Part shown: piece by piece, positions 1 through 35,484 of the stretch
Position numbering within the stretch: the first letter of the stretch is position 1
Layout of the letters: the number at the start of each line of letters is the position of its first letter
IMG/VR virus record: IMGVR_UViG_3300042465_002939
Coordinates: 1 to 35,484 of that record
From: a virus
Length of the DNA stretch: 35,484 bases
Direction: 5' to 3' (one strand)
The notes under the pieces: model-generated
Databases searched by the model: none
Seen by the model: only the letters and a program-made list of their open reading frames with translations
What the model was told of the DNA's origin: nothing
Made by a program: the position numbers and the translations under genes

Positions 1-127
1 CGGTGCCGCTGATCTTGCGCTCGGGTGACGATTGAGCCTTACGGTTCGAGATCTTCAACTGCGTCTCCAATTTCGCAACCGCGAAGGCGAACTTCACGGG
101 ATCGGTGATGGAAGCGATTTCCTTCGC
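1..127. repeat. Terminal direct repeat, left copy
   Basis: Bases 1-127 are repeated exactly at 35358-35484. A repeat of exactly 127 bases at the two ends of a contig is what a de Bruijn assembler run at k=127 leaves on a circular or circularly permuted molecule. The unique genome is therefore about 35,357 bp. A scaffold-like gene reads continuously across the join, which supports circularity. A true 127-bp terminal redundancy is possible, but headful packaging, as in P22 relatives, is the simpler explanation. Confidence 0.9.
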
Positions 128-751
128 CTTCTTCGGGTTCTTGCCCAGAGCATAAACGACAAGAGCCGGGTTTTCGGCACCTTGCACAATCATCCCCTGC
201 TGCATGACGCTAAGGGTGTCTTGGACGACATCCTCCGCGAACTCAAAGTCACGCACTTTCAGGCTGGCCTTCGCCCCCTGATAGCCCTCCAACTTGCGCT
301 CCCATTCCTTCTGAACAGCTTGGTGTTCAGACTTCATGGCAGCCTCACGGTCGTCGTGCTGGCGCTTCTTGTCGTACCATGCGGTCAGTTCCCGCTCGTA
401 TCGGTCGGTGTCGTAATCGGCTTTCTCAAGCGTTGGCTTCGGTCCGAGGGGCGCGACCCCAGGTGTGTTCCGCTGTTCGACCTGCGCTAGACGCTGTTCA
501 AGCTCCTTGGCTCGACGTTTCTCCTCACGATACTGCTTGCGAAGGTCACGAACCCAATCGGGCGCGCGGGCCTCCTCATCTTCTTCCGGGGCTGGCGCTT
601 CCCCGCCAATCGAAATGACAACCTCTCCATCTTCGGCATCATCGCCTTCGCCTTCAGCCTCGTCTGCCATCTCGGCATCTTCGGCCTCTAGTTCAGTTTC
701 TTCAGCCTCGACTTCAAAGTCCTCTTCGATCTGTTCTGCCAATTCAGTCAT
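1..751 (-). CDS. Capsid scaffolding protein, 5' part (continues at 35357)
   Basis: The frame starts at ATG 751 and runs off the left end. On the circular molecule it continues from 35357 to a TAA at 35245, giving 287 residues. The start is set by an AGGA a few bases upstream and an in-frame TGA just before it. The first 60 residues are extremely acidic (runs of Glu and Asp). They are followed by a charged, coiled-coil-like stretch rich in Arg, Lys and Glu, and by a basic C-terminus ending KKQKAKG. Acidic N-terminus, helical middle and basic tail suit phage scaffolding proteins, whose basic C-terminus binds coat. The gene lies directly between portal and coat, as in P22 (portal, scaffold, coat). 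Function is inferred from composition and position. Confidence 0.75.
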   Translation of the reverse strand, partial: MTELAEQIEEDFEVEAEETELEAEDAEMADEAEGEGDDAEDGEVVISIGGEAPAPEEDEEARAPDWVRDLRKQYREEKRRAKELEQRLAQVEQRNTPGVAPLGPKPTLEKADYDTDRYERELTAWYDKKRQHDDREAAMKSEHQAVQKEWERKLEGYQGAKASLKVRDFEFAEDVVQDTLSVMQQGMIVQGAENPALVVYALGKNPKKAKEIASITDPVKFAFAVAKLETQLKISNRKAQSSPERKISGT

Positions 752-776
752 GCGATCCTCGCGATTTTCTCACCCA

Positions 777-2846
777 TTACATTGTGCGGCTGGGCGGTTG
801 CCGCATTCCGGTGGCGACGGTCTCTTGCAGAGCCTTCGCCGTTTCCACGACGTTGGTGCGCTCTTTCTGCTGAATGCCAGCAAGCACCTCAACGGTCTTG
901 GCGCGGGTCTCTTCCGCACGCGCCAAGGTGTATTCTGTATTGGCCTGAGCCTGGCCAGCCTTGGCCTGCGCTTCCATAGCGGCGGCCTGAAGGTAAAGCG
1001 CCTGCGGATCGGGCTGCTGCGCTGCCTGCATTTCGGCCAACAGCTTCTCGCCTTCCTGCTCGGTCGGCTGGATGACGCCCATTTTGATCAGCTTGTCGCG
1101 GAAGTAAGCGCGCACCTCTCCGATGCCCTCGCCGTCCATGTTCATCATGGCCATCGAGGTCAGCACCTGCTGCGTCTCAGGATCTGGTGCGATCTGGATC
1201 ATGCCCAACAGCGCGCGAACCGTGGCGCTGCGCTTGGTGGCCGAGGCCGGGCCGACATCAACAGCCACGTCGAACTTTGCGTTGGACAGGTCGTTTTCGT
1301 ATTCAACCTCGCCGGTCTTGGGGTTGAGCATCGGCTTGCCAATCTCAATGCTGGACAACTCGCCGCCAAGGCCCACCGACTTCATCTTGCGGCCAGGCTC
1401 GACCACGATGTCACGCGCCATCGACAGCCATACCTCACCGCAACGCTTCACGGCTTTGGACATGTTCGACATGTAGATGTAGGTCTGCATATCCAGGCGC
1501 TGCTGGATCAGTTCCACGGCCTTGCCGCTGACGTTGGAAACGATTTCCTCGGCAGCATCAGGCTTGCCCAGCAGGTCGCTCATGTCCTGCTCGGTGATCT
1601 GCAGCAGGCCAGCCAGCGCAGGCGGGATCTGCGGCGGCTTGGTGTAGCCGACCGGGCCGGCAAGCGTCTCACCGCCGTTGGCATCGGTCACGGTGTTCAG
1701 GAGCAGGTAGGGATAGTTTCTGAGGTTGTCCTCGGACCACATCATTTCGTGGCCGGCCACCTGCTCGGGCGTGAAGATCGGCTTCTCAACGGTCGAAAGC
1801 GCGCTGATCTCGCCCAGCTTAGAAAGCTGCATGTTCTTCAGCCGCTGGGCGTCCTTGGCCAAACGCACATGGCCCATGCACCGCTCGACGTTGTCCACGA
1901 ACCAACGCTTGCCGTAGACCGGGATGATCGGGATCTGATCGCCGGCAATGTAGCCGCTGTCCTCCAGCACCTTGCTGCCGCTCATGATGTACTTGCGCAC
2001 CTTGCGGCGCTTCACACGGCGCTGGCGGATCTCTTTGGTGCCGACAGCCTCAAGCATCGTTTCCAGTTCAGGATCTTGATCGAAATCGCGCTCAAAATAC
2101 TTTTCTTCCTGCCCATCGAGGGTCTGGAAAATGCGGATCAGTTCCGACGCCTCTTCGACGCGGTAGACCTCGGCCACATAGACGACATCAGGTGTCGCCC
2201 AGTCAAACGCCACCTGCTCAATGCCCTTCGGCCATGTGGTCGGGTCATCTTCCCAGACTTCGCGGTAGGCATCTGGCGTCATCGCCGTCAGCACATAGCA
2301 CATGCGCGCGTCAGACTTGTCTTGGCGCTTGGCGTCCAGATCGAAGAACACGGTCGTATCCGCGTCGTAGATCGGCTCAATGCGGATGCGCTGCTTTTCG
2401 TTCTCTTCGTCGTACTCGTCTTCGTAGACAGCACGCAGGCGGAACGCACCGAAGCCACCGCCGACAGCCTCCTCAAAGGCGTTGTCGTACGCTTCATTGG
2501 CGCCGCTGTCCTGCTCGTCAGAACGGAACAGGCCATCGCACACGTCGGCCATCTTGTCGTCGTCGGTGCCGTCTTTGCTCACGAAGTCAACCGTGATGCG
2601 GTTGTTGCGGTATTCGTTGATGATCCGCATGACCGCAAGGTGAACCTTGTTCACCTCGAACTTGGGCTTGTTCAGATATTGCTCATAGAGGTTTCCCTCC
2701 CACTGCGCGCCCGAGATGGAGTAAAAGCGGCGATCCTCCAGACACTGCAAACGCTCATCGCGCATAGTGCTTTGGATGGTGTCAAACTCTGACATCGCTT
2801 CGGCATGAACATTTGCAAGCCGCTGGTCTCTGGTCATGCGGGCCAA
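777..2846 (-). CDS. P22-like portal protein
   Basis: 689 residues, close to the 725 of P22 gp1. The dodecameric portal forms the DNA channel at one capsid vertex and docks the terminase and later the tail. The N-terminal half has the family pattern: an Arg- and Asp-rich helical start, then the FYSISGAQW region, then VNKVHLAVMRIINEYRNNR. The C-terminal 100 residues are Ala- and Gln-rich helices like the portal barrel. It lies downstream of TerL and upstream of scaffold. Two starts are possible. TTG 2846 has an AAAGG eight bases upstream, while ATG 2837 has no well-placed ribosome site. I prefer 2846, but the choice changes only three residues. Confidence 0.93.
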   Translation of the reverse strand: MARMTRDQRLANVHAEAMSEFDTIQSTMRDERLQCLEDRRFYSISGAQWEGNLYEQYLNKPKFEVNKVHLAVMRIINEYRNNRITVDFVSKDGTDDDKMADVCDGLFRSDEQDSGANEAYDNAFEEAVGGGFGAFRLRAVYEDEYDEENEKQRIRIEPIYDADTTVFFDLDAKRQDKSDARMCYVLTAMTPDAYREVWEDDPTTWPKGIEQVAFDWATPDVVYVAEVYRVEEASELIRIFQTLDGQEEKYFERDFDQDPELETMLEAVGTKEIRQRRVKRRKVRKYIMSGSKVLEDSGYIAGDQIPIIPVYGKRWFVDNVERCMGHVRLAKDAQRLKNMQLSKLGEISALSTVEKPIFTPEQVAGHEMMWSEDNLRNYPYLLLNTVTDANGGETLAGPVGYTKPPQIPPALAGLLQITEQDMSDLLGKPDAAEEIVSNVSGKAVELIQQRLDMQTYIYMSNMSKAVKRCGEVWLSMARDIVVEPGRKMKSVGLGGELSSIEIGKPMLNPKTGEVEYENDLSNAKFDVAVDVGPASATKRSATVRALLGMIQIAPDPETQQVLTSMAMMNMDGEGIGEVRAYFRDKLIKMGVIQPTEQEGEKLLAEMQAAQQPDPQALYLQAAAMEAQAKAGQAQANTEYTLARAEETRAKTVEVLAGIQQKERTNVVETAKALQETVATGMRQPPSRTM

Positions 2847-2907
2847 GTTGCGCGCCTTTCGCTGGATATTTGGGCCGAAGTATACGGCAGGTCGATCTGA
2901 ATATCAA

Positions 2908-4134
2908 TCACCGTGCCATCGGCATGCTGACGGGGACAAGGCGGGCCTTCGGCTTGTCCTGCTTGGCCACGCGACGGGCGCCCTCGCAGGCATAGCGCAG
3001 CGCGTCGATGACGTGGTTTTTCTTGTCCTCCAGCACAGGCAAGATGCTGCCCGTGTCCCGGTCGGTCTTGTAGCTGTAGAGCGTCAACTCATCGATGGTG
3101 TGCTTGCAGCGCGGATGCACCACGATGTCAAAAGACTTCAGCCACTCAACGCCTTCTTCGACCGACTTCGGCCCCTTGACCGCCGGCATGATCTTCGGAA
3201 AGCCGTTCTTGCGCATGTGGCTGATCGTCTCCGGCCGCGCGCTGTCTGCCACCATCGGCCACTTCTCTGCCTCCGGGATCGACATGAACAGCGAAGGGGT
3301 GTCAACAATCTCGCAGCCAACCTGATAGGCCTCGTGGTCAATATATAGCTTCCGTCCTATAATGTGGCAGCGGATGCCAACCGTCGGATCGGTGGCAAAG
3401 CCCCAGTCAGCGCCCAAGCGATGGACGGCATCAGGCGGTGCCTCGAAGTCTTCAATGGCCCAGTTCTTGAACACGCGCGTTTCGCTGTTGCGGACATACT
3501 CGCCCTTCCAGACGTGCAGATATTTGTCTGGATCGCGCCGCTTGTCGTATTCCATTTCGTCCTTGAGAACGTCAGGGAACCACGGGTTGTCGGTATAGTT
3601 CACCTCGACGACCACGCTGTCAGGCGGCGGGTTGGTGCCACGCAGCAGGCCCTCAATCGGGTCCGTGTCGAAGCGTGGGTTCCAACTGAACAGCAGTTGC
3701 GAGCCGGGCTTGCGAAGCGTCGGGCGCAGGAGATCCAGCGAGAACTGGCTGATTGACTGGGCCTCCTCGACAAAGCAAATGTCGAACCCCTCCAGCGACT
3801 TCACGCTGTCGGCTGTGTGGTTCTGCATGCCCTGGAAGATGATGACGCCGCCGTGCGGGCATTTGATCTCGGCCTGCTGCACTTGGAACAGATGACCGAC
3901 GCCTAATTCCTCGATCTTGTTCTCAATCAGCTTCTTGACCGACTGCTTCAGAGACTTCTGCACCTCGCGCACGCAGACCACGTCGGTCTTGCGCATCACG
4001 CACCGCTCAACGATCCATTCCGCGAAGAAGGTTGACTTGCCAGATCCGCGCCCGCCGAACGCCCCGATGTAGCGGGCGCTCTCGCGTTGCAGGATCGGCA
4101 GCGCCCAGCGCGGTGTCTGGATGTTCAGCTTCAT
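2908..4134 (-). CDS. Terminase large subunit (ATPase and nuclease)
   Basis: 408 residues, Terminase_3 (PBSX/Sf6-type) family. The protein pumps DNA into the prohead using ATP and cuts the concatemer. Visible motifs are Walker A GGRGSGKST (residues 27-35), Walker B ICFVEEA (119-125, catalytic Glu), the SWNPR coupling-type motif, and a C-terminal RNase H-like nuclease with acidic residues in GADWGFATDP, VADSARPE and HVIDALRYA. The start overlaps the stop of the 58-residue gene upstream by ATGA. The portal follows after a gap of about 60 bases. Confidence 0.95.
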   Translation of the reverse strand: MKLNIQTPRWALPILQRESARYIGAFGGRGSGKSTFFAEWIVERCVMRKTDVVCVREVQKSLKQSVKKLIENKIEELGVGHLFQVQQAEIKCPHGGVIIFQGMQNHTADSVKSLEGFDICFVEEAQSISQFSLDLLRPTLRKPGSQLLFSWNPRFDTDPIEGLLRGTNPPPDSVVVEVNYTDNPWFPDVLKDEMEYDKRRDPDKYLHVWKGEYVRNSETRVFKNWAIEDFEAPPDAVHRLGADWGFATDPTVGIRCHIIGRKLYIDHEAYQVGCEIVDTPSLFMSIPEAEKWPMVADSARPETISHMRKNGFPKIMPAVKGPKSVEEGVEWLKSFDIVVHPRCKHTIDELTLYSYKTDRDTGSILPVLEDKKNHVIDALRYACEGARRVAKQDKPKARLVPVSMPMAR

Positions 4135-4307
4135 GCGTCTGGCGCAGACCTGGCTTTTCCGCCTGCGGTTTTGGTGGCAAGGGCCGTTTTGATTTCATCG
4201 ACGCTCACGCCGTAAAACGTTGCAGCACCCTCGATGCCATATCGATTAACGATGTTTTTCAGGCGCCGAAAGCGAGGCTCGCTGTCCAGTATCTGCTGCA
4301 CTGTCAT
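4131..4307 (-). CDS. Small unknown protein between TerS and TerL
   Basis: 58 residues starting MTVQQILDSE. ATG 4307 is chosen because GGAGAA lies about eight bases upstream; the same frame stays open to 4550 only as a shadow of TerS. The stop overlaps the TerL start by ATGA, so the two are probably coupled. The middle (RYGIEGAATFYGVSVDEIKTA) looks like a short helix-turn-helix fold, so it could bind DNA near the packaging site or help the terminase. I know no named family for it. Confidence 0.7.
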   Translation of the reverse strand: MTVQQILDSEPRFRRLKNIVNRYGIEGAATFYGVSVDEIKTALATKTAGGKARSAPDA

Positions 4308-4320
4308 GCTAGGTTCTCCA

Positions 4321-4737
4321 TCACGCTGACTTCGGATCGACGATGGTGCGTTTGATCTCGATCGGGATCGCTCCGCCGTCTGGCCCTGAGAGTTCCTGCT
4401 TGTCCTTCTGGCCAAGCATCTGCTTACCAAGCCAAACGAGCATTGTCGGGTTGCCATCCTGGGCAGCTTTCCACTGTGCGCGGCGCAGAGAAGCCTTCCC
4501 TTCGCCCTGGTGCTTTTTATAGAGGGCTTCAAAATTATCCACACCATCAATGCCTTGCTCTTTGATGCGGCGGTTTAGGGTCGTTTCGCTCATGTTCAGG
4601 ATGTCGCAGATTTCGTCGCGCGTGCACTGGATGCGGATCATATTGACGAGTTGCTCGAACTCCTTGTCGGTCATTGGCTTGGTCGGACCTTTTGGCCCTG
4701 TTTTTTTTCGCTCGGCGGCTGGCTTACGGGCGGCCAT
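4321..4737 (-). CDS. Terminase small subunit
   Basis: 138 residues from ATG 4737. GGGAGG lies seven bases upstream, and the start overlaps the methyltransferase stop as TGATG (an in-frame GTG at 4740 is less well placed). TerS recognises the packaging site and controls TerL. The N-terminus is basic (KPAAERKKTGPKGPTK). It is followed by a helix-turn-helix (TRDEICDILNMSETTLNRRI) and then the C-terminal pattern common in small terminases, LRRAQWKAAQDGNPTMLVWL followed by GKQMLGQKD. A run of eight T on the plus strand sits in the Lys-rich start. Confidence 0.9.
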   Translation of the reverse strand: MAARKPAAERKKTGPKGPTKPMTDKEFEQLVNMIRIQCTRDEICDILNMSETTLNRRIKEQGIDGVDNFEALYKKHQGEGKASLRRAQWKAAQDGNPTMLVWLGKQMLGQKDKQELSGPDGGAIPIEIKRTIVDPKSA

Positions 4738-5468
4738 CACGCGGCCTCCCTTTCAGCAGAGAGTTCGGCGAAGGTCTGGCCGGTGGCTTCAAGCGTTGCC
4801 TGCTGCCCGGTCCAGTCCTGCCACCGCTTGACGATCACGTCGCAGTAGCGCGGGTCCAGTTCCATCAGGCGCGCCTTGCGGCCGTGCTTCTCGCAGACGA
4901 TGGCGGTGGTTCCAGATCCAGCGAAACTGTCGAGGACCAGGTCGCTGCCCTTGGTGTTGTTGAGCATCTGGTATTCGAACAGTTCGACCGGCTTCATGGT
5001 CGGGTGCTCGCCGTTACGGCTGGGCTTGGCGAACTCGAGGATGGTGGTCTGCTTGCGGTCGGATGCCCAGAGGTGCGATGCGCCTTCCTTCCAGCCGTAG
5101 AGGCAGGGCTCGTGCATCCACTGGTAATCTTGGCGGCCGAGGACGAGGCTCGACTTCTTCCAGATCAGGCATTGACGGATCGACCAGCCAATGTCGGCTG
5201 CCGCGCCGCGGAAGTTGTAGCCTTCGCTGTCGGCATGCCAGATGTAGAACACCGCGCCCTTTTTCATCACAGCGTCTGCTGCGGAATAGGCATCCCGGAG
5301 GAATTGCCGGAAGGCGTCGTTCGACATGCTGTCGTTCTTGATGGTCAGCTTTTCCTTGGTGCCTCCCTCGTAGGCCACGTTGTAGGGCGGATCGGTGAGC
5401 CACATGTCCACAAGCTGGCCGTCGCACAGGCGCTCCATGTGCTCTATGGAGGTGCTGTCACCGCACAT
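4737..5468 (-). CDS. DNA N6/N4 methyltransferase, beta class (separated from its ParB-like domain)
   Basis: 243 residues if translation starts at ATG 5468; the frame stays open to a GTG at 5507. It transfers a methyl group from S-adenosylmethionine to an adenine N6 or cytosine N4. Motifs appear in beta-class order: catalytic DPPY (residues 26-29), HPTMKP (155-160), then the AdoMet-binding SFAGSG (181-186). The upstream ParB-like frame overlaps it, and the two would join in frame if one base were lost from the G11 tract at 5475-5485, giving a fused protein of about 410 residues. The first residues, MCGDST, are the second half of a linker usually written GDVWxLGxxRLxCGDS. As it stands, translation could restart at ATG 5468, with the G run acting as a ribosome site. 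It might protect phage DNA from restriction. Confidence 0.9.
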   Translation of the reverse strand: MCGDSTSIEHMERLCDGQLVDMWLTDPPYNVAYEGGTKEKLTIKNDSMSNDAFRQFLRDAYSAADAVMKKGAVFYIWHADSEGYNFRGAAADIGWSIRQCLIWKKSSLVLGRQDYQWMHEPCLYGWKEGASHLWASDRKQTTILEFAKPSRNGEHPTMKPVELFEYQMLNNTKGSDLVLDSFAGSGTTAIVCEKHGRKARLMELDPRYCDVIVKRWQDWTGQQATLEATGQTFAELSAEREAA

Positions 5469-5970
5469 AAGGCGCCCCCCCCCCCAGAAGCCAGACGTCG
5501 CCCTCACGGGTCACAGGGACGGCCGGTGCGTCGGGCACAGCATCGTCGTCGGTCAGTCCTTCCTTCGCTTCCTCTGGGAACAGCGCGCCGATCTCGTCGG
5601 CCTCAAAGCCGGTCAGCGAAAGGTCGAAACCCATGTCCTCAAGTTCGGTGAATTCGAGGGCGAGCAGTTCAGTGTCCCACTGGGCCAGTTCGGCCACCTT
5701 GTTCACCGAGAGGCGAAAGGCTTTGATCTGCGCATCGCTCATGTCGTCTGCGAGGACGACCGGCACTTCCTTCATGCCCAGCTTCTTGGCGGCTTTCAGG
5801 CGGAGGTGGCCATCGACCACGGTCCCGTCGCTCTTGGCGCAGATCGGAACACGGAAGCCGAACTCGCGGATGGCTGCGGCCACCTTATCGACTGCGTGAT
5901 CGTTTTTGCGGGGATTGCGAGCGTATTCGATGCAACGCTCAATGGGCCAGGTCTCGAATGTCAGTTTCAT
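5458..5970 (-). CDS. ParB-like N-terminal domain protein (front half of a ParB-methyltransferase)
   Basis: 170 residues from ATG 5970, with AGGTG just upstream; an in-frame TTG at 5991 is rejected. It carries the ParB/Srx-like fold signature: NPRKN (residues 19-23), IREFGFRVPI, and the box VVDGHLRLKAAKKLG (51-65). The following acidic stretch ends in GDVWLLGGG, the start of the usual linker to a methyltransferase domain. It then leaves frame in the G11 tract and stops at 5458 after APYVR. In phages this domain is commonly fused to an N6/N4 methyltransferase. Here the second half is intact in another frame directly downstream. Confidence 0.88.
   Translation of the reverse strand: MKLTFETWPIERCIEYARNPRKNDHAVDKVAAAIREFGFRVPICAKSDGTVVDGHLRLKAAKKLGMKEVPVVLADDMSDAQIKAFRLSVNKVAELAQWDTELLALEFTELEDMGFDLSLTGFEADEIGALFPEEAKEGLTDDDAVPDAPAVPVTREGDVWLLGGGAPYVR
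5475..5485 (-). repeat. Poly-G tract (G11) at the ParB/methyltransferase junction
   Basis: Eleven C on the plus strand, so eleven G in the coding strand. With ten G the ParB-like and methyltransferase frames join through WLLGGGRLMCGDS. With eleven they are separate. The position, exactly in the linker, is typical of a slipped-strand switch, but also of a homopolymer indel in assembly. Confidence 0.9.
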
Positions 5971-6005
5971 GCTCACCTCATCTCGGCGCAAAGCGGGCCG
6001 GGCGC

Positions 6006-6065
6006 GTCAGCGTGATGGCTTCCTTCCGGGCCGGATCATTCCGGTTTGCCGGACACCACGCTGAC
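6006..6065 (-). promoter_or_regulatory. Structured 5' leader of the late transcript
   Basis: On the minus strand GTCAGCGTG (6065-6057) pairs perfectly with CACGCTGAC (6014-6006), a 9-bp closing stem. Between them are TCCGG-CAAA-CCGGA and CCGGA-ATGA-TCCGG, either of which can form a 5-bp hairpin, plus a further CCGGA that allows a longer nested fold. The predicted start of the promoter at 6072-6100 falls at about 6065, so the transcript would begin with this element, about 95 bases before the ParB-like start. It could be an attenuator, a stability element or a protein- or ligand-binding leader. I do not recognise a known riboswitch. Confidence 0.6.
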
Positions 6066-6071
6066 CGTGCA

Positions 6072-6100
6072 ATTATATGCGCTTCACGCAATTTTCGCAA
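6072..6100 (-). promoter_or_regulatory. Sigma-70-type promoter for the packaging/late genes
   Basis: On the minus strand there is a -35 box TTGCGA (6100-6095), a 17-base spacer, and a perfect -10 box TATAAT (6077-6072). It points leftward into the ParB/methyltransferase, terminase and structural genes. A TTGCG-N5-CGCAt near-palindrome (6091-6077) fills the spacer and touches the -10 box, so a repressor bound there would block the polymerase. Confidence 0.65.
6077..6091. promoter_or_regulatory. Candidate operator TTGCG-N5-CGCAt
   Basis: Minus-strand TTGCGTGAAGCGCAT, a 15-base near-palindrome within the promoter at 6072-6100. Related 15-base sites lie at 11400-11414 and 13651-13665, also in control regions. 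The shared half-site suggests one phage regulator, most likely an XRE protein (13421-13624 or 7682-7894). Confidence 0.5.
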
Positions 6101-6104
6101 TGGC

Positions 6105-6593
6105 TCAGAGAGAAAACCACTCGACGAGGCGGCTCGAGACGTTCAGCGCGTCGGCCATCTCTCCGATTTCGACCAAGGCCCTCACCCACTGCGGGTGGCC
6201 GAGAATGTCGTGGCTGGTGAGTGCGACATAGGTGTAGGCCTCGAGACGGTCAGCGAAGCGCAGGCGCTCGTTGGTCTGGTCGATAGCATCCACACCCATC
6301 GAGGCGCAGGCGATGGCTTCTGCCGCGGCCAAGGCTCGATCAAGTTCTGGGTGCGCTCGCTTGGTGGGGCTTGGCACGTCCCCGACGATCAGTTCTCCGC
6401 AGTCGTGGTGCAGGGCTGCATAGAGCAAGGCCGGTGGCGCCTTGGGCCAGAAGAACAGGATGATTTGCGCCACCCGGCCGTGATGATCGGCGAGAGTTTG
6501 CGCTGGCACGTCGTGGTTTGTGTGCCAGCGCGTGACCGAGCCTGATCGGTAGATCGGGTGGATGCCGACCACGCGATGCTCTGGCGGTGTCAA
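6105..6593 (-). CDS. HD-domain hydrolase (YfbR-like nucleotidase)
   Basis: 162 residues. Metal-binding HD motifs are clear: RWH (residues 22-24), DHHGR (37-41), HHDCGEL (62-68), GD (71-72) and FADRLEA (113-119). This arrangement matches YfbR/YGK1-type 5'-deoxynucleotidases, which remove phosphate from dNMPs. A companion dCTP deaminase-like gene lies two genes upstream, so both probably adjust the nucleotide pool. The start is TTG 6593, overlapping the upstream stop as TTGA; there is no usable ATG before the first motif. Its stop is 4 bases before the late promoter, so it closes the early leftward block. Confidence 0.8.
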   Translation of the reverse strand: MTPPEHRVVGIHPIYRSGSVTRWHTNHDVPAQTLADHHGRVAQIILFFWPKAPPALLYAALHHDCGELIVGDVPSPTKRAHPELDRALAAAEAIACASMGVDAIDQTNERLRFADRLEAYTYVALTSHDILGHPQWVRALVEIGEMADALNVSSRLVEWFSL

Positions 6594-6844
6594 TTTTCCA
6601 GCCTCGATGAGATGACGGCGTGATTTAGCATCGAGACGGATGCAACCATGTGATGGAAGAATGAGCCATGCTCCCAGCCAAACATGGCAAGATCATCACC
6701 ATCGTGCGCAGCATAAGCCAGCGCTCGAATGTCTCCACTCTTTGCCTTTTCGAGAAGTCGCTCAAGCATTGATACAATTTCAGGATCAGGTTGACCTTTG
6801 ATGATCGCGCCATGAATGGCTTTGATCTCTGCTGACTTTGTCAT
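6590..6844 (-). CDS. Hypothetical protein
   Basis: 84 residues from ATG 6844, with GGAGG just upstream and an ATGA overlap with the deaminase stop. The first half is an amphipathic helix pattern (AIIKGQPDPEIVSMLERLLE); the second half has GDDLAMFGWEHGSFFHHMVA and could lie beside the HD enzyme. No family recognised. Its own stop overlaps the HD gene start. Confidence 0.7.
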   Translation of the reverse strand: MTKSAEIKAIHGAIIKGQPDPEIVSMLERLLEKAKSGDIRALAYAAHDGDDLAMFGWEHGSFFHHMVASVSMLNHAVISSRLEN

Positions 6845-7284
6845 TTTGCCTCCACCGGCATGTCGGGCTGGTCCTGGTATTTGCCGTTCCCGTAGCTGGC
6901 AGGAGCGACCACCTCGTGAAAGATCGCCTGCGCGATGCCTGCGCCCGCTGGAATGCTGAGAGGCTTCCACCCGTGATAGACCAGTTCCAGCGTCAGCCAG
7001 CCGCGCCATCCGGGCTCGATTACGGTGTTGAAAACAGAGAGGCCGCGCCGCGCCCAGGTGCTTTTGTCGTGGACGATCGCCACGAGGTTTTCCGGCATGT
7101 CAAAACGCTCGATGGTGCTGGCCAATGCGAAGCGGCGAAACGGGTGCAGCGTGACGGCCTGCTTGATCCGCAGATCGTATCCCGCTTCTGACAGCCCATA
7201 GCTGACGCCATGCTCGCGTAGCTTCATCCCTGCCATCGGTGTGAGCGGGCTGGCCTCGTAGAGTTTGCGTCCGTTGATGATCAT
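6841..7284 (-). CDS. dcd: dCTP deaminase / dUTPase-family protein
   Basis: 147 residues from ATG 7284 (ATGA overlap with the gene upstream). dCTP deaminase makes dUTP and ammonia from dCTP; some members also go on to dUMP. The trimeric beta-barrel signature is present: SEAGYDLRI (residues 32-40), VHDKSTWARRGL (71-82, with the conserved Ser75 and Arg79), VIEPGWRGWLTLEL (88-101, Glu100 at the catalytic position) and IPAGAGIAQAIF (111-122). It is shorter than E. coli Dcd (193) but within range for phage versions. It pairs with the HD nucleotidase-like gene downstream. Confidence 0.82.
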   Translation of the reverse strand: MIINGRKLYEASPLTPMAGMKLREHGVSYGLSEAGYDLRIKQAVTLHPFRRFALASTIERFDMPENLVAIVHDKSTWARRGLSVFNTVIEPGWRGWLTLELVYHGWKPLSIPAGAGIAQAIFHEVVAPASYGNGKYQDQPDMPVEAK

Positions 7285-7685
7285 GCTGCGGGCCACATTT
7301 CCAGAGTGTCGCCGTTGGCATCCTCGAGGCAGACGGTTCCGCGCTTTGCGTCGCGCGATGCCAGGCGAAACTGGCGCGATGCCTCGGATGGGATGCCAGA
7401 ATAAATCTCGCGCGGCTCGTCGGTCTTGCGGCCCGACCAGCGAATGACGAAGTGCGTCACGCCGTTGACCATGTCGAGCGTGTCGCGGATGTTGGCTGCC
7501 TTCATCTGGCACCAGTCTGGCGTCTGGTTCGGGTCGTCGATCTTGCGCGGGTTGCTGCGGTCCACATGGCTGCACACGCGGCCTGCAGGGCGGAAGTCGT
7601 TGAAGATGCACCAGTTGCAGTGGATGCGGTCGATTTCGTTTGTCTTGGGGTCAACGATGACCACTGGGCCGAATGATCTGCTCAT
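7281..7685 (-). CDS. Hypothetical protein with a cysteine cluster
   Basis: 134 residues from ATG 7685, overlapping the upstream XRE gene stop by ATGA. Cysteines are spaced CNWC (residues 23-26), VCSH (37-40) and WCQMK, which suggests a zinc site in the N-terminal half. The C-terminal half is mixed beta (THFVIRWSGRKTDEP and following) and may be a small globular domain. The gene sits between a small XRE regulator and the deaminase. Function unknown. Confidence 0.75.
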   Translation of the reverse strand: MSRSFGPVVIVDPKTNEIDRIHCNWCIFNDFRPAGRVCSHVDRSNPRKIDDPNQTPDWCQMKAANIRDTLDMVNGVTHFVIRWSGRKTDEPREIYSGIPSEASRQFRLASRDAKRGTVCLEDANGDTLEMWPAA

Positions 7686-7894
7686 GTGTTCTCTCCCTTC
7701 TTGATGTAAACGGTCTGAGCGCTCAGGCCCAGGTGATCGAGGATTTTGCCGGTGGGCGGGCGGGTGCCCTTAATCACCTCGTTCAGAAAGCTGCGCGATA
7801 CGCCGATCTCGTCCGCAAGGCTTGTTTGCGTGCGGGTTCGGATAATGCCGTGAAGCTGGGCGAGGACTTCATCCTGCGTGAGGTGCTTGGCCAT
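7682..7894 (-). CDS. Small XRE/Cro-type DNA-binding protein
   Basis: 70 residues from ATG 7894, with GGAGAGG three bases upstream; longer frames upstream overlap the coiled-coil gene. The helix-turn-helix reads TSLADEIGVSRSFLNEVIKG (residues 24-43), followed by RPPTGKILDHLGL, a usual XRE third-helix tail. It could be a Cro-like regulator of the leftward genes and is a candidate ligand of the TTGCG-N5-CGCAA sites. It overlaps the upstream gene end by 26 bases. Confidence 0.82.
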   Translation of the reverse strand: MAKHLTQDEVLAQLHGIIRTRTQTSLADEIGVSRSFLNEVIKGTRPPTGKILDHLGLSAQTVYIKKGENT

Positions 7895-8222
7895 TGGCCT
7901 CTCCTTTGATCTCTGCGATGGTGGCGGCGATGAAATCGCACAGCGTTTCGGGGCATGGGTCGTCAAGCCAGACAACATCTGTAACGCCGCCTCCGCCGCC
8001 GTTTTCAATCGACGCTTTCGCCCGTTCCAACGCCTCCACCGCCTTCGCCAGCTTGGCTTCCTCGATGTCCGCACGGAACCTCCATGCGTCACCCCTCTTG
8101 TTGGCCTCAGATAGCTCTTTGGTCAGTTCTTTGATGACTTCCTCCAACTCCTCATACGAAGGTGCTACATCTGGCTCTTGAGTTAAGTGCCACGGTTGAT
8201 CTTCACCATACTTTTCACTCAC
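7869..8222 (-). CDS. Coiled-coil hypothetical protein
   Basis: 117 residues from GTG 8222, with GGGAGAG seven bases upstream and a GTGA overlap with the previous stop. Residues 20-75 are a charged heptad-like helix (SYEELEEVIKELTKELSEAN), then a Gly5 linker and the globular tail PCPETLCDFIAATIAEIKGE. Style and position match the Ead/Ea22-like accessory proteins of temperate phages. Function unknown. Confidence 0.75.
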   Translation of the reverse strand: MSEKYGEDQPWHLTQEPDVAPSYEELEEVIKELTKELSEANKRGDAWRFRADIEEAKLAKAVEALERAKASIENGGGGGVTDVVWLDDPCPETLCDFIAATIAEIKGEANGQAPHAG

Positions 8223-8539
8223 GTCTGCTCTCCCTCAATCTCGGCCAGCGTGGCGCGGGCTTTCCTGCCGTTGTCGTCAGACCCTGCGAATGTCACAGTT
8301 CCAATGCCGGGGAAGGTAACATCCTGTGTGGCGTAGAACCGCAGCGCCTCCACCACCTTCTCCAGCTTGGCCTTTATTTCCAATCCCGCTGTCAGGACTT
8401 CTCGGCTTCTTGCTTTCCACTCGTCCCGCTCGGCGGTCAGGGCTTCGATGCGGTCTCCACGCTTGTCGTATTCGCGCTGTAGGTTGCTGATGAGCCTCAA
8501 GGCGTGATTCGGCCTCTTCACCAGTTCTTCGTCACTCAT
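8219..8539 (-). CDS. Coiled-coil hypothetical protein, Ead/Ea22-like
   Basis: 106 residues from ATG 8539, with GGGAGG upstream. A charged helix spans residues 10-65 (EYDKRGDRIEALTAERDEWK). It is followed by KVVEALRFYAT and the end RKARATLAEIEGEQT, which resembles the C-termini of Ead/Ea22-like phage proteins (LREALxFYA ... RARAALAEIEG). The next two genes downstream carry a similar end, so the block looks like diverged, recombined accessory genes. Confidence 0.75.
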   Translation of the reverse strand: MSDEELVKRPNHALRLISNLQREYDKRGDRIEALTAERDEWKARSREVLTAGLEIKAKLEKVVEALRFYATQDVTFPGIGTVTFAGSDDNGRKARATLAEIEGEQT

Positions 8540-8551
8540 TTCGACCTCCCT

Positions 8552-8698
8552 TTATCTTGCCAACCATGATGTTCTCCTCAGTGTCTTTAGGTCCGGCTTG
8601 ATCGTATCTGGTTTGTGGGCCGTCATGTTGGCGCAACCGTCTCCGCTCGGGTGATCCAACGGCTCTCTGCAAGACGGGCATGGCTTCAGGTCAGTCAT
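8552..8698 (-). CDS. Short Cys-containing protein, Lar-like start
   Basis: 48 residues from ATG 8698, sharing ATGA with the stop of the 22-residue gene upstream; its ribosome site is GGAGG inside that gene. It begins MTDLKPCPSCREPLDHPSGD, with CPSC and a later Cys near His, reminiscent of the KPCPxCG knuckle of Lar-type restriction-alleviation proteins, but too short and too divergent for a firm call. It ends at TAA 8552. Confidence 0.55.
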   Translation of the reverse strand: MTDLKPCPSCREPLDHPSGDGCANMTAHKPDTIKPDLKTLRRTSWLAR

Positions 8699-8763
8699 TT
8701 CCCCCTCCTCGCCGGGCAGTCGCGGCCTTGGTTGCAGTCATGGTTACAGGGTGGGCAGGTCAT
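8695..8763 (-). CDS. 22-residue Cys-rich peptide
   Basis: The reading is MTCPPCNHDCNQGRDCPARR plus GK. It starts at ATG 8763, overlapping the stop of the previous gene as ATGA, and ends at TGA 8695, overlapping the next start as ATGA. Four cysteines and one His fit a single zinc knuckle, and the CNQGRxCPARR pattern recurs in tiny genes of many phages. The double coupling supports it as a real gene. Function unknown. Confidence 0.65.
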   Translation of the reverse strand: MTCPPCNHDCNQGRDCPARRGK

Positions 8764-8906
8764 TGCTTTTCCAGTTCAGCCAGCACGGTGCGGGCGCGTT
8801 CGATAAGGTCAGGACCACACGCTTCGATAAACGCAGAGATACGATCTTCGTCGTCACCTATGTAGTGAGCCTCGATCACGACTGGCTTCTTGCGATAGAG
8901 GCCCAT
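8760..8906 (-). CDS. Small PGDYG-like phage protein, short form
   Basis: 48 residues from ATG 8906 (TGATG junction with the upstream gene). It begins MGLYRKKPVVIEAHYIG; the YRKKPVVIEA start is common in phage PGDYG-type proteins. Here it is followed by a C-terminus, IERARTVLAELEKQ, like that of the Ead-like genes. It looks like a short recombinant of two phage families. Function unknown. Confidence 0.65.
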   Translation of the reverse strand: MGLYRKKPVVIEAHYIGDDEDRISAFIEACGPDLIERARTVLAELEKQ

Positions 8907-9160
8907 CACAAACGCTCCGGCGCGGGCTTGGTAGCAGCCTTCACAGCCCACATCGCGGCGCTCTCAATTTCAGTCTGTGCCAGAGCCTTTAGACGAGCAA
9001 CCTCGTTGCTGTGCATCGCGCTCTCTTGGCTATCCACAGCTGGCACGGGGATGCTATCAATGAAGTCGATCAGCGCCGAGGCCATGCTCTTGATGCGGCC
9101 AACAGTGTCGTCTGCGCTTGGGTTGAAGTTGATGCCAACCCGGTATTCGCCTTTGGTCAT
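8906..9160 (-). CDS. Acb2/Tad1-like small helical protein (candidate cyclic-nucleotide sponge)
   Basis: 84 residues from ATG 9160, with an ATGA overlap with the zinc-ribbon gene. The pattern is FNPSADDTVGRIKSMASALI, a loop, then EVARLKALAQTEIESAAMWA followed by VKAATK. Two helices joined by a loop, with an NPS start and a TxIExAAMWAVKAxT end, fit the hairpin family (DUF7681) that includes Acb2 and Tad1. Known members bind cyclic di- or trinucleotides or gcADPR and block CBASS or Thoeris immunity. This assignment is from memory of the family pattern; binding residues cannot be placed with certainty. The accessory-gene setting suits an anti-defence role. Confidence 0.55.
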   Translation of the reverse strand: MTKGEYRVGINFNPSADDTVGRIKSMASALIDFIDSIPVPAVDSQESAMHSNEVARLKALAQTEIESAAMWAVKAATKPAPERL

Positions 9161-9333
9161 TTTTGCTCTCCTTGTTTCATGAAAATCTGCTTGCTGTTAG
9201 CCGCGCAGGACGGGCAGCACATGCCCTTGACGATCTTGCTCAGGCGGTTGACCTCGATCGGCATGTAAAGGCCGATCCACTCGTGGCTGCACTCCCCGCA
9301 GCGAACCCATTGCGGCTTGCGTGTCTCAGGCAT
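9157..9333 (-). CDS. Zinc-ribbon protein
   Basis: 58 residues from ATG 9333, with GAGGA about nine bases upstream, inside the end of the clamp gene. Two CxxC knuckles are visible, CGEC (residues 12-15) and CPSC (40-43, after another Cys), forming a classic zinc ribbon over about 30 residues. It probably binds nucleic acid or a partner protein. It lies directly downstream of the sliding clamp. No named family. Confidence 0.75.
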   Translation of the reverse strand: MPETRKPQWVRCGECSHEWIGLYMPIEVNRLSKIVKGMCCPSCAANSKQIFMKQGEQK

Positions 9334-9335
9334 GC

Positions 9336-10436
9336 TTAAATCCTCATCGGCATCAGGATTTGCAGCAGCGCCGGGTCGTCGGTTAGGACGCGGGCCGGAT
9401 CGCCAGCGCTTGCCGTCTCCAGCCGGATCGTTCCTGCCCGATCGACGAAGGACTTCAGGTATCCGAGGTTGAAGCCGACCGGCTTCTCGCCCTTGGCCTG
9501 GACGGGCATCGAAACCTCGGTGCCGTCGTAGTTCCGATAGGTCATCTTGCCGGTGGTCGGGTCGATCTGGATCGCGCGCGAGCGCTCGGTCGTCGGGGGG
9601 AACCGGCGCAGCGCGGCGGCGCTGATCACGGCGGTGATGTTCTGCGACGGATGCGGGATCACGCGGGTGTAGTCCGGGAACGTGCCGTTGATCGTCTTGC
9701 TGGTGATCGTCCAGCCGTCGCCAGAGAACTCGACCCGGTTGGCCGGGTGCTTCGGTGCGAGGGTGGCATCGCTGTTCTTCGGGTCGGGCGAGGACTTCAC
9801 CGCGATCGTGCCGTTGCTGCCAGGCTTCATCGCGCGCTGGAGAATGGCGACCGTCTTGCGGGGAACGATCATCCCGTCGAACGGCCACGGCTCGCCCGCG
9901 TCGTAGATCGCCATGCGGTGCCCGTCGGTCGAGACCGCGCGCAGGCCGTCCTTGTCGTGCAGGAACACGCCATTGAGGTAGTAGCGGGTTTCCTCGGTCG
10001 AGATGCAGGCGATCGTCGAGGTCAGCGCCTTGTGGAGCCGCGCCTCGCTGATCGTCGCGCTGTGATCCTGCTGCGGGATCATCACCGGGAAGTCGTCAGC
10101 CGGGCAGAGTTCGCGCACCACCGCGACGACATCATCGACCTTGATCGTGATCAGGTCCTTCTTGCGCGAAATCGTCACTTCTCCCTCGGCCCAGCGCAGC
10201 AGGCCGTTTAGGAACTTTGGCTCGATGGTGGTGTCGATCTTGCCGGTCGCCTCGATCACGTCGGCGGTGGCGCGGCATTCGATGTCGAGGTCGGTGCCGC
10301 GCACCTCGATCCCGCTGGCAGAGGCGGTGATCCGCACCATGCCAAGGACCGGGATCGTGTTCCGGCGCTCGACTGGCTGGGCAGCGAAGGCCAGCGCGCG
10401 CCGCAGCGCCGTCGCGTGACATGTGAAGCTTTTCAT
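9336..10436 (-). CDS. dnaN: DNA polymerase III beta subunit (sliding clamp)
   Basis: 366 residues from ATG 10436, the same length as E. coli DnaN. The clamp encircles DNA and tethers polymerases and other partners. Family features include IPVLGMVRI, GTDLDIECRA, the STDGHRMAIYD motif in the central domain, TFPDYTRVIP, and the C-terminal MPMRI that lines the partner-binding groove. Three clamp domains of about 120 residues fit the length. No phage polymerase was found, so it probably recruits or competes for host polymerase III. It shares ATGA with the small gene upstream and is followed by a zinc-ribbon gene. Confidence 0.92.
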   Translation of the reverse strand: MKSFTCHATALRRALAFAAQPVERRNTIPVLGMVRITASASGIEVRGTDLDIECRATADVIEATGKIDTTIEPKFLNGLLRWAEGEVTISRKKDLITIKVDDVVAVVRELCPADDFPVMIPQQDHSATISEARLHKALTSTIACISTEETRYYLNGVFLHDKDGLRAVSTDGHRMAIYDAGEPWPFDGMIVPRKTVAILQRAMKPGSNGTIAVKSSPDPKNSDATLAPKHPANRVEFSGDGWTITSKTINGTFPDYTRVIPHPSQNITAVISAAALRRFPPTTERSRAIQIDPTTGKMTYRNYDGTEVSMPVQAKGEKPVGFNLGYLKSFVDRAGTIRLETASAGDPARVLTDDPALLQILMPMRI

Positions 10437-10669
10437 TGTTTTCTCTCCCAGAGTTCTTTGATCCGATCCTTCAGCGCTTCGCGCGCGTCGAGCGGATAGC
10501 TGTCGATGAAATTCCGGCGCCGGTGAAGCGTCGGAAGGCTGATTGCATGCTTGGCCGCGCTGTCGATCACCGCAGCCCTGCACGCCTTGCCATAGGCAGC
10601 GCGGGTTTTCTTGTCGGGCAGGTAGACCTCACCCATCCCGACCTGATCGCCTGGCTGCCAAGGCTTCAT
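10433..10669 (-). CDS. Hypothetical basic protein upstream of the clamp
   Basis: 78 residues from ATG 10669 (ATGA overlap with the gene before). Lys- and Arg-rich with helices; the middle, SLPTLHRRRNFIDSYPLDAR, and the end, KDRIKELWERKQ, could contact DNA or a replication partner. Translationally coupled to dnaN by ATGA. No family recognised. Confidence 0.7.
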   Translation of the reverse strand: MKPWQPGDQVGMGEVYLPDKKTRAAYGKACRAAVIDSAAKHAISLPTLHRRRNFIDSYPLDAREALKDRIKELWERKQ

Positions 10670-10890
10670 TTCTTCCCCCTTGGCTTGCGGGCGATGTAGG
10701 CGAAGAGCGGGCCGACACGGCGCTGGTAGAGCAAGCAGGCTCCACCTTGCGCCGCCTCGAAAGCATCCCGCCTGTGCGGGCCCCCTGCGTGCTCACCGAC
10801 GTGATAGACAACCTCGTCGCCGGGTTCGGCGCCAGCAAGGGCATGGCCAAACATGCCAGCGCGCTCCTTGGTGATGTCGATCTGCGCCAT
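10666..10890 (-). CDS. Hypothetical protein downstream of SSB
   Basis: 74 residues from ATG 10890, sharing one base with the SSB stop (TGATG). The sequence has a small beta pattern around AEPGDEVVYHVGEHAGGPHR, then a region with one Cys and a basic tail (RKPRGKK). It sits between SSB and the pre-clamp gene, so a replication role is possible. No family recognised. Confidence 0.68.
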   Translation of the reverse strand: MAQIDITKERAGMFGHALAGAEPGDEVVYHVGEHAGGPHRRDAFEAAQGGACLLYQRRVGPLFAYIARKPRGKK

Positions 10891-11336
10891 CAGAACGGTA
10901 TCTCGTCATCCATGTCGTTGCGCGGGCCCGGCTTCGGCAGATCGCCGTAGGCATCCTCCTGCCCCTTCGCAGCACCGCCACCGCCACCAGATGCGCCGTC
11001 AAGCATGATCATCTTGGCGTCGAAGCCGCTGAGGACGATCTCGGTCGACCAGCGGTCGTTGCCATCCTTGTCCTGCCACTTTCGGGTTCGGATCGCGCCT
11101 TCGATGAACACGCGATTTCCCTTCTCAAGGAATTGCTCGATCACGCGGACCAGCGGGCCGAACACCACGACCTGGTGCCACTCGGTGCGCTCCTTTTCCT
11201 CGCCGGATGCTTTGTCCTTCCATTTCTCGCCGGTGGCGAGCGGAAACGAGGCGACTTTGTCCCCGTTCTGCATGCTCCGAATTTCCGGGTCTCTGCCCAG
11301 GCGCCCGATGAGCGAGGCGCGGTTCAAATCAGCCAT
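10890..11336 (-). CDS. ssb: Single-stranded DNA-binding protein
   Basis: 148 residues from ATG 11336, with GGAG upstream; an in-frame GTG at 11363 is rejected. It binds single-stranded DNA during replication and recombination. The OB-fold pattern is complete: LNRASLIGRLGRDPEIR (residues 4-20), FPLATGEKW, TEWHQVVVFG, YxRxW-like IRTRKWQDKDG. It is followed by a short Gly-rich linker and the acidic tip DDEIPF that recruits partners. The linker is much shorter than in E. coli SSB (178 residues). The rightward ERF gene ends in a similar tip, DDEIPY. Confidence 0.95.
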   Translation of the reverse strand: MADLNRASLIGRLGRDPEIRSMQNGDKVASFPLATGEKWKDKASGEEKERTEWHQVVVFGPLVRVIEQFLEKGNRVFIEGAIRTRKWQDKDGNDRWSTEIVLSGFDAKMIMLDGASGGGGGAAKGQEDAYGDLPKPGPRNDMDDEIPF

Positions 11337-11359
11337 TGCTTTCTCCGTTGATTGCCATC

Positions 11360-11388
11360 GCACAGTTACACATTTTTGCGAACAGTGC
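11360..11388. repeat. Inverted repeat upstream of ssb
   Basis: GCACaGTT (11360-11367) and AACaGTGC (11381-11388) face each other across 13 AT-rich bases, with one symmetric mismatch. It lies between the end of the 11415-12002 gene and the ssb start and could be an operator or a small RNA hairpin. Confidence 0.45.
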
Positions 11389-11399
11389 GAGGTGTTTTA

Positions 11400-11414
11400 T
11401 TGCGCCTGCCGCAA
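11400..11414. promoter_or_regulatory. Candidate operator TTGCG-N5-CGCAA
   Basis: TTGCGCCTGCCGCAA is a perfect 5+5 palindrome about 65 bases upstream of ssb. It matches the sites at 6077-6091 and 13651-13665. A weak -10-like ATAAAA/TAAAAC follows on the minus strand, at the same distance as TATAAT follows the 6077-6091 site, but no good -35 is visible. Confidence 0.5.
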
Positions 11415-12002
11415 TTATTCTGTCGGCATCTGGCGCGGCGCAAAGCCAGCTTCGCGCAGCAGTTCAGCAGCCCTTTCCGGTGAAATGCGCTCGCGCGGCT
11501 CTTCCTTCTTCGTGAAGTCGCGGCCGTTGCGGCGCAGTTCGAGCATCTGGACCGCAGAAGGCGCCCCGTTCATCTCGACCCTGCACCTGGCAGCGATGTC
11601 GCCTTCGAGCGGACGCTTCCGACGATCGGGATTGTCTGCGCTTTTCCACCAGCGCACCGCGCGCTCGATCGCCCAGCGCGGAAACTCGGCCAGTGCTTCG
11701 CGCCAGTCCTCGGCCTCCATCTCTCGCACACCCTGTGGCGTGTCCTTCTCGTAGTAAGGGCTGAGAAGCGCAGCGATGCGGGCGAGGCACCAGACAGGCT
11801 CCACCGGCACCATCAGCTTGCCAGAGACGCGCTCGACGTCAGCCTTGGCGGGGAGTTGATCTTGCGGCAACCGCGGCAAACGCCGCAGCCATTCCAGACC
11901 CTTGTCGATTTGCTCCTCGGTCAGCGCGCTGCTTGTCGTTGAAATACCATTCCGGCTTGACGGACTGCCATCCGCGTTCCTCTGCGAGACCGAGTGCGTC
12001 AT
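11415..12002 (-). CDS. Replication-associated hypothetical protein (possible helicase-loader position)
   Basis: 195 residues from ATG 12002, with GGGGAGA five bases upstream, so the gene overlaps the initiator gene by 164 bases. The core, EDWREALAEFPRWAIERAVR, followed by WWKSADNPDRRKRPLEGDIAARC, resembles a conserved phage protein usually found just after the O-like initiator. The position matches lambda P or another helicase loader, but no AAA+ motif is present, so the role is open. The tail (RISPERAAELLREAGF) is helical. Confidence 0.72.
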   Translation of the reverse strand: MTHSVSQRNADGSPSSRNGISTTSSALTEEQIDKGLEWLRRLPRLPQDQLPAKADVERVSGKLMVPVEPVWCLARIAALLSPYYEKDTPQGVREMEAEDWREALAEFPRWAIERAVRWWKSADNPDRRKRPLEGDIAARCRVEMNGAPSAVQMLELRRNGRDFTKKEEPRERISPERAAELLREAGFAPRQMPTE

Positions 12003-12582
12003 CGGTGTCTCCCCCTGCGTTAAAGATTTCCTGAAGGTTGCTGGCGAGCCGCTTGGCCGCCGTGAGCGTCAGCGCTTTGCCCTTCGTCCGCTTCCGATAG
12101 GCGATGAAGCTGGCGACGGCATCTGGCGAAGCCCAGGCGCAGAGCGTTTCGGATATTTCGTTTGCCTCGGCGCGTCCCCCCTTGGGGGGCAGGGGGGTAT
12201 CTTGTTCACTTCCAGGGTTATCTCTTCCAAGGTTATTGGCTGGCAAATTTTGCCACCCCACCCGTGCAGATTTTGCCACCCCGGATGGCAAATTTTGCCA
12301 CCCCTCATCGGCTTGCAAATGGAAGGCAAAGCTGTTCGCAGTCTGCTGCCCGTCCTCTCGAAAAGCGTTCTCGATCGAGATCAAACCGGCCTCCTGCAGC
12401 GCCGCGATCTGGTCTTGGACCGATCGCTTCGACATCTCGCAGACCTCGGCAAGGCGCGCGAGGCTTGGGAAGCACCTTCCGGTCTCTCCGTTGTGGTGAT
12501 CCGCCAGCCAATAAAGCACGATCTTGGCGGCCGGTTTCAGCCCCCTCTGCTTCATCGCCAGCGCCGTCATGTAGTGGCTCAT
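11839..12582 (-). CDS. Replication initiator, lambda O-like winged-helix protein
   Basis: 247 residues from ATG 12582, with AGGAG upstream. Residues 15-75 form a helix_turn_helix_36-type winged helix (KIVLYWLADHHNGETGRCFP ... LARLAEVCEMSKRSVQDQIA), as in phage and plasmid initiators. The middle (about residues 90-115) is repetitive (GWQNLPS, GWQNLPA) because the DNA there carries iteron-like repeats. The C-terminal part ends with LAEERGWQSVKPEWYFN, similar to DnaT/O-like C-termini that contact helicase or loader. Like lambda O, it probably binds repeats within its own gene and recruits host DnaB. Confidence 0.8.
   Translation of the reverse strand: MSHYMTALAMKQRGLKPAAKIVLYWLADHHNGETGRCFPSLARLAEVCEMSKRSVQDQIAALQEAGLISIENAFREDGQQTANSFAFHLQADEGWQNLPSGVAKSARVGWQNLPANNLGRDNPGSEQDTPLPPKGGRAEANEISETLCAWASPDAVASFIAYRKRTKGKALTLTAAKRLASNLQEIFNAGGDTDDALGLAEERGWQSVKPEWYFNDKQRADRGANRQGSGMAAAFAAVAARSTPRQG
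12180..12235. other. AT-richer stretch with a tandem imperfect repeat next to the iterons
   Basis: Next to the iterons, on the downstream side in coding direction, two near-identical units TTCCAGGGTTAT and TTCCAAGGTTAT lie in tandem, in a stretch of lower GC than its surroundings. In lambda ori the iterons are likewise followed by an AT-rich unwinding region. A C6-TT-G6 palindrome lies just beyond. Confidence 0.4.
12243..12304. repeat. Three iteron-like repeats inside the initiator gene (candidate origin)
   Basis: Three 17-base copies of GCAAATTTTGCCACCCC are found at 12243-12259, 12266-12282 (one change, GCAGATTTT) and 12288-12304. Starts are 23 and 22 bases apart, about two helix turns. 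Each core, GGCAAATTTTGCC, is itself nearly palindromic. Such in-gene iterons are the hallmark of lambda-type origins. Confidence 0.7.
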
Positions 12583-12736
12583 GGCTTCTCCTTTCGTGTT
12601 GTGGAGACGCCGCCCGCAATGCTATCTTGCGGTCAGCGCATCCGCCTATGCGCTCTGCCGATGCCAGCGGTGTGCAGACCGCTGCGGCTATCTTGGGGCG
12701 GGTCGAGCGCCTGCCAGCACTCCCCGCCCCGACACT
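12583..12736. other. Structured non-coding gap upstream of the initiator
   Basis: No credible gene is seen on either strand. The 154 bases hold several inverted repeats: CAGCGGT ... ACCGCTG around 12668, GCGCAT ... ATGCGC around 12645, and GGGGCGGG ... CCCGCCCC around 12695-12730. There are also two direct copies of AAGATAGC. It could carry a small RNA, an attenuator or part of the origin. The initiator's ribosome site (AGGAG) is at its left edge. Confidence 0.4.
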
Positions 12737-12943
12737 TTACTCAGCCTTCCCCTTCCGTCCAAGCCCCATCTTCGCCGCTTCGCTGATCCGATACCATCCA
12801 AGGCGAAGGATCACGTCGCCGTCATCGTCCATTCGGTGCAGCGTCTGCTGAACCTCGCGCGGGTTCAGCCCCATCTCCTGCGCCATCATCTCGGCGCTGG
12901 CTGCGGGGATCATCCGCAGATACGCCAGAAGCTGTTCCCTCAC
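12737..12943 (-). CDS. Winged-helix DNA-binding protein
   Basis: 68 residues from GTG 12943, overlapping the membrane-peptide stop as GTGA. The pattern LLAYLRMIPAASAEMMAQEM followed by GLNPREVQQTLHRMDDDGDV is a compact winged helix, with DVILRLGWYRI as the wing. It is probably a transcription or replication regulator. It stands just before the structured gap and the initiator gene. Confidence 0.75.
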   Translation of the reverse strand: MREQLLAYLRMIPAASAEMMAQEMGLNPREVQQTLHRMDDDGDVILRLGWYRISEAAKMGLGRKGKAE

Positions 12944-13068
12944 TCGAATATCCCCGCGATGAAAACGGCGGCCACCGCTCCCGACCAAGCTGGCAGACCG
13001 ACCAACGGCGCCAGAAGCATCAGGGCCACAATGAGGCCCCATCGTATCAGCGTTTGCCCAGTGATCAT
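12940..13068 (-). CDS. 42-residue membrane peptide
   Basis: The gene starts at ATG 13068, overlapping the DUF1064 stop by ATGA, and ends by GTGA into the winged-helix gene. After MITGQTLIRW almost all residues are hydrophobic (GLIVALMLLAPLVGLPAW, then GAVAAVFIAGIF), enough for two short membrane passes. Coupling at both ends supports it as real. Its role is unknown; tiny early membrane peptides often act in superinfection or host takeover. Confidence 0.65.
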   Translation of the reverse strand: MITGQTLIRWGLIVALMLLAPLVGLPAWSGAVAAVFIAGIFE

Positions 13069-13424
13069 ACCTCTCGAACCTCCAAGCCCATCGCCCGCGC
13101 CACCGCGACGCGGACCTCGTAATCCCGCGTCGGCATGCCCTTCGCGTCCTCGTAGACCTGCACGCCGTCCTCGATGTAAGCGAAGTCGAATGTCAGCTTC
13201 ATCTTCCGCCCGGTGCGCGTGTAGAGCGGCCGATACTGGCCGATCAGTTCCACCTTTACCTGGCGACGCAGTTCGCTGATCTCGCCGCCGCGCTCGAGAA
13301 GCTGCAGTTCCATCCAGCGCGTAGCTTCCTTCTTGCTGTCGAACTTGACCTCGCCGACCTGCGTTTTCTTCGCGCCGTATTTGTTCTTGGACGGCCTGCG
13401 CGCAAAGCTGGGCTGGATCTTCAT
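13065..13424 (-). CDS. DUF1064 protein, nuclease-like
   Basis: 119 residues from ATG 13424, with GGAGG seven bases upstream and an ATGA overlap with the repressor stop. The family pattern is clear: NKYGAKKTQVGEVKFDSKKE, then ATRWMELQLLERGGEISELR near the N-terminus, and KLTFDFAYIEDGVQVYEDAK then G in the middle. DUF1064 proteins resemble small PD-(D/E)xK nucleases and are frequent in phage replication or recombination blocks. FDSKKEA, DF and the VYEDAKG region supply the acidic and Lys residues. It could cut branched DNA, but this is inference. Confidence 0.85.
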   Translation of the reverse strand: MKIQPSFARRPSKNKYGAKKTQVGEVKFDSKKEATRWMELQLLERGGEISELRRQVKVELIGQYRPLYTRTGRKMKLTFDFAYIEDGVQVYEDAKGMPTRDYEVRVAVARAMGLEVREV

Positions 13425-13624
13425 CCCCAAGCCTCCGTTGGCACAGCGCCCTCTGTGACCAGGGCGATGAGCATGCGCGTCGGTCGCTCCGGCTGAACCT
13501 TTCCGGCAAGCCAGCGCGAGAGGTGATCGTTCCGAACCCCGACCATCTTGGCGAAGTCCTGCTTTTTCATGCCCTGCGCGCGAATGTGATCGGCCAGGGC
13601 GATGTGTGCGGGTTTGTTTTCCAT
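13421..13624 (-). CDS. XRE-family repressor, first leftward gene
   Basis: 67 residues from ATG 13624. A helix-turn-helix spans about residues 21-42 (KQDFAKMVGVRNDHLSRWLA). It lacks the C-terminal cleavage domain of CI-type repressors, so it is a Cro-sized protein. It stands at the divergence between the leftward and rightward units and is the best candidate reader of the site at 13651-13665 and related sites. The -10 box of its promoter is only six bases from the ATG, so its mRNA may be leaderless. The frame remains open upstream to 13804, but that extension overlaps the rightward operon and is rejected. Confidence 0.85.
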   Translation of the reverse strand: MENKPAHIALADHIRAQGMKKQDFAKMVGVRNDHLSRWLAGKVQPERPTRMLIALVTEGAVPTEAWG

Positions 13625-13630
13625 GCTGCC

Positions 13631-13659
13631 AGCATAGCGCGGCCTGTTTTTTGCTTCAA
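13631..13659 (-). promoter_or_regulatory. Leftward promoter for the repressor unit
   Basis: On the minus strand: -35 TTGAAG (13659-13654), 17-base spacer, -10 TATGCT (13636-13631). Transcription would start at or within a base or two of the A of ATG 13624, giving a leaderless message, as for lambda cI from PRM. A near-palindromic TTGCG-like site covers the -35 box. Confidence 0.65.
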
Positions 13660-13665
13660 GCGCAA
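13651..13665. promoter_or_regulatory. Candidate operator between the divergent units
   Basis: TTGCTTCAAGCGCAA (TTGC-N7-GCAA; minus strand TTGCG-N5-AGCAA) overlaps the -35 box of the leftward promoter. One half-site base differs from the perfect palindrome at 11400-11414. A wider TTCAA ... TTGAA pair (13655-13677) bridges both promoters. Confidence 0.5.
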
Positions 13666-13673
13666 GTTTTCGG

Positions 13674-13702
13674 TTGAAAGAATGGCAGAAGAAAGCTAGA
13701 CC
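13674..13702 (+). promoter_or_regulatory. Rightward promoter for the recombination unit
   Basis: -35 TTGAAA (13674-13679), 17-base spacer, weak -10 TAGACC (13697-13702). It is the only plausible pair ahead of the rightward unit, about 26 bases from the AAAAGGAGG ribosome site of the first gene. The weak -10 box suggests activation or tight control. Confidence 0.45.
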
Positions 13703-13727
13703 ATTGTCAGACGAAAAGGAGGAAGCG

Positions 13728-13943
13728 ATGAACACCGACGGAAACTTGGACGCGCTGAACCGACACCTGCACGAGCAGGAAGAATACGAAGCGCGCACGA
13801 TCACCTGCCCTGAATGCGACGGCGAAGGCGTCTGCGCCCACGAGGAAGCGGTCGTCGACTATGTCAACGGCGGATACCTCAAAGAGGTGATCGACACCTG
13901 CGAAACCTGCCACGGCTCTGGCGAGATCGAGGTCGAGGAATGA
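13728..13943 (+). CDS. DnaJ-type zinc-finger protein, first rightward gene
   Basis: 71 residues from ATG 13728, behind a strong AAAAGGAGG. It contains two CxxCxGxG knuckles, CPECDGEGVC (about residues 31-40) and CETCHGSGE (about 58-66), the zinc motif of DnaJ cysteine-rich domains, without a J domain. The N-terminus is acidic and helical. It could bind an unfolded protein or nucleic acid; being first in the early rightward unit, it could be a regulator or host-takeover factor. This role is inference. Confidence 0.78.
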   Translation: MNTDGNLDALNRHLHEQEEYEARTITCPECDGEGVCAHEEAVVDYVNGGYLKEVIDTCETCHGSGEIEVEE

Positions 13944-14206
13944 CCGAGCGCCACAAGTTCTCGGTTGGCGCCTTCCAGGGCTGGCTCTGCGGGCCGCAGC
14001 ACTGGGAGGTGCGCCACCGCGACGGTCTGGTGATGGGCTGCGCTAAGAACATGATGGAGTGTGCCACGCTGGCCACTCGCTTCAACGACCAGAAGAAAGA
14101 ACTGGACGAGGCCAAGCAGGTTCTCGAAACGTCGAACAACCACTCACCGGAACGGGTCGAGCAAGCCCGCGCCACTTTCGCAGCACTCACACGGAGGAAC
14201 ACATGA
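13940..14206 (+). CDS. Hypothetical protein
   Basis: 88 residues from ATG 13940 (ATGA with the previous stop). The front half is Trp- and Gly-rich (FSVGAFQGWLCGPQHWEVRH), then a helix-rich charged half (DQKKELDEAKQVLETSNNHS). No family recognised. Part of the coupled rightward unit. Confidence 0.7.
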   Translation: MTERHKFSVGAFQGWLCGPQHWEVRHRDGLVMGCAKNMMECATLATRFNDQKKELDEAKQVLETSNNHSPERVEQARATFAALTRRNT

Positions 14207-14451
14207 AACTCACCGAACTTAAGATCGCCCCAAAGCGCGGATGGGAGATGGTCAGCAATGACAACCCGCTGGTTTGCACCGTCAAGCTGACCAGCGACAC
14301 CGCCACTGTCGAGACCACCCTGCACGAAGATCAGGTGCGCCAGGTTCTCGCCTTGGTGCGGAGCATCGTCGCCGAGGCCGCCCACCGCAACGTCGCGGCT
14401 TTCGTCTCGCAGGTCACCGCAATCGAAGCACAAAAGGAGATCGAGGCATGA
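14203..14451 (+). CDS. Hypothetical protein
   Basis: 82 residues from ATG 14203, with CGGAGG upstream and an ATGA overlap. A beta-rich front (GWEMVSNDNPLVCTVKLTSD) is followed by a helical end (VLALVRSIVAEAAHRNVAAF). It could be a small dimeric protein. No family recognised. Confidence 0.7.
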   Translation: MKLTELKIAPKRGWEMVSNDNPLVCTVKLTSDTATVETTLHEDQVRQVLALVRSIVAEAAHRNVAAFVSQVTAIEAQKEIEA

Positions 14452-14546
14452 GGATCAGGGACATCATCGGCGACATCATCGGGGTGATTTGCCTTTTCGG
14501 TATAGGCTACGCCTTCCTGCTCATCGGCTACGGACTGGGGTTTTGA
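14448..14546 (+). CDS. 32-residue single-pass membrane peptide
   Basis: ATG 14448 overlaps the previous stop by ATGA. The reading begins MRIRDIIGDIIGVICLFGIG and ends in a hydrophobic run to YGLGF. There is one likely membrane helix with a positive N-terminus. It lies just before the annealase gene. Its function is unknown; it is one of two tiny membrane peptides in the early regions. Confidence 0.65.
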   Translation: MRIRDIIGDIIGVICLFGIGYAFLLIGYGLGF

Positions 14547-14547
14547 C

Positions 14548-15141
14548 ATGAAGGGCATCGCAACAGCACTAGCAAAAGCGCAGGCCAACATGGGCAAGGC
14601 GCTCAAGCAGGCCAACAACCCGCACTTCCGCAGCAAGTATGCAGACCTTGGCAACGTCATGGACGCCTGCCTGCCTGCGCTCAACGAGGCCGGGATTGCT
14701 TTGATCCAGCCCACCGGCACCGACGAGCACGGCAGCTTCGTGGAGACGATCTTGATCCACGGCGAAAGCGGCGAGCAACTCGCCTGCCGCGTCCCGCTGA
14801 TCCTCGGTAAGAACGACATGCAGGGGTTCGGATCCGCCGTCACCTACGCGCGGCGATACGGGCTCATGGCAATGGCCGGGATCGCGCCAGAGGACGACGA
14901 CGGCAACGCCGCTTCGGCAGCAGCTCCAAAGCGCGAAGCGGAGAAGCCACAAGGCCCGAGCGCGGAGGCAGTCGAGGCGGCGATCTCTTACCTCGGCGAC
15001 GCCGAAAGTCTGGACGACCTCAAGGCTCGCTGGAAAAACGTGCCACCGGCCGTCGCAGCGCACGAGCTCGTGATCGCCGCAAAGGACGCGGCGAAGGCAA
15101 GCCTCAGCAAGCCGATCCTTGATGACGAGATCCCCTACTAG
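14548..15141 (+). CDS. erf: ERF-family single-strand annealing protein
   Basis: 197 residues from ATG 14548. ERF proteins (P22 Erf) anneal complementary single strands and help circularise phage DNA. The family pattern is strong: ALAKAQANMGKALKQANNPH, FRSKYADLGNVMDACLPALN, GIALIQPT, MQGFGSAVTYARRYGLMAMA. An Ala/Pro-rich linker leads to a small helical C-terminal region ending DDEIPY, which resembles the SSB tip DDEIPF encoded at 10890 in this genome. NinB and a GapR-like gene follow. Confidence 0.93.
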   Translation: MKGIATALAKAQANMGKALKQANNPHFRSKYADLGNVMDACLPALNEAGIALIQPTGTDEHGSFVETILIHGESGEQLACRVPLILGKNDMQGFGSAVTYARRYGLMAMAGIAPEDDDGNAASAAAPKREAEKPQGPSAEAVEAAISYLGDAESLDDLKARWKNVPPAVAAHELVIAAKDAAKASLSKPILDDEIPY

Positions 15142-15171
15142 GGGGTCTCACAACCGCAACCGGAGGAACAA

Positions 15172-15852
15172 ATGAGCACGATAGGCCACAACAACCCGCC
15201 CGACCCGATCGACACCGCGCTCGCCCCGTTCGGCGACGCGATCGAGGAAGCGCAGAACTGGCTCGACGGCAAGCCAATCGAAAACGAGGAGCAGCTCCGC
15301 GCGACGGACGAACTCCTCAAGACGATCAAGACCGCGATCAAAGAGCTGAACGCCGCTCGCGACGAAGCGACCAAGCCACTGCACGAAGCATGGAAGGCCG
15401 AGATCGCGCGCTGGAAGCCAACGCAGGACGACCTCGAGAGGATCTCCAAGGGGATTGTCGCGGCGCAGGATCCCTTCAAGCGCGCTCTCGCAGCCAAGAA
15501 AGAGGCGGAGAAACGCGCGGCTTGGGAAGCCGCAGAGAAGGCGAGAAAAGCGGCCGAGGAAGCAATACTCTCCGCCAAAGCGTCCGACATCGAGGCGCAG
15601 CGAGATGCTGCGGAAAAGGCGGCTCTCGCGCAGCGCGCGGCCGAGGAGGCAAGCGCAAAGCAAAAAGACAAAGTGAAGGGGATGCGGACGGTTCACCTCT
15701 ACAAGATCGAGGACTATCGCGCGGCGCTGCATTGGATCGCGCAGAACGACCGGGAAGCAATGACCGCCTTTATCGAGGCTTACGTCGGCAAGAACCACAA
15801 GGATGCCGAAATTTCCGGCGTGCGTCGCTGGACCGAAAAGGAAACCTTCTGA
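15172..15852 (+). CDS. Coiled-coil protein of the recombination unit
   Basis: 226 residues from ATG 15172 behind CCGGAGGAACAA. Residues 40-170 are a long charged coiled coil very rich in Ala, Lys and Glu (EAEKRAAWEAAEKARKAAEE). The end, RTVHLYKIEDYRAALHWIAQ and EISGVRRWTEK, is globular. Similar proteins lie beside ERF genes in many phages, so it probably works with the annealase or shields DNA ends; this is inference. Confidence 0.78.
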   Translation: MSTIGHNNPPDPIDTALAPFGDAIEEAQNWLDGKPIENEEQLRATDELLKTIKTAIKELNAARDEATKPLHEAWKAEIARWKPTQDDLERISKGIVAAQDPFKRALAAKKEAEKRAAWEAAEKARKAAEEAILSAKASDIEAQRDAAEKAALAQRAAEEASAKQKDKVKGMRTVHLYKIEDYRAALHWIAQNDREAMTAFIEAYVGKNHKDAEISGVRRWTEKETF

Positions 15853-16025
15853 TGGATCGCAAGAAGATCGTCGAGACCTTCGAGCGGATCGAGCGCGAGG
15901 GCGGAGGGCTTGCCAAGATTGAGGCAAGCCTGACCCTAAGCAAAACGGCGATCGAGCTCGAGCTTTCGCGCGAGCTGGTTCGCTCGGTGATGATCGACCA
16001 CTGGACGATGCAGGGAGGCGGGTGA
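15852..16025 (+). CDS. Small hypothetical protein
   Basis: 57 residues from ATG 15852, sharing one base with the previous stop (TGATG) and one with the next start. Helical throughout (KKIVETFERIEREGGGLAKI, then ELSRELVRSVMIDHW). No family recognised; spacing supports it as part of the operon. Confidence 0.6.
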   Translation: MDRKKIVETFERIEREGGGLAKIEASLTLSKTAIELELSRELVRSVMIDHWTMQGGG

Positions 16026-16411
16026 TGCCTTACCGGGTTAGACTGACGGGCCTGCGCCAACGCGCTTATGCGCACCAGCTCATCGACGCAGCGCCGGATT
16101 ATTCGACGGTCCAGATCATCGGCGGCGATCGAACGGCCGACCAAAACGCAAAGATGTGGGCGATGCTTACAGATGTCTCTCTTGCGAGGCCGGAAGGTCG
16201 CAAATGGACGCCGGAGACATGGAAGTCGGCGTTCATGCACTCCCTCGGGCATCAGGTGCAGTTTGCCGAAGGTCTAGACGGCGCGGGTCCGTTCCCGCTT
16301 GGGTTCAGATCCTCGAAGCTCTCGAAGGCGCAGATGAGCGACCTGATCGAGTTGATTTATGAATACGGAGCCCGCAACGGGATCCAATGGAGCGAAAAGG
16401 AGGAAACATGA
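16025..16411 (+). CDS. ninB: NinB recombination protein
   Basis: 128 residues from ATG 16025, with GGGAGG upstream; a GTG at 16022 is rejected. NinB (Orf of lambda) binds single-stranded DNA and SSB and helps the annealase at gaps. Matching pattern: RTADQNAKMWAMLTDVS, EGRKWTPETWKSAFMHSLGH, QVQFAEGLDGAG, SSKLSKAQMSDLIELIYEYG. Length is close to lambda NinB (146). It stands with ERF, as expected. Confidence 0.9.
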   Translation: MPYRVRLTGLRQRAYAHQLIDAAPDYSTVQIIGGDRTADQNAKMWAMLTDVSLARPEGRKWTPETWKSAFMHSLGHQVQFAEGLDGAGPFPLGFRSSKLSKAQMSDLIELIYEYGARNGIQWSEKEET

Positions 16412-16668
16412 AACCGAAATTGACTGTGGTCCGATGGAGGACCATCAAGAAGCTCGAGCCGTTCCAAGACCGGGTCTTTACTGCTGGGGAGGCCGACGTG
16501 CACGGAGCGTCGCTTTTCAGCCTCGAGGAGTGCGGCTGGATCGAACGCGCAGAGCCACCCGAGGATCTGCCCTTTGCCGTGGCGACGCAAGGGCACCACT
16601 GGCGAGTGACTGAAACGGGCCGCGACGTCATCGCGGTGTTGCCACAAGAACCACCGAGGAGAATGTAA
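16408..16668 (+). CDS. Hypothetical protein
   Basis: 86 residues from ATG 16408, with AAAAGGAGG upstream and ATGA overlap with ninB. It reads as a small mixed alpha/beta protein (GASLFSLEECGWIERAEPPE, HHWRVTETGRDVIAVL) with a winged-helix-like end. No family recognised. Confidence 0.68.
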   Translation: MKPKLTVVRWRTIKKLEPFQDRVFTAGEADVHGASLFSLEECGWIERAEPPEDLPFAVATQGHHWRVTETGRDVIAVLPQEPPRRM

Positions 16669-16914
16669 ATGGCCGACGCATACGAAGTAACCGCCGAGGA
16701 GCTGCTTCAGTTCATCGAGCGGATCGAAACCCAGAACGCGGCGATCGCCGACGAGACCGAGGCGCGGAAAGAGATTTATGCCGAGGCGAAGGGCCGCGGA
16801 TACTGCACCAAGACGATCCGCAAGATCGTGGCGCTGCGCAAGAAGCGCGCCGACGACATCGCAGAGGAGGAAGCGATCGAGAGCATGTATCGCGCCGCCT
16901 TGGGGATGACGTGA
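16669..16914 (+). CDS. GapR-family nucleoid protein (DUF2312)
   Basis: 81 residues from ATG 16669, directly after the previous stop. It matches GapR along its length: LQFIERIETQNAAIADETEA, then KEIYAEAKGRGYCTKTIRKI, VALRKK, EEEAIESMYRAALGM. GapR of alphaproteobacteria is a tetramer that clamps overtwisted DNA ahead of forks and polymerases. A phage copy could help replication or transcription of its own DNA, or displace host GapR. It is also the best marker for an alphaproteobacterial host. Confidence 0.87.
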   Translation: MADAYEVTAEELLQFIERIETQNAAIADETEARKEIYAEAKGRGYCTKTIRKIVALRKKRADDIAEEEAIESMYRAALGMT

Positions 16915-17102
16915 TGCGGTGGCTCTTGATCCCGATCATGCGTCCGATCGCCAAACGCCGGTTGGTCGAGCTTTACGCCGACCGGGACCGGATCCAAAAT
17001 GCGATCAATAGCGCGCGGAAGTCCAAGTCGCGGGTCTCGGATCTTTACGAGCTCGCGAAGCGGACCAACCGCGAGTGCCATCGCTGGGAGCGCTGGACGT
17101 GA
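16914..17102 (+). CDS. Hypothetical protein, basic with hydrophobic start
   Basis: 62 residues from ATG 16914 (TGATG junction with the GapR-like gene). The hydrophobic start MRWLLIPIMRPIAKRRLVEL may touch membrane. It is followed by a basic helical part with many Arg and Lys (NSARKSKSRVSDLYELAKRT). No family recognised. Confidence 0.6.
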   Translation: MRWLLIPIMRPIAKRRLVELYADRDRIQNAINSARKSKSRVSDLYELAKRTNRECHRWERWT

Positions 17103-17425
17103 ACCTCACCGGCCGAGGCCCGCTTGGGCTCAAGCAGCCAAAGCCAGAACGAGGCACAGCAAAGGCGCGGGCACACATTGCCCGCGTCAAGTCTCTTCCT
17201 TGCGTGATCTGTCAAAAGCCCGGGCCGTCTGACGCTCACCACGTCATCTGCGATCGATACGGAACGCGGAAGGCCAGCGACTTTGATGTGATCCCGCTCT
17301 GCAAGGCCCACCACCAAGACGGGCCGGAGGCGATCCACAACGGCAAGGCGTCATGGGTCGAGAAGCACGGGCCAGACCACAGCTATCTGCCTGTGGTCGA
17401 GCAGTGGCTTCGTGATATGATGTGA
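17099..17425 (+). CDS. HNH-type zinc protein (DUF968/Ref-like)
   Basis: 108 residues from GTG 17099, with GGGAG eight bases upstream and GTGA overlap. The core is VKSLPCVICQKPGPSDAHHV, then IPLCKAHHQDGPEAIHNGKA. CxxC, HH and CxxHH make an HNH/beta-beta-alpha-metal nuclease fold, as in DUF968 and the RecA-dependent nuclease Ref. It probably nicks or cuts DNA during recombination. It is the last gene before the terminator. Confidence 0.78.
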   Translation: MNLTGRGPLGLKQPKPERGTAKARAHIARVKSLPCVICQKPGPSDAHHVICDRYGTRKASDFDVIPLCKAHHQDGPEAIHNGKASWVEKHGPDHSYLPVVEQWLRDMM

Positions 17426-17454
17426 CAGCCCAGCGGGCGGTGGCTTCGTAACAC

Positions 17455-17477
17455 CCGCCGCGCGGCGGACCTTTTCC
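17455..17477 (+). terminator. Terminator of the rightward unit
   Basis: CCGCCGCGCGGCGG (17455-17468) is a perfect 14-base palindrome, followed by ACC and TTTT. It lies between convergent genes and could also slow leftward transcripts, though no T run follows on that strand. A looser hairpin sits just before it. Confidence 0.6.
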
Positions 17478-17497
17478 TCCCTGGAACCCGCCGCGCA

Positions 17498-17692
17498 TCA
17501 ATCTCCGCAGCCAGCATCCAAGAGCCGGATCAGCCGCGCCCCCGTAACCACGGAAGCATCACCACCATCCTGCGCCAGTGCCGCCGCATGGGCCGTGCGC
17601 GCAGCCGCCGTGCCATCACAGATCCCGCTTTCCGCGCTGCTCCAAGAACACGCGGGCAGCAGCAGGATCATCCCCAACGATGTCAGCTTCAT
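17498..17692 (-). CDS. Rz1-like outer-membrane spanin lipoprotein
   Basis: 64 residues from ATG 17692, in another frame within and beyond the Rz-like gene. It begins MKLTSLGMILLLPACSWSSA, a lipoprotein signal with lipobox LPAC (Cys15). The outer spanin joins the inner spanin to fuse the two membranes at lysis. It is less Pro-rich than lambda Rz1, but nesting in Rz and the lipobox make the call. Last leftward gene; stop at 17498. Confidence 0.78.
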   Translation of the reverse strand: MKLTSLGMILLLPACSWSSAESGICDGTAAARTAHAAALAQDGGDASVVTGARLIRLLDAGCGD

Positions 17693-17843
17693 CCATCCGT
17701 TGCAGGGTTTCGACATAGCCCTTCAACTCCTTCACCTTGGCGTCAGCCTGAGCCGACTTTCTGCCGCCAAACCAGCTTGCTGCCAGCATGGCGACAGAAA
17801 ATAACAGCTTCGAGACGGCGCCAAACAGCGCCCGCCAGATCAT
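17616..17843 (-). CDS. Rz-like inner-membrane spanin
   Basis: 75 residues from ATG 17843, overlapping the holin stop by ATGA. An N-terminal membrane helix (ALFGAVSKLLFSVAMLAASW) is followed by a short coiled-coil periplasmic part (AKVKELKGYVETLQRMDEAD). It is short beside lambda Rz (153). The Rz1-like lipoprotein is nested in its 3' half. Confidence 0.75.
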   Translation of the reverse strand: MIWRALFGAVSKLLFSVAMLAASWFGGRKSAQADAKVKELKGYVETLQRMDEADIVGDDPAAARVFLEQRGKRDL

Positions 17844-18004
17844 GCGCGCTTGGAGTAGATCGACCAAGCGGCAGCAGCCAGCGTGGCCACAGCGCCGCCG
17901 ATGGTCGTGACGGTCTCGGCATCGACCAGACCCTGTCCGATAAAATAGCCGCCGACAGCAGCAACGAGGGCGCGCACGACGCCTGCGATTTGTTCACCAG
18001 TCAT
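17840..18004 (-). CDS. Holin, Pam3-gp28-like
   Basis: 54 residues from ATG 18004 (one base shared with the amidase stop). Two hydrophobic stretches, VVRALVAAVGGYFIGQGLV and TIGGAVATLAAAAWSIY, are joined by a short acidic turn (DAET). It resembles the small holins annotated as the Pam3-gp28 family. It would open the inner membrane and release the amidase. Context: amidase upstream, spanins downstream. Confidence 0.75.
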   Translation of the reverse strand: MTGEQIAGVVRALVAAVGGYFIGQGLVDAETVTTIGGAVATLAAAAWSIYSKRA

Positions 18005-18513
18005 TATGACCTCCTGAAGAAAGCGGCCAGAGCCGCGAAAAACCCAGCCTTCGGCGCGACGGGCGCTGGCTGGGGCCTTGCCTTCGCATACCAGCTTGGC
18101 ACGGAAAAGCCTGGGCAAGCCTTGGCAGCGTATTGGTTATGGCCCGAGATCGTCTTGATCGTCGGGTGATCCTTCAGCAAACGCACCAGCAGATCCTGCA
18201 ATGCCTTGTCCTGCTCTGGCGTGAAGTGATCCGCAAACTTGTCGCCAGCCGATGATCCATGACCGCCGAACAGCGATATTCCGATGGTGCCGATGTTTTT
18301 GCCCTTGGTGTGCGCTCCGACCTGATCCAAAGGGCGGCCCGCGACCGTAGAACCATTGCGGTCGATCAGGAAGTGATAGCCGATGTCCTTCCACCCGCGA
18401 TCGTTCACATGCCAGCGGCGCACCTCGGCCACCTTGTCGGCGGTGGTGCGCGACAACCACCAGTCAGGCGGGGTGGCCGTGCAGTGAACGATCACCTCGT
18501 TCAGCGGTCTCAT
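18004..18513 (-). CDS. Endolysin, N-acetylmuramoyl-L-alanine amidase (T7 lysozyme type)
   Basis: 169 residues from ATG 18513 (ATGA overlap). Amidase_2 family: it cuts between MurNAc and L-Ala. Zinc ligands match T7 lysozyme: His10 (VHCTATP), His125 (SGHNQ) and Cys133 (KACPGF). Catalytic Tyr46 (GWKDIGYH) and Lys131 are also present. It has the usual GRPLDQVGAHTKGKN segment. A Pro/Ala tail ending FFAALAAFFRRS could be an amphipathic membrane anchor. No signal peptide, so it depends on the holin. Confidence 0.93.
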   Translation of the reverse strand: MRPLNEVIVHCTATPPDWWLSRTTADKVAEVRRWHVNDRGWKDIGYHFLIDRNGSTVAGRPLDQVGAHTKGKNIGTIGISLFGGHGSSAGDKFADHFTPEQDKALQDLLVRLLKDHPTIKTISGHNQYAAKACPGFSVPSWYAKARPQPAPVAPKAGFFAALAAFFRRS

Positions 18514-18746
18514 TTGCGCAGGCTCTCTTCAATCTTGTCCAGCTTGTCGAAAACCTTCTGGATCAGGATTTGCAGGTTCTTCATCTCGAGATCGTGGGCC
18601 TTGTTGTTGGCCGATGCTTGGGCTTTCAGCACCTCGATGTCAGTGCTATGGGTTTGCTGCTTGCTGTGCAGCACCCACACGAAGGCCGCCACCGGGGCGA
18701 CGATCCACTGCATGACAGCCTCAAGCACGTCCATAGCGTCCCTCAT
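18510..18746 (-). CDS. Membrane protein with coiled-coil tail (possible second holin or anti-holin)
   Basis: 78 residues from ATG 18746 (ATGA overlap at both ends). One membrane helix near the N-terminus (VMQWIVAPVAAFVWVLHS), then a charged coiled coil (DLEMKNLQILIQKVFDKLDK). Next to the amidase, such proteins often tune lysis timing, as XhlA-like or holin-like proteins do. Role inferred from topology and place. Confidence 0.65.
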   Translation of the reverse strand: MRDAMDVLEAVMQWIVAPVAAFVWVLHSKQQTHSTDIEVLKAQASANNKAHDLEMKNLQILIQKVFDKLDKIEESLRK

Positions 18747-19036
18747 GTCTTATTCCGCTTCGAAATGGCCGCAGCCTTTTTCTTGGCATCTGCCTTGCTG
18801 GACGCGCCCCATGCCTTCAAAGAAAGCAGCAGGCGCGTCGGTTCACCGTCTTTATACTCAGGCCCCGGCATGTTGCCCATGCGCGCCAGAAATGAAGCCC
18901 GGCGAGGATTGTCGCCAGACTTCACCGGGGCCTTCAGGTTCATGCCCTCGGCCTTCGCAGAGGCGCGCCCCTTGGCGTTCAATCCGCCCTTGGGGTTCTT
19001 GCCCTCTTTTCTGGTCCAGGCCGGCGTCTTCGCCAT
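18743..19036 (-). CDS. Conserved phage protein, DUF6321-like
   Basis: 97 residues from ATG 19036. Very basic: it starts MAKTPAWTRKEGKNPKGGLN and continues AKGRASAKAEG, then a PxSFLARM-like segment and a Lys-rich end. This start recurs in small proteins of many short-tailed phages (DUF6321, from memory). Between virion genes and the lysis cassette. Possibly a DNA-associated minor virion protein; function unknown. Confidence 0.65.
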   Translation of the reverse strand: MAKTPAWTRKEGKNPKGGLNAKGRASAKAEGMNLKAPVKSGDNPRRASFLARMGNMPGPEYKDGEPTRLLLSLKAWGASSKADAKKKAAAISKRNKT

Positions 19037-19037
19037 A

Positions 19038-19331
19038 TTAGTAACGCGGCGGCCAGTTGTCGTAGCCGTTCAGCGTGATCGTGGCAGATCCCGACGTGTA
19101 GGCGCCCGTCTTGATGCCGGCCCGGTAGAAGTTCTTCATCGGATCGTAGCCGACTTCCTCGACCGGGATGGTCCAGGTGTCAACGTCGCGCCAGACCGTG
19201 CCATCGGTCGAACGCTGCACCGTCACGGTGGCGACAAAGGTTCCAGAGATAGACAGATTGAAATCACCGATGATGAGGACGGCATCGGTGAACGTGTTCT
19301 GGGCCGATAGGGTCTTGGTTGTCGCGGGCAT
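19038..19331 (-). CDS. Beta-sandwich virion protein
   Basis: 97 residues from ATG 19331. Alternating beta pattern (FNLSISGTFVATVTVQRSTD, KTGAYTSGSATITLNGYDNW) typical of small Ig-like or decoration domains in phage particles. Lies directly after the 480-residue appendage gene, so probably part of the tail or capsid surface. No enzyme motif. Confidence 0.65.
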   Translation of the reverse strand: MPATTKTLSAQNTFTDAVLIIGDFNLSISGTFVATVTVQRSTDGTVWRDVDTWTIPVEEVGYDPMKNFYRAGIKTGAYTSGSATITLNGYDNWPPRY

Positions 19332-19343
19332 GATCGCCTCCTG

Positions 19344-20786
19344 TCAGAAAATGGGTCGGAAGATTGAACTGAAGACTTGGCCGAAAACCTGCCTGACAGC
19401 AGGGAAGAAGTCCCAGCCAGAGTTGTTTCCTGCGTCCACGTTTCCTGTTTTTAGAAACGCATTCCACGTTGCGCCGCCGGTGGCGTTGATGTCCTGAATT
19501 GATACGTTGGAAACCTCAACCGTCCCAACGCTGTCGCTCAACGTGGCGCGCGTGCCTGCCGTGCTGCTGTTCAACGTGATGAGATTGCCAGCGGTGCCAG
19601 ACACCCCGAAGGCCGCGACCGTCTGCGTCGTGCCAGCGGTGAGCGTGATGGTCGCGGGTTGCACCGTATTGGTGATGTTGGCGAAGCTGTTGCTCTGCTG
19701 GATTGTCAAAGCGCCAGACCCGCCTTGGTTCAACCGAGGCCATGCCTTTGCGCCGCCTGCAAATGTCTTTGCGCTGGCACTGGTCATGCTGATGATGCCA
19801 GCGGACGGGCTGACGGTCAGGTTGGCCACGTTGGTGTTCGCGTTCCACGCAGTGCCGCTGCCTGCGATAGTCCACGTTCCGCTGCCGAGCGTTAGGGTTT
19901 TGGTTCCAGAGCCAAGCGCAAACGATCCGAGCGTGACGTTCTTGTCATTTGCATTCAACGTGCCGTTTGTCAGAGTGAGCGTGCGTGTGGCCCCAATTTC
20001 AAGGTTGTCTTGAATAACAAGAGTTGCCCCTGGGCTGGACTGAGTAATCGGAAAGTCCAAAACTTTCCCATTTGTGGTGAGGTTCTGAGTTCCGCTTGTT
20101 GCACCAAAAAACAGCGGCCCTGCGCCAGCCAAGATACTCACGTTTGTGCCAAAAACGACATTACCGTATGCAATCACCGCGCTGGCCCCGTTATAGCTTC
20201 CAGCGAAGTTTGCAAGGTCTATATTTTTAGCGCGACCATCTATGCGAACAATGTCCGTCCCTGCCGTTACGACGAAAGAAAACGCTGCCGCCTCAGTGGC
20301 CGTGAATGATGAAACCGTTCTGGTCCCGGTCGAGCCGGAATAGGTAAGGTTTACTGTCGGCGTTCCTGTGACACTCAAGTTTGTGCCAGTGTTTAGCGTC
20401 CAGATCGTCGCGCCATTTCCAGTCAGGTTAATGCTTCCTGTCCCAAATGCGACTGTCCGCACGTTGGAGTTAGAAGATGAAAAGTTGTTCATGGTAAACG
20501 AGAAATTGTTAAGGTCTACAGTTCCAGCCGTCAATGTCAGGCGCGTTGCAATTGTCAGATTTGCACCCAGCTTGAGTGCAAGAGTGCTGGTGTTGACAAT
20601 GACATTTGATGCAGCAGCATTTGCCGCCGTTGTGCATGTTCCAGTTCCAGACGCAGCATCAAAGTTTACTGTGTCTCCTGAAATGGGAGGCCCACTCCCC
20701 GGCGCCCCGCCAGATAAGGCTGACCAGTTAGCAGTGCTTGCCGCATCCCACGTCCCATCACCGCCGACCCAAAAGTAAGTAGCCAT
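19344..20786 (-). CDS. Beta-repeat tail appendage or adhesin-like protein
   Basis: 480 residues from ATG 20786 (one base shared with the tailspike stop). It starts MATYFWVGGDGTWDAASTAN, then consists of Thr/Ser/Asn/Gly-rich beta repeats (LTLTAGTVDLNNFSFTMNNF, RTLTLTNGTLNANDKNVTLG) like a right-handed beta helix or autotransporter passenger. GC is lower than in the replication genes. Just downstream of the tailspike, it is probably a second surface-binding fibre. A hydrophobic, basic end (VFGQVFSSIFRPIF) is unusual. Confidence 0.7.
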   Translation of the reverse strand: MATYFWVGGDGTWDAASTANWSALSGGAPGSGPPISGDTVNFDAASGTGTCTTAANAAASNVIVNTSTLALKLGANLTIATRLTLTAGTVDLNNFSFTMNNFSSSNSNVRTVAFGTGSINLTGNGATIWTLNTGTNLSVTGTPTVNLTYSGSTGTRTVSSFTATEAAAFSFVVTAGTDIVRIDGRAKNIDLANFAGSYNGASAVIAYGNVVFGTNVSILAGAGPLFFGATSGTQNLTTNGKVLDFPITQSSPGATLVIQDNLEIGATRTLTLTNGTLNANDKNVTLGSFALGSGTKTLTLGSGTWTIAGSGTAWNANTNVANLTVSPSAGIISMTSASAKTFAGGAKAWPRLNQGGSGALTIQQSNSFANITNTVQPATITLTAGTTQTVAAFGVSGTAGNLITLNSSTAGTRATLSDSVGTVEVSNVSIQDINATGGATWNAFLKTGNVDAGNNSGWDFFPAVRQVFGQVFSSIFRPIF

Positions 20787-23035
20787 TAGAGATTGCCCTC
20801 CGAAACCCAAGTCCCGGGTGTCCCCGCCACAGTGCAAACCCAAGACTTAGGCTGGCCAACGACTGGGGTTTGGTTGATAACACGGTCTCCAACAGCCCAA
20901 GCGTTGGCAACTGGTACGGCTGTGCCATAGGTCGTCGCGCGACCCAGTGTGCCGTAGAAGTTAATCAGGCGTGCACCTGCCGGATTTGTGATGGTAGGCG
21001 TGGAAGAGTGCCATCCACTCTCGACATATTCTGTGGCTGAGTTGATCTCAGCCTTAAATGTCAGATTTCCAAAGCGCGGATTGGCCACAGTGATCCTGCC
21101 AGTATTCTGATACAAGACAGAGCGAGAAACGCCAGCGCCACCCGTATTCGCCTCAAAAACTGGGCTGGTCAACGTCACGTCAACGCCAGCAAATGCCGCC
21201 ACATAGAAGTTCAGCCGATTTGCGCGGAATATATCGCCTGCGCTAGTCGTCAGCGTGATCGGATTTGCCGGCACACAAGTAAAGGCGTCGTGGTTTGCGG
21301 CGTCATAATAGTTGTTTGATGAACTCAAGCGTCCGATTGTATAGGTTGCGGCACCGTTGTTGTTCACCAGAAACGCCTGAAAAGCGCCAGTATTTGTAAG
21401 CTGGTTGTCCCGAACAAATAGATTGTTGATGGAGCAGCCAGTAATCGAAGAACCAGACGGGCGAATAAGGAATGCGTTTGCAACTGTGCTAACAGTATTC
21501 CCCGCGACAACAAACTGCTTGATATTGCAGTTGGCAAATTCTGGAGACAAGAAGATACCAGCCGCAGACGCGCCTGCACAAGTCACCACGTTGCCTGAGA
21601 TGTCATAATAATCGCTGTTGATCTCTTGAGAGATGCGAATCCCGCCAACTGTCGTTTCAGCGCTGTTGAGTATGTTTCCTTGGACACACCCGTTGATGCC
21701 GGAAACAACAACGCTACTTGCGATGTTGTCAGAGATGATGAACAGTTCAGTGTTGCCGTGGATGTCGATGCAGCCGACATTATTTTCACGAGTGCTGTTG
21801 CTGCATGCGTTGTTAGAGTAAATCAGGTCACGCACAGGCTCAAAGCCGCCGCTGCTGATTGCGTGACGCGCATTGTTGATTTCGTTTTTCGTAACCTTCA
21901 CACCTTGGCAGGACACGACGCCGACGCCATAAGATGCTCCGGTAACTGTGCCATTCCAAACGTCATATATAAAGTTTCCGTCCACTTGGCCGCCCAAGCA
22001 ATATCCGACAAAAACACCGGCATAGCGAGAGCCGTGAACTTTACAGTTTCGCACGGTTGGATTGCGTGAATAATAGATTTCAAGCGCAATGTTGTCATCA
22101 TCGCACTCGATCTCAAGGCCCTCTACAATGACCTGCGGCATATCCAAAAGATGCACGGTCGTTGTTGCAGCGGTGTAGCCATCATAGAGAGGATTGGAAT
22201 TGGTGATCGTCGTTCCGCCAATGAGTTCCACTAGCGCCAGCTCACCCTTAACATAGGCTGGGCGCGAAGGGTTCCAAAGATCAGTTGAACTGATAAGCAA
22301 GATGCGGCCCGGCGTGATCCCAGACGCGCTTGCCACCGTGAAGGTGTCGCTGTTCTTGCTGACGTTTGCACCAAGAGCAGTGCTTGAAACGCGCTGCCCT
22401 CCAAGCTGGATCACGTTCAGACTGGAGACAGATGATGCGTCAATCACCGCACCATAGCCTTGAATGCTGACCGTCACCCCATCTGCAAATCGTTTGTTTA
22501 TGCCACTTGTGATAAGGTAACGCCCCGGCGGAAACACCAGCACACCACCAGATGCACCAACAGCATCAAGCGCCAGACCAATAGCCGCCGTGTCGTCCGC
22601 CACGCCATCACCAACAGCGCCGAAGTCTTTGACCGACACATAGTCCTGCAAGCGAGATGTCAGAACGCGAGTGACAGCGCCGGTCGAGCCTTCGTTGTAG
22701 GTCATCTGATCCGTGCTGCTGGCAGACGTGCCGGGCAGGATGCCATAGCCGACCGGGCTGTAGATCACCAGCGCGTTGTTCTTGTCGCGTACCGTCACCG
22801 AGAACTGCGCGTTGGCATAGATCAGCGCCGGGCTGCCGTTGCGCGACGGATAGCCGTTGATGGTTCGGATCGGTTGGGCCGCCGGCTGCGTCAGCGCGCT
22901 GTCGTAATACACCTGGATCGGGTTGGTTTCCGGGTTCAGGTTGGCCGTGCCAAAATACAAATAGCCCGCGTCCAGCGGATCACCGTTCTTATCGGTGAAG
23001 ATCGGATAGGGCGGGGCGAGTTGCGTCAGCGGCAT
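20786..23035 (-). CDS. Tailspike with P22-like head-binding domain and beta helix
   Basis: 749 residues from ATG 23035. Residues 1-105 match the P22 tailspike head-binding domain (PPYPIFTDKNGDPLDAGYLY, YPSRNGSPALIYANAQFSVT). Residues about 130-600 form a pectate-lyase-like right-handed beta helix, beginning VSVKDFGAVGDGVADDTAAI, with Asn/Val-rich coils. The C-terminus (AVGDRVINQTPVVGQPKSW) is a capping domain common in phage fibres. It should bind and probably cut a host surface polysaccharide. The catalytic residues cannot be placed by eye. Confidence 0.9.
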   Translation of the reverse strand: MPLTQLAPPYPIFTDKNGDPLDAGYLYFGTANLNPETNPIQVYYDSALTQPAAQPIRTINGYPSRNGSPALIYANAQFSVTVRDKNNALVIYSPVGYGILPGTSASSTDQMTYNEGSTGAVTRVLTSRLQDYVSVKDFGAVGDGVADDTAAIGLALDAVGASGGVLVFPPGRYLITSGINKRFADGVTVSIQGYGAVIDASSVSSLNVIQLGGQRVSSTALGANVSKNSDTFTVASASGITPGRILLISSTDLWNPSRPAYVKGELALVELIGGTTITNSNPLYDGYTAATTTVHLLDMPQVIVEGLEIECDDDNIALEIYYSRNPTVRNCKVHGSRYAGVFVGYCLGGQVDGNFIYDVWNGTVTGASYGVGVVSCQGVKVTKNEINNARHAISSGGFEPVRDLIYSNNACSNSTRENNVGCIDIHGNTELFIISDNIASSVVVSGINGCVQGNILNSAETTVGGIRISQEINSDYYDISGNVVTCAGASAAGIFLSPEFANCNIKQFVVAGNTVSTVANAFLIRPSGSSITGCSINNLFVRDNQLTNTGAFQAFLVNNNGAATYTIGRLSSSNNYYDAANHDAFTCVPANPITLTTSAGDIFRANRLNFYVAAFAGVDVTLTSPVFEANTGGAGVSRSVLYQNTGRITVANPRFGNLTFKAEINSATEYVESGWHSSTPTITNPAGARLINFYGTLGRATTYGTAVPVANAWAVGDRVINQTPVVGQPKSWVCTVAGTPGTWVSEGNL

Positions 23036-23087
23036 TGGGCATCCTTTCGCGTGATTTTTACCACGAAATGCGGGGTCTTGGATAGGG

Positions 23088-25673
23088 TCATTGCGGGGCC
23101 ATCGATCTGCGCTCTGGCTTTTCGCCCTGATCGGCTGTCAGGCCAAGAAGCGCGCCATTGATCCAAATGCGCGGATCGCCAATGTCAGCCGACTTGGCCC
23201 ACTTGCGGAATACAGGATCAGCCGCCAAGCGGCTCTTGGCTTTCTCGGTGACAGTGTTGGTCGCGGCTTTGGCAACGAGATCCTTGAAGGCGTCGGAGGC
23301 GAACATGTCGCCCATAGCCCGCACGCCATCGCGCTTGCCAGCATCCGTCAGCGCGCCGACAAGGGCGCCACCTGCTGCGCCGATCATCGGAGAGCCGACC
23401 ATAGCGCCAGCAGCGCCAGCAGCGGCCTGCGTAGTGCGGCGCCCAAGCGTGCTGCTCATTGCCGCTCCGATAATGCCCTGCGCATTCAATTCAGCCAGAA
23501 GAGCCTGATTTGCCGCGCCAGTGCGAATGATCTTTTCCGATGCGTCGTTGACATATCTCGAAACCTCATAAAGATCGCGCAAAACCTTCTGCCCATCCTC
23601 GCCCAAGGTTTCTGCAATCTTTCCGTAAACCACCGAGTTCTGACGCAGATCACGATACATTTTCGTGTATTCGGCAAAGCTAAACGGCGCACTGATTTCC
23701 TCGCCAACCGTGCCAACGCCGCCAGTGGACCTGCGAGACCGAGACAATGCCGAAACAGCAGTGGCGATAGCTTCGCGCTGAAGATCCTTCGGGATGACCT
23801 TTAGAACACGGTTCAGGCCAGAAATGTCGCCACGGCGGCCACCACCGATCGCGCCCCGGATTGCCGTGGCAACGCTGCCTTCAAGGTCTTTCCCGAAGGA
23901 GGTTGTAATGCGTTTTTCAAGCGCCTTTTGCTTGGCCGTGGTCTGGTTTGCCAACCGCAGAGTTTGGCGCAAATCATCGCCACCGACAGATGCAGCAACG
24001 CCAAGCTGATCCTCTGCCAGCGCGCCATAAACACGCTTTAGGATCGCCTCGTTGACATCTGTGTAAGGGCCGCCACGGCCTTCCAGCGCGCGGCCAACGT
24101 CCTGCTTGATCGTAACAAGGCGCGCATAGGTCAGCGGCGTATCGGGGTCAGTGACAACGTCAAAGAGTTCTTTTTCTTTGCCCTTCAAGCCGCCGACACC
24201 GCCAAGGTCGGTGATGCGCTCGTTTAACAGCTTGACGCTGTTGGTTGGGTCAACAAGCGTGCTTGGTCTGATTCTCGCATCAACCTGCTTGTAAAGCCCA
24301 GAAGCTTCACTTTTCAGGTCATTGCGCGTCTTTTCGAGGTTGCGCAGAATGTCGTCAGAAATGCGCGACAGGTCAGGGCTGCCATCGATGGCTTCGAGTG
24401 CTGCATCCGCCTTGTCGGCAGCGCGCCCCAAAGACTCGACCCAATCAGCTTCAGCCGCAGCACCTTTTTGAGATCTGGCCATCCCGACAGCAGCGCGCAA
24501 TTGCTGATGATCCGACCAAACGTCGGGCGGCATTTCCACGCCAAGGCGTTCTGCGGCTGCACGGGCTTCAGGATTTCCAACAGCCATCGCAGCCAGCTTC
24601 TCGCGGGCGGCTTGGGAGCCAGCGCCCCCGACAGCGGCCTTGCGCATCAGTTTTTGGAACTCATCGGCTGCCATCTCATCCGGCGTCATTGCCGCTGCGC
24701 CGGGTGCAGCACGGCCAGAAGGCGCAGCGGTAGGCCCAGCAGCAGGAGCCGCACCAGGTGCAGGGGAAGGCGCTGCGGCGGCAACAGGTGGCACGGCAGC
24801 CGCAGGCGGCGCTGATGGGGCCGCAGGCGCTCCAGGCGATGGCAGCGCACGCGGCGGGGCAGGCAGCATCAACGGCGCTTCAGCCGCAGCAGGAGGGGCC
24901 GCAGGAGCGCCGCGCACGCCTCTAGGGGCCGCAAGGCGCGGCGCGGTGGTAAGCTGCCCAGGAGAGCCTGCAAACGCCTCTGGCAGTGCCGCAAAGTCGC
25001 GTGCAAAGCGTTGTGCCGTCTCTGGTGACATCAGCCCGGTCGATGCCATGATGTCGGCAATCGCGCCACCAGCATAATTCCAAGCACCAGATCCAGCGGC
25101 GCCGGCTGTGATGGCCGCATCGCCAAGATATTCGCCAACCGCACGCACAGGCGCAGGGAATGAAACCTCGGCGCCACCGGGTCGAACCAGCGGCATCGTC
25201 TCAGGTATCTCGGCCACGCCCTCGCCGCCGACAAGGCCACCAGCAGCGCGCCCTGCGGTGGCGAACTGTTCCCGGCTGAACTGCTCACGCAACGGGGCTT
25301 CAGGTTCGCCACCAGCACCAGCAATGGCCTGCTGCACGGGAAGCCCCTGCATGATGCCCTGCACGATGCGCTGGTTGTTGGTCGAATAGCCGGGGCTGAC
25401 AAAGCTGAAGCGAGGCACCTGCTGGCCAGTTACGACATCAACGGCCTCGGTGCCGTCAAACGGCAACTGCACAACGCGGCCACCACCTTCGACCTGCATG
25501 ACGACCTTTTCGCCAGACGGTACGGCAGTGGTCGGCGCGGGTGCAGTGGCAGCAGGCGCAGTGGTGCCTTTGCGCGCCTGCGTTTCCTGCTTCGCCACTC
25601 GGTCAATAACGTCCTGCGACGTTCCCTCTGGAAACTCCAAAACCGTGCCGTCGAAGAGTTCGATCTCAATCAT
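23088..25673 (-). CDS. Ejection protein (large internal virion protein)
   Basis: 861 residues from ATG 25673 (ATGA overlap). N-terminus IELFDGTVLEFPEGTSQDVI is the short motif found at the start of many phage internal virion proteins. A long Ala/Pro-rich linker follows (about residues 250-340), then a helical body. Near the C-terminus is a glycine-zipper membrane stretch (AAAGAAGAMVGSPMIGAAGG then ALVGAL), suited to forming a channel. It corresponds in place to P22 gp16/gp20, which leave the virion to help DNA cross the envelope. Confidence 0.82.
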   Translation of the reverse strand: MIEIELFDGTVLEFPEGTSQDVIDRVAKQETQARKGTTAPAATAPAPTTAVPSGEKVVMQVEGGGRVVQLPFDGTEAVDVVTGQQVPRFSFVSPGYSTNNQRIVQGIMQGLPVQQAIAGAGGEPEAPLREQFSREQFATAGRAAGGLVGGEGVAEIPETMPLVRPGGAEVSFPAPVRAVGEYLGDAAITAGAAGSGAWNYAGGAIADIMASTGLMSPETAQRFARDFAALPEAFAGSPGQLTTAPRLAAPRGVRGAPAAPPAAAEAPLMLPAPPRALPSPGAPAAPSAPPAAAVPPVAAAAPSPAPGAAPAAGPTAAPSGRAAPGAAAMTPDEMAADEFQKLMRKAAVGGAGSQAAREKLAAMAVGNPEARAAAERLGVEMPPDVWSDHQQLRAAVGMARSQKGAAAEADWVESLGRAADKADAALEAIDGSPDLSRISDDILRNLEKTRNDLKSEASGLYKQVDARIRPSTLVDPTNSVKLLNERITDLGGVGGLKGKEKELFDVVTDPDTPLTYARLVTIKQDVGRALEGRGGPYTDVNEAILKRVYGALAEDQLGVAASVGGDDLRQTLRLANQTTAKQKALEKRITTSFGKDLEGSVATAIRGAIGGGRRGDISGLNRVLKVIPKDLQREAIATAVSALSRSRRSTGGVGTVGEEISAPFSFAEYTKMYRDLRQNSVVYGKIAETLGEDGQKVLRDLYEVSRYVNDASEKIIRTGAANQALLAELNAQGIIGAAMSSTLGRRTTQAAAGAAGAMVGSPMIGAAGGALVGALTDAGKRDGVRAMGDMFASDAFKDLVAKAATNTVTEKAKSRLAADPVFRKWAKSADIGDPRIWINGALLGLTADQGEKPERRSMAPQ

Positions 25674-27079
25674 TGGATGCGGTTCCCGTTTTCGTCATAT
25701 CTCACGCGGCCACCACCAGCAGGTGCTGCGGTAGTGGTCTCAGGTGCAGCGGTGCCTTGGCCTGGGCCGGGCGGATTTGCCCGCATCCATGCGGTCATAT
25801 CTCTTTCGCCGCTGTCAAGGAAGTCGAACCATTGACCAGTGCCATAGCCACGAGAGAAGAACCTGGATTGCTGCGAGAGGTAATTAGACAGCTTTTGCTG
25901 CGCTGTCTTTTTACGCCGCAACCAATCGGAAAGCTCTTTTTCATTCAGGTTTGTCGGCAATGCAGTATTGAGAGCCAGTGCAAGTTCGCCTTCAGACAGT
26001 GCGCCGAATGTGACCGATCCGATAACATCAAGGCCAAGGTTGTTGCGCAGGTTGTCAAGTTCAATGGTTGATGCGTTCCAGCTTGGCAGCCTGTTTGCAA
26101 TGACACCAGTATTTGCCCCTTCCTCCTCAACAAGCTGGATCGCCCGATCAAGGTTAGAGATATTGGAGCGAATAGTGCCAATCTGCTTGAACGCCTCAAT
26201 GCTGAGATCAACGGCAGCCTTGCCACCAGCCTCCGCAGCGGCAGCCAATGCGCCCAAATCAGCCGCAGCCTGAAGCCTTCCAGTGGCCCCAGCTTGCTCA
26301 ACAGCACCCTTCACGTCAGCCATAAGCTGCTTGTCGTCTTCCATAAGCTGCTCTGCCGCAGCACCAGTGACGATTTCATTTGTCCTGTTATCTCGGACCT
26401 CAACAGTTCCGTCTTTGCGTACAATCACGGTGGCGAGTTTGCCGGGCAGTGCAGACTGAACGTCAGCGCCGCCAGGCTGACCCTGCCCAGTCTGCTTAAT
26501 GATCGCGTCCATGACGCCGGCATCAATCGCCCCAGAAGCCGTCAATAGCGCCAGCGTGGCCACACCTTGGCCCTGCGGATCGATCTCTACCAGCTTGCGG
26601 TTGGCACGCAGGGCAGCGGCTTCCTGCGCGTCTCCTGCGTTCTCTGCGGCTGCGATGCGCTCGTCAAGCATGGCCAAGGCAACCTCGGGCTTGCCGCCCA
26701 GAAGGCTGGTCGAAAGCTGGATGCCGAATTGCGTGTCAGCCTCACGGCGAGGGGCTTCCATCGCCTCAAACGCACTCTGGAACTCGCCAAAGGTCGAGGC
26801 GTTGTTCAGCGCAAACTGGTTCAGCGCATCTGTCGTCAGCGTGCCGCTGATCGCCATGTCACGCAGGCCCGCAAGCTGTGCCTGCATGGCCTCGGCCTGC
26901 GCACGCTGGCGCTCTGCCTCGGCACGGCGCATTTCAAACTCGGAAGCAGCGCGGGCCTCTGCGGCGGCGCGCACATCCATCACCTGGCGCTGCTCAATGT
27001 CTGCCCGCCCAAGGCCATAACCGCGCATAGCCTCTTCAATCGGGTTCTTCACGTCGAGCATGTAGTTGATAGGTTCCAT
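25670..27079 (-). CDS. Second ejection protein, helical
   Basis: 469 residues from ATG 27079 (shares a base with the upstream stop). Mainly long charged helices rich in Ala, Glu and Gln, e.g. EMRRAEAERQRAQAEAMQAQ, with a conserved-looking end (QWFDFLDSGERDMTAWMRAN). Position between the gp7-like and large ejection genes fits a P22 gp20-type protein. No enzyme motif. Confidence 0.75.
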   Translation of the reverse strand: MEPINYMLDVKNPIEEAMRGYGLGRADIEQRQVMDVRAAAEARAASEFEMRRAEAERQRAQAEAMQAQLAGLRDMAISGTLTTDALNQFALNNASTFGEFQSAFEAMEAPRREADTQFGIQLSTSLLGGKPEVALAMLDERIAAAENAGDAQEAAALRANRKLVEIDPQGQGVATLALLTASGAIDAGVMDAIIKQTGQGQPGGADVQSALPGKLATVIVRKDGTVEVRDNRTNEIVTGAAAEQLMEDDKQLMADVKGAVEQAGATGRLQAAADLGALAAAAEAGGKAAVDLSIEAFKQIGTIRSNISNLDRAIQLVEEEGANTGVIANRLPSWNASTIELDNLRNNLGLDVIGSVTFGALSEGELALALNTALPTNLNEKELSDWLRRKKTAQQKLSNYLSQQSRFFSRGYGTGQWFDFLDSGERDMTAWMRANPPGPGQGTAAPETTTAAPAGGGRVRYDENGNRIQ

Positions 27080-27771
27080 CAGAACGCCCCTCCGCCGTAG
27101 AACATGCCCTGCCCGAAGGTCAGCGGTGCGCTGGCACCTTGCGGCGTATAGCCTTGATACGCCATGCCGCGACCAAAGGCCGTTCCTGCGCTGCCGATCA
27201 GATTGCCCCAAGTCTGAGCAGCGGCGAGCGTTCCGCCGGCCTGTGCGGCGCCTTGCTGCTGCAACAGGTTGGCCACATTCGTGCCAGTTTGCATCCCAGC
27301 CGTTCCAACATTAGTCGCTGCGTTTTGGCCCATCGTAGCCAGCCCGCCGAGGCGATTATACTGCTGCTCAATCAAGCCAGACAGGATCTGCGGGCGGAAC
27401 TGAGCCAGCGCGCCCTGCACGTTGCCGCCACGCAGGCCACCCGTGGCAGCCGCACTCTGCAAGATCGCGTTCTCGCCCTGCCGCGCCAGAGCGGCAAACT
27501 CTGGGCCTTGCTCGATAGCCTGAATGGCCGCACGCTGTGCATCCGCACCAGCCGCGCCAGTCAGCGCCATCTGCTGGCCAAAAGCCGTCGTGCCACCTGT
27601 GACAAACGGCGCAAGAAGTTTCTGAACCGCGTCGAACTGGCGGCGCTGTTCTGCAATGCCCTTATCCGCAGCCACCGACTGCGTTTGAGCGGCAGATTTC
27701 TGCGCCTTGGACTGTATACCAGCGCTTAGAACAGCGCCGCCAAGCAGGGCAAGACCTGTGCTAATGGCCAT
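27079..27771 (-). CDS. DNA transfer/ejection protein, P22 gp7-like
   Basis: 230 residues from ATG 27771. Pattern TGLALLGGAVLSAGIQSKAQ (a hydrophobic start), then FGQQMALTGAAGADAQRAAI, QGENAILQSAAATGGLRGGN and LAQFRPQILSGLIEQQYNRL, the same blocks as in proteins annotated as DNA transfer protein p32/gp7. It enters the host with the DNA. A Gly-rich C-terminus follows. Start overlaps the end of the GNAT gene by 11 bases. Confidence 0.83.
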   Translation of the reverse strand: MAISTGLALLGGAVLSAGIQSKAQKSAAQTQSVAADKGIAEQRRQFDAVQKLLAPFVTGGTTAFGQQMALTGAAGADAQRAAIQAIEQGPEFAALARQGENAILQSAAATGGLRGGNVQGALAQFRPQILSGLIEQQYNRLGGLATMGQNAATNVGTAGMQTGTNVANLLQQQGAAQAGGTLAAAQTWGNLIGSAGTAFGRGMAYQGYTPQGASAPLTFGQGMFYGGGAF

Positions 27772-28321
27772 GACGGATTTCCTTCGTGAATGTGCGCTCA
27801 ATCGGCATGAAGCCGCTGCGGGAATAAACGCGCTCCATCGTTCCCGCTCGCTCGTTTTCAAGCGCGATCATAAACAACTGGCTGGCACCGATCTGCTCGG
27901 CCCAGCCCTCGATTGCAAACATCATCTGCTTTCCGGCGCTAGATCCGCGCTCTGCCGGATCGACCCACCAAAACAATTCTTGCGCGACGGTCACGCTGGG
28001 CGCGAAATAAAGCGGGAAGGCCATTGCGCCCGCAATGCCAACCACGTCGCCGCCTTTGTCAGCCACCCAAACCTGCGCTGCGTCGGAAGCGTCAACGTGA
28101 TCCAGAAACGCGCCAAAGCCTGCTTCATCGAAATCAACACGCTGGCCCATCGGAGACGCAGCGAAAAACGCCCGCGCCTGCTCAATCACGCCTGCCTTGT
28201 CTGATTTTTCAGCTTGGCGAACCAGCACCGGGCAACCCTCTTTGGATCTTGCCTGCTGGTGGGCCAAAGTCTCAGCGTCCGCATTATCGCAGAAATCGGT
28301 TTTTCGGGCAAGGCTCGTCAT
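27761..28321 (-). CDS. GNAT-family acetyltransferase within the virion block
   Basis: 186 residues from ATG 28321 (ATGA overlap). GNAT fold: the central strand ELFWWVDPAERGSSAGKQMM carries the acetyl-CoA loop (RGSSAGK, a variant of RxxGxG/A), then LFMIALENERAGTMERVYSR and SGFMPIERTFTKEI. Substrate unknown. Such genes are frequent among ejection or tail genes of short-tailed phages; it might modify a virion or host protein early in infection. Confidence 0.82.
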   Translation of the reverse strand: MTSLARKTDFCDNADAETLAHQQARSKEGCPVLVRQAEKSDKAGVIEQARAFFAASPMGQRVDFDEAGFGAFLDHVDASDAAQVWVADKGGDVVGIAGAMAFPLYFAPSVTVAQELFWWVDPAERGSSAGKQMMFAIEGWAEQIGASQLFMIALENERAGTMERVYSRSGFMPIERTFTKEIRHGH

Positions 28322-28896
28322 TGCAGGCGGAACCTTTCAAGGATGGCATAGGGATTATACAGGGAAAGCGGATCGACGCGCTCCCCGTAAAGATCCGCCA
28401 CACGGTTCGACGGCTGATAGCCACGCGCGAAATCGCTCTCTTCCGCGCCACCAGGCATCGGGCGGAAACGGGACTGCGTGGGCGTGCCGAGATAGCTGGC
28501 AGCCCGTTGATCGCGATATTCTGCGGATGGTCGCAAGAAGTCCCTGACGATAGCCGCCGCGGCAGATCCAGCATCAGGTGCCGACATAATGGATCGCGCC
28601 GCCGCGCTTTCCGGTCCTTGCAGTTCCATCATCATAAAATCAAGCTGCGCGTCCACATCGCTGGGGTCAACGCCACGCTCGCTGGCAAACGCCTCATACT
28701 CCACACGGCGAGGGCCTGTCAGTTGGTACAGGCCAAAGCCACCGCGCGATCCCGGCACAATAGGGTTGCGCTCATTAATGCCAGGATCAAGCCCGCTTTC
28801 GTCTTGAAAGTTCATAACGAAGCCCTCCGCAATATGCGGCGGCAAACCACGGGCGATCAGTTTTTCCCTGATTTCATTTGGGTCAACTGTGGCCAT
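28318..28896 (-). CDS. Virion lysozyme (phage tail lysozyme, PF18013-like)
   Basis: 192 residues from ATG 28896; a longer frame to 28923 is rejected. Pattern VMNFQDESGLDPGINERNPI, with candidate catalytic Glu33, then GSRGGFGLYQLTGPRRVEYE, matches tail-associated lysozymes that open peptidoglycan during entry. It sits among ejection genes, apart from the amidase of the lysis cassette. The C-terminal 80 residues are unassigned. Confidence 0.8.
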   Translation of the reverse strand: MATVDPNEIREKLIARGLPPHIAEGFVMNFQDESGLDPGINERNPIVPGSRGGFGLYQLTGPRRVEYEAFASERGVDPSDVDAQLDFMMMELQGPESAAARSIMSAPDAGSAAAAIVRDFLRPSAEYRDQRAASYLGTPTQSRFRPMPGGAEESDFARGYQPSNRVADLYGERVDPLSLYNPYAILERFRLQ

Positions 28897-29267
28897 CAAT
28901 CGTCTCCTTCGTGCGCCTGGCATGCGCGCAGGGCGGAACAGACGAAATCAAACTTCTTGCAATAGCCGCGACCGCCGCCAGAGGCGTCATAGTCCGTCAC
29001 CGGGATGCTTTCCATCATGGCCTGCATCATCGGGTCAACGCAGAAGTATTCGCAGTTCAGGCACATGCGACGGCGGGCTTCTTTCTCGTTCATGTCCCAG
29101 GCTTTGGCCAGCCCAGCCCAGAACGGCTTGTTTGCCTTCGGGTCAAGCGACGGATTGGCCGGGCCGAACTGCCAGCTATCAATCGCCACCTGCTTGTTCT
29201 TCTTGTTTTCGGCTGCGCTGGAGATCTTCATCTTCGGCAGACCAAACTCAATCATCATATCGTCCAT
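28896..29267 (-). CDS. Conserved virion-block protein with Cys cluster
   Basis: 123 residues from ATG 29267. Cysteines are spaced CLNCEYFC, then GYCKKFDFVCSALRAC, enough for a metal or disulfide site. Proteins of this layout recur near ejection genes of short-tailed phages. Starts on a TAATG junction with the gene upstream. Function unknown. Confidence 0.68.
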   Translation of the reverse strand: MDDMMIEFGLPKMKISSAAENKKNKQVAIDSWQFGPANPSLDPKANKPFWAGLAKAWDMNEKEARRRMCLNCEYFCVDPMMQAMMESIPVTDYDASGGGRGYCKKFDFVCSALRACQAHEGDD

Positions 29268-29602
29268 TACGAAACCTCCCGGCCTGAGCAGCGAATTGTG
29301 AGCGACGTGGCAGCACCGGCCAACGTCGAGATGAACCCGCCAGCTTCCAGCACATGGCCGACCAACTCAGGGCAGGTGTAGGTTTCATCGGGCGCGATGG
29401 CGCGAGCGTCCAAGACCAAGTTGCTGGCCCCGGCAGTCCCGCCAGAGGTCACAAGGTTCACCGACAGCGTGACGTTGCCGGCGCTGGTGTTGGTCACCGT
29501 GAACTTGTCGATGATAGCCCTGACCGCCGTGGCGGTGTATTGCGTGGTCTGCGCGTTCTCGGCCTGCTTTGCCGGGATCAGAACCTTTACCGTGACTGCC
29601 AT
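29267..29602 (-). CDS. Small beta-rich virion protein
   Basis: 111 residues from ATG 29602. Beta pattern (DKFTVTNTSAGNVTLSVNLV) and a conserved-looking middle (DETYTCPELVGHVLEAGGFI) fit a small structural protein, perhaps of tail or fibre. No signal peptide. Confidence 0.65.
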   Translation of the reverse strand: MAVTVKVLIPAKQAENAQTTQYTATAVRAIIDKFTVTNTSAGNVTLSVNLVTSGGTAGASNLVLDARAIAPDETYTCPELVGHVLEAGGFISTLAGAATSLTIRCSGREVS

Positions 29603-29612
29603 GTTGGCCTCC

Positions 29613-30026
29613 TTAGACGATGCTTATAATGATGCCGTTTACCACGGTGACTGTTTGGATGCCCGCAAGAAACGTCCCAGACGCCCCAGTGATCGGGACA
29701 GGTGCAGGCTGCGTTGCGGCAAACGATGCCATGCTCTCAGCAGACACGGCCACGGCCATAGCGGCCTCGGCCTTAACATCTGCAGCCATTGAAAGGCCCG
29801 CCAACTGAGCCGCATCAGTCGCCACTGACAGCGCCACCTCGGCTTTATTGTCAGCCGTGCCGGTGGCCAAGATGTTATCGGTGATTAACTGCGTCAGGAC
29901 CACAATATCGGCGGGCGTCAACTGCCCAGCGACCTTGAACAGCCGCTCGATCGCCCGAATGGCCTCTGGATCATTGCCGACAAAAGCGGCGATCTGGTTT
30001 CTGGTTGGAGAGATCGGATCTGCCAT
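29613..30026 (-). CDS. Structural protein at the tail-needle (gp26) position
   Basis: 137 residues from ATG 30026 (shares a base with the gp10-like stop). N-terminus MADPISPTRNQIAAFVGNDP, a helical Ala-rich middle (DVKAEAAMAVAVSAESMASF), and a short beta end (GIQTVTVVNGIIISIV). In P22 the tail needle gene follows gene 10, and the helix-then-beta-cap layout would fit a short needle. No sequence match is claimed. Confidence 0.6.
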   Translation of the reverse strand: MADPISPTRNQIAAFVGNDPEAIRAIERLFKVAGQLTPADIVVLTQLITDNILATGTADNKAEVALSVATDAAQLAGLSMAADVKAEAAMAVAVSAESMASFAATQPAPVPITGASGTFLAGIQTVTVVNGIIISIV

Positions 30027-31426
30027 CAGAATGCCAGCGGTTCGACCCGCGCCTCCAGCCGTGCCATCGCAAGCTGCGCCTCGCTGGTGCCACGGAACTT
30101 CTGCAAGCGCCAATTGCGCATGTGGCCCTGCTGAAGCCAGACCACCCGCTTGTTATACTCGCCCAGCTTGCCCACGCGCGCAGGCTTCTCGACGCTGTAG
30201 GTCAGGCCATCGACCGAATAGGATGTCCACACGGTCGGATCGGCACCGGGCTGCACACGGCCCGTCAGCGACACCAACTCCATTTCATGGAAGATCGCCC
30301 CACGGCTTTCATTGTAGACGATGGTCGTGCCGAACTCCCAGCCGATTGTCTCGCCCCAGTGGCTGGCGATGTTCTTGTCCAGATAGCCCACGTCAGTGTC
30401 AGCAGGTTTGCAGACGTTCCACCGATCATAGGCCCAGACCGCATCGCAGACAGCCCATCGACCGAGGCCAACCAGCGAGGTGCGCAGGAAGAACCAGACA
30501 GGCTGCCCGACAGCCTGCGATCCTGCGGCATCGAACACAATGGTCTGGTCTGGCAGGTGGATGTCGAGGAACTGGTGGCCCCCCTCGGTGCGCTCCTGCA
30601 TAAACGAGGTGGAAAGCTGGGCTTCGGTATAGCCCGCAAGGATTTCCTCAATCTCGCGCGTGGCGATCTTTTGCACAGTGCCGTTGGCGCCGATATAGAC
30701 CGAAATGTTTTCGTTGGTGCCACTGCCCATGAAGGCAATGTTTTCGCCCAGAACGCAGCAGGTGTGTGTGCCCAGCGTGCCCTTCTGCATTTGCGCGCCG
30801 GGGATGCGCTGGAACGGAAAGCCAGCCGTGCCGATGTTGTCAAACACCTCGATGGTGTGGCGGTTCAGCGCGTAGATCTCATTGCGCAGCTTCAGCAGGG
30901 CCTTCACCGGGTCAGGGTCAGCTTCCGAAGATCCATACTTCAGCGGATCGACGGCAAATGGGTTGTTCAATTCCGTGATGACGAGGAACTCGCCGTCGGT
31001 CGTCATGAAGTAACCATCGACCCAAACCACGGTCAGAGCCGTGCCGAGATCTGGATCAGTCACCTGTGCCAGCGTCGTGCCGTCGTAAAGATAGAGCCGA
31101 CCGCCAGAAGTCACGGCCAGATAATCGAAGCTGTAAGTGAACGTCACGCGGCCACCGCTGCCGACATCGCCGATCACCGTGACGGTGCCGTCTTGCGCGA
31201 CCGTGACCAGCTTGGTCCCCATCACGCGGTAAAGCACGCCGTTCCAGTTGATGCCGCCCCGGTTGAACCCAGGCCCGTCACCAGTCTTCACAATGCCATC
31301 ACCGGGGCGAAGATAGCCCTCCGAGATGCCCGTGGCTTTCGGCACAGGCACAAGGTTGACAGGATAGCTCGTCCGAAAATCGGGCGAGCCATCCGTGTAG
31401 ATCCCGTTGATGATGCCGATCTGCAT
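30026..31426 (-). CDS. Tail hub / packaged-DNA stabilisation protein, P22 gp10-like
   Basis: 466 residues from ATG 31426, close to P22 gp10 (472). After packaging it plugs the portal-gp4 ring and holds DNA in. Pattern agreement: YPVNLVPVPKATGISEGYLR, GPGFNRGGINWNGVLYRVMG, then beta-propeller-like repeats (FDYLAVTSGGRLYLYDGTTL) and GENIAFMGSGTNENISVY. Near the gp4-like gene, as in P22, though two genes intervene. Confidence 0.88.
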   Translation of the reverse strand: MQIGIINGIYTDGSPDFRTSYPVNLVPVPKATGISEGYLRPGDGIVKTGDGPGFNRGGINWNGVLYRVMGTKLVTVAQDGTVTVIGDVGSGGRVTFTYSFDYLAVTSGGRLYLYDGTTLAQVTDPDLGTALTVVWVDGYFMTTDGEFLVITELNNPFAVDPLKYGSSEADPDPVKALLKLRNEIYALNRHTIEVFDNIGTAGFPFQRIPGAQMQKGTLGTHTCCVLGENIAFMGSGTNENISVYIGANGTVQKIATREIEEILAGYTEAQLSTSFMQERTEGGHQFLDIHLPDQTIVFDAAGSQAVGQPVWFFLRTSLVGLGRWAVCDAVWAYDRWNVCKPADTDVGYLDKNIASHWGETIGWEFGTTIVYNESRGAIFHEMELVSLTGRVQPGADPTVWTSYSVDGLTYSVEKPARVGKLGEYNKRVVWLQQGHMRNWRLQKFRGTSEAQLAMARLEARVEPLAF

Positions 31427-31435
31427 TGCTGCCCC

Positions 31436-32368
31436 TTAGAACTTGATGGACAGATTGAACGATTGCAGCGTCACAACGTTGTTGGCCGTGGCAGGTTGCG
31501 CGGTGATTGCAAAGACCTGGTCAGCAGTAGCATCGACAGACAGGTTTACGATTGCGCCTGTTGAAAGCCCGTGACCGGTCGTGCCGACGGCGCTCCCGAT
31601 GATCTGCGAAGATCCACGATTTGAAAGGATTTTTTGCGCATCAACGCTGGCGTTACTCGCAGCGGCAACAGTCATCACGGCGCCGCCGCCAAAAGTCATG
31701 CCAAGGTTCTTCGCGGTGGCGTTGTTAGTCATGCTGAACAGGGCCTCAATAAACATGATGCCGCCGATGCCCATTGACGAACCCGGCACGGTGACAGATG
31801 CCAGCGTTACAGCAGTGTTTGCCACGGCCACGGTCGGTGTGCCAAGTCCAGACCTGAACGGCAGGTTGATGGTGATCTTGAGGCCGGTGGTGTCCGTATC
31901 CAGAGCCGTGACGGCATAGAACCCGTTGACGCCCGTGCCGGTCGCCCAGGTCACATAGACGCTTGCGCCAACCGCAACAGCGGCGGTCAGGCCATGCGCG
32001 CCCGCGCTGACAAGGCGAACAAGGCCGGCGTTGGTCTCATAGGTCAGCGTGGTGAATGTAGCCGCTGGCTGCACCAAGCTAACAGGCGTCACAGAGCCAA
32101 GCACCAGAGCCGGGAAGCTGCGCAGCTTGGGCTGCACCGCGACATCGTATTCCACCGTCGCGCCGCGATTGTAGATCGTGGCAACGCGGTCGTTAGCATA
32201 GGGGCCGAATGTCTGCGCGCGGTTGGACAGTTCGACCACGCCGGTCGGGGTTTGCACGCCGATCTGAACCAGCGTCGGCTGGTCGCCAATGCTGCCCACG
32301 CTCAAGGACGATCCGCGCGGGATCAGGATTTCTTTTTCAGTGCTTACTGCGGATGCGTAGAGGAACAT
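31436..32368 (-). CDS. Large beta-rich virion protein
   Basis: 310 residues from ATG 32368, favoured by AAGGA eight bases upstream; ATG 32374 (two residues longer) also fits. Beta-strand alternation throughout (SVTPVSLVQPAATFTTLTYE, VGASVYVTWATGTGVNGFYA). The front (KEILIPRGSSLSVGSIGDQP) may be a docking segment. It lies between gp4- and gp10-like genes, where P22 has none, so it may be an extra head or neck fibre. No family recognised. Confidence 0.68.
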   Translation of the reverse strand: MFLYASAVSTEKEILIPRGSSLSVGSIGDQPTLVQIGVQTPTGVVELSNRAQTFGPYANDRVATIYNRGATVEYDVAVQPKLRSFPALVLGSVTPVSLVQPAATFTTLTYETNAGLVRLVSAGAHGLTAAVAVGASVYVTWATGTGVNGFYAVTALDTDTTGLKITINLPFRSGLGTPTVAVANTAVTLASVTVPGSSMGIGGIMFIEALFSMTNNATAKNLGMTFGGGAVMTVAAASNASVDAQKILSNRGSSQIIGSAVGTTGHGLSTGAIVNLSVDATADQVFAITAQPATANNVVTLQSFNLSIKF

Positions 32369-32385
32369 GGTCATCGTCCTTGTGT

Positions 32386-32832
32386 TTAGGATACCCGATA
32401 CCATGCCGACGTAGCAGCATCATATCGCATGGTGAAGAAGGCGTTGGCAGCGGCCAAAGTGGTCGGAGCGCCGGTGACTGTCTTGCCTGCGCCCGAGACG
32501 GTCAGCGAGGAAACGATCTGCGTGCAGTTGACGCTCACCTCCTGCTTGTCGGTAGGCGCCGATGGCAGCACAATGGTGCCAGCCGCGAAGGTGGCCGTCG
32601 GCGTCAGCAACAGCCAAGTGTCGCCGGCAGCTACAGTCACAGAAAAGCCCGTGGCGCTGGGTGCCGCGTATTGCGTCGTCAGCGAACCCGGCAGCGTCAA
32701 GTTGTCCTGCATGAAGGTCAGCAGCAGGTTGATCGAGGCCTTGCGCGTGTCGCCGTTATTCGTGGCCCAGACGGCGAGGAGATCGCCAAGCTGGATCGTG
32801 TCAAGCGAAGAAAGCTGATTGATGTTGGTCAT
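32386..32832 (-). CDS. Short fibre or neck protein
   Basis: 148 residues from ATG 32832. Start MTNINQLSSLDTIQLGDLLA, then VWATNNGDTRKASINLLLTF; this opening recurs in phage fibres and collar-attached proteins. The rest is a beta-rich domain (GFSVTVAAGDTWLLLTPTAT). Probably attached near the neck together with the 310-residue protein downstream. Confidence 0.68.
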   Translation of the reverse strand: MTNINQLSSLDTIQLGDLLAVWATNNGDTRKASINLLLTFMQDNLTLPGSLTTQYAAPSATGFSVTVAAGDTWLLLTPTATFAAGTIVLPSAPTDKQEVSVNCTQIVSSLTVSGAGKTVTGAPTTLAAANAFFTMRYDAATSAWYRVS

Positions 32833-32836
32833 CGCG

Positions 32837-33322
32837 TCATTCCCATGTCAATGCGCTGTCCGGGCCAACCGTCAGCGGGTCAATTGGTTGACGCAGGAAT
32901 GCGTCGTTGTAATAGCGCCAGCCCTTGTTGCCCTGGCCGCTCGGGATCGTCATGTTGCCAAGCTGCATTTCGGTCGGGAAGGTCGATCTGGACAGCAGCG
33001 CCTTGTACGACATTTGAGCGTTGGCCTTCGTGTCTGGTGAAACTGTCTTACCATACCCCGGAGCGATGCGCACCGCCAGATTGAGGTGCATGGCTTCAAG
33101 CGCGTCATCAGGAACGCCGATCACCTGATCCAGATCGCTGGCAGCGTTGGAAGATGGCAGCGGATAGCGCAGGCGGATGCCCTTGCCGTTCCACGTTGCC
33201 ATCATCGCGTCGAGGCGCTGCAAGGCACCTTCCAACTGCTGCGGGGCCAAGTCAAAGACATAGCCAGCGAGGCCGATCTCTTCGAATGCCCGGTTCACGA
33301 TGTCGCGCTTGGTGTATGCCAT
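32837..33322 (-). CDS. Tail accessory factor, P22 gp4-like
   Basis: 161 residues from ATG 33322 (a GTG at 33325 is less likely). P22 gp4 (166) forms the ring under the portal. Matching pattern: YTKRDIVNRAFEEIGLAGYV, LEGALQRLDAMMATWNGKGI, DDALEAMHLNLAVRIAPGYG. P22 gp4 also has muramidase activity; that cannot be judged here. The gp10-like gene lies two genes downstream. Confidence 0.87.
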   Translation of the reverse strand: MAYTKRDIVNRAFEEIGLAGYVFDLAPQQLEGALQRLDAMMATWNGKGIRLRYPLPSSNAASDLDQVIGVPDDALEAMHLNLAVRIAPGYGKTVSPDTKANAQMSYKALLSRSTFPTEMQLGNMTIPSGQGNKGWRYYNDAFLRQPIDPLTVGPDSALTWE

Positions 33323-33549
33323 CACAGAGCCTCAGATTTGCGCGTGTGGCCACGCTTTGGTTTAGCCTTGGCCTCGGGTTCAGGATCTTGCGCAGCACCG
33401 CTGGCGGCTGCGATAGCCTCGCGCACGGTGAAGTGCCAGCCAGCCTTGATGGTGGCTTCAATCTCGTCATCTTCCACGATGCACAGATCAAACGTCTCGG
33501 TCGCGCTCCGCTTGAACGCGCCGGGAGATTTGTAAAGCATGGTCGTCAT
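33322..33549 (-). CDS. Small virion-block protein
   Basis: 75 residues from ATG 33549 (ATGA overlap). A compact front (ALFDLCIVEDDEIEATIKAG-like pattern around ETFDLCIVEDDEIEATIKAG) ends in a long basic, Pro/Lys-rich tail (EPEAKAKPKRGHTRKSEAL). Similar short genes lie between coat and gp4 in many short-tailed phages. Function unknown. Confidence 0.7.
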   Translation of the reverse strand: MTTMLYKSPGAFKRSATETFDLCIVEDDEIEATIKAGWHFTVREAIAAASGAAQDPEPEAKAKPKRGHTRKSEAL

Positions 33550-33698
33550 TTTTTGCCCTTCTTGGCTGTCTTGGCCGATGCCCTGAATGCGGCTGCGGTC
33601 GGCGCGCCTTTGGTGCCAGGCTTGCGCATCTTCTCGCCAGATCCGGCTTTGATGCGGGCTTTTTTGGCTGCGATGTTTGCGTAAAGACCACCCGGCAT
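33546..33698 (-). CDS. 50-residue conserved basic phage protein
   Basis: ATG 33698, ATGA overlap with the next gene. It begins MPGGLYANIAAKKARIKAGS and continues GEKMRKPGTKGAPTAAAF, a pattern found widely in small genes near the coat gene of short-tailed phages. Very basic, so it may bind DNA or the inside of the capsid. Function unknown. Confidence 0.72.
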   Translation of the reverse strand: MPGGLYANIAAKKARIKAGSGEKMRKPGTKGAPTAAAFRASAKTAKKGKK

Positions 33699-33865
33699 TA
33701 TTTCTTCCCCTTCGGCGCTTTCGACGGCTTGCCAGCCTTCATGGCGGCGGTGCGTGCGGTGTTCAATGCGATGGCGATGGCCTGCTTGCGCGGGCGGCCC
33801 GACTTTTCTTCCATCTTGATATTCTCACCGATGGACTTGCGGCTGTAACCTTTTTTTAACGGCAT
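33698..33865 (-). CDS. 55-residue conserved basic phage protein (KGYS type, DUF6496-like)
   Basis: ATG 33865, TAATG junction with the next gene. Begins MPLKKGYSRKSIGENIKMEE; continues SGRPRKQAIAIALNTARTAA and a Lys-rich end. The PxKKGYS ... QAxAIALxxAR layout is common in phage head regions. Upstream frame to 33922 is rejected because it starts within the post-coat hairpin. Function unknown. Confidence 0.7.
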   Translation of the reverse strand: MPLKKGYSRKSIGENIKMEEKSGRPRKQAIAIALNTARTAAMKAGKPSKAPKGKK

Positions 33866-33891
33866 GGCATTAGACCCCTTGGATGTTTGAA

Positions 33892-33913
33892 GGGGGCGAG
33901 TTTCCCCGCCCCC
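33892..33913 (-). terminator. GC-rich hairpin after the coat gene (attenuator-like)
   Basis: On the minus strand GGGGGCG and CGCCCCC pair perfectly around an 8-base loop, 11 bases after the coat stop. No T run follows, so it is more likely an mRNA stability or partial-termination element keeping coat expression above that of later genes. Confidence 0.5.
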
Positions 33914-33924
33914 AAAGATCACAA

Positions 33925-35220
33925 TCAGGGAACCTGATTGAAGAGCAAGATACCCGACATTTCGGGCTGCTTGTTCACAACACCGAAGAACGTGTCCATA
34001 CGATACTTCGTGATGGCGGTGTTGATGTCGTAGAACTTCTGCATCACCAGTTCGATGCCCTGATCGGTGGTGCCACGCATCACGTCAACGCCAGCGTTGG
34101 TCGGGATTGCGTAACGGCCCGGCAGGATTTCCAGAGCGTCTTTCTGCCAGAACACGTTAATGTCGGCAGCGTCCACGTTCAGGATGGTGACGGTCGAACC
34201 GTTGGCCGGGGTGGCCGAGACGTTCTTGTACTGCAGTTCAGCATCGGTGCCGCCCTGAGCCGAGATGATCGGCGGGGAGATGACAACGGTGTTGTTGCCT
34301 GCAGTGCCGCCACCCGAGGTGATCGAGATGATGCGGAACGTCTTGGCTTGGCCAGTGTCGCCCTTGGTGATGTGATGCAACGCATTGACCGAGGCCAACT
34401 TGAAGCAGTCACCAACGCGCACAACAGCGCCAGCAGCCAACGTGATGTTGAGCGACTGATAACGGTTGTCCACGTTGTTGGTTTCACCCGTGCCGGCGGT
34501 CGATGTCGCACGCGGGGTGTAGTATTGGTTCGCACCGTTGATGGTGATGTCACCGACCGGGGTGGTGTTGCCCACGATGCGGTTGGCATAGTCCATCTTG
34601 TAGGTCTGGAAGCCAGCGACTTCACCGACGAACGAACGCTCATAGGCGGTGGTCGGCTTGCCCGTCATGGTCTGACGGCCAGCGAGATCCGACGCCATGC
34701 CGTTATACGAGCGCGAAGACAGCGCCAGATAACGGTCGAACATCTGCACGCCCTGCTCGTTGAACACGGCATCGCATTCAGCCACGTCCGAATAGCCGCC
34801 GGCAGAGCCGGAACGGGTCACGACCATCGTGGACTGAGCGGCAGCCACGTTCATGATGGCGACGTTGATGTCCGAAGCAAGTTTCTGCTTTGCGGAGTCA
34901 CCAAGGCGGCCTTCCTGCAGTTGGTCACGCAGTTCCAGAGCGTCCAGAGCAAACGGCACGGTCTTGTTGAAGCCGAGAGTTGCCGGGACAGCAAGCTGCG
35001 TGAAGTCAACGAACTGAGCCGAGATGTCGGTGCGCGGTGCGCCGTTGATCGAGGTCGCAATGTAGGGCTGCGGGCGCCAGATCACGTCGTTGGTGCGTTC
35101 CATCATCGAGCCATCGGTGTTGTACACCGACACGTTGCGCGACATTACCAAAGCGTCGTTGAAGCCTTCGAGGATGTTCTCGAACGCTACGCGCTCTTCC
35201 TTACTAAACGAGTTCGCCAT
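33925..35220 (-). CDS. Major capsid (coat) protein, P22 gp5-like
   Basis: 431 residues from ATG 35220; P22 gp5 has 430. Pattern agreement with the P22 coat family: a helical N-arm (ANSFSKEERVAFENILEGFN), VWRPQPYIATSINGAPRTDI, ALDALELRDQLQEGRLGDSA in the spine, and a central beta-rich insertion (about residues 220-340) in the place of the P22 I-domain. C-terminus KQPEMSGILLFNQVP. It is followed by a hairpin and small basic genes; scaffold lies 24 bases upstream. Confidence 0.92.
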   Translation of the reverse strand: MANSFSKEERVAFENILEGFNDALVMSRNVSVYNTDGSMMERTNDVIWRPQPYIATSINGAPRTDISAQFVDFTQLAVPATLGFNKTVPFALDALELRDQLQEGRLGDSAKQKLASDINVAIMNVAAAQSTMVVTRSGSAGGYSDVAECDAVFNEQGVQMFDRYLALSSRSYNGMASDLAGRQTMTGKPTTAYERSFVGEVAGFQTYKMDYANRIVGNTTPVGDITINGANQYYTPRATSTAGTGETNNVDNRYQSLNITLAAGAVVRVGDCFKLASVNALHHITKGDTGQAKTFRIISITSGGGTAGNNTVVISPPIISAQGGTDAELQYKNVSATPANGSTVTILNVDAADINVFWQKDALEILPGRYAIPTNAGVDVMRGTTDQGIELVMQKFYDINTAITKYRMDTFFGVVNKQPEMSGILLFNQVP

Positions 35221-35244
35221 TTTAGCGGTCCTTCATGTGGGGGT

Positions 35245-35484
35245 TTAGCCCTTGGCCTTCTGCTTCTTATACTGGAAAACCTTGGAATAGTCGCCAGTCT
35301 TTTCTGCTTCAGACCGCAGGCGGTCGAGGGTGCTGTCAACCGCGCCAGACGGGCGGGCGGTGCCGCTGATCTTGCGCTCGGGTGACGATTGAGCCTTACG
35401 GTTCGAGATCTTCAACTGCGTCTCCAATTTCGCAACCGCGAAGGCGAACTTCACGGGATCGGTGATGGAAGCGATTTCCTTCGC
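35245..35484 (-). CDS. Capsid scaffolding protein, 3' part (continues at base 1-751)
   Basis: C-terminal part of the scaffold gene, ending at TAA 35245; bases 35358-35484 duplicate the left end. The frame enters without a stop and continues into the 5' part that starts at 751. A local ATG at 35454 would give a 69-residue shadow and is not the true start. The Lys-rich end (VFQYKKQKAKG) is where a coat-binding tail is expected. Confidence 0.78.
   Translation of the reverse strand, partial: AKEIASITDPVKFAFAVAKLETQLKISNRKAQSSPERKISGTARPSGAVDSTLDRLRSEAEKTGDYSKVFQYKKQKAKG
35358..35484. repeat. Terminal direct repeat, right copy
   Basis: Identical to bases 1-127; see the left copy. One copy should be removed when the circle is closed. 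Confidence 0.9.

Follow-up and report, generated by a model that had tools for sequence, protein, structure and literature searches.

The 5′ leader of the late operon in a P22-like phage holds, in the explanation that we favour and to which we give about an even chance, two conserved RNA structures, of which the first and larger acts as a single-state, 5′-terminal cis element. This first structure, element A, is a 60-nt irregular hairpin that starts at the predicted transcription start; the second, element B, is a small stem-loop beside the Shine-Dalgarno sequence. Comparison with relatives shows that both are under selection as RNA structures, and that B is the older leader, with A optionally inserted at its +1. 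This adds a candidate RNA family, supported by covariation, to the beginnings of phage late operons, where little is understood of how late expression is controlled in phages not of the lambda type.

Genome and gene context

The virus record analysed here, referred to over its entire length as the window, comprises 35,484 bases. Its first and last 127 bases are identical (a perfect terminal direct repeat, positions 1-127 and 35358-35484), and the window is therefore taken to be the whole of a circularly permuted genome of ∼35.36 kb, which is most likely what the record represents. The late operon is headed by a promoter and leader on the minus strand. Upstream on the same strand are replication and nucleotide genes, encoding an O-like initiator, SSB, dCTP deaminase, an HD nucleotidase and a family annotated as polymerase processivity factor; the last gene before the promoter is that of the HD/YfbR-like nucleotidase (6105-6593, minus strand). 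Downstream, likewise on the minus strand, are a ParB_N-domain CDS (5458-5970, gene 1 of the late operon, with its ATG at 5970 behind GAGGTG), an N6_N4 DNA methyltransferase ORF in a different frame (4737-5507), a probable small terminase subunit (4321-4740), the large terminase subunit (2908-4134) and a P22-like portal protein (777-2846), and the capsid and other virion genes come after the portal, round the circle. This arrangement, with replication and nucleotide genes upstream and packaging and virion genes downstream, places the promoter at the early-to-late junction. The small terminase candidate (4321-4740), for which Pfam gave no match, was assigned by its sequence and its position directly after the methyltransferase. 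On the circular map ∼22 kb of late operon lies downstream of the leader, close to the ∼23 kb given in an earlier note made from the window's sequence.

The first late gene had been described as ParB-like. It does carry a ParB_N domain, but there is more to the gene than this: in several relatives the ParB_N CDS is the N-terminal part of a ParB_N-methyltransferase fusion, and in L002, L004 and L005 there is one ParB_N-methyltransferase gene of ∼410 codons, versus two overlapping frames in the window. The frame is broken in the window at a run of 11 G (a C run at 5475-5485 on the plus strand), and a run of this type was found in none of the relatives examined. Phase variation, slippage and sequencing error are possible causes.

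The late promoter

The promoter consists of a -35 box TTGCGA (6095-6100) and a -10 box TATAAT (6072-6077) with a 17-nt spacer, on the minus strand (6100-6072), as had been proposed, and transcription is predicted to start at 6065 from the distance to the -10 box. The match taken by itself is weak: the first 18 kb contain three promoter matches of 10/12, this one included, and promoter-like sites are in no excess (5 versus 3.7 in shuffles). The arrangement TTGCGA-17-TAnnAT recurs in relatives, where it directly follows the stop of the same upstream gene, with the -35 box in the same place (L175, L180, L177/L178, L181-L186), and it is retained also where a gene other than ParB comes next. The -10 box is TAGAAT in L002 and L003.

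An inverted motif, TTGCG...CGCAT, lies in the promoter spacer (6078-6095) and occurs also in L002, L003, L005 and L181-L186. It is kept in the TTGCGA-type promoters that have ParB downstream, and is possibly an operator.

Structure of the 60-nt hairpin

Element A (6006-6065, minus strand) starts at ∼+1, 6 nt past the -10 box (as in L002, L003 and L122), and ends 35 nt before the ATG at 5970, in agreement with the previous estimate of about 35 bases. The perfect 9-bp closing stem reported earlier, GTCAGCGTG/CACGCTGAC, is present and extends to 12 pairs, including one G-U, which form helix P1 (6065-6054/6017-6006). It is followed by helices P2 (6053-6049/6029-6025) and P3 (6044-6040/6035-6031) of 5 bp each, giving 22 pairs interrupted by bulges. 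The unpaired parts include a 5′ internal loop CAAA (6048-6045), a 3′ purine bulge AGGAAGC (6024-6018) and the apical loop AUGA (6039-6036).

Folded alone, the hairpin has a predicted energy of -32.5 kcal/mol (z -5.0), and none of 200 shuffles was as stable, which bears out the structured leader described as beginning at the predicted start; for the whole leader z is only -2.3. The repeated TCCGG/CCGGA units, from which two alternative folds had been proposed, are real in the window copy, but the folds are unequal. The alternative has an energy of -24.5 to -27.3 kcal/mol, that is 5-8 kcal/mol worse, with a pair probability of ∼0.003, and its partners are not complementary in the diverged homologue in L122, so that the second fold is impossible there.

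Across the whole window, Rfam 15 gave no family above the gathering threshold (the best sub-threshold match scored 10.3 bits versus 50 required), and L122 gave no match. The leader sequence had no match in phage or plasmid collections, and no credible second copy of the hairpin was found in the genome, where 32043-32083 gives only 17 bits. The hairpin is thus a candidate for an RNA family absent from Rfam 15, though as a structured 5′ leader of a phage it belongs to a known type.

Conservation and covariation of the hairpin

In L002 and L003 the hairpin is identical to that of the window at 60/60 and 59/60 positions, versus 71-72% identity for the upstream gene and 77% for third codon positions of the ParB gene. 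Identity falls to 50% in the six bases between the -10 box and the hairpin, showing that the conserved block starts at the predicted +1. The high identity among these three copies continues into the start of the ParB gene, which is unusually alike, and recent exchange may therefore add to the identity of the hairpin.

A covariance model built from these three close copies only (window, L002 and L003) detects a 62-nt homologue in L122, L126 and L190 (59.8 bits, E 1e-10 to 1e-11), which are three contigs of one phage species. The neighbours in this lineage are a DUF6378 gene upstream and a different N6_N4 methyltransferase downstream, followed by terminase and portal, and the promoter (TTGAAC-17-TATACT) is its own. 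Between the two lineages four pairs, one each in P1 and P2 and two in P3, have had both bases replaced and still pair; in the L122 lineage P3 is one pair longer, and two of the 22 pairs are lost. Compensatory changes are thus present in all three helices, the check that the earlier note had set beforehand and the mark of a conserved structured RNA; they amount to one comparison, since there are two lineages only and the second is a single phage species. Cells of the alignment are paired in 97% of cases, versus 31-41% in controls slid by 1-3 columns, which contain no double changes, and randomly placed substitutions give four compensated pairs in 0.03% of trials. Folded alone, the L122 copy stands out less (z -2.6). 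Read on this strand, the fold relies on G-U pairs in each lineage, which indicates that the transcribed strand is the one folded. Between lineages no change is seen in the AUGA loop, in the purine bulge AAGGAAG, in the lower arms CAGCGTG/CACGCTG or in most of P1, and the A-rich internal loop has one change. With this pattern, element A looks like an RNA fold under selection that also makes some sequence-specific contacts.

A search of viral contigs with the pattern ATGATN{6,14}AAGGAAGCCATCA gave >100 matches. Most of those listed encode MIQNSGKEAI, part of an unrelated coding gene, and the other listed matches not already known looked like chance. L191, L085-L087 and L089 are chance matches, and L093 (a Dorea genome), the sole match in the genome collection, was taken as one. 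Further true copies of the hairpin may exist beyond the matches listed.

The small stem-loop beside the Shine-Dalgarno sequence

Element B (5984-6005, minus strand) consists of GCGNCC and a stem-loop and is common to the phage group. In the window it sits between the 60-nt hairpin and the Shine-Dalgarno sequence; its stem (6000-5996/5989-5984) has a bulged C5988 and a loop CGCTTT, and the Shine-Dalgarno region GAGATGAGG (5976-5984, minus strand) is kept in late leaders. The bulged base alone differs in L002/L003.

The late leaders without the hairpin (L032, L094, L097, L102, L103, L108, L124, L125, L129, L175, L179, L180 and L314) have a shared layout, in which the -10 box is followed by 5-8 bases, (A/T/C)GCG(A/T)CC, a 4-6 bp stem with a loop CGCTAT, CGCTT or similar, GAGATGAGG or a variant, and the start codon. 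The leader native to L122, upstream of its small terminase gene, has the same layout. These short leaders (L032, L094, L103, L124, L175 and others) resemble that of the window in position, in GCGNCC and stem-loop, in the Shine-Dalgarno sequence and in the start codon, but lack the 60-nt hairpin, which the window has inserted between +1 and the leader.

The stem is immediately 5′ of GAGA in 12/12 leaders, and in an alignment-free test of 12 leaders the summed stem length is 59, versus a maximum of 44 in 5000 shuffles. The stem covaries strongly: in a manual alignment, all six standard pair types occur at a single stem position. The pair table was taken from this manual alignment because MAFFT set the loop gap wrongly, with the alignment-free test as control. 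The GCG and CGC of element B could pair as a pseudoknot. Of the two elements, this CGCU hairpin has the wider distribution.

Presence and absence of the hairpin among relatives

G016 (contig L126) and its sister G015 differ by a block comprising promoter, hairpin and methyltransferase, which G015 lacks. In G015 the native late promoter comes directly after the DUF6378 gene, with a short leader and the small terminase gene behind it, and G016 retains these three downstream of its methyltransferase. Since G015 is without the block that its sister carries, the 60-nt hairpin is an optional module. This natural pair, together with the short-leader relatives, makes the role of the hairpin directly testable. 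In L126 a 961-codon ORF lies between the small and large terminase genes (3119-6004), with no counterpart in the window.

The hairpin is followed by an N6_N4 methyltransferase gene in both lineages. L005 has the ParB-methyltransferase gene and the same promoter, with the hairpin absent. Only the 3′ half of the hairpin is left in L004 (3046-3122), L013 (582-658) and L016 (5923-5999), where a strong intrinsic terminator, directly before the residual half, replaces the promoter and 5′ arm, and a C-to-T change in the residual arm makes an ATG with a good Shine-Dalgarno sequence.

Small reading frames occur in some of these leaders, namely a 23-codon ORF in L122, which begins in the apical loop and runs into the start of the methyltransferase gene, and an 11-codon ORF in L004, L013 and L016. 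A leader peptide was rejected, as the two lineages do not share the frame and wobble positions are conserved to the same degree as the others.

Possible functions of the hairpin

Element A would form the 5′ end of the late transcript and act in cis after initiation, its unpaired purines probably serving as the recognition site for a protein of the host or the phage, or for RNA polymerase. Most likely, it would protect or tune an mRNA whose first gene encodes a DNA methyltransferase. In such an element the upper arms may drift if pairing is kept, and most of the lower stem, the purine-rich bulge and the AUGA loop would keep their sequence. Stem-loops of the ompA/papA type at the 5′ terminus hinder 5′-end-dependent decay (PMC3997798). 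The window stem resembles these in beginning at the first transcribed nucleotides, as judged from the predicted start, but the ompA/papA type needs just a 5′-end stem, whereas the window hairpin conserves unpaired sequence too. The preference for stabilisation or tuning over other 5′-end roles is a judgement, not a result.

It was also suggested that the leader might be a put-like antiterminator, in which the hairpin, while still being transcribed, binds RNA polymerase close to the promoter and renders it processive through the late operon. The known example, HK022 putL, is ∼70 nt long and lies just downstream of PL; putRNA has two stem-loops in ∼70 nt, occurs in two copies at early promoters, and is defined by antitermination through the β′ zinc-binding domain (PMC9378689). 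Like putL, element A is a structured RNA of similar length (∼60 nt, bulged, with conserved unpaired bases) that starts at ∼+1, just downstream of a phage promoter, and it precedes a long operon. Unlike putRNA, it is one irregular hairpin at a late promoter, present in one copy, with no sequence match, and known from sequence alone; the separate small stem-loop that follows does not make it a two-stem-loop element of the put type. The suggestion is further weakened by near relatives that share the terminase-portal operon and lack the hairpin, which argues against an essential antiterminator. In G016, moreover, the hairpin precedes the methyltransferase only, with the native late promoter downstream, and no strong intrinsic terminator was seen in the late region. 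An antiterminating role is thus unlikely, although among the alternatives none ranks above it.

Equally unlikely is a role in translational or autogenous control of the DNA methyltransferase or ParB_N-methyltransferase that follows. The link to methylation raised in the earlier note holds insofar as an N6_N4 methyltransferase follows the hairpin in both lineages, though the two are different proteins, and G015, which has no methyltransferase, has neither the hairpin nor the hairpin's promoter. Against this, the fusion gene of L005 has no hairpin, the two methyltransferases are only distantly related, and the Shine-Dalgarno sequence lies ∼27 nt past the hairpin, which leaves it free in the predicted fold.

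RNase III signals, irregular intercistronic hairpins of about two helical turns that are cleaved at a specific site, lie between T7 early genes, and a processing signal at the early/middle-late junction would give the late mRNA a defined 5′ end. The irregular 60-nt hairpin, with ∼22 pairs and an asymmetric bulge, lies between co-oriented genes, and is close in length and setting to T7 R1.1, a ∼60-nt element between co-transcribed phage genes whose substrate has the same length (60 nt, cut into 47 and 13 nt; PMC4858673). Unlike R1.1, it lies in each lineage at +1 behind a promoter of its own and conserves loop and bulge sequence beyond what dsRNA recognition should need, and the folded T7 intergenic region I gave no clearly similar irregular hairpin. 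This origin is slightly less probable still than the two preceding alternatives.

Doubtful too, and more so than RNase III processing, is a reading in which the 60-nt and CGCU-loop hairpins form a new RNA family of phages, placed close to promoters, by which RNA polymerase is loaded or marked at P22-like late promoters, the hosts of these phages probably being Alphaproteobacteria. If true, this would be late control by RNA only, or by RNA plus a host factor, outside the lambdoid Q and HK022 put systems.

A DNA operator, that is an inverted repeat over +1 bound by a repressor or activator, is improbable. The long inverted repeat right at the start, with lower arms identical across lineages, would suit it, but P2 and P3 change in sequence with complementarity kept, P3 even gaining a pair, and such compensated changes are not expected from a DNA-binding protein that reads sequence. 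The G-U pairs suit the transcribed strand only, and the asymmetric bulges are conserved.

Least probable by far is a switch or attenuator that senses a ligand or methylation and has a choice of two folds, for which the TCCGG/CCGGA units speak in the window copy, as the alternative fold is improbable and not conserved and no intrinsic terminator follows the leader for it to act on; in the favoured explanation the leader is not a ligand-driven or attenuator switch.

Other features of the genomes

A dCTP deaminase gene is present in the window (6841-7611), L126 (997-1443) and L082, with 83-84% amino-acid identity. Among the compared genomes, several of the hairpinless ones being partial, it occurs only in carriers of the 60-nt hairpin. 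Within the O-like replication initiator gene of the window are three tandem 22-nt repeats of the GGCTGGCAAATTTTGCCACCCC type (12238-12304), which resemble the origin iterons of lambdoid phages.

Follow-up and report, generated by a model that had tools for sequence, protein, structure and literature searches.

A candidate lambda-like replication origin within its own initiator gene in an uncultured phage group, with iterons that covary with the recognition helix of the initiator

The window, which is the whole stretch of 35,484 nucleotides analysed here and makes up an entire virus record, possesses on its minus strand a gene for an O-like replication initiator with three near-identical repeats inside its coding sequence. 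This locus raises the question of whether the repeats serve the encoded protein or act as DNA and, in the latter case, whether they belong to a replication origin of the lambda type, as an earlier note had proposed. The relevant features of the gene are these:

11839..12582, minus strand: O-like replication initiator of 247 aa, with a winged-helix domain, an unstructured and putatively origin-bearing linker and a C-terminal domain (HTH_36, phrog_678, AF2 model)
12406..12432, minus strand: predicted recognition helix, codons 51-59 (model helix 52-64; best iteron-predicting columns)
12286..12300, unstranded: iteron 1, nearest the start of the gene, TGGCAAATTTTGCCA on the plus strand
12264..12278, unstranded: iteron 2, GTGCAGATTTTGCCA on the plus strand, in a reading frame unlike that of iterons 1 and 3
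12241..12255, unstranded: iteron 3, TGGCAAATTTTGCCA on the plus strand
12210..12235, unstranded: second element, two 11-bp repeats (12225-12235 and 12210-12220) of period 15, under DNA-level constraint in relatives
12197..12241, unstranded: least stable 45 bp of the O-like gene, the presumed unwinding element

We examined the geometry of the iterons and compared it with chance. Copies of the 18-mer GGCAAATTTTGCCACCCC start at 12242, 12265 and 12287 with 0, 2 and 0 mismatches, respectively. The start-to-start distances are thus 23 and 22 bp, and three near-identical 17-base repeats at a spacing of 22-23 had been described correctly. A palindromic core had also been ascribed to each repeat; it is complete in the outer two (7/7 pairs) but reaches only 4/7 pairs in the middle one, which is degenerate on one arm. 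When the pattern was searched at up to 3 mismatches, 5 matches were found against 0.03 expected per window, all of them at the iteron sites and none elsewhere in the record, a number reached in 0/100 shuffles; two of the sites are matched on both strands owing to their near-palindromic form. Read along the gene strand, the iterons are TGGCAAAATTTGCCA, TGGCAAAATCTGCAC and TGGCAAAATTTGCCA, and the peptide across them is GWQNLP-SGVAKSARV-GWQNLP. Owing to the 22 plus 23 bp spacing, copies 1 and 3 share one frame and copy 2 (GVAKSA) lies in another, so that protein repetition is unable to explain the DNA repeats. Moreover, the repeat score of 43/45 compares with 30.7 +/- 2.5 (maximum 39) among 300 synonymous-codon shuffles of the gene, none of which reached 43. 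These results bear directly on the idea that the linker needs its GWQNLP and NNLG peptides and that DNA repetition is a by-product. Two of the three iterons and both boxes of the second element do encode repeated peptides in the same frame, as that idea would have it, yet a middle iteron out of frame and shuffles that never attain the window score are not what it leads one to expect, and we regard it as barely credible.

The O-like protein matches HTH_36 (PF13730) at 2.5e-16 (59.6 bits, cut-off 25) and phrog_678, 'replication initiation O-like', at 5.5e-26. Neither PF04492, the lambda O family (5.7e-36 for lambda O itself), nor the RepA_N domain was among its Pfam matches at E <= 1, and a match to PF21984, a DnaD N-domain-like winged helix, fell below the cut-off at 0.0014. 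An AF2 model (mean pLDDT 65.6, pTM 0.41) is confident over approximately residues 1-90. These residues form a winged helix with many structural neighbours, the DnaD N-domain (2v79) being one. Others are 4pt7, 4pql and 5kbj, which we take to be RepA_N proteins, with Z scores of 8.1, 8.0 and 7.3 that are common among winged helices. A sequence search of the PDB found a relative neither for the O-like protein nor for lambda O. The earlier description of an O-like winged-helix initiator therefore stands as to the winged helix and the O-like phrog_678 match, but the family is HTH_36 and not that of lambda O. The linker at about residues 101-134, between the winged helix and the C-terminal domain, has pLDDT values under 50, as expected of a disordered stretch, and the repeats do fall within it as had been claimed. 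Such a very low-confidence, disordered-like prediction further disfavors a linker that depends on repeated peptides.

Relatives were collected by two routes. A protein search of viral contigs supplied 80 loci (the best 80 of 105), and a DNA-only search with the second element supplied at least 120 viral stretches and 7 genome stretches. The loci listed contain 168 matches to the second-element pattern, with some contigs counted twice. Among these matches listed, 100/168 are in open reading frames with the motif LADHHN. The other 68 were checked by translation: 63 represent the same protein in variant or fragmentary form, and 5, in genome loci L201, L204, L205 and L206, are unrelated. O-like genome loci number three, from Donghicola, Thalassobacter and an uncultured Rhodobacterales bacterium. 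With 6 truncated sequences set aside, 176 sequences with a recognisable start, window included, were clustered at 90% into 57 representatives that also include the window; they were drawn from the matches listed, 33 by protein and 24 by DNA pattern.

Iteron spacing is 22/23 in 46 of the representatives, 23/23 in 6 and different in 5. Codon shuffles reached the observed repeat score in 0/300 cases for 50/57 representatives, and in 1, 4, 1, 2, 6, 1 and 1 of 300 for the remaining seven; two of the 57 (L032 and L064) fit the triple finder poorly. Iteron identity was 0.79 within a phage versus 0.44 between phages, a difference inflated by a finder that picks similar triples, for which codon shuffles are the proper null. 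Had relatives kept the peptide and lost the DNA repeats, the origin reading was to fall; the opposite was found, with the DNA repeat kept across two frames. The repeats are also conserved despite protein drift, as anticipated, in the sense that iterons match within a phage while their sequence changes between phages. Scans for exact pairs of the iteron as it reads in the window gave no match in viral contigs or genome contigs because this pattern is too narrow for iterons that vary from phage to phage. In one relative, L107, about 45 bp of linker are missing and a single iteron is present versus three in L140, either through genuine deletion or through collapse in the assembly.

Next to the iterons lies a second repeat. 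In the window, TTCCAAGGTTA at 12225-12235 and TTCCAGGGTTA at 12210-12220 form a tandem repeat of the TAACCTTGGAA type with a period of 15. The surrounding 12198-12241 is 41% GC inside a gene of 60% GC, and the least stable 45-mer of the gene (12197-12241) spans the boxes; of the 35,440 such 45-mers in the record as a whole, only 74 have lower stability. An AT-richer stretch beside the iterons with its own tandem repeat, as first described, is thus borne out, and since the gene is on the minus strand, iterons come first along it and the AT-rich stretch follows, again in agreement. The arrangement recurs among the representatives: the distance from the centre of iteron 3 to the boxes is 14 bp in 45/57, and the least stable 45-mer is centred between -10 and +50 nt from the box start in 48/57. 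As 24 of the 57 had been recruited by DNA pattern, we repeated the conservation analysis of the boxes with only the 33 that came from the protein search. In these, codon positions 1, 2 and 3 are conserved at 0.98, 0.79 and 0.87 in the boxes and at 0.74, 0.84 and 0.51 in the N-domain. Codon choice within the boxes is similarly narrow, with CTT for 55/59 leucines, GGA for 51/51 glycines and GTA for 14/14 valines. Codon-position conservation and codon choice together indicate that the second element is held as DNA, and third positions more conserved than second ones count once more against a purely peptide-level requirement.

Elements of related form occur beside other initiators. Relatives of Labrenzia phage LagS-V1 possess a AACCCTGTAAGGGAACC...GAACCAGTAAG-like sequence in the corresponding part of the gene, matched by an expression in 38 of 53 distinct genes (15 gave no match). 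Within this element in the 38 genes, valine is GTA in 40/40 cases, versus 56/663 elsewhere, and arginine is AGA or AGG in 44/44, versus 62/1175 elsewhere. AACC-type boxes accordingly take the form TAACCTTGGAA in the window, AACCCTGTAAG and GAACCAGTAAG in LagS-V1 relatives, and GAACCAGTCA in enterobacterial genes; in genes of the enterobacterial type one exact GAACCAGTCA copy is out of frame with the others in 20/29 distinct segments, mostly from close relatives. We infer from these sequences that the three kinds of box may represent one element. Frame agreement of the TAACCTTG pattern was left unused as evidence because the pattern contains TAA, which forbids one frame. The gamma-type box pattern was rejected as a specific marker: it gave 129 matches in 120 loci, 38 of them antisense to other open reading frames and several sense ones unrelated, and it was relied on only alongside reading-frame evidence. 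A blastn search of the 33-nt box pair against phage records gave no match, and the single Rfam match, far below the cut-off, was discarded. A text search of the literature with the box sequences returned, among the matches listed, terms on unrelated subjects only. In the literature searched, which mostly excludes subscription papers, we found a published account neither of the conserved boxes nor of the helix-iteron covariation described below.

Could the protein instead bind inside its own gene as an operator, for transcription or copy-number control, with replication starting elsewhere? An HTH_36/MarR-like winged helix and palindromic sites that suit a dimeric repressor are both compatible with this. 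However, the sites lie roughly 280-345 nt inside the gene at fixed spacing and adjoin its weakest duplex, homologues are labelled O-like initiators, and the phasing of three sites, together with a second repeat that is conserved, suits an origin better, so an operator appears unlikely. We conclude that 12197-12300 is very probably an origin of replication of the lambda-like kind, lying inside the gene for its own initiator. The original lambda-type reading is supported by the DNA repeat kept across two frames and by a positive lambda control (below), and found no echo in cumulative GC skew, which has no turning point at 12.2 kb and is confounded by gene orientation.

If the iterons are read by the winged helix, their sequence should follow it. 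Iteron arms vary between phages (TGGCA, TGCGCA, GTCGCA/GTTGCA, GGAAA and others). The best single-column predictors of iteron sequence are residues 56, 51, 53, 54 and 57, and the best nine-residue segments start at 50 and 51. Across 55 representatives (L032 and L064 were left out because the finder did not fit them), a Mantel test of iteron distance against residues 51-59 gave r 0.67, and a partial r of 0.635 after removing residues 1-49 and 60-84, each with 0/2000 permutations reaching the value. Neither flank, 1-49 or 60-84, contributed significantly once the helix was accounted for (477 and 201 of 2000, respectively). With all 57 and another centring rule, which mis-centres some SKRAVQ-type iterons, r was 0.61 and partial r 0.55; residual flank correlations of 0.15 for 1-49 and 0.19 for 60-84 (3 and 1 of 2000) indicate that relatedness is incompletely removed there. 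By helix class, and only descriptively since the patterns used for the motifs are permissive and shared in part by several classes, the TGCGCA type and no other tested motif occurs in 38/39 iterons of SRR..E helices (13 representatives), TGGCA/TAGCA in 24/30 of S[KR]R..Q helices (10), the GTYGCA type in 54/66 of the D/N/E class (22) and GGAAA in 10/18 of [ST]DR..R helices (6). The helices and iterons of L098 and L128 are unlike, although divergence between the two over residues 1-49 is 6%. Covariation thus supports the proposal that iteron specificity is set by the recognition helix.

Comparison of several relatives with the window and L003/L004 points to exchange of this region as a unit. In L005, L006 and L008-L010 the leader and C-domain are kept, while the N-domain and linker are replaced and this iteron type is absent; in L005, sequence common with the window resumes near 12199, just outside the weak stretch. 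Helix, iterons and boxes thus travel as a single specificity module. A swap junction just past the second element, and the ability of each iteron to form a short hairpin, might suggest that the repeats are mRNA hairpins or recombination hot spots driving module exchange and not an origin. Neither idea predicts that iteron sequence follows a DNA-recognition helix, and both together strike us as very improbable. Other observations were made around these exchanges. A perfect 14-bp palindrome, CCCCCCTTGGGGGG, lies at 12176-12189, just past the candidate origin and near the swap junction, and is common to L005. In L008 and L009 (about 4250-4330), the swapped-in N-domain type has CCAGATATTAAA-like linker repeats with a 12-bp period, perhaps the unwinding element of that type. 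L300-L335, which are LagS-V1 relatives, encode PCPEIGHG or PCPDFGHG peptides, which point to a further class of palindromic iterons with wider spacing.

The leader at 12583-12740 (minus strand), which separates the O-like gene from its upstream neighbour, was also found to contain five consecutive hairpins (-78.3 kcal/mol, z -3.9, 0/200 shuffles). They persist through the module swap, although compensatory changes are few and the covariation term is only -0.63. The last one, at 12583-12612, pairs TCTCC with GGAGA of the ribosome-binding site. At this hairpin L048 and L052, with which L028 was also compared, have TTTCC and GGAAA, a possible compensatory change that hints at translational control; the CTCC..GGAG form is present in only 3/56 leaders.

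The initiator gene belongs to a cluster of replication genes:

11415..12002, minus strand: gene in the lambda-P position, 195 aa, overlapping the 3' end of the O-like gene, a presumed helicase-loading partner
10890..11363, minus strand: single-strand binding protein of the same cluster (PF00436, 6.3e-33)
9336..10583, minus strand: sliding-clamp-like protein (DNA polymerase processivity factor) of the same cluster (phrog_947, 4.1e-54)

The sliding-clamp-like gene adjoins that of the single-strand binding protein, while a match to polymerase A is absent from the record. The same holds for DnaB, lambda P and DnaC-like proteins in this record, which may be a fragment. The P-position gene is conserved together with the same C-terminal domain of the O-like protein while the N-terminal type varies, several of these types being additional to those above. 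Its product gave no match to PF06992 (lambda P) and no usable match in family and fold searches (best fold Z 4.7). By its position it is presumed to be the helicase-loading partner, and with no lambda P, DnaC-like or DnaB match and no clear fold match the helicase-loading step is guesswork.

These features resemble those of lambda in several respects: palindromic iterons midway through the initiator gene and in mixed frames, an easily opened stretch downstream in the gene, and a partner gene overlapping the initiator 3' end. Lambda iterons are placed in the middle of the O gene, adjoining an AT-rich region, in the available text of one report (PMC7466680), and we found that the annotated ones fall in mixed frames of O. 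As a control, the best triple in lambda scored 35/45, with 0/300 codon shuffles reaching it. When six further O-like genes were put through the same test, D_HF5_3, LagS-V1, Vibrio 236O40-1 and ST64B each gave 0/300, ZF40 1/300 and RcMeacham 12/300. The systems differ in that lambda has four iterons of another sequence versus three here, an O of PF04492 versus PF13730, an AT-rich stretch lacking the AACC-type boxes present here, and a P of which no counterpart was recognised in the window. A second precedent is the staphylococcal plasmid pPR9, in which an HTH_36 N-domain and an in-gene origin, about 500 bp, are described as exchanged as one module, with a mini-replicon that replicates and is compatible with its parent (available text of PMC5703833). 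It shares with the window the PF13730 N-domain, the in-gene origin and the exchange of both while upstream region and C-domain are kept; it differs in being a plasmid with a pSK41-type C-domain, and the likeness is to its published description. In pSK41, a RepA_N system, boxes in the central part of the initiator gene are bound by the winged helix which that gene encodes, and the linker can be dispensed with (same source); the RepA_N Pfam domain, by contrast, is the one lacking here. B. subtilis DnaD offers an analogy only: it has an N-domain of similar winged-helix type, and an element within the unwinding region (DRE) is read by the loader protein, as described in the available text of PMC10201434, but DRE consists of TnnT pairs and not of the repeat found here. 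Stx-phage replication regions with HTH_36 proteins have also been reported, in a paper whose available text does not use the word 'iteron' (PMC8951638). Given the lambda and pPR9 precedents, this kind of system is already known. What the sequences present is a lambda-like arrangement, but one built on another protein family and legible in dozens of related phages.

A possible course of initiation follows from this arrangement. Dimers of the O-like protein would read the three palindromic iterons through the N-terminal recognition helix, with specificity as suggested by covariation, and the 22-23 bp phasing would, by analogy with lambda, build a single nucleoprotein complex. The complex would then strain the adjacent weak duplex at 12197-12241, computed to be the weakest of the gene, which may open; the repeated TAACCTTGGAA-type boxes are apparently needed there as DNA sequence, as their constraint indicates. 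The C-terminal domain and the 11415-12002 product would, judging from position, recruit the host helicase, no phage DnaB-type helicase having been detected in the record. Tentatively, and with confidence a little short of even, we propose that these phages carry their own readable helix-site code and that the AACC-type boxes are one sequence-specific unwinding or loading element common to initiators of different specificity, probably read by a shared factor such as a host replication protein.

Cumulatively, these results narrow the probable origin in this group of uncultured phages down to about 100 bp and indicate that origin specificity is exchanged within the group in the form of a small cassette. 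As the recognition helix and its cognate site are no more than a few hundred bases apart, specificity may be readable from sequence alone for dozens of pairs, and the 57 clustered genes constitute a natural data set in which half-site bases can be related to residues of the recognition helix. A further question arises from the conserved boxes: what reads the same DNA element beside initiators that would bind different iterons?
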